Shown here: positions 1 through 46,536 of the stretch, piece after piece
How the letters are laid out: each line of letters starts with the position of its first letter
Numbering within the stretch: position 1 is the stretch's first letter
Assembly (NCBI GenBank): GCA_021299095.1
Contig: JAJTFW010000001.1
Coordinates: 1-46,536 of the forward strand
Origin: Sphingobacteriales bacterium
GTDB taxonomy: Bacteria; Bacteroidota; Bacteroidia; AKYH767-A; OLB10
Reading direction: 5' to 3'
Length of the DNA: 46,536 nt
Program-made: the position numbers and the translations under genes
The notes under the pieces: generated by a model
What the model saw: the letters and a program-made list of their open reading frames with translations, nothing else
Told to the model about the DNA's origin: nothing
Database searches by the model: none

Positions 1-193
1 CGGCCTTCTTCTTAGGAGCGGCTTTCTTGGCAGCCTTCTTGGTTGCTTTTTTAGCAGCCTTTTTGGTAGCCTTCTTTGCAGATTTCTTGGCGGCTTTCTT
101 AGGAGCGGCCATAGCTTCAACATTGGTCATCTTGAAGCCGATTACGCGCGTTGCAGAAGCTGCGCTAGGGGTGTTTGACTTTTTCATTTCCAT
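1..193 (-). CDS. Lys/Ala-rich histone H1-like DNA-binding protein (3' end outside window)
   Basis: The gene reads leftward from an ATG at 193 and leaves the window after 64 codons. A second in-frame ATG lies at 187. The first ~27 residues (starting MEMKKSNTPSAASATRV) are mixed. After that the chain is almost only Lys, Ala, Thr, Ser and Pro in repeating AAKK/ATKK tetrapeptides framed by APKK. Such tails are typical of bacterial histone H1-like and SWIB-linked nucleoid proteins and should bind DNA through charge, so a nucleoid role is inferred. The N-terminus does not match the usual Bacteroidota histone H1 start that I know. A weak -7-like box (TAACCTTG, minus strand, 276-269) lies upstream. 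The repeat makes the opposite strand look like a hydrophobic ORF, which is spurious. Confidence 0.7.
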   Translation of the reverse strand, partial: MEMKKSNTPSAASATRVIGFKMTNVEAMAAPKKAAKKSAKKATKKAAKKATKKAAKKAAPKKKA

Positions 194-371
194 GTTTGTT
201 TTGATTGTTGAGGTTGTTTTGATTGGGTTAACGTTTAATATCTTGGGTTTGTACTGACTCTTTTCATTCAAGGTTACACTATTGCAATGTACTCGATGCG
301 GCCACTTCCCATACGAACGCTCCCTTCAACTTCCTTCTTTTCGCGGTCCGATGTGATGTTCATGGGTGATA

Positions 372-1622
372 TCAGGAGAGGCTGGTTACAATTTTATCTG
401 CATTGTATTTACCGGCCTTCAGATTAACCTGAATGTCCTTGAACGCTTTAATCGTATACTCTACATCTTCTATCGTGTGAACTGCGGTCGGAATTAAACG
501 GAGCATAATAACTCCTTTAGGTACGACTGGATACACAACCATGGAACAGAAGATGTCGTAATTCTCACGTAAATCAACAATCAGATTGGTAGCCTCTGGA
601 ATGGTACCATTCAGATATACCGGAGTCACCGGTGAATCGGTTTTGCCGATTTCGAATCCAGCTTTCTTAAGACCATCCTGGAGTGCGCGGGTTATTTTCC
701 ACAGATTGTCTTTCAGCTCAGGTCTTGTGCGCAACAACTCCAAGCGCTTCAATGCACCAATCACTAAGGGCATGGGCAGCGCTTTGGCAAAAATCTGTGA
801 GCGCATATTGTAGCGCATGTATTCAATCACTTGCTCTTCGCTACTGATAAATCCTCCGATAAGCGCCATTGACTTCGCAAAGGTGCCGAAATAAATATCG
901 ACCCCATCTTGACATCCCTGATGTTCTGCGGTACCCGCACCAGTCTTACCCATGGTACCGAAACCATGTGCATCGTCAACGTAAAGTCTGAAATTGAATC
1001 GCTTTTTAAGTTCAACAATCTCCTTCAGCTTGCCCTGATCGCCCGACATACCGAATACACCTTCAGTGATAACCAATATTCCACCGTTGGTCTGATCGGC
1101 TAGGCGAGTAGCACGCTCAAGCTGCTTTACAAGATTGTCGATGTCATTGTGCGGGTAAACAAAACGCTTACCCATGTGCAAACGAAGACCATCTATAATG
1201 CAGGCATGCGCTTCAGAATCGTAAACAATTACATCGTGTCGATCAACAAGACAGTCAATCGAGCTCACCATGCCCTGATATCCATAGTTAAGCAGAATGG
1301 TATCCTGCTTTCCCATGAAAGATGATAATTCAGCTTCAAGCTGCTCGTGTTGGTTTGAGTTACCGGACATCATCCGGGCACCCATGGGCAATGCCAATCC
1401 GAATTGAGCGGCAGCATCAGCATCGGCCTTTCGCACTTCAGGATGATTGGCTAGTCCCAGATAATTATTGAGACTCCACACCAACTTCTCTTTCCCACGA
1501 AAAAACATCTTGTTTGAAATTTCGCCTTCCAACTTAGGGAACGTGAAATAGCCATGCGCATCTTTCGCATGCATACCGAGCGGCCCTCGGTTTTTTCTGA
1601 TCTTCTCAAATATGTCGGTCAT
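372..1622 (-). CDS. PLP-dependent alpha-oxoamine synthase (serine palmitoyltransferase-like)
   Basis: A 416-residue fold-type I PLP enzyme of the 2-amino-3-ketobutyrate CoA ligase / 8-amino-7-oxononanoate synthase / serine palmitoyltransferase family. These enzymes condense an amino acid with an acyl thioester and release CO2. Visible motifs are the cofactor-stacking His in DSEAHACI (His139), the PLP-binding DDAHG (216-220) and the Schiff-base Lys250 in GTFAKSMA. In this phylum such enzymes start sphingolipid or sulfonolipid (capnine) synthesis, so the amino acid could be serine or cysteate. The sequence does not decide this, and a KBL-like role is also possible. An in-frame ATG exists at 1718, but its extra 32 residues are Asn/Lys-rich and unlike the family, so the ATG at 1622 is preferred. 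It diverges from bamD. Confidence 0.8.
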   Translation of the reverse strand: MTDIFEKIRKNRGPLGMHAKDAHGYFTFPKLEGEISNKMFFRGKEKLVWSLNNYLGLANHPEVRKADADAAAQFGLALPMGARMMSGNSNQHEQLEAELSSFMGKQDTILLNYGYQGMVSSIDCLVDRHDVIVYDSEAHACIIDGLRLHMGKRFVYPHNDIDNLVKQLERATRLADQTNGGILVITEGVFGMSGDQGKLKEIVELKKRFNFRLYVDDAHGFGTMGKTGAGTAEHQGCQDGVDIYFGTFAKSMALIGGFISSEEQVIEYMRYNMRSQIFAKALPMPLVIGALKRLELLRTRPELKDNLWKITRALQDGLKKAGFEIGKTDSPVTPVYLNGTIPEATNLIVDLRENYDIFCSMVVYPVVPKGVIMLRLIPTAVHTIEDVEYTIKAFKDIQVNLKAGKYNADKIVTSLS

Positions 1623-1635
1623 CTCTGCCTTTTGT

Positions 1636-1677
1636 TTTTGATGCGAACAATTGTTGCGATTGTTTTTTGCATCAAAA
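1636..1677 (-). promoter_or_regulatory. Inverted repeat in the leader of the PLP enzyme gene
   Basis: Perfect 9-bp arms TTTTGATGC (1636-1644) and GCATCAAAA (1669-1677) flank a 24-nt spacer that itself holds the 10-bp palindrome AACAATTGTT (1646-1655). The right arm overlaps a near-consensus -7 box (GAATTTTG on the minus strand, 1680-1673). This placement would suit an operator or a leader hairpin. Function is inferred only. If translation began at 1718 it would lie inside coding sequence. Confidence 0.3.
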
Positions 1678-1782
1678 TTCTCTGCCGAATATCCACACAT
1701 TTTTTTTGATGAGACCACATGTCACCTCAATCTTTTCAACAAGCAAATGTTAATCGCATGTTATGCTTGCGATGCGAATGTG

Positions 1783-1790
1783 TACATTCG
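1783..1790 (+). promoter_or_regulatory. Putative -7 box of the bamD operon (TACATTCG)
   Basis: TACATTCG differs from the Bacteroidota -7 consensus TAnnTTTG at one base and ends 20 nt before the bamD ATG. The same T-to-C change occurs before gyrA, the AIM24-family gene and the T9SS-domain gene. Confidence 0.4.
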
Positions 1791-1810
1791 CTGAGCGAAA
1801 ATTTCTTTCA

Positions 1811-2626
1811 ATGCACAAACTAAAATCAATTCTCATCGCGCTCGTTTGTACTGTTGCATTTTCATCGTGCAGTAAATTCCACCGACTGATGAAAAGCACA
1901 GACATGGAAGCGAAGTACACAGCAGCTGTGAAGTATTTCGACAAGAAAGATTATTACCACGCACTGCAATTGCTCGAGGAACTAAACACAGTATATCGCG
2001 GCACCTCGAAAGCGGAGATGACCTATTACTACTACACGTTCTGTACATATTATATCGACGACTTCACGCTTGCCGCATATCACTTCAACAATTTTGTGCA
2101 GAGTTATCCAAACAGCAAGTATGCGGAAGAGATGCAATATATGTATGCCTATTGCTACTACCTCGATTCGCCAATTGCAAGCCTTGACCAGACCAGCACG
2201 ATCGATGCAATCGATAAGTTCCAGATTTACATCAACAAATTTCCAGGCAGTGAACGTGTGGCAGAAGCGAACAAGTTGATTGATGAGTTGCGCGCCAAAC
2301 TGGAACGCAAAGCATTTGATAATGCCGAGATGTATTACAGAACGGAACATTATAAGGCCGCTGTTGTGGCGTTTAGCAATGCTTTGAAGGATTATCCAAA
2401 CAGTCAATTCCGTGAGAAGGCGATGTACCTCAGTTTCCGCAGTGCATACCTGTATGCCGACAATTCTGTAGAGGCTAAAAAAGCCGAGCGCTACCGCGCC
2501 GCACGGGAAGACTACCTGCGTTTAATAGACAATTTCCCGAAAAGTCGCTATCTTCGCGAAGCGGAAAACCTGTATGATAGTCTCCTCAAGAAAATAGGAG
2601 GAGCAGGTACAGCTCAAAACCCTTGA
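1811..2626 (+). CDS. bamD: Outer membrane assembly lipoprotein BamD
   Basis: A 271-residue lipoprotein subunit of the BAM complex, which inserts beta-barrel proteins into the outer membrane. The N-terminus is a lipoprotein signal peptide with lipobox FSSC, so Cys20 would be lipidated. The rest is TPR-like helical repeats: pairs such as YFDKKDYYHALQLLEELN and AAYHFNNFVQSYPNSKYAEE, then three more ending near the C-terminus with YDSLLKKI. Length and repeat pattern fit BamD (YfiO). A longer reading frame opens at 1763, but only the ATG at 1811 puts the signal peptide at the start. It heads the bamD-rpoZ-coaBC-DUF4835-recN block, whose conserved order in Bacteroidota supports the call. Confidence 0.92.
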   Translation: MHKLKSILIALVCTVAFSSCSKFHRLMKSTDMEAKYTAAVKYFDKKDYYHALQLLEELNTVYRGTSKAEMTYYYYTFCTYYIDDFTLAAYHFNNFVQSYPNSKYAEEMQYMYAYCYYLDSPIASLDQTSTIDAIDKFQIYINKFPGSERVAEANKLIDELRAKLERKAFDNAEMYYRTEHYKAAVVAFSNALKDYPNSQFREKAMYLSFRSAYLYADNSVEAKKAERYRAAREDYLRLIDNFPKSRYLREAENLYDSLLKKIGGAGTAQNP

Positions 2627-2660
2627 ATTCCGCGGCAGTACTATATTATATATGTATACC

Positions 2661-2981
2661 ATGGCAAACTACAAATCCTCCACAAACACGACCGTAACCC
2701 GCGATCTGCTCAATTTCGAGGAGAAAACAGGCAATATTTACGAGAGTATCGCTGTGCTGGCGAAGCGTGCCAACCACATCTCTGCCGATATGAAAGAGGA
2801 GCTGAACGAAAAGCTCAGCGAATTTGCCAGCATTACCGATAACCTCGAGGAAGTTTTTGAGAACCGGGAGCAAATCGAAATTTCCAAGCACTACGAGAAG
2901 CTTCCAAAGGCCAGTCTAGTAGCCATCCAGGAATACCTCGATGGAAAGATTTACCACCGGAATCCTGCCACCGAGCAGTAA
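2661..2981 (+). CDS. rpoZ: RNA polymerase omega subunit (Rpb6/RpoZ family)
   Basis: A 106-residue protein matching the divergent Bacteroidota omega subunit, which helps assemble and stabilise RNA polymerase. The stretch TGNIYESIAVLAKRANHIS resembles the omega/Rpb6 core in which a helix is followed by an A-x-R-A motif. A C-terminal helix (ASLVAIQEYLDGKI) follows. The call rests on this core, the size and above all the position between bamD and coaBC, where the phylum's omega gene sits. An alternative ATG lies nine bases upstream at 2652. The gap to coaBC is only 8 nt, so the genes are surely co-transcribed. Confidence 0.82.
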   Translation: MANYKSSTNTTVTRDLLNFEEKTGNIYESIAVLAKRANHISADMKEELNEKLSEFASITDNLEEVFENREQIEISKHYEKLPKASLVAIQEYLDGKIYHRNPATEQ

Positions 2982-2989
2982 TCCAACTC

Positions 2990-4198
2990 ATGCGGCTGTC
3001 CGGTAAACGGATCATTCTGGGCATCAGCGGAAGCATTGCCGCATACAAATCTGCATCAATTTGTCGGTTACTGATCAGTGAAGGGGCTGAAGTTCAGGTT
3101 GTTATGACCGAATCAGCTATCCAGTTCATCACACCATTAACCCTTTCTGTCCTTTCGAAGAACCCGGTGGCTACGGGCATGGTTCGCCCTGACCAGACCT
3201 GGGAAAACCACATTGAAAAGGGGCTTTGGGCCGATTTGATACTCGTTGCACCAGCCTCTGCACAGACCCTTTCGGCGTTTGCTGAGGGTCGATGCGAAAA
3301 CCTGCTGCAAGCCGTTTTTCTTTCCGCACGCTGCCCGGTCATGGTTGCACCCGCCATGGATCATGATATGTACCTGCATCCCTCCACGTCCCATAACCTT
3401 GCTGTACTGAAAAGCCGTGGCACCCTGGTACTTGATACGGTTACCGGCGAACTAGCTTCAGGCCTTTACGGAGAGGGTAGGATGCAGGAACCCGAAACCA
3501 TATTGGAGCGTGTTTGCCTGCATTTTTCAAACCGCAATCTTCCCTTGAGCGGTAAAACCATTCTTCTAAGTGCTGGACCTACACGGGAGCCTATCGATCC
3601 GGTTCGGTTTATCAGCAACCACTCAACCGGAAAAATGGGCATTGCTCTGGCTCAAGCACTACAGGAGTCCGGAGCCCATGTCATTCTCGTGGCAGGCCCC
3701 CTTCAAAGGCCGGTGCCAAAAGGCATTGAACACGTGCCAGTGGAAACCGCCGCCCAGATGCTGATGGAATGCCTACGGTACTTTCCAGGCTGCGATGGAG
3801 CCATTATGAGTGCAGCGGTTGCAGACTACAGGCCAGTAAATCCACATGATCAGAAACTGAAGAAGAATGGAGCCGAACTTAATCTGAATCTGGAGCCGAC
3901 AGCCGACATACTTGCGACCCTTGGACAACAGAAAAGTGCAAATCAGGTATTGGTGGGCTTTGCGCTTGAAACGGAAAACGAACTTGAACATGCACAATCA
4001 AAACTGGAGCGCAAAAACCTTGACCTAATTGTACTGAACTCTCTGCGCGATGTAGGTGCAGGTTTCGGAACAGATACGAACAAAGTAACCTTGCTTTTCA
4101 GGGATAAGAAAACCGTTGAATTCCCGTTATTGAGCAAGGACGAAACTGCCCGCCGAATCGTCGATTCCTTCATACCTTTGATCAATGCCAATGCGTAA
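2990..4198 (+). CDS. coaBC: Bifunctional phosphopantothenoylcysteine decarboxylase / phosphopantothenate-cysteine ligase
   Basis: A 402-residue enzyme catalysing two consecutive steps of coenzyme A synthesis in the cytosol. The N-terminal FMN-dependent decarboxylase domain (about 1-180) shows GISGSIAAYK, a candidate catalytic His74 (WENHI) and VAPAMDHDMY. The C-terminal CTP-dependent ligase domain (about 185-400) shows Asn210 in FISNHSTGKMG and Lys289 in QKLKK, both at the numbers used for the E. coli enzyme. The flexible flap normally written ACGxxGxGRM reads ASGLYGEGRM here, so the flap Cys is Ser157. I recall the same substitution in other Bacteroidota CoaBC proteins. The 3' end overlaps the next gene by up to 14 bases. 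Confidence 0.95.
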   Translation: MRLSGKRIILGISGSIAAYKSASICRLLISEGAEVQVVMTESAIQFITPLTLSVLSKNPVATGMVRPDQTWENHIEKGLWADLILVAPASAQTLSAFAEGRCENLLQAVFLSARCPVMVAPAMDHDMYLHPSTSHNLAVLKSRGTLVLDTVTGELASGLYGEGRMQEPETILERVCLHFSNRNLPLSGKTILLSAGPTREPIDPVRFISNHSTGKMGIALAQALQESGAHVILVAGPLQRPVPKGIEHVPVETAAQMLMECLRYFPGCDGAIMSAAVADYRPVNPHDQKLKKNGAELNLNLEPTADILATLGQQKSANQVLVGFALETENELEHAQSKLERKNLDLIVLNSLRDVGAGFGTDTNKVTLLFRDKKTVEFPLLSKDETARRIVDSFIPLINANA

Positions 4199-5090
4199 GT
4201 CCTTCCCATTTTTCATCCTGATGATTCTAGTTTCTGTCGCCAGCCGGGCACAGGAGTTGAATTGCATGGTCAGTGTCATTGCTCCTCGCATTCAAACATC
4301 CGACAAGCGGATTTTCACTACGCTACAAACCTCAATCATGGAGTTCATGAACAATACGAGGTGGACGGGAGACAAATACAAAAACGAGGAGAAAATCGAG
4401 TGTTCGATTCAAATCGAAATTACCGAACGAATCGGCAGCGATGAATTCAAGGGGACAATCCAGGTGAGCTCGCGCCGCCCGGTATTCGGAACATCGTACA
4501 ACTCACCCCTGTTGAATTACAAGGACGATGATCTCAGATTCCGATATGTTGAATACCAGCCATTGGATTATACGGATGGTCAGGTCAACCCAAACCTAGT
4601 CATGGTCATGGCCTTTTATGCCTATACCATCATCGGCTTTGACTATGACACCTACTCCCCGCTAGGTGGAGGCCCATACTTTTCCAAGGCCCAGGCAATT
4701 GTTGCTAACAGTGCCAATTCGGCGGAACCTGGTTGGAAGGCTTTTGAAGGATTACGAAATCGTTTCTGGTTGATTGAGAACATCAACAATCCGATTTACA
4801 AGCCCATCCGCCAGTTCTACTACGACTTTCACCGCAAGGGCTTGGATACAATGGTTAAAAAACGAGACGAGTCGATTCGGCAGATTTCAACGAGCCTCGA
4901 AAAGCTGAGAAAAGTACACAACGACAAGCCGCTCTCCGTTTTTATGAAAACGCTTTTTGATGCCAAGTCAGAAGAGATGGTCAACCTGTTTACCGGTGCG
5001 CCCGGTGATGTTCAATCCACCGCAAAACAGACCTTGAGTACAATCGACCCGATCAACACGAGCAAATACCAGAAAATCACCGGAGGCTAA
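4185..5090 (+). CDS. Secreted DUF4835 family protein
   Basis: About 300 residues with a Sec signal peptide (FPFFILMILVSVASRAQ) cleaved after SRA. The mature part carries FRYVEYQPLDYTDGQ and VMVMAFYAYTIIGFDYDTYS. This sequence and its place between coaBC and recN mark the Bacteroidota-specific DUF4835 family. It is probably periplasmic or envelope-associated and its function is unknown. The start is either 4185 or the in-frame ATG at 4191. Both overlap the end of coaBC, so translation is likely coupled. Confidence 0.85.
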   Translation: MPMRKSFPFFILMILVSVASRAQELNCMVSVIAPRIQTSDKRIFTTLQTSIMEFMNNTRWTGDKYKNEEKIECSIQIEITERIGSDEFKGTIQVSSRRPVFGTSYNSPLLNYKDDDLRFRYVEYQPLDYTDGQVNPNLVMVMAFYAYTIIGFDYDTYSPLGGGPYFSKAQAIVANSANSAEPGWKAFEGLRNRFWLIENINNPIYKPIRQFYYDFHRKGLDTMVKKRDESIRQISTSLEKLRKVHNDKPLSVFMKTLFDAKSEEMVNLFTGAPGDVQSTAKQTLSTIDPINTSKYQKITGG

Positions 5091-5123
5091 AATCCACCGA
5101 TTTGATATCAATCGTCTTTTCAG

Positions 5124-6776
5124 ATGCTCACCCGAATCATCGTCCGGAATTTCGTTCTCATCGAGGAACTCGAAATCGGCTTCAGCGATGGTCTCAATGT
5201 CATCACCGGTGAAACCGGCGCGGGGAAATCGATTCTTCTCGGCGCATTTTCACTTTTTCTGGGTCAGCGAGCCGATTCAACTGTTTTACTGAACAAGAAC
5301 CATAAGTGTGTTGTAGAAGGTCACTTTGACATCAGTCGATATGGTCTGGAAGAGGTATTCAAGTCCTTTGAACTGGATTATGAACCGACCAGTATTCTAA
5401 GAAGAGAAATCAGCGGTGAGGGTAAATCCAGAGCGTTCATTAATGACACCCCGGTAACCCTTTCGACATTGAAAGAAATATCGGAACACCTTGTCGATAT
5501 ACACAGCCAGCACGAGAATCTTCTACTGACCACCAGTCGTTTTCAGCTTAGCGCAATTGATGCAATGGCATCAAATGAGACCATTCTTGAAGAGTACAGA
5601 CAACACTACCGTACGTTCAAGCGTCTCACCGAAAAGATCGAAAAACTCAAGACCGAAGAAACCAGAAATCAGGCCGAACAAGACTACATCCAGTTTCAAT
5701 TCGACGAGTTGCAATCCGCAAACCTGATAGCCGGAGAACTAGAAGGACTTGAACAGGAAAGAGACCGGCTTGATCACGCAAGCGAAATTCTGCAGCAACT
5801 TGCTGCAGCGGTTGATGCCTTGGCTACTGGCGATGAGAACATCAGTACACGCCTGCAACGCCTCACCCAGATGGTCAATGGTTTGGTGCGATTCGATGCC
5901 AAGCTTTCGGATTCATCCAACAGGCTTCAGGCATTACACATTGAATTGAAAGACATCGCGGCTGAACTCGAACTGCATGCACGTGGTGTCAGCAGCGATC
6001 CCGATCGACTTCAAACAGTCGAATCAAGGCTCGATGTAATTTACTCCCTGTTGAAAAAACACCGTCAGCAGGATGTGGATGGCCTGATCGCCTTACGTCA
6101 GGACCTGTCTACCAGACTTAGCAGCAATTTGCAATTGAGTGAAGAAATCGAACGCACCCTGCTAGAGTTGGCTAAATCCGAACAAGCCATGAAGAAAAGC
6201 GGAGATGCACTTTCTACATCCAGAGCCAAGGTCACTCCGCAATTTGAAAAATCCATCCGAAAGCGCCTTGGCGAAGTCGCCATGCCGCATGCTGAATTGC
6301 GTGTTCAATGCGATAAACGTGAAGCCGGTCCCGATGGGTTTGATGCTGTTCGCTTCCTCTTTTCTGCAAATAAGGGAGGTGAATTTCGTGAGTTGTCAAA
6401 GGCAGCCTCCGGAGGCGAAATGTCGCGCCTGATGCTCTGCATCAAATCCCTGATTGCCCGACAAACCTCGATGCCGACCGTGATTTTTGACGAGATCGAT
6501 ACAGGTATCTCCGGTGAAACAGCCGCACGAGTCGGTTCAATATTGCAAGAGATGTCCGAGGGGCATCAATTGATGGTGATTACCCACCTGCCACAAATCG
6601 CCTCGAAAGGAAACCACCATTACAAGGTCATCAAAGAAACCCGCAAGAACGAAACCCGATCCATGCTCATTTGCCTTGACCAGGATGAGCGTGTAAAAGA
6701 GGTGGCACGTATGCTGAGTGGGGAGGACCTAAGCACGGCTGCACTTGAAAATGCCCGTGTATTGATCCAAGGCTGA
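5124..6776 (+). CDS. recN: DNA repair protein RecN
   Basis: A 550-residue SMC-like ATPase that acts in double-strand break repair. Walker A is GETGAGKS at residues 29-36. It is followed by a long coiled-coil region (about 150-370) rich in Glu, Leu and Gln. The ABC signature is SGGEMSRL (about 428-435) and Walker B is VIFDEIDTG (about 452-460), followed by the switch His in VITHLPQIAS. Length and domain order are normal for RecN. It is the last clear member of the bamD operon, starting 33 nt after the DUF4835 gene. Confidence 0.96.
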   Translation: MLTRIIVRNFVLIEELEIGFSDGLNVITGETGAGKSILLGAFSLFLGQRADSTVLLNKNHKCVVEGHFDISRYGLEEVFKSFELDYEPTSILRREISGEGKSRAFINDTPVTLSTLKEISEHLVDIHSQHENLLLTTSRFQLSAIDAMASNETILEEYRQHYRTFKRLTEKIEKLKTEETRNQAEQDYIQFQFDELQSANLIAGELEGLEQERDRLDHASEILQQLAAAVDALATGDENISTRLQRLTQMVNGLVRFDAKLSDSSNRLQALHIELKDIAAELELHARGVSSDPDRLQTVESRLDVIYSLLKKHRQQDVDGLIALRQDLSTRLSSNLQLSEEIERTLLELAKSEQAMKKSGDALSTSRAKVTPQFEKSIRKRLGEVAMPHAELRVQCDKREAGPDGFDAVRFLFSANKGGEFRELSKAASGGEMSRLMLCIKSLIARQTSMPTVIFDEIDTGISGETAARVGSILQEMSEGHQLMVITHLPQIASKGNHHYKVIKETRKNETRSMLICLDQDERVKEVARMLSGEDLSTAALENARVLIQG

Positions 6777-6805
6777 TCCGGACAGGCTTCATCCGGCCAA
6801 AGCAT

Positions 6806-6813
6806 TACTTTTG
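6806..6813 (+). promoter_or_regulatory. -7 box of fabI (TACTTTTG)
   Basis: Perfect TAnnTTTG, ending 19 nt before the fabI ATG. No clear -33 TTTG is seen at the usual spacing. It suggests fabI is transcribed separately from recN. Confidence 0.55.
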
Positions 6814-6832
6814 GCTCACCAATCCAATTCAC

Positions 6833-7645
6833 ATGGCTTACTCTCTCCTTAATGGTAAACGCGGCATCATTTTCGGTGCGCTCGATCCCAATTCAATCGC
6901 CTGGAAGGTAGCGGTCCGCGCTCACGAAGAAGGTGCACGCTTCACACTAACCAATGCCCCTGTCGCCTTGCGTATGGGAGCCATCAACCAACTTGCGGAA
7001 CAATGTGGTGCCCGCGTTATCGGTGCCGATGCCACCTCGAATGCAGATCTTGAACAGCTGTTTACACAATCCATGGAGGAGCTAGGCGGGAAAATCGATT
7101 TCGTTTTGCACTCCATCGGTATGTCTCCGAACGTCCGCAAAGGCCGTGCATATACCGACCTGGATTATGACTTTTACCACAAAACAATGGACATTTCAGC
7201 CATGTCACTGCACAGAGTACTTCAGTCTGCCATGCGCATGGATGCCATGTCGGAGTGGGGTAGTGTAGTAGCCCTTACCTACATCGCAGCGCAGCGTGTG
7301 TTCCCCGATTACAACGACATGGCCGATGCAAAGTCCATGCTGGAGAGCATTGCGCGGAGTTACGGATACCATTATGGCAAGGCAAAAAAGGTACGTGTGA
7401 ATACCATTTCGCAGTCACCAACCAAGACTACCGCCGGACAGGGTGTGAAAGGCTTCGATGGCTTTTTCAACTATGCGGATGCAATTTCACCATTGGGCAA
7501 TGCATCTGCCGAGGCCTGTGCAGACTATTGCCTGACTCTATTCTCCGACCTGACTAGGCATGTCACTATGCAAAATCTCTTTCATGATGGAGGATTTTCA
7601 TACACAGGTGTCAGCAATGAGGTCATGGAAAAATTCAACTCCTGA
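6833..7645 (+). CDS. fabI: Enoyl-ACP reductase (NADH), FabI type
   Basis: A 270-residue short-chain dehydrogenase-fold enzyme performing the last reduction in each cycle of type II fatty acid synthesis. FabI features are the modified nucleotide-binding start KRGIIFGALDPNSIAWK, VLHSIGMSP, Tyr150 in LTYIAAQ, and the catalytic pair Tyr160 and Lys167 in YNDMADAK (Tyr-x6-Lys). The NTISQSPTKTTAGQGVKGF loop near 190-208 fits the substrate-binding loop. FabI is the triclosan target in many bacteria. It has its own -7 box and ends at a bidirectional terminator. Confidence 0.95.
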   Translation: MAYSLLNGKRGIIFGALDPNSIAWKVAVRAHEEGARFTLTNAPVALRMGAINQLAEQCGARVIGADATSNADLEQLFTQSMEELGGKIDFVLHSIGMSPNVRKGRAYTDLDYDFYHKTMDISAMSLHRVLQSAMRMDAMSEWGSVVALTYIAAQRVFPDYNDMADAKSMLESIARSYGYHYGKAKKVRVNTISQSPTKTTAGQGVKGFDGFFNYADAISPLGNASAEACADYCLTLFSDLTRHVTMQNLFHDGGFSYTGVSNEVMEKFNS

Positions 7646-7670
7646 GATTTTTTATTCTCAACCCACCTAC

Positions 7671-7707
7671 AAAGAAGAACGCCCCGCTAAGCAGGGCGTT
7701 TTTCTTT
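7671..7707. terminator. Bidirectional terminator between fabI and clpC
   Basis: A 14-bp stem (7671-7684 with 7694-7707, one G-T wobble) closes a 9-nt loop. The core is AACGCCC/GGGCGTT. A-rich and T-rich flanks make it work in both directions, for fabI (+) and clpC (-). Confidence 0.88.
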
Positions 7708-7716
7708 GTACAGTAA

Positions 7717-10254
7717 TCAGGATTCTTCCTTCTTCTTGCGGGGCTTAGGTGGCTTCACCACTTGGATGCGAAGCGATTCTTCGGCATCCTCACGATGTAG
7801 CTCAATGGTGTCGCCATCTGTCAACTCACCTTTGATGATTTCCTCTGCCATAGGATCCTCAATAAACTTCTGTATGGCGCGCTTAAGCGGACGTGCTCCG
7901 AAGTTGGAATCATAGCCTTTCTCAGTAATGAAATCCTTAGCTTCTGTGGTCAACTTCAGTTTGTATCCGAGTTCAGCCACGCGCTTGTACAACCCATCGA
8001 GTTCAAGATCGATGATCTTGTAAATATCCTCCTTACTCAGGCTGTTGAAGACAATCACATCATCAATCCGGTTTATGAATTCAGGAGCGAAGGCTTTTTT
8101 GAGTGAATTCTCAATCACACTGCGCGAATGCTCTTCTACCTGGCTTGTGCGTGATGAGGTCGCAAATCCGACACCCTGACCAAACTCCTTCAACTGCCTA
8201 GAGCCGATGTTGGATGTCATGATGATGATTGTATTCTTGAAATCGACCTTGCGCCCCAGACTATCGGTAAGCTGACCATCGTCGAGCACTTGTAACAGCA
8301 GATTGAATACATCGGGGTGTGCTTTTTCAATCTCATCGAGCAGAACGATGGAGTAGGGCTTGCGACGAACCTTCTCGGTCAATTGTCCGCCTTCTTCGTA
8401 ACCGACATACCCCGGAGGAGCTCCAATCAGACGAGATACAGCAAACTTCTCCATGTACTCGCTCATGTCGATGCGGATAAGCGCATCTTCCGTATCGAAA
8501 AGATAGCGGCTCAATACTTTGGCTAATTCCGTTTTTCCTACACCCGTTGGACCGAGAAAAATAAAGGTACCGATGGGCTTATTGGGATCTTTCAGACCAG
8601 CTCGGTTACGCTGAATGGCACGCACAACCTTCTTCACGGCGTCATCCTGACCGATTACCTGACCCTTGAGCTCATCCGGCATGCGCAGCAAACGGGTTGT
8701 TTCTGCTTGAGCGATCCGTGTTACCGGAATTCCACTCATCATGGCTACCACTTGTGCTACGTCCTCTTCGTTTACCGCATAGCGTTGGGTCTTGGTTTCC
8801 TCTTCCCAGGCGCGCTTGGCCTGCTCGAGCTGCTCGAGCAATTGTTTTTCACTGTCACGCAAACGAGCTGCCTCTTCGTATTTCTGGGAACGAACCACAC
8901 GGTTTTTTTCAAGCTTGATATCCTGAACCTTGTTTTCGAGGTCAACAATGGTTTGGGGTACGTGTATGTTTGACAAGTGCACACGTGAACCGGCTTCATC
9001 AAGTGCATCAATGGCCTTATCTGGCAGGAATCGGTCGGTGATGTAACGGCTGGTAAGCTTTACGCAGGCATTGATTGCATCTTGCGTAAAACTGACGTGG
9101 TGATGCTCCTCGTAACGTTCCTTGATGTTGTTCAGAATCTGAATGGTTTCTTCCACAGAAGTGGGATCCACAATTACTTTCTGGAATCGGCGATCAAGAG
9201 CCCCATCTTTTTCAATGTACTGACGGTATTCATCGAGTGTAGTTGCACCGATACATTGAATTTCACCTCGAGCGAGGGCGGGCTTGAACATGTTGCTGGC
9301 ATCGAGCGAACCCGAAGCGCCACCGGCACCAATAATTGTATGAATCTCGTCAATAAAGAGTATCACATCAGGTGATTTCTCTAGCTCATTCATCACCGCC
9401 TTCATCCGTTCTTCGAATTGACCACGGTACTTGGTACCTGCAACGAGTGATGCAAGATCAAGGGTGACAATACGCTTATTGAACAGCACGCGGGAAACCT
9501 TTCGCTGTACAATCCGAAGGGCCAGACCCTCTGCGATGGCTGATTTACCTACGCCGGGTTCACCGATCAGAATGGGGTTGTTTTTTTTGCGGCGAGAGAG
9601 AATCTGCGATACACGCTCAATCTCTTTCTCACGACCCACAATCGGATCGAGCTTTCCTTCCTCGGCTGCCTTGGTCAAATCACGGCCAAAGTTGTCGAGC
9701 ACGGGAGTCTTCGATTTGGAGTCTCCGGTTTTCTTTTGCGTGGAACCGAATGAGGGTCCATCGTCGTCTTTTGAATAGGGATCGTCATCGGGGCTTTGTG
9801 GGGCCTCGGCTTTGAAGTTCGATTTGAACAGTTCCAGTTCTTCGCGCATGATGTCGTAGGTTACTCCGAATTGGTTGAGGATTTGTGTAGCAATATTGTC
9901 TTCGTCCTTGAGGATTGCGAGCAACAGATGCTCGGTGCCGATAATCTCGCTTTTGAAGATTTTGGCTTCGAGGTACGTGATTTTAAGGGCTTTTTCGGCC
10001 TGCTTGGTCAGAGGAATGTTGTTGAGGTTACTAACGGTTCCACCGTTGCCTTTCACTGCATTCTCGACCGACTTGCGAAGCTCGACAAGATTAATGTTTA
10101 AGGATTTAAGAAACTTGATGGCCATTCCTTCTCCTTCGCGGATTAGGCCTAGCAGCAGGTGTTCGGTTCCGATGTATTCGTGACCCAGCCGAAGCGCTTC
10201 TTCGCGGCTGAATGCAATCACATCTTTAACCCGGGGGGAGAATTTGGCTTCCAT
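7717..10254 (-). CDS. clpC: ATP-dependent Clp protease ATP-binding subunit ClpC
   Basis: An 845-residue AAA+ unfoldase that feeds proteins to ClpP. Domains in order: double Clp-N repeat (about 5-145); an acidic linker; AAA-1 with Walker A GEPGVGKS (231-238) and Walker B LFIDE (299-303); a UVR-like middle segment (about 445-480, [15 protein letters not shown]) that separates ClpC from ClpA; AAA-2 with Walker A GPTGVGKT (568-575) and [13 protein letters not shown]; then the ClpB D2-small domain. The tail is basic (KPPKPRKKK). It diverges from gyrA across 364 nt and converges on fabI. Confidence 0.95.
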
Positions 10255-10618
10255 TTCGGTGTGTTTTTCGTGTGTTGGTTCGGGATTTTCTACGCAGCGG
10301 TTCGGAAAAGGTTGTACCTGTTTCTTGTTCTAACGACTGAGACTACCGGGTATTTCAAACGGTTGAAAAATAGACGGATTATCCTCCGTTATTAATTCAG
10401 ATAGTAATCCCATTTCTAATCCCTTGATCACGCTGCGCAGATGTTGATAATTCGAATCGCTAGCATCCAAAAATATGCCACCGTTTTCCTACCTTCGAAC
10501 ATCTCTGAAACAGGTTATCAACATTCCACTTAACACGAGTAACTACCTGTTTTTCAGCCCATTTCTAACCAATCAATCTGCCTGACAAAATAGCAGTAGC
10601 AACACGAGAAAAAAGAAC
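10255..10618. other. Divergent intergenic region clpC-gyrA
   Basis: This 364-nt stretch holds no convincing gene. It contains a near-consensus -7 box for gyrA at 10490-10497 and a 10-bp inverted pair ATGTTGATAA (10441-10450) / TTATCAACAT (10515-10524), whose nonamer TTATCAACA is one base from the DnaA box TTATCCACA. It also has an 11-bp direct repeat CCCATTTCTAA (10409-10419 and 10558-10568) and a repeated AACACGAG. It likely carries both promoters and a long gyrA leader. I could not place a clear clpC -7 box. Confidence 0.5.
10490..10497 (+). promoter_or_regulatory. Putative -7 box of gyrA (TACCTTCG)
   Basis: One mismatch to TAnnTTTG, and the same T-to-C change as before bamD. It would give a leader of about 115 nt, long for this window. 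Confidence 0.35.
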
Positions 10619-13192
10619 ATGAACGGAGGAGAGAAGATTATCAAAATCAACATTGAGGATGAAATGAAAACGGCCTACATCGACTATTCGATGTCGGTAA
10701 TTGTTTCGAGGGCACTGCCGGATGTACGCGATGGATTAAAGCCTGTACACCGTAGGGTCTTGTTTGGCATGCAGGAACTGGGGGTTATGTCGAACAGGCC
10801 ATATAAAAAGTCGGCCAGGATTGTCGGAGAGGTTTTAGGTAAGTACCACCCACATGGCGACTCATCCGTGTACGACACCATGGTTCGTATGGCTCAGCCT
10901 TGGTCGCTCCGTTACATGCTCGTGGATGGCCAGGGAAACTTCGGATCGGTTGACGGTGACAGTCCGGCAGCCATGCGTTATACAGAGGCTCGCTTGCGCA
11001 AGTTTGCCGAAGAGATGCTAGCAGACCTTGATAAAGGCACCGTTGATTACCGACTGAACTTTGACGATACCCTTGAAGAACCGACGGTCCTTCCGGCCAG
11101 GCTTCCCAACCTGCTTGTGAATGGGGCTGCGGGTATTGCAGTAGGTATGGCCACCAACATGGCTCCGCACAATTTGACGGAAGTCCTGAATGCCATCATC
11201 GCCTACATCGACAACCGTGAAATTTCCGTTGATGAGCTCAGCAAATTCGTAAAAGCTCCTGACTTCCCAACAGGCGGAATTATTTACGGATACGGAGGAG
11301 TAAAAGACGCCTATGAAAATGGTCGAGGCAGGGTGGTTATCCGGGCCAAGACGCTTATCGAGACCCTCGATAATGGTCGTGAACGGATTATCGTGACCGA
11401 GATTCCGTACCAGGTCAACAAGGCTGAAATGATCAAAAAGACAGCCGATCTGATCAACGAGAAAAAAATCGAAGGCATCAGCGATATCCGCGATGAATCG
11501 GATCGTGAAGGTATGCGCATTGTGTACGAAATCAAGCGCGATGCCATGGCCTCCGTGGTACTGAACCACTTGTATAAGCATACAGACCTACAGAGTAGCT
11601 TCAGCATCAACAATATTGCGTTGGTTGGTGGTCGACCCATGCTTCTCAACCTCAAAGACCTCATCGTTCATTACGTTGAGCACCGACACGAGGTTCTTGT
11701 CCGTAAAACACGCTACGAACTGGCCGAGGCAGAAAAGCGCGCCCACATTCTGGAAGGATTGCTCATCGCCCTGGATCACCTCGACGAGGTCATTGCACTG
11801 ATTCGACGTTCTCAAACCCCGGATGAAGCTAAGAGCGGACTGATTGAGAATTTCCAACTGAGTGAAATTCAATCCAAGGCCATTCTTGAAATGCGCTTAC
11901 AGCGTTTGACTGGCCTTGAGCGAGACAAAATCCGTGATGAATACGCAGAGATCATGAAAATGATCGACTACTTCAAGCAAGTTCTCGGTGATGAAGTGCT
12001 CCGAATGAAGATCCTGAAGGATGAGATGGGAGAGATGCGTGAAAAATACGGAGACGAGCGCCGAACCGAGATCGTTTACATGGCCGATGACATCAGCATC
12101 GAGGATATGATCGCCGATGAACCGGTCGTTGTTACGATTTCAAACCTGGGCTATATCAAGCGTACATCGCTGAGCGAGTACAGAAGTCAGGGCAGGGGAG
12201 GACGCGGTTCGGCCGGAGCTGCAACAAGGGAAGAGGACTTTGTGGTTCACCTGTTCGTCGCTACGAATCACAATTACCTTTTGCTGTTTACCGAAAAAGG
12301 AAAATGCTTCTGGCTACGCGTCTTCGAGATTCCGGAAGGAAACAAGAACTCCAAAGGACGTGCGCTGCAAAACCTCATCAGTATTACACCCGATGATAAG
12401 GTAAAGGCTTTTGTGAACGTCCGCACACTGAACGAAGAAGACTACCTTAACAACAATCACATCATTTTGTGTACACGGCAGGGCACCATCAAAAAGACCC
12501 TCCTGGAAGCATACTCGCGTCCCCGCCAAAATGGTATCAATGCAATCACCATCAACGAGGGTGATGAGCTGATTGAAGCACGCCTAACCAATGGGACGAA
12601 CGAAATCCTGCTTGCGGTCAAGTCAGGTCGTGCAATCCGCTTCAACGAATCGACGGTGCGTCCCATGGGAAGGAATGCTGCCGGGGTAAGGGGTGTGAGT
12701 CTCGAAGATGACCAAGACGAAGTGATTGGTATGGTATGCATTGAAGATACCGCCAAGGAGTCCGTCCTTGTTGTTTCAGAAAAAGGATACGGTAAACGAT
12801 CAGACATTGAGGATTATCGGGTTACCAACCGCGGTGGAAAGGGCGTAAAAACGCTTCAAATCACCGATAAGACAGGACAATTGGTGGGAATTAAATCCGT
12901 TATTGACGGAGATGACCTAATGATCATCACCCGCAAAGGAACCACCATCCGAATTCCCGTTGATGGGTTGCGAGTCATGGGCAGGGCTACCCAGGGAGTG
13001 AAACTAATCCGCCTCGACGATGAGGATGCAATCGCATCGGTAGCCAAGGTGGAGGAACACCTGCTGAAAGCTGATCCATCAGAACTGGCTGGTGAGACTG
13101 ATACAAATGACAGCATGGGTACAGAAAACAGCCAACCGCAACCCGAGAACGATTCCGAAACCAACACCAACCAAACCGAACCAACAGAATAA
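10619..13192 (+). CDS. gyrA: DNA gyrase subunit A
   Basis: An 857-residue type IIA topoisomerase subunit that cuts and rejoins DNA to introduce negative supercoils together with GyrB. The catalytic Tyr121 lies in [10 protein letters not shown]. The quinolone-determining segment [13 protein letters not shown] keeps Ser82 and Asp86, the equivalents of E. coli Ser83 and Asp87, so it is the susceptible-type sequence. The C-terminal beta-pinwheel carries the GyrA box QGRGGRG near residue 525, supporting gyrase rather than ParC. The last ~40 residues are an Asp/Glu/Asn/Gln/Thr-rich acidic tail. gyrB is not in the window. Confidence 0.97.
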
Positions 13193-13205
13193 TAACACGT
13201 TGATA

Positions 13206-14351
13206 ATGAAAAGTATATTAAGCTTATCTGCAGCACTACTTTTAACAATACAAGTCTTTGGACAGAAGAGCGCAATCCAAACAGCCTACAACTGGATGCG
13301 TTATGAGGAATTCGACAAAGCCAAAGAAGCTATCGATGGGGCAGCTATAAACGAGACAACAATCGGCATGGCTAAAACCTGGTATTACCGTGGCAGCATT
13401 TACCAGGGGATTTACCAGAGTTCGAACTCGAAATTCGATGCCCTTAAGCCCGGATCGCTTACAGAAGCCGCCAAATCCTATCAAAAAGCATTGGAATTGG
13501 ATCAAAAACAGGAATTCAGTGATGACATCAAAAAACGACTTGGTGTGGTTGCTGCACAGGCATTGAATGAAGGAGTGGACCGCTACAAGGAAAACGATTA
13601 CGCCAACGCCATTTCGTTCTTCCAAACATCCATTGAAATCAACCAAAACCTATTCGGAAGAACCGATACGGTAGCCATTTACAACAGGGCACTTGCGGCG
13701 AACAAATCTGGAAATACCGATCTGGCAATCAAGGATTTCGAATACCTCACGACCGTTAATTATGGAGGCTCAAAAATCTATAGTCTGCTGGGGAACATGT
13801 ACCTCGACCGCAAGGACACAACCAATGCCTTATTGAGGATCAACCAGGGACGGAGGAAGTTTCCCGAAGACAACACACTGATTACGCAGGCATTGAACAT
13901 CTACCTGACCAGTGGTCGCGACCAAGAGGCTTTGAGAGAAAACGACGAAGCAATCAAAGCTGACCCAGGAAACCACATGCTGTATTACATCAAGGGTAAT
14001 TTACAGGACAAAATCGGAAACAGGACAGAGGCTGTTTTAGCGTACAAAAAGTGCTTGGAGCTAAAGCCTGACTATTTCGATGCGAATTACAACTTGGGTG
14101 CTATGTACTTTAATGAAGGAGCAGACCTGTCGAACAAGGCCAACGCAATACCAACCAACAAAATGGCTGAGTATGATGCGATGAAAAAGAAGTTCGAAGC
14201 CAAGTTCAAGGAGGCATTGCCTTATCTGGAAAAAGCTCATGCTATTAATCCAACTGATATAGGAACTATGCAGAGTTTGCGTCAGCTATATACCCGGATG
14301 GGGAACCTGGAGAAGGCCTCTGAGATCAAGAAGAAAATGGAAGGACAATAA
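13206..14351 (+). CDS. Secreted tetratricopeptide-repeat protein
   Basis: A 381-residue protein with a Sec signal peptide (SILSLSAALLLTIQVFGQ) followed by TPR-like repeats. Recognisable units include AAKSYQKALELDQKQE, LAIKDFEYLTTVNYGG, REN-DEAIKADPGNHMLYYIKGNL and AVLAYKKCLELKPDYFDANYNLG. TPR arrays are protein-protein docking scaffolds. The partner here is unknown and the location should be periplasmic. The frame stays open upstream inside gyrA, but the ATG at 13206, 13 nt after the gyrA stop, places the signal peptide correctly. It is probably co-transcribed with gyrA and is followed by a strong terminator. Confidence 0.85.
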   Translation: MKSILSLSAALLLTIQVFGQKSAIQTAYNWMRYEEFDKAKEAIDGAAINETTIGMAKTWYYRGSIYQGIYQSSNSKFDALKPGSLTEAAKSYQKALELDQKQEFSDDIKKRLGVVAAQALNEGVDRYKENDYANAISFFQTSIEINQNLFGRTDTVAIYNRALAANKSGNTDLAIKDFEYLTTVNYGGSKIYSLLGNMYLDRKDTTNALLRINQGRRKFPEDNTLITQALNIYLTSGRDQEALRENDEAIKADPGNHMLYYIKGNLQDKIGNRTEAVLAYKKCLELKPDYFDANYNLGAMYFNEGADLSNKANAIPTNKMAEYDAMKKKFEAKFKEALPYLEKAHAINPTDIGTMQSLRQLYTRMGNLEKASEIKKKMEGQ

Positions 14352-14364
14352 TTCCGAATATCAG

Positions 14365-14388
14365 AAACGGGGGCTAAGGCCCCCGTTT
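14365..14388 (+). terminator. Terminator after the gyrA-TPR operon
   Basis: 10-bp GC-rich stem AAACGGGGGC/GCCCCCGTTT (14365-14374 with 14379-14388), loop TAAG, then a short T run. It can also serve the converging zinc-ribbon gene. Confidence 0.85.
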
Positions 14389-14463
14389 TCAATGAATTAC
14401 AGGTTAACATAATATTAATTATAAGTCAGACTGGCTACTGCGAACCCGGCAAACAGCTCTTGA

Positions 14464-14889
14464 TCAAACTGGTATTTCGTGGCCGGCTTCTTCTGCAGCC
14501 AACATCCGTCTCAGATGGAATTCGCGCGGTGACTGGTATTCACGACTGATGATTCTGAACTGATCCGACTTTCCTGAATACTCCAATCCAAAGTCGTAAA
14601 TGAAGCGCCGAACGGCTTGCTTTTGCACGTGTTCTTCCGTGAAGAACTGCCAGTCGAATCCCGTATCGTTGAGTTCGGACCGGCTCACATCGACAAGTTC
14701 ACATTGTACCATTTGATACAAAATGTGCCGATTACGCCGCAATTTGGCATTGATGTACCGCATCATGGCATTTCGCTGCCCGCTGAAACGGTTGTGGTAG
14801 TTGTTTCTGCAGAAGTCGTTGCAGAATTTCTTGTCGGACCTTCCAATAATGGAATCGCCGCAATCCATGCATGTTTTTTTCATGGTCAT
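14464..14889 (-). CDS. Small zinc-ribbon protein
   Basis: A 141-residue protein. Four cysteines near the start (Cys7, 10, 23, 27; CMDCG then FCNDFC) form a CxxC-x12-CxxxC knuckle like small predicted nucleic-acid-binding zinc ribbons (DUF2116-like). The remainder is charged and helical, with no signal peptide or membrane segment, so it is probably cytosolic. Nucleic acid or protein binding is inferred from the ribbon only. An in-frame ATG two codons downstream (14883) is an equally good start. A perfect -7 box lies 83 nt upstream. Confidence 0.75.
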   Translation of the reverse strand: MTMKKTCMDCGDSIIGRSDKKFCNDFCRNNYHNRFSGQRNAMMRYINAKLRRNRHILYQMVQCELVDVSRSELNDTGFDWQFFTEEHVQKQAVRRFIYDFGLEYSGKSDQFRIISREYQSPREFHLRRMLAAEEAGHEIPV

Positions 14890-14972
14890 GTGTCTTAAAG
14901 GGGTTGCTTGACAATTGCTTTTCCGGCATGATGAAAAGATAACCGGACACTAAAAGAACGCGAATTCGGCCG

Positions 14973-14980
14973 CAAACATA
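14973..14980 (-). promoter_or_regulatory. -7 box of the zinc-ribbon gene (TATGTTTG)
   Basis: Perfect TAnnTTTG on the minus strand, 83 nt before the start at 14889. Confidence 0.45.
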
Positions 14981-15109
14981 GGAAACCAAAGGCCGGATTT
15001 GTATGGCTTTTACTCAACCAATCTCCGTTTTATATTATAAAATGTTCATATTCAATTATATATACAAGTAAACTAAACGTTTAAAGATGTTTTCAAACGG
15101 ATTTACGCA

Positions 15110-15117
15110 TACTTTTG
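15110..15117 (+). promoter_or_regulatory. -7 box of the secreted 153-residue protein gene (TACTTTTG)
   Basis: Perfect TAnnTTTG, 23 nt before the ATG at 15141. It argues against the upstream in-frame ATG at 15087, which would lie before the box. Confidence 0.55.
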
Positions 15118-15140
15118 CGACCACAAACACCAAAAACCTC

Positions 15141-15602
15141 ATGAAAAAAATGCTTCTGCTGGGGATTTGTATCCTCGCCTTGGACCTAACCGCGTCCGCT
15201 CAACAGTACAAAATCATTACAACGGTTGAGTCCATCGTTCCGATGGGTCTTGGTCGCTCGCGCATCATCGAAGAAAAGCAGCCCATGGATCACAAAAAAG
15301 CAACAACCAGCCGGGTTGCCAAGGATGCCAAAGGAGATGACGATGAAAAGCAGGAAAAAGTAGACCGTTCTGACCTCAAAATCGACACGTTTGATGAAAC
15401 CAAGATGCTCAACTTCTACAGCGGTGTTGGTATCAATTTCCAAAATGTGGCTTCCAATGACGCTATGATCAGTTCGAAAGTCAATGCCATGGTCGCTGAA
15501 GGCTGGGAGCTGGTTTTCGTTACCAGCGGCGTTGAAAGTGATGCCGGTAAAGACGATGGAAAAGGCATTTTTATCACCCGCTACATCTTCAAGAAGAAGT
15601 AA
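15141..15602 (+). CDS. Small secreted protein, function unknown
   Basis: 153 residues with a clear signal peptide (MKKMLLLGICILALDLTASAQ). The mature part has a strongly charged linker (KDAKGDDDEKQEKVDRSD, about 65-85) and ends in a compact segment, VNAMVAEGWELVFVTSG..., finishing IFITRYIFKKK. That closing part resembles the short beta-sheet proteins grouped as DUF4177, but I am not certain. Likely periplasmic. It is monocistronic, with its own -7 box and a terminator directly after the stop. Confidence 0.75.
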   Translation: MKKMLLLGICILALDLTASAQQYKIITTVESIVPMGLGRSRIIEEKQPMDHKKATTSRVAKDAKGDDDEKQEKVDRSDLKIDTFDETKMLNFYSGVGINFQNVASNDAMISSKVNAMVAEGWELVFVTSGVESDAGKDDGKGIFITRYIFKKK

Positions 15603-15626
15603 GCGAGACGATTTTAACTGCAAAGG

Positions 15627-15654
15627 AAAGGCTGCTCCGGAACGGGCAGCCTTT
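15627..15654 (+). terminator. Terminator after the secreted protein gene
   Basis: 9-bp stem AAAGGCTGC/GCAGCCTTT (15627-15635 with 15646-15654), 10-nt loop, followed by TTCTTT. Confidence 0.85.
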
Positions 15655-15750
15655 TTCTTTGGTCATCCGCTTAAGCGTTTGAAACCGGGTTCAAATACTT
15701 TTTATCCGAATCGCTGGCATTGGTCTGCCCACTTTTGCATCGTCGACAAC

Positions 15751-15764
15751 GGCAGGCGCCTGCC
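15751..15764. promoter_or_regulatory. 14-bp perfect palindrome in the ssb leader
   Basis: GGCAGGCGCCTGCC is its own reverse complement. It lies between a near-consensus -7 box (CACTTTTG, 15730-15737) and the ssb ATG. It could be an operator or an RNA hairpin, but a few such palindromes are expected by chance in a window this size. Confidence 0.25.
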
Positions 15765-15808
15765 ACAATCAAAACAAATCAATCCACCCAACACACACGA
15801 AAAGCAAG

Positions 15809-16171
15809 ATGAAATCGCTAAACAACAAAGTCAATCTGATTGGTCACCTCGGGTTCACACCGGAGATCAAAACCTTGAATGGAGGCCGTAAGCTCGCTAA
15901 GGTCACGATCGCAACCAACGACACGTACAAGTCCGATAAAGGTGAACGGGTGACCGAAACCCAGTGGCATCAACTGGTTGCCTGGGGAAAAACCGCCGAA
16001 CTGATGGAACGCTATACCCGCGTGGGTAGCAAAATCGCCCTGGAGGGCAAACTTCTGAATCGTTCTTACGTGGACAAATCGGGACAAAAGCGAACCGTAA
16101 CAGAAGTCCAGGTCAATGAACTCATGATTCTGAACAATTGGGCCGGTGGTGAACCGGAGGCAGAAAACTAA
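15809..16171 (+). CDS. ssb: Single-stranded DNA-binding protein (short form)
   Basis: A 120-residue protein that is essentially one OB fold, which coats single-stranded DNA in replication and repair. Family signatures are NKVNLIGHLGFTPEIKTL, the ETQWHQLVAWGKTAE strand and IALEGKLLNRSY. The usual SSB has a Gly/Pro-rich linker and an acidic DDxPF-type tip that recruits partner proteins. Here the protein stops at GGEPEAEN, so it lacks that tip. Short SSBs of this kind are common in Flavobacteriia, often beside a longer SSB elsewhere. The gene is flanked by terminators and looks monocistronic. Confidence 0.9.
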   Translation: MKSLNNKVNLIGHLGFTPEIKTLNGGRKLAKVTIATNDTYKSDKGERVTETQWHQLVAWGKTAELMERYTRVGSKIALEGKLLNRSYVDKSGQKRTVTEVQVNELMILNNWAGGEPEAEN

Positions 16172-16187
16172 GCCTCCCCCCTGCCCC

Positions 16188-16236
16188 AAACCGTCGGACA
16201 GCCGCTTGGACCGTAGGCTGCTCCGGCGGTTTTTTA
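16188..16236. terminator. Terminator between ssb and lpxB
   Basis: Long, slightly bulged stem: AAACCG with CGGTTT (16188-16193/16227-16232), CGGA with TCCG, and CAGCC with GGCTG (16199-16203/16216-16220), then T5. It lies between convergent genes. Confidence 0.8.
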
Positions 16237-16250
16237 TTTAATAAATCACT

Positions 16251-17369
16251 TTAATTAATTGAACATAAATAATTGTAAATCAATTTTGCAGCTTTTTTTG
16301 AAGCACCCTTCACCCCCAATCGTTGACGCAATTCCTGATAAGCCGTTTTAAGCCGGTTACGGTGAGAATCCTGGAGCAGCTTATCCAATTCGGTACGCAG
16401 AGATTCAGCGTTCATTTGATCTTGTATGAGCTCTTTGACCACCTCCGTATCCATGATGAGGTTGACTAAGGAGATGAACCGGATTTTAACCAACTTGCGT
16501 GCAATCCAGACCGAAACCGGATGTCCTTTATAGGCAACAACCTGAGGAACCCCATATAAAGCTGTCTCCAAAGTAGCCGTTCCACTGGTAACCAATGCCG
16601 CATCGGCGTGCTGAAGTACGGCCTGCGTTTCGCCCGCAACAAGACGTACCGAATCGCTTTCCGTGATCCATTGCCGATAAAATGATGCTTGAATCGATGG
16701 AGCGCATGCGATAACCGTATAAAAGTCAGTGCGGTTTCGGGTTGCCTCAAGCATGGCTGGCAACATGGCGCGGATTTCCTGCTTACGGCTACCGGGTAAC
16801 AAGGCAACCAGCTTTTTTTCAGCCGGAATTTCGTGGTGTTCCTTCCATTGCGGGTCCTTGTTATTCACATCAATTGCATCCAGCAAGGGATGACCTACAA
16901 AATCAACCTCCATCCCCCTTGAAGCATAAAATTCCTTTTCAAAGGGTAAAATAACCAGCATACGATCGACATCCCTCCGGATTGTTCGGATCCTGGATTC
17001 TTTCCAGGCCCAGATTTGCGGTGAGATGTAATAGACCGTTTTAAATCCGGCTTTTCGGGCGAATGAAGCGATGCGTAAATTAAAACCAGGATAATCGATG
17101 AAAATCACCACATCGGGTTTCCATTTCGTAATGTCTGCCTTGCATAAACGGATGTTTTTCAAAATGGTCGGCAAATTGGCCACAACCTCGAAGAAACCCA
17201 TGAACGCAAGGTCGCGGTAATGCTTTACCAGCATCGCCCCTTGAGCCTGCATCAAATCCCCACCCCAGCACCTGAATTCAGCTTTCGGATCGATTACGGC
17301 CAACTCCTTTATGAGATTACTACCATGAAGGTCACCGGAGGCCTCTCCTGCAATGATGTAATACCTCAT
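16251..17369 (-). CDS. lpxB: Lipid-A-disaccharide synthase
   Basis: A 372-residue membrane-associated glycosyltransferase (GT19) that joins UDP-diacylglucosamine and lipid X to form the lipid A disaccharide. Signatures are the N-terminal GEASGDLHG (8-16), DLAFMGFFEV, VVIFIDYPGFNLR, YISPQIWAWKESR, FVGHPLLD, LLPGSRKQEI and SGTATLETALYG. Its presence confirms an outer membrane with lipid A. It is the last gene of the pcm-surE-membrane protein-lpxB run. Its ATG overlaps the stop of the preceding gene (ATGA, 17366-17369), so translation is likely coupled. Confidence 0.96.
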   Translation of the reverse strand: MRYYIIAGEASGDLHGSNLIKELAVIDPKAEFRCWGGDLMQAQGAMLVKHYRDLAFMGFFEVVANLPTILKNIRLCKADITKWKPDVVIFIDYPGFNLRIASFARKAGFKTVYYISPQIWAWKESRIRTIRRDVDRMLVILPFEKEFYASRGMEVDFVGHPLLDAIDVNNKDPQWKEHHEIPAEKKLVALLPGSRKQEIRAMLPAMLEATRNRTDFYTVIACAPSIQASFYRQWITESDSVRLVAGETQAVLQHADAALVTSGTATLETALYGVPQVVAYKGHPVSVWIARKLVKIRFISLVNLIMDTEVVKELIQDQMNAESLRTELDKLLQDSHRNRLKTAYQELRQRLGVKGASKKAAKLIYNYLCSIN

Positions 17370-17662
17370 GCCAAGACCTTGAAGTACAAGACGACGAAAC
17401 CATAGATTAGTGTGGCACCAATGACACCGCGTGCCGCCTGATCACGTTGATTGCTGAAATACAGAAAAAACAAGCCCAGGTTCAGAATGACGCCGAGACT
17501 TAAAACCGAAACCGCGAGGTTCGCCCGGATAACGTGATCAACAAATGCGTCAAAGCCCATGTATTGGAAAAATCCAAGGTAATAGAGATAGAACCCAAAC
17601 AAAGGCAGCAGCAGTCCGGGAACAAATCCGGCCTTGAATGTATCGGGTAGACTGAATCGCAT
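17366..17662 (-). CDS. Small three-helix membrane protein
   Basis: 98 residues with three predicted transmembrane helices: about 11-33 (GFVPGLLLPLFGFYLYYLGF), 48-68 (AVSVLSLGVILNLGLFFLYF) and 78-97 (ARGVIGATLIYGFVVLYFKV). There is no recognised family. It lies between surE and lpxB, 21 nt from surE and overlapping lpxB by 4 bases, so it is part of that operon. A link to lipid A or envelope work is suggested only by position. Confidence 0.75.
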   Translation of the reverse strand: MRFSLPDTFKAGFVPGLLLPLFGFYLYYLGFFQYMGFDAFVDHVIRANLAVSVLSLGVILNLGLFFLYFSNQRDQAARGVIGATLIYGFVVLYFKVLA

Positions 17663-17683
17663 GGGCAGGGTATATTTCGGTTA

Positions 17684-18502
17684 TCAGCGTATTTTCCAGC
17701 TCACCGCATTCAGGTGCTGAATAGCGTGGTGTGCTGTCAAATCAAATTGAACCGGAACTACAGATACAAATCCATTGTGAAGTGCCCATTCATCGGTATC
17801 ATCACCCGTATCGAAATTGATGAACTTACCGGTCAACCAATAATACTTCCTGCCATTGGGGTCCAATCGTTCATCGAATTCCTCCTTCCATTTGGCATTT
17901 GCTTGCCTGCAAATCCGGATTCCGCGGATCTTTCCGAATGGCAACTTCGGGATGTTCACATTTAAGAGTGTGCCCGCGTCCAGGCCAATTTCGAGTACAT
18001 TTCGCACAACGTGCTCCACGATCTTACGTGCCGGAGCAAAGTCAGCCGAAAGGCTGTGGTCAAGTAAGCTGAAGCCAATACTGGGAATTCCTTCGATGGC
18101 ACCTTCCATGGCAGCCGACATGGTTCCTGAATAAATGACATTGATAGAGGAATTGGAACCATGATTGATCCCGGAAACCAGCAGATCGGGTTTTCGGTGG
18201 AGGACTTTGTTCACTGCAAGCTTTACGCAATCTACGGGTGTTCCGGAGCACTGCCAGCTTTCTACGCCTTCAAAAACCTCTACACGATCGAGCCGTAAGG
18301 ATTTACTGATGGTAATGGCATGCCCCATTGCCGACTGCGGACTATCTGGCGCAACAATCACGACTCGACCAAAAGGCTTCATAGCCTCGACCAGATTCCG
18401 GATTCCAGGCGCCGTTATACCGTCATCGTTCGTGATCAGAATGACGCGTTCCTTCCTCGCGGAACCCGGTTTCGCCAGTTTCTTTTTCGTATTTGATTTC
18501 AT
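17684..18502 (-). CDS. surE: 5'/3'-nucleotidase SurE
   Basis: A 272-residue metal-dependent nucleoside monophosphate phosphatase. The metal ligands are visible: Asp26 and Asp27 in ITNDDGI, Ser57 in DSPQSAMGH and Asn113 in VSGINHGSN. STGTM-like YSGTMSAAMEG follows near 124-134. The N-terminus has a ~17-residue Lys-rich extension (KSNTKKKLAKPGSARKER) before the core. A GTG at 18532 could extend it by ten residues, but the ATG at 18502 is preferred. The surE-pcm pairing is common in bacteria and is thought to relate to stress or stationary-phase survival. Confidence 0.94.
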   Translation of the reverse strand: MKSNTKKKLAKPGSARKERVILITNDDGITAPGIRNLVEAMKPFGRVVIVAPDSPQSAMGHAITISKSLRLDRVEVFEGVESWQCSGTPVDCVKLAVNKVLHRKPDLLVSGINHGSNSSINVIYSGTMSAAMEGAIEGIPSIGFSLLDHSLSADFAPARKIVEHVVRNVLEIGLDAGTLLNVNIPKLPFGKIRGIRICRQANAKWKEEFDERLDPNGRKYYWLTGKFINFDTGDDTDEWALHNGFVSVVPVQFDLTAHHAIQHLNAVSWKIR

Positions 18503-18537
18503 TGAGGGCAAAGTAAGCGAATCGCTCACCACAAAGC

Positions 18538-19221
18538 CTACCTGACTTTATCGCTGAGCATCGGAACAAACCGGCAATCTGAAAAGGCGATTTGCTCCAT
18601 GGTTCCATCAGGTCGCTTCAAAACGGTAATCATGGTTTGAACCGCTCCGACCCCGACCGGAATCACCATCAGCCCTCCGGGCTTCAATTGTTCAAAGAGC
18701 GCCATGGGAATAGCAGGTGCCCCACACGTCACAATAATCTTGTCAAATGGCGCAAATGCTGGCAAACCCTTGAATCCGTCCCCGAAAAATAGCCGTGGAG
18801 CATGCCTTCGTTTGAGCCCATTCCGATCTGTGAGCAATGCCAGAATTTCGTTGAGCAGCCTTTGGGTTGAATCGTGCAAGGGTTTATGCCTTTCGACAGA
18901 ATACACCTTTACTCCCGTCTCCACCAAGACTGCCGTTTGATACCCACTCCCTGTACCGATTTCGAGCACCTTCTCTCCCGGTTTCGGATCCAAAAGCTGG
19001 GTCTGGAAAGCCACGGTAGATGGCTGGGAGATTGTTTGTTCACAGGCAATTGGAAAGGCCTTATCCTGGTAGGCGAAAGCGAGAAAAGCGTTGTCCAGAA
19101 AAGCATGACGTGGCACCTGCGAAATCGCATCGAGCACAACAGGACTAGTAATCCCTTTTGATTTCAAGTCATCTACCAATTGCCGCCTCAACCCTTCATG
19201 CCGTAGTGAATCCTGAATCAT
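18538..19221 (-). CDS. pcm: Protein-L-isoaspartate O-methyltransferase
   Basis: A 227-residue SAM-dependent enzyme that methylates isoaspartyl residues in aged proteins so they can revert. Motifs are PRHAFLDNAFLAFAYQDKAFPI, TISQPSTVAFQTQLL and SAM-binding motif I VLEIGTGSGYQTAVL (85-99), then VTCGAPAIPMALFEQLKPGG. The frame stays open to 19308, but the family N-terminus begins at the ATG at 19221, and a perfect -7 box ends only 6 nt before it, which settles the start. It heads the operon leading to lpxB. Confidence 0.94.
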   Translation of the reverse strand: MIQDSLRHEGLRRQLVDDLKSKGITSPVVLDAISQVPRHAFLDNAFLAFAYQDKAFPIACEQTISQPSTVAFQTQLLDPKPGEKVLEIGTGSGYQTAVLVETGVKVYSVERHKPLHDSTQRLLNEILALLTDRNGLKRRHAPRLFFGDGFKGLPAFAPFDKIIVTCGAPAIPMALFEQLKPGGLMVIPVGVGAVQTMITVLKRPDGTMEQIAFSDCRFVPMLSDKVR

Positions 19222-19227
19222 AGGATG

Positions 19228-19235
19228 CAAAAGTA
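19228..19235 (-). promoter_or_regulatory. -7 box of the pcm-surE-lpxB operon (TACTTTTG)
   Basis: Perfect TAnnTTTG on the minus strand, 6 nt from the pcm ATG, implying a leader of only a few bases. Confidence 0.6.
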
Positions 19236-19315
19236 CATGCCTCGTGTAGGGGACTACGAACAGCATCCGTGAAAAAGCCATGCATTTTTCAACAGGCAGC
19301 AAGGTCAAAAGGGGC

Positions 19316-19323
19316 TAATTTTG
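19316..19323 (+). promoter_or_regulatory. -7 box of the Gfo/Idh operon (TAATTTTG)
   Basis: Perfect TAnnTTTG, 12 nt before the ATG at 19336. It includes the TTG at 19321, so that codon is unlikely to be the start. Confidence 0.55.
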
Positions 19324-19335
19324 CCCAAAATCGGT

Positions 19336-20322
19336 ATGCTAAGCGTAGGCGTGTTGGGTGCTGGGCACCTGGGAAAAATCCATCTGCAGCAATTGCTCAG
19401 CCTGAACGAGGTGTACCGCGTTGTCGGATTTTACGATTCTGACCCCGAACGTTGTCGGCTTGTTAGCGATGAAACCGGTGTTCGTGCGATTCATTCAGCT
19501 GAGGAACTTATCGGATTGTCGGATGTAGTTGACATAGTCACGCCGACCCTATCCCACTTCGAGCTCGCTCAGAAAGCCATCCGGCTATCAAAGCATGTCT
19601 TTATTGAAAAACCTCTAACCCACTCGGTTCAGGAGGCCAAGGATCTGATCCGATTGGTTCAGGAAGCCGATGTGAAGGCTCAAGTCGGACACGTTGAACG
19701 CTTCAACCCTGCGTTTAAGTCAGCCCTTCCATACCTGCACCAGCCGATGTTTATTGAGACCCATCGTCTTGCCCAGTTTAACCCCAGGGGCACTGATGTC
19801 TCGGTGGTTCTCGATTTGATGATCCACGACATCGACATTGTGTTGAGCGTAGTGCGTTCAAGTGTCAAAAAAATCAGCACCAGTGGAGTCGCCGTCGTGA
19901 GCGATACGCCCGACATTGCCAATGCCCGAATCGAATTCGACAACGGCTGTGTTGCAAACCTGACTGCGAGCCGTATTTCGCTCAAAAACATGCGGAAGTC
20001 GCGGTTCTTTCAAAAAGACGCTTACATCTCTGTCGACTTTTTGAAGAAAAAAACAGAGGTCGTTCGGCTAAAAGAGGTGGAAGGAATACCCGATCCACTG
20101 GCTGTGTTGATCGAGCCGGGTGAGGGCAAACCCGTCAAGCAAATCTATTTTGAAAATCCAGCCATAGACGAAACCAATGCGATCCGCGAGGAGCTTGCAG
20201 CTTTTGCCGCCTGTATTCTCGGTGATGAAGAACCCGCTGTCCCAATTACAGATGGATATGAAGCCCTACAGGTTGCCCATCAGATTGCGGAAAAGCTCAA
20301 GCACCTCAAGGCCCTGGCCTGA
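19336..20322 (+). CDS. Gfo/Idh/MocA family NAD(P)-dependent oxidoreductase
   Basis: 328 residues. The N-terminal Rossmann fold shows GVLGAGHLGKIH, and EKPLTHSVQEA carries the family's conserved Lys. The C-terminal domain shows GHVERFNPAF and LMIHDIDIVL. Family members oxidise or reduce sugars and related polyols. The substrate cannot be read from the sequence. It is the first gene of a run with a lipoprotein and a polyprenyl-phosphate sugar transferase, which hints at nucleotide-sugar chemistry. No aminotransferase partner of the GnnA/GnnB type is nearby. It diverges from pcm. Confidence 0.85.
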   Translation: MLSVGVLGAGHLGKIHLQQLLSLNEVYRVVGFYDSDPERCRLVSDETGVRAIHSAEELIGLSDVVDIVTPTLSHFELAQKAIRLSKHVFIEKPLTHSVQEAKDLIRLVQEADVKAQVGHVERFNPAFKSALPYLHQPMFIETHRLAQFNPRGTDVSVVLDLMIHDIDIVLSVVRSSVKKISTSGVAVVSDTPDIANARIEFDNGCVANLTASRISLKNMRKSRFFQKDAYISVDFLKKKTEVVRLKEVEGIPDPLAVLIEPGEGKPVKQIYFENPAIDETNAIREELAAFAACILGDEEPAVPITDGYEALQVAHQIAEKLKHLKALA

Positions 20323-20337
20323 ACTTCGTTCAACTTC

Positions 20338-21216
20338 ATGATGACTTTACGCAATCGGTTCACCTTACTCCTTTCGTTTATTCTGGCACTGAGCTCCTGC
20401 GATTTGATCAATCCAGCTGAGCCAATACCCGCTTACATCACGATACAGGATGCGGGTGTGTTCACCAATTATTTGCAGCAGGGCACCTCTTCATCGCGCA
20501 TCACCGACATCTGGGTTTTCGCAGATGGGTCTTACCTCGGCACTTTTCAGCTTCCTGCACGCATTCCAGTCCTTCTTGAAGGCCAACACCAGATCACATT
20601 CGGAGCTGGTATCATGGCCAATGGAATCGCTAGCACTCGTGAGGCTTATCCGCTTTATAAATTCATCGACTCAACCCTCACCCTTTTACCCGGACAAATC
20701 ACAGCCCTTGACAGCCTGACCTTCGGTTATTTCACAGGGCTGAGTCCGATCTGGTATGAGGATCTGGAGCGCGATACCAGCGGCAGTGGAATCAGTATCG
20801 ATACCACAATTAACAGCCAGGGGAATATTCTTCCCGATTCACTGGTCGTTTTTGAAGGCAAACGCTCCCTCAAAATGGAAGTCAACACCACCAGGCCTAT
20901 CATTGAGTGTACATCAATTCCAGATGCTGGATTTATCCTGCCAACTGGCAAGGATGTTTACCTTGAATTGGATTATACCTGCACACAGGAATTTCAACTT
21001 GGTCTCATTGCTAAAACCTTTTCAGGCGAGCGAGCTATTCCGGTCATCCGGTTAAACCCCAAGGCCGGTTGGAACAAGATTTATGTGCGTCTTGGTCCCT
21101 ACGTAAATGCCAACGGGGATGCTTTTAAATTCCAGGTTTACTTCCGGATGGATCTGGCTTCAGGGGCAAGTACGGGCACGGCTTACCTCGACAACATCAA
21201 GCTGATTGCCAACTGA
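20338..21216 (+). CDS. Lipoprotein of unknown function
   Basis: 292 residues (291 if the second ATG is used) with a lipoprotein signal whose lipobox is ALSSC, lipidated Cys21. The body is beta-rich and threonine/serine-rich. The segment ending YFRMDLASGASTGTAYLDNIKLIAN looks like the last strands of a carbohydrate-binding jelly roll. Sugar binding is only a guess. Its stop overlaps the start of the sugar transferase (TGATG at 21214-21218), so the two are probably translated together. Likely exposed to the periplasm or surface. Confidence 0.75.
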   Translation: MMTLRNRFTLLLSFILALSSCDLINPAEPIPAYITIQDAGVFTNYLQQGTSSSRITDIWVFADGSYLGTFQLPARIPVLLEGQHQITFGAGIMANGIASTREAYPLYKFIDSTLTLLPGQITALDSLTFGYFTGLSPIWYEDLERDTSGSGISIDTTINSQGNILPDSLVVFEGKRSLKMEVNTTRPIIECTSIPDAGFILPTGKDVYLELDYTCTQEFQLGLIAKTFSGERAIPVIRLNPKAGWNKIYVRLGPYVNANGDAFKFQVYFRMDLASGASTGTAYLDNIKLIAN

Positions 21217-22631
21217 TGAACAGGCCGCGTCAAATTGCGCTTTATGTGTTAGCCGATTTGGTTTCGGCTATGAGCGCTTGGGCTGCATTCTACGCATACC
21301 GTAAATCAGTCATTGAAGCAGCATTGTTCGGCAGTGATTTACCATTCGCGCCTGACAGGAATTTCTATCTCGGGATTACGGTACTGCCTCTTGCTTGGGT
21401 TCTTTTGTATGCATTAACTGGTACCTACAACGACATATTCAGGAAATCCAGGCTCAAGGAATTCGGGCAGACCCTGTATCTGTCGGTGATTGGTGTAGTG
21501 GTGATTTTTTTCAGCCTCCTGCTCGACGATGTAATCGTATCGTACAAGAGTTATTACTCAGCATTCACTGTATTGCTTGCCCTACAATTCGGGTTCACGT
21601 CCGTTGCCCGTTTCATCCTGACCACCATTACTGCGCGAAAAATAAAAAGCCGGAAAATAGGTTTCCCCTCCCTGATTATCGGCAGCAACCAGCGTGCATT
21701 GAATTTATTCCAAGAACTAGAGAGCGAACGCTTCAGCCAAGGATACGCGTTCAAAGGCTATATCCACATCGATCACGGCAACGGCACTCACTTCGGCAAC
21801 TTACTTCCCCACCTAGGCGGATTGGAGGTGCTCTCTGATGTCATTGACCGATTTCGGATCGAGGAGGTAATCATAGCAATCGAATCATCGGAACACGATT
21901 CACTGGGAAGGATCGTCAACGAATTGGAAGACCGTGACCTAATCATCAAGATCATCCCGGACATGTACGACATCCTCTCCGGGAGCGTCAAAATGACCTC
22001 GATTTTCGGCTCACCACTTATAATCATCAATCCCTCATTGATGCCTGTTTGGCAACAATCGCTCAAGCGGATTCTTGATATCCTGGTCTCGCTCTTCTTC
22101 CTAATCCTATTGAGTCCAGTTTATCTGACAACTGCACTCATCATTAAATTCACCTCCAGAGGACCTATTTTTTTCTCTCAGGAGCGGATCGGACTGCACG
22201 GAAACCCGTTCACGATTTACAAATTCAGATCGATGTTTGTAGGCGCTGAAAAAGGAACCCCTATGCTATCGAGCAACAACGATAGTCGAATTACCCCTTT
22301 TGGAAAATTCATGCGTGGAATTCGTCTGGATGAGATCCCTCAGTTTTACAATGTACTATTGGGAGATATGTCATTGGTTGGTCCAAGGCCAGAGCGCCAG
22401 TTCTTTATAGACCAAATCATGCGCAGTGCGCCCCACTACCGCCACCTGCACAAAGTTCGTCCCGGGATTACCAGTTGGGGACAAGTCAAGTACGGCTACG
22501 CGGAAAACGTTGAGCAAATGATCCAGCGCCTCAAATACGACATCATTTACATTGAGAACATGTCGCTGGCCCTCGACTTCAAAATCCTCTTTTATACCGT
22601 GAGGACCGTCTTACAACGAAGCGGGAAATAA
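21216..22631 (+). CDS. Polyprenyl-phosphate sugar-1-phosphate transferase (exopolysaccharide initiation)
   Basis: A 471-residue inner-membrane enzyme that loads the first sugar-phosphate onto undecaprenyl phosphate. The N-terminal part has about four membrane helices (7-135) and then a Rossmann-like CoA-binding-type domain (about 145-250, SLIIGSNQRALNLFQELE). The catalytic sugar-transferase domain (about 280-471) has one further helix, SQERIGLHGNPFTIYKFRSM, the acidic pair in RLDEIPQ and LVGPRPERQFF. The layout is that of the WbaP/CpsE family. The sugar is unknown. No polysaccharide gene cluster surrounds it. It converges on recF with 2 nt between stops. Confidence 0.9.
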   Translation: MNRPRQIALYVLADLVSAMSAWAAFYAYRKSVIEAALFGSDLPFAPDRNFYLGITVLPLAWVLLYALTGTYNDIFRKSRLKEFGQTLYLSVIGVVVIFFSLLLDDVIVSYKSYYSAFTVLLALQFGFTSVARFILTTITARKIKSRKIGFPSLIIGSNQRALNLFQELESERFSQGYAFKGYIHIDHGNGTHFGNLLPHLGGLEVLSDVIDRFRIEEVIIAIESSEHDSLGRIVNELEDRDLIIKIIPDMYDILSGSVKMTSIFGSPLIIINPSLMPVWQQSLKRILDILVSLFFLILLSPVYLTTALIIKFTSRGPIFFSQERIGLHGNPFTIYKFRSMFVGAEKGTPMLSSNNDSRITPFGKFMRGIRLDEIPQFYNVLLGDMSLVGPRPERQFFIDQIMRSAPHYRHLHKVRPGITSWGQVKYGYAENVEQMIQRLKYDIIYIENMSLALDFKILFYTVRTVLQRSGK

Positions 22632-22633
22632 CC

Positions 22634-23719
22634 TCAGATACGGGTTTCGAACACCCGGAAAGGCGTTCCCGATTGACCAAAAACTTCTGCAACGTGTCGT
22701 TCCTGCGTATCGGTCAGGAAAATTTGTCCGAATTCGCTCGCAGAAACCCACTGCATCAGTCGTTCCACACGCTGTGGATCCAGTTTGTCGAAAATATCGT
22801 CGAGCAGCAGAATAGGCGTTGCATTCAGTGATTCAGACATCAACCTGAATTGAGCCAGCTTTAATGCGAGCACAAAGGTTTTTTGCTGACCCTGTGAACC
22901 CACTCTTCGAAGCGGCAATTGATTGAGCGTAAAAACCAAGTCGTCCTTGTGCGTACCCGATCCGGTATATTGAAGAGAGAGGTCGCGCTGCATGGTTTTC
23001 TCGAGATGATTTGAAAAATCCTCATCGCGTAGCGAACTTTTGTATTGCAAACCAACCTCCTCTGCTCTGCCCGAAATGAAGGCATAGGCCTCTGAAAACA
23101 CCGCAGCAAAACGCGAGATAAAGGCCTCACGGGCTTGGAACACACGCTGCGCATACATTACCAATTGTTCATCCCAAATCTGCCAAAGCGATGCATCTGC
23201 ATAGCCACCAGATGCCACTTGCTTCAAAAGCGCATTGCGTTGCATCAAGACCTTATTGTAGGCCATTAAATCATCCAGATATGCCTGATCCATTTGGCAG
23301 ATGATGCTATCCATCATTCGCCTTCGCTCCTCGCTCCCCCCCGTTACCAATTCCTGGTCGACAGGAGCCTCCATCACGAGCGGCAATCTGCCGATGTGGT
23401 CACGCAAGCGTGGAACATCCTTTTGATTGAACCGAATGGTCTTTTTTTGTCCTGATTTGACACTGACCAGGACCTCGTCCGATTTACCCTCACGCAGAAA
23501 CGCACCGGCAACAGAAAAGAACTGCTCACCGTGTCGCATCGCATGCGAATCGCCTCCTCCAAAATAACTTTTACAGAGGCATAAGTAATGGATGGCATCC
23601 AGCACATTGGTCTTTCCGCTTCCGTTGGGACCAACCAAGGCGTTAACACCCGGGCCGAATTGAAACTCGGCCTGAGCATAATTCCTGAATTGAAACAACG
23701 TGAGACGATCGAGCTGCAC
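22634..23719 (-). CDS. recF: DNA replication and repair protein RecF
   Basis: A 361-residue ABC-type ATPase that helps load RecA at gaps. Walker A is GPNGSGKT (30-37). The signature region is GSQGQQKTFVLALKLAQF (around 273-290) and Walker B is PILLLDDIFDKLD. The GTG start at 23719 is supported by the family N-terminus LTLFQFRNY. A near-consensus -7 box (TAATTTTA, minus strand, 23731-23724) lies only 4 nt before it. The gene is not beside dnaA, dnaN or gyrB. Confidence 0.95.
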   Translation of the reverse strand: MQLDRLTLFQFRNYAQAEFQFGPGVNALVGPNGSGKTNVLDAIHYLCLCKSYFGGGDSHAMRHGEQFFSVAGAFLREGKSDEVLVSVKSGQKKTIRFNQKDVPRLRDHIGRLPLVMEAPVDQELVTGGSEERRRMMDSIICQMDQAYLDDLMAYNKVLMQRNALLKQVASGGYADASLWQIWDEQLVMYAQRVFQAREAFISRFAAVFSEAYAFISGRAEEVGLQYKSSLRDEDFSNHLEKTMQRDLSLQYTGSGTHKDDLVFTLNQLPLRRVGSQGQQKTFVLALKLAQFRLMSESLNATPILLLDDIFDKLDPQRVERLMQWVSASEFGQIFLTDTQERHVAEVFGQSGTPFRVFETRI

Positions 23720-23753
23720 CGTGTAAAATTAGGGGGTTCGCGGGCAGAGTCCC

Positions 23754-23761
23754 TACTTTTG
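23754..23761 (+). promoter_or_regulatory. -7 box of the DUF4139 gene (TACTTTTG)
   Basis: Perfect TAnnTTTG, 82 nt before the ATG at 23844. Confidence 0.45.
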
Positions 23762-23843
23762 AAGAAAGGTTATACCAGACATTCACCGTAGAACGTTTCT
23801 GCTTTACACACGAAATCCGAGAATCAACTCAATCTCCATAACC

Positions 23844-25457
23844 ATGCACAACACCCTGATCATTTCCCTAACCATACTCCTTGGAATACCCGGACTATGC
23901 AGCGCTCAACAGCCCGTCTGGGTCAGTCAGTCGACCGTGCAGGAAGTAAAAATTTACCTCAGCGGTGCCACCGTGTCCAGAACCGCAAAAGCCTCACTCA
24001 AACCCGGTCTTCAGGAAATCATACTGGATGGACTCTCGCCCTACGTCAATGCGCAAAGCATCACCCTGAAAGGTTCGGGCGACGCTACTATCCATTCTGT
24101 ATCGTTCCACCAAAACTACCTCCAGGAACAAAAGCGTTCGCCACTCATTCAGCGACTTGAAACTGAACTCGATTCACTGCTTTTGTTGTCCTCACGGCTG
24201 AAATCCAAATTACAAGTGAACAATGAAACGCAGAAATTACTCCTCGCAAACACCCAAGCCGGCAGCAATCAACAAGGCGTTAAGGCGAGCGATTTGAATC
24301 AGCTAGCAGAGTACTTCGCACAAAAACTCGGGAAATTACAGGAAGAACAACTTGAGTTGCAACAACGGGAAAAGCCCCTTAATGAGGCCATTACACGCAT
24401 CCGACAACAGCTCATAACCGAGAAGCAGGCCCTTCAGCGGCCCACCGGAAACCTGGTAGTTCGGATGGATGCGAAACAAGCGGGACCCGTTCAATTTGAA
24501 TTCAGCTATCTGATTACAACAGCAGCGAGCTGGACTCCTTATTATGAACTCAGATCAACTGGTTTAGGAGAACCGGTTGAGGTTATTTACAAAGCCAAAA
24601 TCAGCCAGCAAACCGGAGAAGACTGGAACAATGTCAAACTATCTCTGCACGGTAATCAGCCAGCAGCCGGAAGCCAGCGGCCTTTCCTCAGTCCTTGGTA
24701 TCTTAATTTCATGCCTTCATTACAGGAAGTTGCTGTAATGGGCCACCGCAAAAGTCAGGAGATGCGGGGGGCAGTACCGATGGCTGCAGGTGCTGCCGAT
24801 TCAAATGTCCCCGAATTGAACTCCTTAGAGGTAAGTACAGGTCAAGATCAGCTAGCCTATAGTTACAGGATCGAAACGCCCTACTCCATTCCATCGGATG
24901 GTCGCGAATACCAGGTAGAAATCCAACGAAACCGCCTCGATGCGCAATACACCCATATCGCTGTTCCAAAATCGGATAATGATGCATTTCTCGTAGCCAG
25001 AGTCATGGGTTGGCAGGATCTTGGCCTCATGCCCGCCCAAGCCGGTGTTTACTTCGAGGGAACCTATACCGGAGAGGCCTATGTGCAAACCAGCGCCGAC
25101 TACGACACACTTGAGCTTTCACTTGGGCGCGACAAGCGGATTTTGATTAAACGTGAGCGCGTGAATGATGTGAGCGGAACCACACTAATCAGCGGGAAAA
25201 GAGAGCGTAGGTTCAGTTACGAAACCACGATTCAGAACCTCCGGAAGGACAGCGTAGACCTCATTCTGGTTGACCAGATACCTGTGAACATGCAAAAGGA
25301 CATCATCGTCGAACTAGAGGAAAGTACAGGCGCAACCCGAAATGAACAGAGCGGTGAACTCACCTGGCGGTTGGAGTTGAAAGGGGGACAAAGCTTGCGT
25401 AAAAAATTCAGCTTCAAAGTAAAATGGCCCAAGGACCAAACGATTCAGGGATTGTAA
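23844..25457 (+). CDS. Secreted DUF4139 (MuiA-like) family protein
   Basis: 537 residues. A signal peptide (TLIISLTILLGIPGLCSAQQ) leads to a DUF4140-like N-terminal domain (about 30-95, VQEVKIYLSGATVSRTAKASL). A Gln/Glu/Leu-rich coiled coil follows (about 105-205), then the DUF4139 beta domain (about 215-530, FEFSYLITTAASWTPYYELR). The family is known as the mucoidy-inhibitor MuiA-type group and its biochemistry is unclear. Inside the beta domain, around residues 292-308, there is an insert (LQEVAVMGHRKSQEMRGAV) that recalls the TonB-box segment of SusC-like receptors. Probably periplasmic or outer-membrane associated. Confidence 0.85.
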   Translation: MHNTLIISLTILLGIPGLCSAQQPVWVSQSTVQEVKIYLSGATVSRTAKASLKPGLQEIILDGLSPYVNAQSITLKGSGDATIHSVSFHQNYLQEQKRSPLIQRLETELDSLLLLSSRLKSKLQVNNETQKLLLANTQAGSNQQGVKASDLNQLAEYFAQKLGKLQEEQLELQQREKPLNEAITRIRQQLITEKQALQRPTGNLVVRMDAKQAGPVQFEFSYLITTAASWTPYYELRSTGLGEPVEVIYKAKISQQTGEDWNNVKLSLHGNQPAAGSQRPFLSPWYLNFMPSLQEVAVMGHRKSQEMRGAVPMAAGAADSNVPELNSLEVSTGQDQLAYSYRIETPYSIPSDGREYQVEIQRNRLDAQYTHIAVPKSDNDAFLVARVMGWQDLGLMPAQAGVYFEGTYTGEAYVQTSADYDTLELSLGRDKRILIKRERVNDVSGTTLISGKRERRFSYETTIQNLRKDSVDLILVDQIPVNMQKDIIVELEESTGATRNEQSGELTWRLELKGGQSLRKKFSFKVKWPKDQTIQGL

Positions 25458-25466
25458 GCCGGGCAA

Positions 25467-25805
25467 TCACAACTCCATCGAAACCGGATCGATAAAGCAG
25501 GAACTTTTAGACAACTCTTCGGAGGTCCCGTCGGTATAGACAGCCGTAAACTTTACACGCTGGCCTTTTTGATAATGATCCATCAGGACCCGTGTACCAT
25601 CCGGAGACAAAGTCCCCCGAATCGGCTCACCGGACCGATCATACCGCAGCTGCTCAATTCGCTCAACCGGTTTTTCGAGTTGAAACTGGTATTGACGAAG
25701 ATTCCCCGGAAGGAAGCCCGCGTCCTCGCCCAGAGATTGTGCAGTCACACCTCCGGCTGTTAACAGGAAAATAACCAGTACAAACAGGCGAGACAAAACG
25801 TACAT
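25467..25805 (-). CDS. Small secreted protein, function unknown
   Basis: 112 residues from the ATG at 25805, with a signal peptide (MYVLSRLFVLVIFLLTAGGVTAQ). The mature part contains IEQLRYDRSGEPIRGTLSPDG and VKFTAVYTDGTSEELSKSSC, short beta-strand pairs with alternating turns. I do not recognise the family. Longer starts at 25820 and 25859 exist but place residues before the signal peptide, and the latter runs into the AIM24-family gene on the other strand. It converges on the DUF4139 gene with 9 nt between stops. Confidence 0.65.
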   Translation of the reverse strand: MYVLSRLFVLVIFLLTAGGVTAQSLGEDAGFLPGNLRQYQFQLEKPVERIEQLRYDRSGEPIRGTLSPDGTRVLMDHYQKGQRVKFTAVYTDGTSEELSKSSCFIDPVSMEL

Positions 25806-25819
25806 GACCACAAGGTACA

Positions 25820-25827
25820 TAATTTCG
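25820..25827 (+). promoter_or_regulatory. Putative -7 box of the AIM24-family gene (TAATTTCG)
   Basis: One mismatch to TAnnTTTG, with the TTCG ending seen before bamD and gyrA. It ends 25 nt before the ATG at 25853. Confidence 0.35.
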
Positions 25828-25852
25828 CTGCCTAAACGCAATACATCGAGCC

Positions 25853-26611
25853 ATGGCACATGAAATAGACTACGTCATTCTGGGAGACGACATTCAGGTT
25901 GTAGAAGTGGAAATGGACCCGGGTGAAGCCATTGTGGCCGAGGCCGGAGCCATGCTATACCTCGAGCAGGGCATTGAAATGCAAACCAGCACTGGTGGCG
26001 GTATTTTGAAGGGACTTAAGCGAATGATTACGGGCGAGAGTTTTTTCATTACCAGTTTCACAAACCATGGTGCAGTGAAGCGTAAAATGGCTCTTGCAGC
26101 ACCTTATCCGGGTAAAATCATTGCCATCAATCCTAAGGATTTCGGAGGCAGCTTCCTGTGCCAGAAAGACGGATTCCTGTGTGCTGCTCAGGGAATCGAT
26201 ATCAACATCGCTTTTACCAAGCGGATTGGGGCAGGCCTGTTCGGTGGTGAAGGATTTATCCTACAGCGTCTTTCTGGTGATGGCAACTGCTTCATACATG
26301 CAGGAGGTACCATATTGAAACGACAGCTCGCTGTGGGAGAACAATTACGCGTCGATACGGGATGTCTTGTTGCGTTTGAGCCCACGGTGGATTATGACAT
26401 CAAATTCATCGGTGGTTTCAAGAACTCATTGTTTGGAGGTGAGGGACTGTTTTATGCAGAATTGACCGGACCCGGACTGGTTTACCTACAGAGTGTTCCC
26501 TTTTCACGGCTTGCGGATCGTATCGTTGCTGCGTCCCGTTTTGGTGGTGGAAGAGAAGAATCCCGTGGACTTGGAGGACTACTGGGCGGATTCATCTCGG
26601 GGAATGAGTAA
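25853..26611 (+). CDS. TIGR00266 / AIM24 family protein
   Basis: 252 residues forming a beta-helix-like domain rich in Gly, without a signal peptide. Family signatures are VVEVEMDPGEAIVAEAGAML, GGGILKGLKRMITGESFFI, FGGEGFILQRLSGDG and FKNSLFGGEGLFYAELTGPG. The C-terminus is a Gly-rich tail (RGLGGLLGGFISG). The family is widespread, named after a yeast mitochondrial protein, and of unknown bacterial function. The gene stands alone between divergent and convergent neighbours. Confidence 0.9.
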   Translation: MAHEIDYVILGDDIQVVEVEMDPGEAIVAEAGAMLYLEQGIEMQTSTGGGILKGLKRMITGESFFITSFTNHGAVKRKMALAAPYPGKIIAINPKDFGGSFLCQKDGFLCAAQGIDINIAFTKRIGAGLFGGEGFILQRLSGDGNCFIHAGGTILKRQLAVGEQLRVDTGCLVAFEPTVDYDIKFIGGFKNSLFGGEGLFYAELTGPGLVYLQSVPFSRLADRIVAASRFGGGREESRGLGGLLGGFISGNE

Positions 26612-26626
26612 GGCCAAAAAAGTGAA

Positions 26627-26646
26627 CGGGGTCCATGGGGACCCCG
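26627..26646 (-). terminator. Hairpin terminator, mainly for the T9SS-domain gene
   Basis: 8-bp stem CGGGGTCC/GGACCCCG (26627-26634 with 26639-26646) with a 4-nt loop. On the minus strand it is followed about 6 nt later by a run of six T. On the plus strand no T run follows, so it suits the leftward gene better. Confidence 0.65.
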
Positions 26647-26694
26647 AACACTCAATCAAACCATAAAACACACATATTTTTCCCCCGTTGTGCT

Positions 26695-27066
26695 TTAACG
26701 GATTATTTCGATTTTCTTCCAGATCGTTGAACCCGAACAGGCAACCGTGTACCAATAAGTGCCTGGTCGCATTGAGGACCCATCAATGCTGAATTGGTAA
26801 ACCTCCCCCTCTTCTACAAGATCGTCCAACAGCTCGGCCATCATTTTTCCCTGGCTATCGGTGATTCCGATCCGGGCAAAACCGGTTTTCTCGGCACGAT
26901 ACGTAAGCGTAGTTGCTTCCGTGAACGGATTTGGGTACACCAGCACCTGGTCGCTGCCACTCAATCCGCTTGGTAGGGCCGCTGGGCGGCGTACCAGATC
27001 AGCATTTGCCTGCATGGTGATGAACAACAGCAGCATTAGAAAGTTGAGGTAGATGCGAAGTCCCAT
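26695..27066 (-). CDS. T9SS type A sorting-domain protein with almost no cargo
   Basis: 123 residues from the ATG at 27066. A signal peptide (GLRIYLNFLMLLLFITMQANA, processed near 22) and an ~18-residue linker are followed directly by a type IX secretion C-terminal sorting domain (about 41-123). The domain shows VLVYPNPFTEATTLTYRA, ITDSQGKMMAELL, MRPGTYWYTV and the ending WKKIEIIR. Such domains normally sit behind large enzymes or adhesins and direct export and surface attachment through the Por machinery. Here there is no room for a cargo domain. An in-frame ATG at 27120 adds residues that spoil the signal peptide. Confidence 0.85.
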   Translation of the reverse strand: MGLRIYLNFLMLLLFITMQANADLVRRPAALPSGLSGSDQVLVYPNPFTEATTLTYRAEKTGFARIGITDSQGKMMAELLDDLVEEGEVYQFSIDGSSMRPGTYWYTVACSGSTIWKKIEIIR

Positions 27067-27096
27067 ATCCGTTTTAAACTGAATACAAGTTATGCT

Positions 27097-27104
27097 CGAA
27101 CCTA
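27097..27104 (-). promoter_or_regulatory. Putative -7 box of the T9SS-domain gene (TAGGTTCG)
   Basis: One mismatch to TAnnTTTG with the TTCG ending, on the minus strand, 30 nt before the ATG at 27066. Confidence 0.3.
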
Positions 27105-27182
27105 AGCTTGATTCAATCAACTTTCCACGAAAGCCACATTGCCATGTGGTTAACGTGGTTCAACAGAGGGCGAACGGAACGA

Positions 27183-28340
27183 TTAACGGAAAGGACTCCT
27201 TGGAATCCAGTTGTGCGGGGCCGGATCGGGCAAAAGGCAACGAACGAAGCCGTTCAAAAAACCGTTTGAGAGCTTCATGTAAGCATTGTAATACACTGGG
27301 ACTGCACCTACCGTGGTTTTCATTTCAAGTGCAGTTCTGCCAAAGCATACCGATTCAGCTCCGGAATCAAACGCCATTTCAATGTAGCGAAAGAGAATAT
27401 TGAGGTACAAAGAACGGGTTCGGTTCTCCTCGTAATCCAAACCAATATGATGTGCTTCGTACTCTTCACCATTCTGCATACCGGTTGTAAATGCAAGCAT
27501 ACGATCACCTAAAAACAACGCGGAGCAGCGCATGCCATCGCCCAGGTTTTTCTTCAAGGCCATCAGATAATCCATATCCACCTGCACGATTTTCAAGGGC
27601 GCTTTGTCCTGAACAGCCGAATACAAGTGTTGCATATCCTGTCGATAACGCTTCATTTCACTCAGTGAAAGGTCACGCCATTGGCAATCCTCAATCCGCT
27701 TCTTGGTCTGATTCATGCGGACCCGATACTTCGAAGAAAGGGCAGTTTTATATCCCTCCATATCGGATACGCCCTGCGGAAACCGCAGTTTCATGACGGG
27801 GTCCATATCGAGCCTGAAAAACCGGCGCGATTTCAATATGGCTCCAATTGGATCATCGGATTCCGGTGCGTCTTTTACTACTTGAGCAATCACGCGGTGT
27901 GTCGCACCGATCGAACGCAGCAACTCCTGAATCAAACTGGGAAGTGCGTCAGCCATTGCTGAACGGTTGTCCCCAGAAAAACCATGGTCACCACTTACGC
28001 ACATGTTTCCACACACAAGCAATACACTCTTACGCATCGAAGAGGTTCGAAACAGGTAGGCATCCAGGAGGGATTTGACCGTTTGCAGCAACCGGCGATA
28101 CGGTTTATCCTTGATCATTTCATCCATCGCAGAGAGACGAAATGGAAGGAGCTGGAAGTAGTAAAAACCAAAAACCTTTTTACCAGATTTCAAAACGGCA
28201 TAGCGAAACTCTGCATCCGCCGGACCACCTAGCTCCAGGGCATTGAGATAAGGAAGCGACAAAAACACATTCGCGGACGCAACATCAGCCTCAGAGAACA
28301 TCTCTGCCGCGGTGCTGAACCACTCTGTTTTGAACCCCAT
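27183..28340 (-). CDS. GNAT-like acyltransferase family protein
   Basis: 385 residues from the ATG at 28340, without signal peptide or membrane helix. The C-terminal half resembles the GNAT / FemAB-type fold: YKTALSSKYRVRMNQTKKRIED, RCSALFLGDRMLAFTTGM, YEAHHIGLDYEENRTRSLYLNILFRYIEMAF, then FGRTALEMKTTVGAVPVYYNAYMK. The substrate is unknown and the assignment is by resemblance only. A longer frame to 28481 overlaps the divergent protease gene and its promoter, so it is rejected. Confidence 0.7.
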   Translation of the reverse strand: MGFKTEWFSTAAEMFSEADVASANVFLSLPYLNALELGGPADAEFRYAVLKSGKKVFGFYYFQLLPFRLSAMDEMIKDKPYRRLLQTVKSLLDAYLFRTSSMRKSVLLVCGNMCVSGDHGFSGDNRSAMADALPSLIQELLRSIGATHRVIAQVVKDAPESDDPIGAILKSRRFFRLDMDPVMKLRFPQGVSDMEGYKTALSSKYRVRMNQTKKRIEDCQWRDLSLSEMKRYRQDMQHLYSAVQDKAPLKIVQVDMDYLMALKKNLGDGMRCSALFLGDRMLAFTTGMQNGEEYEAHHIGLDYEENRTRSLYLNILFRYIEMAFDSGAESVCFGRTALEMKTTVGAVPVYYNAYMKLSNGFLNGFVRCLLPDPAPHNWIPRSPFR

Positions 28341-28459
28341 TTTTCCGTTTTCTGCTATTCTGTCCACCGCTGGAACTCTTAGGCAAACTTGAGTCTGACC
28401 GACGGCGGAGTGCAAAAATGGTTTTTTTTGAGCCAGGGTACTCCCATCCCCTACCCTGT

Positions 28460-28467
28460 TACCTTTG
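28460..28467 (+). promoter_or_regulatory. -7 box of the prolyl oligopeptidase gene (TACCTTTG)
   Basis: Perfect TAnnTTTG ending 6 nt before the ATG at 28474, implying an almost leaderless mRNA. Confidence 0.6.
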
Positions 28468-28473
28468 TATTCC

Positions 28474-30594
28474 ATGAACATGAAGTCATTATCTCGTAAC
28501 GGCTACCTCTTGTTGGTCTTCTCGATGCTGTTCCATCAGAATTCAAATGCCCAAAAACCTAACACAGCCTATCCGGAATCGCGACAGGTTCAGCAAAACG
28601 ACACCTATCACGGAACTGTAGTAAACGATCCGTACCGCTGGCTTGAAGATGACCGAGCCCGAGAGACTACTGATTGGGTTAATCGCCAAAATGCATTTAC
28701 TCTTGCTCATCTATCAACAATTCCCTTTCGGGATAGTTTAAAAACTGAAATGCAGGGGTATTGGAACTATGTACGGTACCAAACCCCATTCCGATGCGGA
28801 GACAATTTTTTCTATTACCGCCAGGATGGTCAGCAAAACCAGCCCGTTTTGTACTACATGAAATCGCTGGAGTTTGTACCCTTCAGTTATTTCGATCCTA
28901 ATAAGCTATCGAGCGATGGTACCACAGCCCTAACCCAAACTGTACCCTCACGTGATGGCAAGCACCTGGTTTTCCAGGTTTCCGAAGCAGGGAGCGACTG
29001 GAACAGTATCCGCATCAAGGAAACGAAGAGCATGAAAACCTTACCCGAAGTCATAGATGGGGTGAAATTCAGTTCCATTTCCTGGTTCAAGGACGGATTT
29101 TTTTACAGCAAATACCCAAAAGCCGAAACAGGAAATGCAGCCAATGAATATCACAGCGTGTATTACCACCGCTTGGGCACGGCACCAACACAGGACTCAC
29201 TGGTTTGGCAGGACAAAGAACATCCGCGACGCAACTTCAACGCATCGGTTACCGATGACGAGCGCTACCTCGTGATTAGCGGAAGTGAATCAACCAGCGG
29301 CAATTCCGTTTTTGTTCAGGATCTCAGTGTGAAAAGCTCCAGTCCAAGGGCCATTGTCAAATCATTCGAATATGACTTTGACCTGATGGGCAACTTTGGT
29401 GAAGAGCTTGTTTTTCTGACCAACCACAAGGCGCCGCGCAAACGAATTATCACAATAAATCCCAGAGCCATCGACGAGAAAAACTGGACTGTGATACTTG
29501 CCGAGTCGGATGAAATCATCCAATCCGCATCCCTTTGCTGGAGATCCATCGTGGTCCATACCATGAAAGACGCCAGTAGCAGGTTGTACATACACAACCA
29601 GAAGGGGCTCCGTACGCATACGGTACCGCTCGACGGCTTCGGAACTGTCGAAGGCATCAGCGGATCGATGCGCGACAGCTTGATGTTCTTTTCGTACACG
29701 ACGTTCACCCAGCCCGCCACCGTTTATCGATATCAACTGAATAACCACCGCATGGCGGTCCAGTTCAAATCTACTCTGCCCTACGCCGCGGATGATTTCA
29801 TGACAAGCCAGGTTTTTTACAACTCGAAAGACGGGACCCGAATCCCCATGTTTCTGGTACATAAAAAGGGGCTAAAGCCGAATGGTAAATTACCGACCCT
29901 GCTATTCGGTTACGGTGGATTCAATATCAGTAAGACCCCGGAATTCAAGCCCGAGCGAATGGTCCTGCTCAACCATGGCGGAGTATTTGCCTTACCTAGC
30001 CTAAGGGGTGGAGGTGAATATGGAAGTGAATGGCACGATGCAGGCACCAAACTCCGCAAGCAGAACGTCTTTGACGATTTCATAGCTGCGGCTGAATACC
30101 TCATAAGTGAAGGATATACATCACCAGCGACACTCGGAATCGCTGGCCGATCTAACGGCGGACTGCTGGTGGGCGCTTCCATGACTCAGCGACCGGAACT
30201 CTTCAAAGTGGCTCTGCCGGCCGTTGGGGTGATGGATATGTTGCGGTTTCAAAAATTCACAATTGGTTGGGCTTGGACCAGAGATTACGGAAGCAGCGAT
30301 GACCCTAAGGAATTCAACGCCCTGTACGCCTACTCACCCTACCATCGACTCAAGCCCGAGACCTGCTATCCGGCTACACTGGTAACCACTGCCGACCACG
30401 ATGACCGCGTCGTCCCAGGACATTCGTTCAAATTCGCAGCAAGATTACAGGAAGTACAATCCTGCAGCAACCCTGCACTGATCAGGGTCGATACCGATGC
30501 GGGACATGGTTCAGGGAAACCCTTGTCCAAGTTACTCGACGAACAAAGCGATATCTTCGCCTTTCTCCTATACCATCTGGGGGTTCGTTTATGA
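28474..30594 (+). CDS. Prolyl oligopeptidase family serine peptidase (S9A), secreted
   Basis: 706 residues. A signal peptide (NGYLLLVFSMLFHQNSNAQ) precedes the S9 N-terminal domain with YPESRQVQQNDTYHGTVVNDPYRWLEDD, a seven-bladed propeller and the alpha/beta-hydrolase domain. The catalytic Ser560 lies in GRSNGGLL, the Asp in ADHDDRVVP and His678 in AGHGSG. The enzyme cleaves short proline-containing peptides and is likely periplasmic. The start is 28474 or the ATG at 28480. A frame from a TTG at 28465 would start inside the -7 box. It overlaps the next gene by 4 bases and lies upstream of two POT peptide transporters. Confidence 0.95.
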   Translation: MNMKSLSRNGYLLLVFSMLFHQNSNAQKPNTAYPESRQVQQNDTYHGTVVNDPYRWLEDDRARETTDWVNRQNAFTLAHLSTIPFRDSLKTEMQGYWNYVRYQTPFRCGDNFFYYRQDGQQNQPVLYYMKSLEFVPFSYFDPNKLSSDGTTALTQTVPSRDGKHLVFQVSEAGSDWNSIRIKETKSMKTLPEVIDGVKFSSISWFKDGFFYSKYPKAETGNAANEYHSVYYHRLGTAPTQDSLVWQDKEHPRRNFNASVTDDERYLVISGSESTSGNSVFVQDLSVKSSSPRAIVKSFEYDFDLMGNFGEELVFLTNHKAPRKRIITINPRAIDEKNWTVILAESDEIIQSASLCWRSIVVHTMKDASSRLYIHNQKGLRTHTVPLDGFGTVEGISGSMRDSLMFFSYTTFTQPATVYRYQLNNHRMAVQFKSTLPYAADDFMTSQVFYNSKDGTRIPMFLVHKKGLKPNGKLPTLLFGYGGFNISKTPEFKPERMVLLNHGGVFALPSLRGGGEYGSEWHDAGTKLRKQNVFDDFIAAAEYLISEGYTSPATLGIAGRSNGGLLVGASMTQRPELFKVALPAVGVMDMLRFQKFTIGWAWTRDYGSSDDPKEFNALYAYSPYHRLKPETCYPATLVTTADHDDRVVPGHSFKFAARLQEVQSCSNPALIRVDTDAGHGSGKPLSKLLDEQSDIFAFLLYHLGVRL

Positions 30595-31598
30595 GCATTA
30601 GCCGCCTGCAATCCATTCTATTTGCCTTTCTGGCAAGTTTTCTTTTCGCTTCCTGCGAGGAAGAAAATCAGCTTGGACCTATGGAATTCAAATTCACCGG
30701 TTTGCGCGACACCAGCAACCTTTTGGGCGGAGCACTTGACCGAACCGTATCCGTGGTTTATTTGGGGGGAGAACAGGAGGAAGTGAGCCTAAGCATAAGT
30801 GGATTGCCCAACGGAACGAGCGCGATTTTCCAGCCGGACAACATCCTTGAAGTTGATGAATCGCTGACCCTTCACATTGAATCGACCACTACTGCCGATA
30901 CCGGCATTTACACGATTGCTGTGACCGGTAGTACAGCCAAGGGAAGCTCAATCACCCGGACGTTCAAACTGCAGGTAAGCCGCGTGCCCAACACAGCGCC
31001 TAAAATATTTTTAACCGGAAACGCCACTACCCTCTTGAGCTTGAACACCTCGTATGTAGAACCCGGATTTACGGCTGGTGATGAACAAGATGGAGATCTT
31101 ACGGCAAATGTGGTCGTTAGTGGAAGCGTCAACAAAGACTCGGTAGGACTTTACACGATTCACTACATCGTGACTGATTCGGAAGGAGCCAGTGACAGCG
31201 TAACGCGTATTGTGAATGTTCGGAACGACTTGTTCTACGTCAGTGGTCAGTACAATGCCAATACGACCAACCTCCAATCGGGAAGTATCCGCAACTGGAT
31301 CACCACCATCAGCGCCTCGGTCAGTCAAAACAATGTCTTCAAAATCTTCAAGATTTCGGACTGCTTCCAGGCCGATCCGCTTGTCACCTATAGCCCCCAA
31401 ATCGACAGCCTTTTCTTACAACCACAGACATTTACTTGTATAACGGCCACGGATACCCTCATACACACCTTCGGTGGTACAGGCATACTGCTAAACGGCA
31501 ACCCGCTGCGTATACGGCTTGATTACACTGACAACTTCATTGATCAGCTCGGCAATCCGGTCAGCCTTCAGCTGAGGGATGAATACCAGCTATTCTAA
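30591..31598 (+). CDS. Lipoprotein with DUF5011/Ig-like domain
   Basis: 335 residues. The lipoprotein signal has lipobox LFASC (Cys22). Residues about 50-130 form an Ig-like segment. Residues about 140-208 match the DUF5011-type surface repeat, with YVEPGFTAGDEQDGDLTANVVVSGSVN and YTIHYIVTDSEGASDSVTRIVNV. A C-terminal beta-rich part (about 210-335) is unassigned. It is probably a surface-exposed adhesion or binding lipoprotein. The ATG overlaps the protease stop (ATGA), so the two should be made together. It abuts ybaB tail to tail with no gap. Confidence 0.8.
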   Translation: MSISRLQSILFAFLASFLFASCEEENQLGPMEFKFTGLRDTSNLLGGALDRTVSVVYLGGEQEEVSLSISGLPNGTSAIFQPDNILEVDESLTLHIESTTTADTGIYTIAVTGSTAKGSSITRTFKLQVSRVPNTAPKIFLTGNATTLLSLNTSYVEPGFTAGDEQDGDLTANVVVSGSVNKDSVGLYTIHYIVTDSEGASDSVTRIVNVRNDLFYVSGQYNANTTNLQSGSIRNWITTISASVSQNNVFKIFKISDCFQADPLVTYSPQIDSLFLQPQTFTCITATDTLIHTFGGTGILLNGNPLRIRLDYTDNFIDQLGNPVSLQLRDEYQLF

Positions 31599-31901
31599 TC
31601 AAAGCGGAAAGCCGGGCAAGAGCTCACGTCCGGCTGCTTTCATCTCCTCTTCTGCTCTTTTTTCGGCCTCTTGAAGTGCCCTATTGAGGGCGATTTCCAA
31701 CAGTTCTTCCACTTGCTCCTTCTTTTCAGGAAATAGCAAATGAGGTTCAATGTGAACTGAAACCACTTTTCTGTTTCCGGTCACTGTAACCTTCACTTCA
31801 GCGGCGCCGGATTCACCGGATACGCGGACATCGTCCAAGGTGGATTTCACTGCATCCATCTTGGCCTTTAGTCCACCCAGTTTCGAAATCAGATCTAACA
31901 T
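31599..31901 (-). CDS. YbaB/EbfC family nucleoid-associated protein
   Basis: A 100-residue dimeric DNA-binding protein. The helix-strand-helix layout is typical: LISKLGGLKAKMDAVKSTLDDVRVSG, VKVTVTGNRKVVSVHIEP, then a long charged C-terminal helix from EQVEELLEIALNRALQEAEKR. In many bacteria the gene sits next to dnaX and recR. Here dnaX is about 11 kb away. The -7 box TAAATTTG with ATTG 19 nt further upstream is the best full promoter in the window. Confidence 0.88.
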   Translation of the reverse strand: MLDLISKLGGLKAKMDAVKSTLDDVRVSGESGAAEVKVTVTGNRKVVSVHIEPHLLFPEKKEQVEELLEIALNRALQEAEKRAEEEMKAAGRELLPGFPL

Positions 31902-31921
31902 GGCCTTTTAGTTGAGGAATA

Positions 31922-31952
31922 CAAATTTATTCTTGTAGGCAATCTGAGCAAT
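31922..31952 (-). promoter_or_regulatory. Promoter of the ybaB gene
   Basis: On the minus strand: ATTG (31952-31949), a 19-nt spacer, then perfect -7 box TAAATTTG (31929-31922), 20 nt before the ATG. It fits the Bacteroidota -33/-7 layout except for one base in the -33 TTTG. Confidence 0.6.
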
Positions 31953-32000
31953 CCGGTATGGGTTTTTCGTTACATTTAGTCCCCTAAACCTAACCAAACC

Positions 32001-33794
32001 ATGAGTCAATCAAATACCAGCAATCATCCAAAGGGCCTTTGGGTACTCTTTGGAACTGAAATGTGGGAGCGTTTCAATTTTTACGGGATGCGGACGCTAC
32101 TTACCCTATTTATCGTCAATGCTTTGATGATGAGCAAAGAGCAATCTTCCATTATTTATGGAGGATTTCTGGGGCTATGTTATCTGACTCCCATGTTGGG
32201 TGGATTTATTTCCGATAAATTCCTGGGTAATAGGTACTGCATCATGCTTGGCGGTTTGTTGATGGCTTTGGGCCAGCTACTCTTATTTGCAAGTGCCAGC
32301 ACCTTCGATTCAAACCTTGATCTGGCCACAAACCTGCTCTACGTTGCACTGGGTGTAATCATATTGGGGAACGGATTTTTCAAACCCAACATCAGTAGCA
32401 TGGTGGGAAGCCTGTATCCAAAAAGCGAAAAAAACAAGTTGGATACTGCTTTCACGATCTTCTACATGGGTATCAACATCGGAGCATTCCTTGGTCAATT
32501 AATTTGCCCGTTGGTTGGTGATGTTGTAGATGTTGCTGGAAACCGTGATATCCATGCCTTTAAATGGGGATACCTGGCAGCGGCGATTGCCATGGTTTTA
32601 GGTACGATTACCTTCTATCTTCTGAAGGATAAATATGTCGTCACTCCGGAAGGCAGACCAATTGGTGGATTGCCCAAAAACAACCAAAGTGATGACTACG
32701 AAGAAGGCGAAGCACAACATGCCCATTTCAGCAATAAGTCCTTGATTGGTGCCTGCGTCGCCTTCATCGGCCTTGGATTGGTGTTCTTCAATGTACTTGG
32801 ACAGAACGTGATTTACTCCATTATTTATTCCGCTGGTATTTCACTTGCAGGACTCATCTTAACCGATCACTCGATTAACCGACAGGAACGCGATCGGATT
32901 TTGGTAATTTACATCGTTAGCTTTTTCGTCATCTTTTTCTGGGCTGCCTTTGAACAAGCCGGATCATCTCTAACGTTCATTGCGGACAACCAGACTGACA
33001 GGAACTTCCTTGGGTGGAATATGCCGCCCTCCATGGTTCAAATATTCAATGGAATCTTCGTGGTCATTTTCGCACTTCCTTTCAGTATCCTTTGGGACAA
33101 GTTGAGGGCGAAAGGCAAAGAACCTATTTCACCTTTCAAGCAGGCTATTGGCCTATTGTTGATTGCAGTCAGTTATTTCATCATTGCCCATAATGTTAAA
33201 GATCTTGGCAACAGCGGATTGCTTGCAGTGAAATGGTTGATTCTACTTTATCTGATCCAAACCTTTGGCGAGTTGTGTCTTTCCCCCATTGGTTTATCCC
33301 TAGTAGGTAAGCTTTCACCGAAACGATTCTCCTCTTTACTTTATGGTGTATTCTTCCTTTCCAATGCTTCCGGATACGCACTCGCCGGAACCTTGGGGTC
33401 AATCCTACCTCCAACCAGCGAGCAATACATTGCAGCTGAAGCCAACAACATTGATTTAAAAGCAGTTCTTGACGGAAAAATCGACCCAAGCGGAGAACAG
33501 TTGTTCATGCTCGCTCGTTGCAAAGCTGCCACCATCCATGAGGTTCAGGCTAAAAAACACGGCCTCGAATTGAAGAATCTGGTAAAGGATGAGAAAAGTA
33601 CGCTGACCCCGGAACAATTCAACACCATAAAGGAGCACAAACTGATAACCACAGCGTATCCTCAATTTGCCGGATTTGTCATTCATGACCTGTATGAATT
33701 CTTCATGGTGTTTGTCGTGCTGTGCGGAATTGCATCCGTTTTACTTTTTGCCATTTCTCCCAAACTAAAGCAGATGATGCATGGGATTGTATAA
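32001..33794 (+). CDS. POT/PTR family proton-coupled peptide transporter (long form)
   Basis: A 597-residue major-facilitator protein with 12-14 membrane helices importing di- and tripeptides with protons. Family motifs are EMWERFNFYGMR (the ExxERF proton-coupling motif), GGFISDKFLGNR, GFFKPNISSMVG, FYMGINIGAFLG and GELCLSPIGLSLVGKLSP. Compared with its neighbour it carries an extra hydrophilic stretch of about 80-95 residues (roughly 468-563) between the last two helices, probably periplasmic. TACATTTA (31971-31978) is a one-off -7 box. It is one of two diverged tandem paralogues. Confidence 0.93.
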   Translation: MSQSNTSNHPKGLWVLFGTEMWERFNFYGMRTLLTLFIVNALMMSKEQSSIIYGGFLGLCYLTPMLGGFISDKFLGNRYCIMLGGLLMALGQLLLFASASTFDSNLDLATNLLYVALGVIILGNGFFKPNISSMVGSLYPKSEKNKLDTAFTIFYMGINIGAFLGQLICPLVGDVVDVAGNRDIHAFKWGYLAAAIAMVLGTITFYLLKDKYVVTPEGRPIGGLPKNNQSDDYEEGEAQHAHFSNKSLIGACVAFIGLGLVFFNVLGQNVIYSIIYSAGISLAGLILTDHSINRQERDRILVIYIVSFFVIFFWAAFEQAGSSLTFIADNQTDRNFLGWNMPPSMVQIFNGIFVVIFALPFSILWDKLRAKGKEPISPFKQAIGLLLIAVSYFIIAHNVKDLGNSGLLAVKWLILLYLIQTFGELCLSPIGLSLVGKLSPKRFSSLLYGVFFLSNASGYALAGTLGSILPPTSEQYIAAEANNIDLKAVLDGKIDPSGEQLFMLARCKAATIHEVQAKKHGLELKNLVKDEKSTLTPEQFNTIKEHKLITTAYPQFAGFVIHDLYEFFMVFVVLCGIASVLLFAISPKLKQMMHGIV

Positions 33795-33879
33795 TCCCTC
33801 AAGAGATTAACCCTTCACAGTACCATTCTTTCTGTGAAAAAAATACCACAGTTTGAACTGAATAAACTGATCAAACACC

Positions 33880-35361
33880 ATGGCTAATACAGTCGAGGAT
33901 ATACAAAACTTCAGAGGCCAGTACCCTAAACAGCTCTGGTACCTTTTCTTTTCCGAAATGTGGGAGCGTTTCAGCTTCTACGGAATGCGCGGGATGCTCA
34001 CCGTATTTATGGTGGATAAGGCACTAGGGCTTGGAATGGCAGAGGACACGGCGAATTTGCAGTATGGCGCGACGCAGGCATTCGTATACGCATTCACTTT
34101 TATCGGTGGCCTGTTTGCCGATAAAATCCTTGGGTTCAGGCGCTCCTTGTTTTGGGGTGGACTCCTCATGATTGCAGGGAGCTGTATTCTGGCATACAAT
34201 CCACAGCAGCTATTTTTCCTAGGCATTGCATTCACTGTTGTGGGTACGGGCTTTTTTAAGCCAAACATCTCCACCATGGTTGGGGCACTATACCACGATG
34301 GAGATACACGCAGGGATGCCGGTTTTTCCTTGTTCTATGCTGGAATCAACGTTGGAGCTTTGTTGGGAGGCTATGCCTGCATTGCCATCGCCAAGAGTTA
34401 CTCCTGGAACCTTGCCTTCGGACTTGCTGCCATCGTCATGACCATTAGCCTTCTGACGTTCGTGTTCACACAGCGGTCATTGGGACCTATCGGACTTCCG
34501 CCAACCAGTGACAAAGGAACTCAGCCCAAGTGGTATGCCATTGCAACCTATATCGGTTCACTTGCAGCCATTCCACTGATCATGGTGATGGTTGAGAAGA
34601 CCGAGTACACCGATTGGTTCATGTACATCATCGGTCCGTGTACCCTGCTCTACCTGATTGTTGAGGGCTTACGTTACTCGCGCGAGGAGCAACGCAAGCT
34701 TTTAGCAGCCATGGTCTTCATCTTTTTTTCGATCCTGTTTTGGGCCTTTTTCGAGCAGAGTGGCGGATCGCTTAACTTGTTCGCCAGCAACAACCTTCAG
34801 GGTGATTTCATGGGCATTCAGCTTGATCCAAATGGAGTAAATAACTCTGCAAACTCTCTCTTCGTCATCATTTTCGCGCCACTACTGGGTCTTCTCTGGG
34901 TATGGATGAGTAAACGTCGGACCGAGCCCAACACCGTTGTTAAATTCGGACTTGGCTTTCTGTTTTTGGCTCTGGCATTTTACACCTTTTACACTACCCG
35001 ATTCTTTGCTGATGCCAACGGTATGACCTCGTTGGAACTGTTCACGCTCGCCTATTTCATCATCACCTTCGGAGAACTGTGCCTAAGTCCGATTGGGCTA
35101 TCCATTATGACCAAGTTATCGCCCAAATCCCTGCAAGGTGTCATGATGGGCATGTGGTTCCTGGCCAGTGCATATGGACAATACGTAGCGGGAATACTTG
35201 GAGCGGGAATGGCCCTTCCTGACCCCAATGCGAGTCCAGCCGACAAACTGATTTCCTATACCGATGGATACTCCCAACTAGCGCTATACGCCCTGATTGC
35301 AGGTGTCGTACTGATTGCCATAGCACCACAAGTGCGTAAACTAATGGGCGAGGTTAAATGA
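33880..35361 (+). CDS. POT/PTR family proton-coupled peptide transporter (short form)
   Basis: A 493-residue paralogue of the preceding gene with the same motifs: EMWERFSFYGMRG, GGLFADKILGFRR, GFFKPNISTMVG, FYAGINVGALLGG and GELCLSPIGLSIMTKLSP. It lacks the long insert before the last helix. The two clearly share a fold but differ over most of their length, so the duplication is old and substrate ranges may differ. The gap between them is 85 nt and holds a 7-bp hairpin (33814-33838) without a T run. The stop overlaps a possible ATG of the next gene (ATGA). Confidence 0.93.
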   Translation: MANTVEDIQNFRGQYPKQLWYLFFSEMWERFSFYGMRGMLTVFMVDKALGLGMAEDTANLQYGATQAFVYAFTFIGGLFADKILGFRRSLFWGGLLMIAGSCILAYNPQQLFFLGIAFTVVGTGFFKPNISTMVGALYHDGDTRRDAGFSLFYAGINVGALLGGYACIAIAKSYSWNLAFGLAAIVMTISLLTFVFTQRSLGPIGLPPTSDKGTQPKWYAIATYIGSLAAIPLIMVMVEKTEYTDWFMYIIGPCTLLYLIVEGLRYSREEQRKLLAAMVFIFFSILFWAFFEQSGGSLNLFASNNLQGDFMGIQLDPNGVNNSANSLFVIIFAPLLGLLWVWMSKRRTEPNTVVKFGLGFLFLALAFYTFYTTRFFADANGMTSLELFTLAYFIITFGELCLSPIGLSIMTKLSPKSLQGVMMGMWFLASAYGQYVAGILGAGMALPDPNASPADKLISYTDGYSQLALYALIAGVVLIAIAPQVRKLMGEVK

Positions 35362-35396
35362 AGCAACATTCAACTCCTGGATTCCGTTTAATGGAC

Positions 35397-35885
35397 ATGA
35401 AACACATTCTGCTCATTCTACCGCTCAGCCTGTTCCTATTCGGTTCCTGTTCTGCTCAGGAAAACCAGGATAAAACCGATGGGATTCAATGGATGGGGTT
35501 TGAAGAAGCGGTTCGCCGTTGCGATCAGCAACCTCGAAAATTGTTCATTGACGTTTACACGGATTGGTGCGGATGGTGCAAACGGATGGATGCGGGAACC
35601 TTCCGCGACAGCGCTGTGGTAGCCTATATGAATGCCAATTATTATGCTGTCAAGCTTGATGCAGAAACCCGTGACACCCTTCGCTTTCGCGAAAATGTGT
35701 TTGTATTCAAACCTGAATACAAGACCAACGAACTGGCATTGTCACTCTTGAATGGGAAATTGGGCTATCCGAGTTTTGTAATCATGAGCGAAGACTACAC
35801 CATCTTACGACATTTGTCGGGATATCAAACGCGTGAAGAACTCATGCCGGTGCTTCAGGAACTTTCAGCCTATAAACGAAACTAA
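35397..35885 (+). CDS. Thioredoxin-fold lipoprotein
   Basis: 162 residues from the ATG at 35397. The lipobox is LFGSC (Cys18). The thioredoxin-like domain holds the redox pair Cys58 and Cys61 in TDWCGWCKRMD, followed by the long helix and the cis-Pro region GKLGYPSFVIMSED. WCGWC-type active sites occur in periplasmic thioredoxin-like proteins (DUF255/Thioredoxin_7 group) that keep other proteins reduced. The start could also be 35391 or 35358. The last overlaps the transporter stop and would lengthen the n-region. It ends in a strong terminator. Confidence 0.85.
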   Translation: MKHILLILPLSLFLFGSCSAQENQDKTDGIQWMGFEEAVRRCDQQPRKLFIDVYTDWCGWCKRMDAGTFRDSAVVAYMNANYYAVKLDAETRDTLRFRENVFVFKPEYKTNELALSLLNGKLGYPSFVIMSEDYTILRHLSGYQTREELMPVLQELSAYKRN

Positions 35886-35901
35886 GTTCTTCCACAAAAT
35901 G

Positions 35902-35937
35902 AAAACGGTCCGAAGCATACCTCCGGACCGTTTTTTT
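35902..35937. terminator. Terminator between the thioredoxin-like gene and the beta-barrel gene
   Basis: 11-bp stem AAAACGGTCCG/CGGACCGTTTT (35902-35912 with 35924-35934), 11-nt loop, then T7. The A run on the left makes it usable in both directions. Confidence 0.88.
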
Positions 35938-35952
35938 ATTCCTCTGGTCTGA

Positions 35953-36741
35953 TCAGAAGTAAACATTCAGGTTGATGGCTCCCGCTGCATTGTCGTTATC
36001 AAAGCGGAAGTTACTGGACTTGCCCGTGTTGGTGACAATCGCTTCAGCAGAAGTCCCATTCCAGCGTTCTTCCTGCAACTCACCTCGACCAACCGATTGA
36101 AACGTTGGACCCCAACCGAATTCAGCACTCAACGAAACCTTTGCAGCGAAGAAATACTCCACACCGGCAAGACCACGCACCTGAAATGAAAATGCAGATC
36201 CCTGCTTATTGGATTTCTTACGCACAACCTGGTTCTCAGCACCCAAGGGATTTCCATAGGTGAAATTACTGTCGAGTGTACTCACACCAATCATCGCCTC
36301 TGCACCATAATACCCCCTGACACGCGATTTTCCGCGCCATTTCTGAAGTCCAGCTCCTATTGCAATGTTACTAGAGGTGACCTTGGTTTCATCGGATACC
36401 GTTTCATTGGGGTTAGTAGAGCCGATTCGTGGAACCAGCACTTCTGACTTAGACGTACCGAATCCTAAACGCAATTTTCCACGATATGCGAGGTCAGCAG
36501 TTTTCATGTAACGGCCTGTGATTGTGAGTGGATTTCCGGCAGTGAAGTCATTGGATGGAGGCGTACTTCCGTCATTGAACAGACTGCCGGCGAAACGAAG
36601 AAAGGGCAATGCATCAATTCCAACGGAGAACTCGCCGGCCTCGGGTGTAACAAGAATCCCCTTCTTATTTCGGATTCCATCCTGTGCTTGACTAATGCCG
36701 ACAATCCCCATCAGCAGTGCGAAAGTGATTAGATGTTTCAT
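35953..36741 (-). CDS. Outer-membrane beta-barrel-like protein
   Basis: 262 residues from the ATG at 36741. A signal peptide (KHLITFALLMGIVGISQAQ) is followed by alternating amphipathic strands (LAYRGKLRLGFGTSK, SNIAIGAGLQKWRGKSRVRGYYGAEAMIGVS, SFQVRGLAGVEYFFAAKVSLSAEFGWG) and a C-terminal Phe after INLNVY, the usual barrel signature read by the BAM complex. Role unknown. An in-frame start at 36828 would overlap pfkA and bury the signal peptide. A one-off -7 box (TATCCTTG, 36791-36784, minus) lies within the end of pfkA. Confidence 0.8.
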   Translation of the reverse strand: MKHLITFALLMGIVGISQAQDGIRNKKGILVTPEAGEFSVGIDALPFLRFAGSLFNDGSTPPSNDFTAGNPLTITGRYMKTADLAYRGKLRLGFGTSKSEVLVPRIGSTNPNETVSDETKVTSSNIAIGAGLQKWRGKSRVRGYYGAEAMIGVSTLDSNFTYGNPLGAENQVVRKKSNKQGSAFSFQVRGLAGVEYFFAAKVSLSAEFGWGPTFQSVGRGELQEERWNGTSAEAIVTNTGKSSNFRFDNDNAAGAINLNVYF

Positions 36742-36775
36742 GGTGTGTATGTTTGATCGAATGGTGTTGAATTGA

Positions 36776-37765
36776 TTACGTTGCAAGGATACGATTGATG
36801 CGATATAGTTCTGGATCGAGGGGCTCACTGGATTTCACAGCATGCTCGAAGGGTATAAAGCACTTTTTACCGTCACGAACACCCACCATGGCACCGTGTA
36901 CATTCTGCAGCAGTGCTTCGACCGCCCACGTACCGAATTTAGCTCCGAGGATACGATCGGCTACCGTTGGACTTCCTCCGCGCTGCACGTGACCAAGAAC
37001 TGTAACCTTGGTATCCACATGTGGCAAACGAGCACGAACTGCTGCAGCGACTTCCGCCGCCCCCCCACTTTGCTCACCCTCGGCTACGATTACGATCGAA
37101 CTGGATTTCCCCAGTGAACTGCCTTTGCGCAACAATGCAACCAGATCATCCACATTTGTATTTCGTTCAGGGAGCAAGATCTCCTCCGCTCCACCCGCAA
37201 GACCGGACCACAGCGCAATACATCCAGAATCTCGCCCCATCACCTCGATAAAAAAGCAACGGTCGTGCGATGCGGCTGTATCCCTGATTTTATCAATGGC
37301 CTCTACAACCGTATTCAAGGCCGTATCGAAACCCAGCGTAAAATCGGTTCCCGAAATATCGTTATCGATGGTTCCAGGTATACCGATGAAACGGAATTCA
37401 GGAAAACGACTTGTAAAAGCTCTGGCTCCTTTGAACGTACCATCACCACCGATTGCAACGACTCCGGAAACATTCAGATTGCGTAATACAGCCGCTGCGG
37501 AATCCAGTCCTTGATCGGTCATAAACCGTGCACTACGGGCTGTTTTTAGCATGGTTCCTCCGCGTTGGATGATATTGCTGACAGAGCGTTCGTCAAGGAA
37601 CACTGTATCGCCATCAATCATGCCTTCATACCCTCTGCGGATTCCAACTACATTCAGCTGATGCATTCGGGCGGTACGTACTACGGCACGAATACAGGCA
37701 TTCATTCCGGGGGCATCCCCACCCGAGGTAAAAACAGCCAGAGATTGTGGTGAGGTGGTAGACAT
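36776..37765 (-). CDS. pfkA: ATP-dependent 6-phosphofructokinase
   Basis: A 329-residue glycolytic enzyme converting fructose 6-phosphate to the 1,6-bisphosphate. Motifs are FTSGGDAPGMNACIR, GGDGTFKGA, IPGTIDNDISGTDFTLGFDTAL and VMGRDSGCIAL. The residue after GGD is Gly, as in ATP-using enzymes (pyrophosphate-dependent ones have Asp), and PGTIDND matches the ATP type too. It has its own -7 box. The beta-barrel gene follows 34 nt downstream. Confidence 0.95.
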   Translation of the reverse strand: MSTTSPQSLAVFTSGGDAPGMNACIRAVVRTARMHQLNVVGIRRGYEGMIDGDTVFLDERSVSNIIQRGGTMLKTARSARFMTDQGLDSAAAVLRNLNVSGVVAIGGDGTFKGARAFTSRFPEFRFIGIPGTIDNDISGTDFTLGFDTALNTVVEAIDKIRDTAASHDRCFFIEVMGRDSGCIALWSGLAGGAEEILLPERNTNVDDLVALLRKGSSLGKSSSIVIVAEGEQSGGAAEVAAAVRARLPHVDTKVTVLGHVQRGGSPTVADRILGAKFGTWAVEALLQNVHGAMVGVRDGKKCFIPFEHAVKSSEPLDPELYRINRILAT

Positions 37766-37785
37766 AACTCAAGTGGACACTCTGA

Positions 37786-37793
37786 CAAATGTA
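37786..37793 (-). promoter_or_regulatory. -7 box of pfkA (TACATTTG)
   Basis: Perfect TAnnTTTG on the minus strand, 20 nt before the pfkA ATG. Confidence 0.55.
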
Positions 37794-37871
37794 GAGAGAT
37801 TGATGCTTGGAGCTATTCGTTTGTATACGGATACAGATGGAGCTTTACTTGGGTCGGGTTTTGCTGGGCGA

Positions 37872-37879
37872 TAAATTTG
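37872..37879 (+). promoter_or_regulatory. -7 box of the NUDIX gene (TAAATTTG)
   Basis: Perfect TAnnTTTG, 46 nt before the ATG at 37926. Confidence 0.5.
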
Positions 37880-37925
37880 TGCCGGGGAGGAGGAGTGGCG
37901 GCCCCCTTACAAAACCAGAGGTAAT

Positions 37926-38528
37926 ATGGGAGTTGAAGAAGATAAATCACACCACTACAATACCAGGAACCAAGTACACGAAAATCCCTGGAAAACACTT
38001 TCAAGGGATACAGTTTACTCAAACCCGTGGATCACTCTACAGGAGTCCAAGGTAATCAACCCAGCGGGAAACCCCGGAATTTATGGTGTGGTCCACTTTA
38101 AAAACCGGGCCATCGCTATCATTCCCCTCGACGAGGACATGCACACCTGGATCGTCGGACAATACCGCTATACCATGGATACCTACGAATGGGAAGTTCC
38201 TGAGGGAGGTGCCCCTTTGGACGAAGATCCGCTTTCCGGTGCTAAGCGAGAACTGCGCGAGGAGGTGGGTTTAGAAGCGGAAAACTGGCAACTTGTTTTG
38301 GAAACTCAACTCAGCAACTCGGTTTCAGATGAAATCGGACTGACATACGTTGCCAGAAATTTACGCGAAGTAGGTTCCACACCAGAGGAAACCGAAGTAC
38401 TTCAAGTCAAGCGTCTTCCATTTTCGGAGGCCGTAGACATGGTCATGAACGGGCAAATTAAAGATGGCCTGAGTGTAGCCTCGATTTTAAAAGTGAAATT
38501 GATGCTCGACCGGGGACTTCTGACCTAG
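37926..38528 (+). CDS. NUDIX hydrolase (ADP-ribose pyrophosphatase-like)
   Basis: 200 residues. The Nudix box is complete: G-x5-E-x7-REL-REE-VGL in GGAPLDEDPLSGAKRELREE. The segment before it (VGQYRYTMDTYEWEVPEGG) matches the ADP-sugar pyrophosphatase subfamily, which cleaves ADP-ribose and related sugar nucleotides. It is cytosolic. Its stop codon directly abuts that of the convergent crotonase gene. Confidence 0.88.
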   Translation: MGVEEDKSHHYNTRNQVHENPWKTLSRDTVYSNPWITLQESKVINPAGNPGIYGVVHFKNRAIAIIPLDEDMHTWIVGQYRYTMDTYEWEVPEGGAPLDEDPLSGAKRELREEVGLEAENWQLVLETQLSNSVSDEIGLTYVARNLREVGSTPEETEVLQVKRLPFSEAVDMVMNGQIKDGLSVASILKVKLMLDRGLLT

Positions 38529-39293
38529 TTATCGTGCTCCCGATTTGAAGCTGGCAATCGCATTGCGCGTAAATTCGCTAAGCACCAATTTCCCACTCAT
38601 TCCTGCGCGCTCCGCGAGTAGCTGATCCCAATGGTCGGTGCCTTCCCACATGACCCGCTTTAACATCATCATCGCCTCAGGATTTGATGCTGCAAGTGTT
38701 TTTGACAAGGCGTTCACTCGTTGGTCAAGTGCATTTAAATCGGGAAAAAGCTCAGTATATAAGCCCTTCTCGCGGGCCCAATGTGCATCCTTCCAATCGG
38801 AAGCTGCAATGGTCAGCTGACTGAAAGCGGAAACACCAATCTTTCGCTCTACGGCCGGACCGACCACAAAGGGGCCGATTCCAACTGCGAGCTCACTCAA
38901 CTTAACGGAAGCACTTTCGTGAGCAAGTGTATAATCTGCAGCTGCAGCTAAACCTACACCACCTCCAACCGCTTTCCCCTGTACACGTGCGATGATAAAT
39001 TTGGGCGCCTTTCGCATGGCGTTTATGACGCCGGCAAATCCACTGAAGAAATAGGTACCCTTGTCAATCGAATCAATGGATACCAACTCATCGAAAGATG
39101 CACCTGCACAAAAGGCTTTTTCTCCCTCGCTCTTCAACACGATCACTGAAGAACCGGCATGATTACCAGCATCCTCAACTGCAGTTGCAAGCTCACGAAG
39201 CAGTGTGCCCGGTAGGGAATTGGACTGCGGATGCTGAAAAACGATGGTTGAAATACCATCGTTGTGATTCACTTGAACGGATCCGTTTGACAT
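38529..39293 (-). CDS. Enoyl-CoA hydratase/isomerase (crotonase) superfamily protein
   Basis: 254 residues with the crotonase fold acting on CoA thioesters. The oxyanion-hole segments are FCAGASFDEL (about 61-70) and GKAVGGGVGLAAAADYTLA (about 106-124). Of the two hydratase glutamates, the one in KLSELAVGIGP is kept (Glu134), while the other position is Gly114. One-acid members are often isomerases, so I do not call it a hydratase outright. It lies 33 nt downstream of paaZ in the same direction and is probably co-transcribed, suggesting a role in CoA-linked acid breakdown. Confidence 0.85.
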   Translation of the reverse strand: MSNGSVQVNHNDGISTIVFQHPQSNSLPGTLLRELATAVEDAGNHAGSSVIVLKSEGEKAFCAGASFDELVSIDSIDKGTYFFSGFAGVINAMRKAPKFIIARVQGKAVGGGVGLAAAADYTLAHESASVKLSELAVGIGPFVVGPAVERKIGVSAFSQLTIAASDWKDAHWAREKGLYTELFPDLNALDQRVNALSKTLAASNPEAMMMLKRVMWEGTDHWDQLLAERAGMSGKLVLSEFTRNAIASFKSGAR

Positions 39294-39326
39294 AAGGTGT
39301 TGCTTAAAAATTAATCAATGTGGTAT

Positions 39327-41378
39327 TCAGTCCTGATTGAGTTTTTTGACCATGGTTAAAATGGTGGCGATTGCAACGGTTTCACCGGTTTCATCAACCA
39401 CATCAACCAACCACTTAACGATTCCTTTGGCGATATCTTCCGGCGTTCGCTTTTCTGTATCTACCTTTTCCTTGACAGTCAATTTCACGCCAATGGTCAT
39501 TCCAGGATATACGGGCTTCGTGAACCGGCACTCATCCAGTCCGTAATTGAGTAATACGGGGCCTTTCTTTGCATCCACAAATAGCCCTGCGGCCTTGCTC
39601 AGCACGAAGTATCCATGTGCTACACGCTGGGTGAAAATGGTGCCGTCGAGTGAAGTAGCATCCATATGTGCATAAAAATTATCGCCGCTTACACTGGCAA
39701 AATTGTGAATATCGGCTTCACTGACCGTATGCCTGGCAGTGATGAGCGTCTCACCAATTTCGAGTTCTTCAAAATGCTTTTTAAACGGATGGCGGTCATG
39801 CTCATGCTGCGCTGCTCCGCTCTGATAGACACCCGTAATGCGTGTGATGGTACTGGGTGATCCCTGGATGGCTACACGTTGAAGGTAGTGGAATACCCCG
39901 CGCTTTCCACCCATCTCCTCTCCCCCACCCGCACGACCCGGACCACCGTGAACCAGCATCGGCATGGGCGATCCATGACCCGTGCTCTCCTTCGCACATT
40001 CGGCATTCAACACAAGGATGCGGCCATGCATACTCGCTGCTCCGAGCACATAGTTTCGCGCTATGGTGTCATCGGCGGTGACAATACTAGTAACCAGTGA
40101 TCCTTTCCCCATGCGGGACAACTCTACTGCTTCATCATCAGTGGTATATGGCATTAATGTAGACACGGGACCAAACGGCTCAACATGGTGGCAATCGGTA
40201 TGACTGAACGGCTTCTTGTTCAACATCAAAATAGGCGACATAAATGCTCCACGCTCCTGCTCTGCGCCTACAAGTTCAACAGCATCCAATGAGCCGTAAA
40301 CCAATTCCTGCTGATTGAGTAATTGCCGAACCTTTTCGCGCACCTCCTCAACCTGGCCATTGGATGCAAGGGCCCCCATGCGTACTCCTTCTACCTGAGG
40401 ATCTCCAACAATCGTGGAGGCAAGTCGTTTCCCAAGTGCAATCTGAACATCCTCCATCAGATTTTCTGGAACGAGTATACGTCGCACAGCAGTACACTTC
40501 TGACCCGCTTTGACGGTCATCTCACGGTGGACTTCCTTAACAAACAGATCGAATTCAGCTGTGCCGGGTACTGCATCGCGCCCAAGAACCATACAATTCA
40601 GCGAATCGGCTTCCATATTGAATGGAACGGACTCCTCAAGAATCTTGGGATGAGACTTCAACAGTTTTCCTGTGGATGCCGATCCCGTGAACGTAACAAC
40701 ATCTTGGTTGGTGATGTGATCAAGAATTCCATTGGCCGAACCACAAATGAGCTGTAATGCACCTTCCGGAAAAATACCCGATGCAATCATTTCACGAACG
40801 ACCGCCTCGGTGAGAAAGGAAGTCAATGTTGCTGGCTTAACGACTGCAGGCACCCCCGCCATCAGATTGACAGCGATCTTTTCCAACATTCCCCAGACAG
40901 GAAAATTAAACGCGTTGATATGGATGGCAACACCCTCTTTCGGTACGCAAATGTGGTGACCTATAAAAGTTCCGTTCTTACTCAATTTTGCGACATCACC
41001 ATCGGTACAAAAGGGCTGATCGGGAAACTGCCTCCGCAGGCTGCTATAGGCAAAAAGATTCCCAATTCCTCCCTCAATATCAATCCAGCTATCGATTCGC
41101 GTGGCACCTGTGGCCCAGCTCAGGGCATAGAAATCTTCCTTTTTAGCACTAAGGTGCATGGCCATGGCTTTCAACATGCGTCCTCTCTCGTGAAACGTCA
41201 TTTTTCGAAGTCGAGAACCGCCTGTTGAACGTGCATAATTCAACATTTGGGCAAAATCGATACCCCTACTCGATGCCTGTGCAACGGCTTCCCCGCTGAT
41301 GGCATTTCGTAATACCTGACCTTCTTCTGATCCGGAAACCCATTGCCCGCAGGCGTAATTCTGAAGTGTTTTCATCAT
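39327..41378 (-). CDS. paaZ: Bifunctional oxepin-CoA hydrolase / 3-oxo-5,6-dehydrosuberyl-CoA semialdehyde dehydrogenase PaaZ
   Basis: 683 residues that match E. coli PaaZ (681) along the whole length as far as I can recall it. The N-terminal aldehyde dehydrogenase has Glu256 in FNMEADSLN and the nucleophile Cys295 in GQKCTAVRR, at the E. coli numbers. The C-terminal MaoC-type hydratase (about 530-683) shows SGDNFYAHMD and VAHGYFVLSKAAGLFVD. In phenylacetate breakdown it opens the oxepin-CoA ring and oxidises the resulting aldehyde. The ring epoxidase (paaABCDE) and ligase (paaK) are not in the window, so the pathway is inferred. Confidence 0.94.
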   Translation of the reverse strand: MMKTLQNYACGQWVSGSEEGQVLRNAISGEAVAQASSRGIDFAQMLNYARSTGGSRLRKMTFHERGRMLKAMAMHLSAKKEDFYALSWATGATRIDSWIDIEGGIGNLFAYSSLRRQFPDQPFCTDGDVAKLSKNGTFIGHHICVPKEGVAIHINAFNFPVWGMLEKIAVNLMAGVPAVVKPATLTSFLTEAVVREMIASGIFPEGALQLICGSANGILDHITNQDVVTFTGSASTGKLLKSHPKILEESVPFNMEADSLNCMVLGRDAVPGTAEFDLFVKEVHREMTVKAGQKCTAVRRILVPENLMEDVQIALGKRLASTIVGDPQVEGVRMGALASNGQVEEVREKVRQLLNQQELVYGSLDAVELVGAEQERGAFMSPILMLNKKPFSHTDCHHVEPFGPVSTLMPYTTDDEAVELSRMGKGSLVTSIVTADDTIARNYVLGAASMHGRILVLNAECAKESTGHGSPMPMLVHGGPGRAGGGEEMGGKRGVFHYLQRVAIQGSPSTITRITGVYQSGAAQHEHDRHPFKKHFEELEIGETLITARHTVSEADIHNFASVSGDNFYAHMDATSLDGTIFTQRVAHGYFVLSKAAGLFVDAKKGPVLLNYGLDECRFTKPVYPGMTIGVKLTVKEKVDTEKRTPEDIAKGIVKWLVDVVDETGETVAIATILTMVKKLNQD

Positions 41379-41391
41379 GAGACTAGATCAG

Positions 41392-41399
41392 CAAAAATA
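41392..41399 (-). promoter_or_regulatory. -7 box of paaZ (TATTTTTG)
   Basis: Perfect TAnnTTTG on the minus strand, 13 nt before the paaZ ATG. Confidence 0.55.
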
Positions 41400-41419
41400 A
41401 GCGATTTGCCTCTGTGTAA

Positions 41420-42976
41420 TCAGCGAACCGACGATCCGGCACGAAGTCTGAAAACCGATGGATCATCACCTTGAATTTGATCAAACCCCTCGATTAACTG
41501 CCTCTGGACATCCAATGAACAGGAGTCTTCCGGTATACCATTTCGTTTCCACACCAGCACATGGCTAAGTGCTATTCCGGTTAAACTTTCTGAGGACGCG
41601 ATGCTTACACAGGGGCGACTGGAAGAAACATGGTTCCCGAGATGGAGTTCAGGATTCATCCCTTTTTGCCAATGCAGGGGAAAAACCCCTTCGTTCGCCT
41701 CATAGTTATCCCAAACCAACGATCCGTTAATTGCTCCCACATACGCCGGAAAGTTCGAATGCAACCAATTGCCCGAATAATTCAAGGGGAGTACGAATGC
41801 CTTGTGGGGTATTTGGTTGGCTGTTGCAATAAACCGACGGGCATCCCTACTCAAATAAAACTGATCGGGTGCATGCATGTACATTAGTAGGCAAGAGAGG
41901 GCTGCAGATATCCACGCGCCTGGTCGGGCATAAGCCTCGGGTAGCCTCGATGCAACCAGGAGTAAAACAACTGAAATAATCAGCCAAAGCAGCAGTCTGA
42001 CGCTGAGAATTCCGCCACCAGCCATGCTGTCGGGCATGAGAAAATACATGGCAATTGCGACTGCGGCATTCAACAGAAAAACGATAAAGACAGGTGAAAT
42101 ACTTCTTTTGATCACACCCAGGGAGAACATGAGTAAAAGAAATTGCGAGTATAGACGAGTCAGGACGAGTTCCTGTTGCGGCTCATAGGCAATCAGCATC
42201 CGCGCTTGGAACAAATCCTCAAATAATTTTTTTGATGATAAATGAACCACATCACCCCTGAACCCAGTCGAGCCTGACTTGAGCAAATAGGCCAGCGTCA
42301 GAGCTATCCAGGGGAAGCAGCATACAACCAACACGACCGCATTCTTGATCCGGAATTCCCAGGAAAAGTCCTGCTTTCTGAAGAGTATTATCAGTCCCGC
42401 CAATCCCATTCCAATTAAAAACACAACCAAATGGGAGAAATATAAAAGCCCGGCCCAAAGACCCACAAGAATCCACTGCCTGACTGATAGTGCATGATCG
42501 GTATTTGTTAACCACCAGGCAATGCCTACGAGCAGAAGGGCGATTCCAACCGAGAAGTTGTAGAATCCCAACAGGAACGTAAAATTGTAGAGAAGGGGGA
42601 ATACAAACCACGCTATCCAAGGAGTTCGGCCTGGATCCATGGCCTTGACAAGGAGACGAAAACCCCATGCCGTAGCTATGACAATAAATAACTGCAGTAA
42701 TTTCTCTGCAACGAGAGATGAAAACACCTGAAGAAACAGAACCATGATCGCATGTCCAATCCAATTCGGTTCCGGAAAAGAATTGAAAACAAAAACTTCA
42801 GCGATGTGCGAGGAATCTCCTTTGATCAGCTGATCAATTAGCACTGCATTGTACAGATGCGCTGGTCCATCCAGTGTAACAAAAGGATTCAATATCAGTA
42901 TCGGAATCAGATGCACCATGACCATCAGGCCAAAAAGGACTGGCTCTTTCCATAACCACGACAACGATATTCTCAC
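41420..42976 (-). CDS. Polytopic membrane protein, GT-C glycosyltransferase-like
   Basis: 518 residues with roughly 10-12 hydrophobic helices up to about residue 370, then a ~150-residue soluble C-terminal part. The first outside loop contains TLDGPAHLYNA (Asp36, His40). This placement resembles the acidic catalytic motif of GT-C enzymes that use polyprenyl-phosphate sugars. The match is by layout, not clear homology. It could instead be an uncharacterised membrane protein. Translation starts at a GTG (42976), with a one-off -7 box (TAGTTTTC, 42991-42984) 7 nt away. Confidence 0.7.
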   Translation of the reverse strand: MRISLSWLWKEPVLFGLMVMVHLIPILILNPFVTLDGPAHLYNAVLIDQLIKGDSSHIAEVFVFNSFPEPNWIGHAIMVLFLQVFSSLVAEKLLQLFIVIATAWGFRLLVKAMDPGRTPWIAWFVFPLLYNFTFLLGFYNFSVGIALLLVGIAWWLTNTDHALSVRQWILVGLWAGLLYFSHLVVFLIGMGLAGLIILFRKQDFSWEFRIKNAVVLVVCCFPWIALTLAYLLKSGSTGFRGDVVHLSSKKLFEDLFQARMLIAYEPQQELVLTRLYSQFLLLMFSLGVIKRSISPVFIVFLLNAAVAIAMYFLMPDSMAGGGILSVRLLLWLIISVVLLLVASRLPEAYARPGAWISAALSCLLMYMHAPDQFYLSRDARRFIATANQIPHKAFVLPLNYSGNWLHSNFPAYVGAINGSLVWDNYEANEGVFPLHWQKGMNPELHLGNHVSSSRPCVSIASSESLTGIALSHVLVWKRNGIPEDSCSLDVQRQLIEGFDQIQGDDPSVFRLRAGSSVR

Positions 42977-43099
42977 GGCGGAAAACTAATTCATTTAACG
43001 GAAAACAAGTTATAAACACCTGTTTTTCAGCACAAATTGAGTTTCAGGCACATCCAAACTTCTGGAAATTTAAACGAGAATCGAAGGACTGGAATTGGC

Positions 43100-43107
43100 T
43101 ACATTTG
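43100..43107 (+). promoter_or_regulatory. -7 box of dnaX (TACATTTG)
   Basis: Perfect TAnnTTTG ending 7 nt before the dnaX ATG, implying a leader of only a few bases. Confidence 0.6.
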
Positions 43108-43114
43108 TTGAAGC

Positions 43115-44938
43115 ATGAATCCCTTCGTTGTCAGTGCCAGAAAATACCGCCCGGCCACCTTTGATACGGTTGTTGGTCAGGCGCATATCACCAATACCCT
43201 CAAAAACGCCATAAGGACGAACCACCTCGCCCAGGCATTCCTGTTTTGTGGACCACGGGGTGTGGGGAAAACCACGTGTGCACGTATCCTTGCTAAGACA
43301 ATGAACTGCAGGCACGTCAGTCCGGAAACAGAGGCTTGCAACACCTGTGAATCCTGTTTATCCTTCAACAACGGACAATCACTGAACATTTACGAGCTGG
43401 ATGCTGCATCGAACAACTCGGTTGATGACATACGTGGGCTTGTTGAACAGGTCCGATACGCTCCGCATGCAGGTGAGTATAAGATTTACATCATCGATGA
43501 GGTGCACATGCTCTCGACGAGTGCATTCAATGCCTTTCTGAAGACACTGGAGGAACCTCCCTCCTACGCAATCTTCATTCTGGCCACTACTGAAAAACAC
43601 AAGATCATACCCACCATACTTTCCAGGTGTCAGATCTTTGATTTTAACCGGATTGAGGTTGACGACATTGCTAGTCACCTTGCACATGTAGCACGTCAGG
43701 AAGGAGTAAACGCTGAAGAAGAAGCGCTTCATATCATTGCACAAAAGGCGGATGGCGCCTTGCGCGATGCCCTTTCCATTTTCGATCAGATTGTCAGTTT
43801 TGCAGGAACAACCATTCGATATAAGGATGTAATTTCCAACCTAAGCATTCTCGATTACGACTATTATTTCTCTGTGACGGATTCCATATGTGCCGGGGAT
43901 ATTCCTACAGTACTACTCACCTTCAACAAGTTATTGATTGAGGGCTTTGACGGCCATCAATTCATCAATGGATTAGCCAGCCATTTCAGGGATTTGCTTG
44001 TATCGAAGGATACGGTAACCTTGCCACTGCTTGAAGTCAGTAAGAATACACGCGAACGCTATCGTGAACAGGCCGGTAATATCGCTACAGGCCACCTATT
44101 GAAATTCCTGGCAGTATGCAGCCAATGCGACATTGATTACCGAATGGCAAAGAACCAGCGCTTACACGTTGAACTTGCCTTGCTCCGCCTGTGTAGTATT
44201 ACCGGCCAGACTAACGCCACTGCAGCTCCTATAGAAAAAAAAACTCCGGTTGAAAACGCTTCGGAACTCCCACGAACGGTCCCAACTGCAGCACAAGTAA
44301 AATCCGAGACAGTAAGCACAGTAACTCCATCACCTGAATTATCAGTGCCTGAAAGTCGGCAACATGATGACAAACTGGAAATTATCGAGGCCCCAGTTCA
44401 TGTGCCGATTCATCAAACTGATGCACCGCCTGCTGCCCAAACAGAACCGGCTTCAACTGGAACCCTGAACCAGGCTACACCTTTTTTGCGAGCCAGGTCA
44501 ATGACACAACTCAGTAAGCCTGCAGCTCCTGAAAAAGCCACTACAAAGCTTCCTGCTGACCTTCCTGCGACCACGTTTAGCCATGAGGAACTGATGACCG
44601 CCTGGAATGCTTATGCAGAATCGATGAAACTGGCGGGTAAGTTGCAGCTTTATACTACCATTACTCACACGACTCCTGAGCTCAAGGGAACAGAAATAAC
44701 CCTGGAAGTACAAAACCATGCCCAAGAGGAAATGGTGACAGAGGAATCCGTTCACTTACTGGAAACCATCCGGAAAAAGCTGAACAATTACAGCATTGTA
44801 CTACGAACCCGCCTAGCACAGCAGGCTACAGACCCCGAGAGCGCCTACACCAACAGAGAAAAGTACCAGAAATTGGCCGAAAAACATCCCGGTCTAGATG
44901 ATTTCAGAAAACAACTCGGTTTGGAGTTAGAACTTTAA
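43115..44938 (+). CDS. dnaX: DNA polymerase III subunit gamma/tau
   Basis: A 607-residue clamp-loader ATPase. The N-terminal AAA+ domain shows ARKYRPATFDTVVGQ, Walker A GPRGVGKT (46-53), the zinc module with Cys65, Cys75, Cys78 and Cys81, Walker B IIDEVHML (126-133) and the SRC arginine-finger segment TILSRCQIF. The collar domain runs to about 360. A Pro/Thr/Ala-rich linker (about 370-480) and a C-terminal domain (about 485-607) follow, as in tau. I saw no obvious slippery A-run frameshift site of the E. coli kind, though I did not search exhaustively. Confidence 0.96.
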   Translation: MNPFVVSARKYRPATFDTVVGQAHITNTLKNAIRTNHLAQAFLFCGPRGVGKTTCARILAKTMNCRHVSPETEACNTCESCLSFNNGQSLNIYELDAASNNSVDDIRGLVEQVRYAPHAGEYKIYIIDEVHMLSTSAFNAFLKTLEEPPSYAIFILATTEKHKIIPTILSRCQIFDFNRIEVDDIASHLAHVARQEGVNAEEEALHIIAQKADGALRDALSIFDQIVSFAGTTIRYKDVISNLSILDYDYYFSVTDSICAGDIPTVLLTFNKLLIEGFDGHQFINGLASHFRDLLVSKDTVTLPLLEVSKNTRERYREQAGNIATGHLLKFLAVCSQCDIDYRMAKNQRLHVELALLRLCSITGQTNATAAPIEKKTPVENASELPRTVPTAAQVKSETVSTVTPSPELSVPESRQHDDKLEIIEAPVHVPIHQTDAPPAAQTEPASTGTLNQATPFLRARSMTQLSKPAAPEKATTKLPADLPATTFSHEELMTAWNAYAESMKLAGKLQLYTTITHTTPELKGTEITLEVQNHAQEEMVTEESVHLLETIRKKLNNYSIVLRTRLAQQATDPESAYTNREKYQKLAEKHPGLDDFRKQLGLELEL

Positions 44939-44959
44939 GCTATCCGCAGCAACTGAATC

Positions 44960-46492
44960 ATGCCGATACTCGCAAGCATCATCAAAAAGGGCATAGAGCT
45001 CCGGCACAAAATACGTCTGAGTGAAAGGACACCCGCGTTCTATCAACGTAAGGAACTGAAGAAACTACTCCGTAAATCGCAGTACACACTCTTCGGGCAA
45101 ACATACCAGTTCACCAATATCCTATCGAGTAGGAATTTCGTCAATAAATTCAGGGCAACAGTACCGGTTCATGACTACAATCGGATTTACGCGAGCTGGT
45201 GGAACAAATGTTTGCACAATGCAGTAGATGTAACCTGGCCAGGTAAGGTGAAATACTTTGCGCTTAGCAGTGGAACATCCGAGAGCTCGAGCAAGCATAT
45301 TCCGGTCACCAACGATATGGTGAAGGCCATACAGCGTACCAGCATCCGACAGATTATCAGTCTTGGAGGGTATCAGGGATTGCCTGCAGATCTTTTTTCC
45401 AAAGGGATACTGATGCTGGGCGGTAGCACTCACCTACACCAGCAGGGAACTTATTTTGAAGGCGATCTAAGTGGAATTACAGCCAGTAAAATCCCTTTCT
45501 GGTTTCAGCATTTTTATAAGCCGGGCAAACAAATTGCCAAGGAAAAAGACTGGAACACCAAACTAGATGAAATCGTAAGCAATGCTCCGCAATGGGATAT
45601 CGGTATACTAGTTGGCGTACCGGCATGGTGTCAATTGCTGATTGAAAAAATCATTGCACAGTATAACCTTAAAACCATTCATGACTTGTGGCCCAACCTC
45701 ACCATTTATGTGCATGGTGGCGTGTCTTTTGAGCCTTATAGAAAGAGTTTTGAGCGGTTGGTTGCACGTCCGCTAACCTACATCGAGACCTATCTGGCCT
45801 CGGAAGGATTTATCGCATATCAGGATGAGCAAGACAACAGATCCATGAAATTGGTGCTTAACAATGGTCTGTTTTTCGAATTCGTACCCTTCAACGAAGA
45901 GAATTTCAATGGTGATGGAGAACTTGTCCGGAAACCGAAAACCCTGCTGATCGATGAAGTCAAAGCTGGTGAGGAATACGCGCTATTGCTCAGCACATGC
46001 TCCGGTGCCTGGAGGTATCTGATCGGGGATGTCATTCGATTTACCGATACGGTCAAAGCTGAAATCGTCATTACGGGCCGTACCAAGCATTTTCTGAGCT
46101 TATGTGGCGAGCACCTCTCCGTGGACAACATGAACAAGGCTGTTGAAATGGTATCCGATGCCCTGAACATTACCATCAATGAATTTTGTGTTGCGGGGAT
46201 AAGCCATGGAAGTCTATTCGCACACAAATGGTACATCGGTACCGATGACAACGTTGACCCAGAGCAGTTACGTAAGCACCTGGATGATCACCTTAAAATC
46301 CTCAACGATGATTACCGTGTTGAGCGCGGGTCGGCACTTCAGGAGATCTTGGTCGAGGTGCTTCCATTGAACGTGTTCATGAACTGGATGGAAAAACGCG
46401 GCAAAGTCGGCGGACAAAACAAATTCCCCCGGGTCATGAAAAACGCAATGTTTGAGGAATGGGAGGATTTTGTGCGTGCAGAGCATGCTTGA
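44960..46492 (+). CDS. GH3 family adenylate-forming protein
   Basis: 510 residues matching the GH3 (auxin-responsive promoter) family, whose plant members join amino acids to acyl acids through an acyl-adenylate. The three nucleotide-binding motifs are visible: SSGTSESSSKHIPVT (about 103-117), ETYLASEGFIAYQ (about 277-289) and RYLIGDVIRFTDT (about 352-364). Bacterial members are frequent in Bacteroidota and their substrates are unknown. It is cytosolic. It starts 21 nt after dnaX and is followed after 1 nt by another gene, so the three are probably co-transcribed. Confidence 0.9.
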   Translation: MPILASIIKKGIELRHKIRLSERTPAFYQRKELKKLLRKSQYTLFGQTYQFTNILSSRNFVNKFRATVPVHDYNRIYASWWNKCLHNAVDVTWPGKVKYFALSSGTSESSSKHIPVTNDMVKAIQRTSIRQIISLGGYQGLPADLFSKGILMLGGSTHLHQQGTYFEGDLSGITASKIPFWFQHFYKPGKQIAKEKDWNTKLDEIVSNAPQWDIGILVGVPAWCQLLIEKIIAQYNLKTIHDLWPNLTIYVHGGVSFEPYRKSFERLVARPLTYIETYLASEGFIAYQDEQDNRSMKLVLNNGLFFEFVPFNEENFNGDGELVRKPKTLLIDEVKAGEEYALLLSTCSGAWRYLIGDVIRFTDTVKAEIVITGRTKHFLSLCGEHLSVDNMNKAVEMVSDALNITINEFCVAGISHGSLFAHKWYIGTDDNVDPEQLRKHLDDHLKILNDDYRVERGSALQEILVEVLPLNVFMNWMEKRGKVGGQNKFPRVMKNAMFEEWEDFVRAEHA

Positions 46493-46493
46493 T

Positions 46494-46536
46494 ATGAAGG
46501 TTACCGGTTTTACGTTCGTCCGCAATGCCATTCGCT
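46494..46536 (+). CDS. Probable glycosyltransferase family 2 protein (3' end outside window)
   Basis: Only 14 codons are present: MKVTGFTFVRNAIR. This opening closely resembles the N-terminus of Bacteroidota family 2 glycosyltransferases (strand followed by F-x-R-N-A). The ATG lies 1 nt after the GH3 stop. The call is tentative because the rest is missing. Confidence 0.5.
   Translation, partial: MKVTGFTFVRNAIR

Follow-up and report, generated by a model that had tools for sequence, protein, structure and literature searches.

Several described systems come close to the locus considered here. According to a review of the T9SS (PMC10202324), the sorting domain (CTD) is both necessary and sufficient for secretion, and even very small proteins are among the effectors, which extend upwards in size from there. 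CTDs are described as binding within the SprA pore on the loops of PorV (PMC10994853), and PorU and PorZ are reported to retain their CTDs (PMC7712824). The last source also describes Fjoh_0547 of Flavobacterium johnsoniae, a protein of 112 aa which is secreted even when sprA or porV is mutated. A CTD protein of small size has therefore already been published, and the view of the first-pass annotation of this locus, that known T9SS clients carry a large cargo, was too strong.

In the window (the whole stretch of 46,536 nucleotides that was analysed) we found a gene, designated mini-1, whose product is a CTD preceded by a signal-peptide-like N-terminus and a short linker. We consider it fairly likely that mini-1 is a T9SS type A sorting domain that stands alone, is inherited and has a function.

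The mini-1 gene and its product

The gene, for which the first-pass annotation gave no strand, lies on the minus strand, with its ATG at 27066 and its stop codon at 26697-26695, and encodes 123 aa (Table 1); the plus-strand reading frame that was tested proved to be broken by stops. The product was recognized by two CTD family models, namely Pfam PF18962 (33.4 bits, cut-off 27, residues 43-120) and NCBIfam TIGR04183 (28.4 bits, cut-off 23, residues 43-119), the latter of which is matched at E<=0.001 by all ten members of the mini-1 orthologue alignment. An AlphaFold2 model built on these ten orthologues (mean pLDDT 74.9, pTM 0.57) predicts a seven-stranded Ig-like beta-sandwich, the strands spanning residues 41 to 121 (block means 83-90), together with a weakly predicted helix at residues 3-16 and pLDDT values under 50 at residues 18-38. 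The hydrophobic N-terminus, to which this helix belongs, was read by eye as a putative Sec signal peptide. No cargo domain is present ahead of the CTD, and both the sequence and the model give about 18 disordered residues there instead.

When the predicted structure was compared with solved ones, the CTDs of PorU (Z 9.0), PorZ (8.6), mirolase (8.5) and NucA in a SprA complex (7.8) ranked high, with values that are tied with those of unrelated Ig-like domains (e.g. 2p9r, Z 9.3). A sequence search of the PDB with the mini-1 profile yielded no match at E<=0.01, the best one (0.028) being a CTD chain in 8glj. The presence of the T9SS in the source genome is indicated by the PorU sortase, the component that was searched for (1278 bits against a cut-off of 420), and by 108 CTD matches.

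The first-pass annotation had proposed a mature protein of ~100 residues with ~83 of them in the CTD, and the family models and AlphaFold2 agree with it closely (~101 and ~83, with cleavage after residue 22 placed by eye). The plausible start and -7 box that it had noted are present too: the gene begins with ATG, and TAACTTG, a putative Bacteroidota -7-like box, has a similar TAANTTG counterpart, found by eye, at or near the same spot in nine of the ten mini-1 loci (it is absent from L003). A longer in-frame TTG start (141 aa) received no backing from the orthologues.

Table 1. Coordinates of mini-1, its flanking features and other small CTD-only genes (window positions unless a contig or locus is named; SP, signal peptide)
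Feature	Position	Strand	Basis
mini-1, whole gene, 123 codons + stop	26695..27066	-	ORF call, orthologue alignment
Signal-peptide-like residues 1-22	27001..27066	-	cleavage site by eye; helix 3-16 in model
Linker, residues 23-40, predicted disordered; D23 invariant across 10 orthologues	26947..27000	-	alignment + model
T9SS type A sorting domain (CTD), residues 41-123, seven predicted strands	26698..26946	-	family models + AlphaFold2
TAACTTG, putative -7-like promoter box	27086..27092	-	read by eye
Upstream co-directional gene, 432 aa, GNAT domain Acetyltransf_6 (27.1 bits, cut-off 22)	27183..28481	-	Pfam
Conserved 3' stretch GTGTTTTATGGTTTGATTGAG, unpaired in consensus fold	26651..26671	-	
Covarying hairpin of 3' element (terminator-like hairpin 26646-26627)	26622..26651	-	RNAalifold stem, fold
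Run of six T past hairpin	26616..26621	-	
mini-2, second SP+CTD-only gene, unrelated to mini-1, behind peptidyl-tRNA hydrolase (pth) gene	C77:8745-9095 (L117 746-1099; L124)		
Small SP+CTD-only genes, other families or genera, other neighbours	L235 1688-2065; L236 1203-1628; L238 1217-1597		

Distribution, selection and genomic context

A search of 61 genomes returned, besides the window's own copy, nine matches with open frames of 124-144 aa; among the matches listed, nearly all others were the ends of frames of 200 to >3000 aa. Within the same family, a short mini-1 copy is present in 10 of 24 genomes and scores 160-188 bits against the family profile, the next best match reaching 48.7 bits. 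These copies are found in genera g1 (3/4 genomes), g5 (6/7) and g7 (1/1), and in none of 12 genomes from seven other genera. The two g1/g5/g7 genomes that lack mini-1 are 80 and 85% complete, and the GNAT neighbour is missing from them too. No additional short copy was found in 42 genomes of the order at E<=1e-13, and none of 294 other, evenly drawn genomes of the class gave a match at E<=1e-20, where the best 14 candidates per genome were scored (14-15 per genome across the two class-wide searches). The same searches of the 61 genomes, the family (24), the order (42) and the class (294) revealed no full-length orthologue. Being restricted to three genera, mini-1 is no general part of the T9SS.

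The co-directional GNAT gene was found upstream of mini-1 in all ten loci, in L008 by its end only, which is what the contig holds of it. Its product appears FemAB-like, judging from a sub-threshold FemAB_like hit (G001 orthologue). The gap between the two genes amounts to 84-116 nt in eight loci and widens to about 0.76-0.78 kb in L009 and L010, which are a close pair. Near this gene pair the window contains, at 23844-26611, genes for AIM24, a DUF4139/DUF4140 protein and a small protein that belongs to no Pfam family; some of them have relatives in the vicinity in L009, L010, L115 and L116 too, in varying order. Beyond AIM24 in G007 there is a frame (L115 8608-9345) for a putative IS30-type transposase.

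Selection on mini-1 was estimated by the Nei-Gojobori method in 12 pairs, the five distant ones of which are saturated or near-saturated in dS. The window copy is in none of the seven unsaturated pairs, which gave dN/dS values of 0.035-0.14: 0.035 for L009/L010, 0.143 for L007/L008, 0.089 for L005/L006, and 0.104-0.119 for four further pairs of the L005-L008 group (dS 1.0-1.2). The window copy occurs solely in saturated pairs (pN 0.45-0.46, pS 0.76-0.91), and for this reason purifying selection on it is something that we infer. The CTD is the most constrained part of the protein, with a summed pN/pS in the L005-L008 group of 0.15, compared with values of 0.26 in the linker and 0.23 in the signal region; all three amino-acid changes between L009 and L010 fall in the signal region. 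The GNAT neighbour gave dN/dS values of 0.05-0.08 in three pairs. Considering its orthologues, synteny and selection, mini-1 is more than a chance frame. The first-pass annotation, which had suggested a search for orthologues of the same short length and for purifying selection, and had listed a small protein in its own right among its options, is supported on these points: both signs were found among the relatives (selection in pairs without the window copy), and the short orthologues stand beside the same neighbour.

The architecture of a signal peptide followed by a CTD alone recurs. In the source genome, six of the CTD matches fall in open frames of <=170 aa: two are complete genes of this type, two are cut by contig ends, one looks broken and one has no signal peptide. 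The second complete gene, mini-2, has a short orthologue in every genome of g1, g5 and g7 (12 of 12, one of the copies being truncated at a contig end); all 12 match PF18962, and dN/dS was 0.011-0.161 in six pairs. In five of the six copies examined, among them the one from g8, mini-2 follows a pth-like frame; the sixth lies at a contig end. More small proteins of this type, with scores over the Pfam cut-off, are encoded in other genomes of the class, namely G277 (125 aa), G053 (141 aa) and G005 (126 aa). A frame of 100 aa at C34:12199-12501 (L120 1000-1302), also over the Pfam cut-off, has a CTD and no signal peptide, and is likely the stump of a lost client.

A lysine close to the C-terminus of the CTD is expected to be near-invariant and is called important in T9SS papers. 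The window copy has it (K118), and in the ten mini-1 proteins overall this position is occupied by K (1), R (5), T (3) or S (1). Lysine was found in 38-39 of 53 CTDs from relatives and in 0/12 mini-2 proteins; in the source genome itself the counts were R 25 and K 6 (n=38), from 40 CTD stretches fetched minus L212 and L215, whose tails looked incomplete and which were left out of this count and of the tree below. The idea that loss of the lysine marks the two small proteins as no ordinary clients was dropped, since Arg is the commonest residue in their own genome.

In sister genera, the slot directly after the GNAT gene is occupied, on the same strand, by larger proteins with signal-peptide-like starts (L104-L108, L110, L111). 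In g4 this protein has 579-581 aa with SprB repeats and a CTD in three of four genomes (the CTD is over the cut-off in both of those scanned, and the slot gene of the fourth genome is interrupted by unread bases). The g9 protein (482 aa) has a CTD below the cut-off (21.0 vs 27), the g10 protein (1156 aa) has SprB repeats and a CTD over the cut-off (one scanned), and the g3 protein (343 aa) matches no CTD model, though it has a SprB repeat. In g8, the gene for an FG-GAP protein with a CTD (547 aa) lies convergent. A link of the GNAT gene with T9SS surface proteins is possible. In a FastTree analysis of 119 CTDs (53 from relatives, 38 from the source genome, six from slot proteins, ten of mini-1 and 12 of mini-2; the slot proteins of G012, not read to its end, and of g3, with no CTD, were left out), mini-1 and mini-2 each formed a clade of their own (support 0.965 and 0.938, respectively), and the g4 slot CTDs grouped in a further one (1.0). 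The slot CTDs were also not listed among the matches of the mini-1 profile at E<=1e-9. Descent of mini-1 from slot clients received no support from either analysis. Either mini-1 is the remainder of an old deletion, or the slot is a site that favours such genes.

The conserved 3' element

The sequence after the mini-1 stop codon reads GTGTTTT(T)ATGGTTTGATTGRG and continues into a hairpin and a T-rich run. A 24-base pattern of this element, with <=2 mismatches allowed, was sought in 14 genomes and occurred once each in nine, always at the mini-1 locus; the element is present at 9/10 mini-1 loci, and G009 has the protein without it. An exact-pattern scan of the GTDB collection (one genome per species, 84,980), which may omit records of the window's own genome, returned eight stretches, apparently eight of these same loci.

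For 45 g1-g5 orthologue pairs we also determined the longest stretch of identical bases within the 100 nt that follow the gene. It measured 16-18 nt in each of the 14 mini-1 pairs left after filtering, and likewise in two AIM24 pairs, which see the mini-1 element from its other side. Among the 29 remaining pairs it was 6-8 nt in 22 and 9-29 nt in seven, the last being taken as flanks that enter other coding sequence. The element is thus invariant over ~18 nt, although the mini-1 proteins are 27-50% identical. The listed 3' flanks of mini-2 contain no such element common between genera.

In the consensus stem computed with RNAalifold, 98.9% of 90 cells are paired and five of ten pairs are changed on both sides. 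Of 500 shuffles, none equalled the share paired or the covariation score; as many doubly changed pairs were reached by five, and as many pair types by 144. The fold of the window's own element has a z of -2.36, and 3/200 shuffles were equally good. The first-pass annotation had seen a terminator here; a terminator-like hairpin is indeed present, but the region is far more conserved than a terminator needs. In our view, the mini-1 transcript probably terminates in a conserved, sRNA-like 3' element that has a function of its own. To our knowledge, such a candidate regulatory RNA is rare in this part of the Bacteroidota.

Rfam gave no match at the gathering score in the whole window, and at E<=1 the region 26580-27200 produced a chance-level hit alone, to a trypanosome snoRNA on the opposite strand. 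Targets were sought in nine genomes with the 16-nt complement of the element (<=2 mismatches), which returned 118 rows, nine of them the locus itself, compared with 34 rows for a reversed-pattern control that is possibly depleted for coding reasons. In 21 further loci that were inspected, the complement sites fell within ORFs or on their antisense strand, ahead of a start (L160, L169), or immediately before other terminators; across the nine genomes searched and these 21 loci, we found no target that several genomes share. Stretches resembling AATCAAANNATAAAA, near-complementary to the element, stand right before the terminators of other genes in L153, L157, L162, L163 and L172 (G007, G022, G018), and may be there by chance.

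Possible roles and comparison with known systems

As the sequence suggests, mini-1 would be exported by Sec, and signal peptidase would leave ~101 residues. According to the family models and the predicted structure, these would fold into a single CTD beta-sandwich preceded by a short disordered lead, and the fold itself would then work at the outer membrane or outside. The CTD fold is probably the working part of mini-1, because nothing else is left to select on. What it might do there can be pictured in two ways, which we weigh about equally and put forward tentatively. By analogy with the CTDs of PorU and PorZ, mini-1 could dock as an uncleaved accessory at PorV/SprA or at the PorU/PorZ attachment complex. 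Alternatively, it could be displayed or released as a small protein, perhaps independently of the translocon, as has been reported for Fjoh_0547. The first-pass annotation also listed a decoy or regulator of the sortase and a tag for an unlinked partner as conceivable roles.

The locus might instead be an ancient remnant, going back to a larger slot client whose cargo disappeared in the ancestor of g1, g5 and g7, with the stump being kept in a functional or slowly drifting state. The larger secreted proteins in the same slot and orientation in g4, g9, g10 and g3, some of them with a CTD, would fit such an origin. However, the separate clades of the mini-1 and g4 slot CTDs, the absence of slot CTDs from the profile matches and the selection that holds the short form speak against it, and we regard it as unlikely. 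A recent decay, with mini-1 a pseudogene stump on its way out, is hardly conceivable: signal-less CTD frames do occur in the same genome (the C34 frame is an example), but ten intact orthologues, a conserved neighbour and dN/dS values far below 1 in the relatives contradict it. The decayed client suggested by the first-pass annotation is not supported: full-length orthologues of which this copy would be a truncation were sought in the genomes named above and none found, and the slot proteins of the sister genera do not carry the closest CTDs.

It can also be asked whether the protein is what matters. The locus could be kept mainly for a 3' UTR-derived sRNA, with the CTD frame as its carrier; the invariance of the element over diverged proteins, its single copy, its covarying hairpin and an anatomy that resembles FopS sRNAs (PMC11697453) would all suit this. 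Nevertheless, the protein itself is under purifying selection, G009 retains it without the element, and the target search in nine genomes gave no target, which leaves this explanation quite improbable. Peptide delivery, in which PorU would cut at the CTD and the lead of ~18 residues would be the product, is very improbable: the lead starts with an invariant Asp, often in the form D-x-x-P, and its pN/pS shows some constraint, but it is the least conserved part between genera and the least constrained one in the L005-L008 group.

A functional stand-alone sorting domain accordingly remains our preferred reading of mini-1. A wider version of it, which we consider doubtful, is a dual-function locus, where one transcript would give rise to a cargo-less CTD protein acting on the T9SS outer-membrane complex and to a trans-acting sRNA with the seed GUGUUUUAUGGUUUGAUUG. 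If this were true, it would mean, together with mini-2, that Bacteroidota keep free-standing sorting domains as an accessory class of the T9SS. Sorting domains are usually studied as removable labels, and families that consist of the label only and are maintained at fixed sites by selection suggest that its fold has work of its own. Such families offer natural minimal probes for the handling of the CTD by PorV, SprA and PorU, and they bear on the translocon-free exit of proteins like Fjoh_0547; the 3' element, for its part, is a well-defined candidate regulatory RNA. In the literature searched, which covered few subscription journals, we found no conserved syntenic CTD-only family with an element of this kind.

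To conclude, the locus resembles several described systems. Its 3' element (window 26616-26671, minus strand) appears to have the anatomy of a Bacteroides small RNA: the FopS sRNAs of Bacteroides thetaiotaomicron likewise have a single-stranded conserved 5' stretch followed by a terminator hairpin, but they are described as multicopy (14 members) and deposited in Rfam (PMC11697453), whereas the mini-1 element is single, stands behind a protein gene and has no Rfam match. As regards the protein, PorA (PGN_0123) of Porphyromonas gingivalis is also a small CTD protein, reported to be able to reach the surface without the T9SS machinery; however, its 246 aa include a FimH-like domain ahead of the CTD (PMC7712824), for which mini-1 has no room. 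Fjoh_0547, considered here by its printed length and by the secretion reported when sprA or porV is mutated, is similar to mini-1 in size and likewise far below the usual size of cargo. Finally, the uncleaved (group III) CTDs of PorU and PorZ share the fold and are among the best structural matches to mini-1, but they form the ends of proteins of 1158 and 776 aa, whereas mini-1 is the CTD alone.
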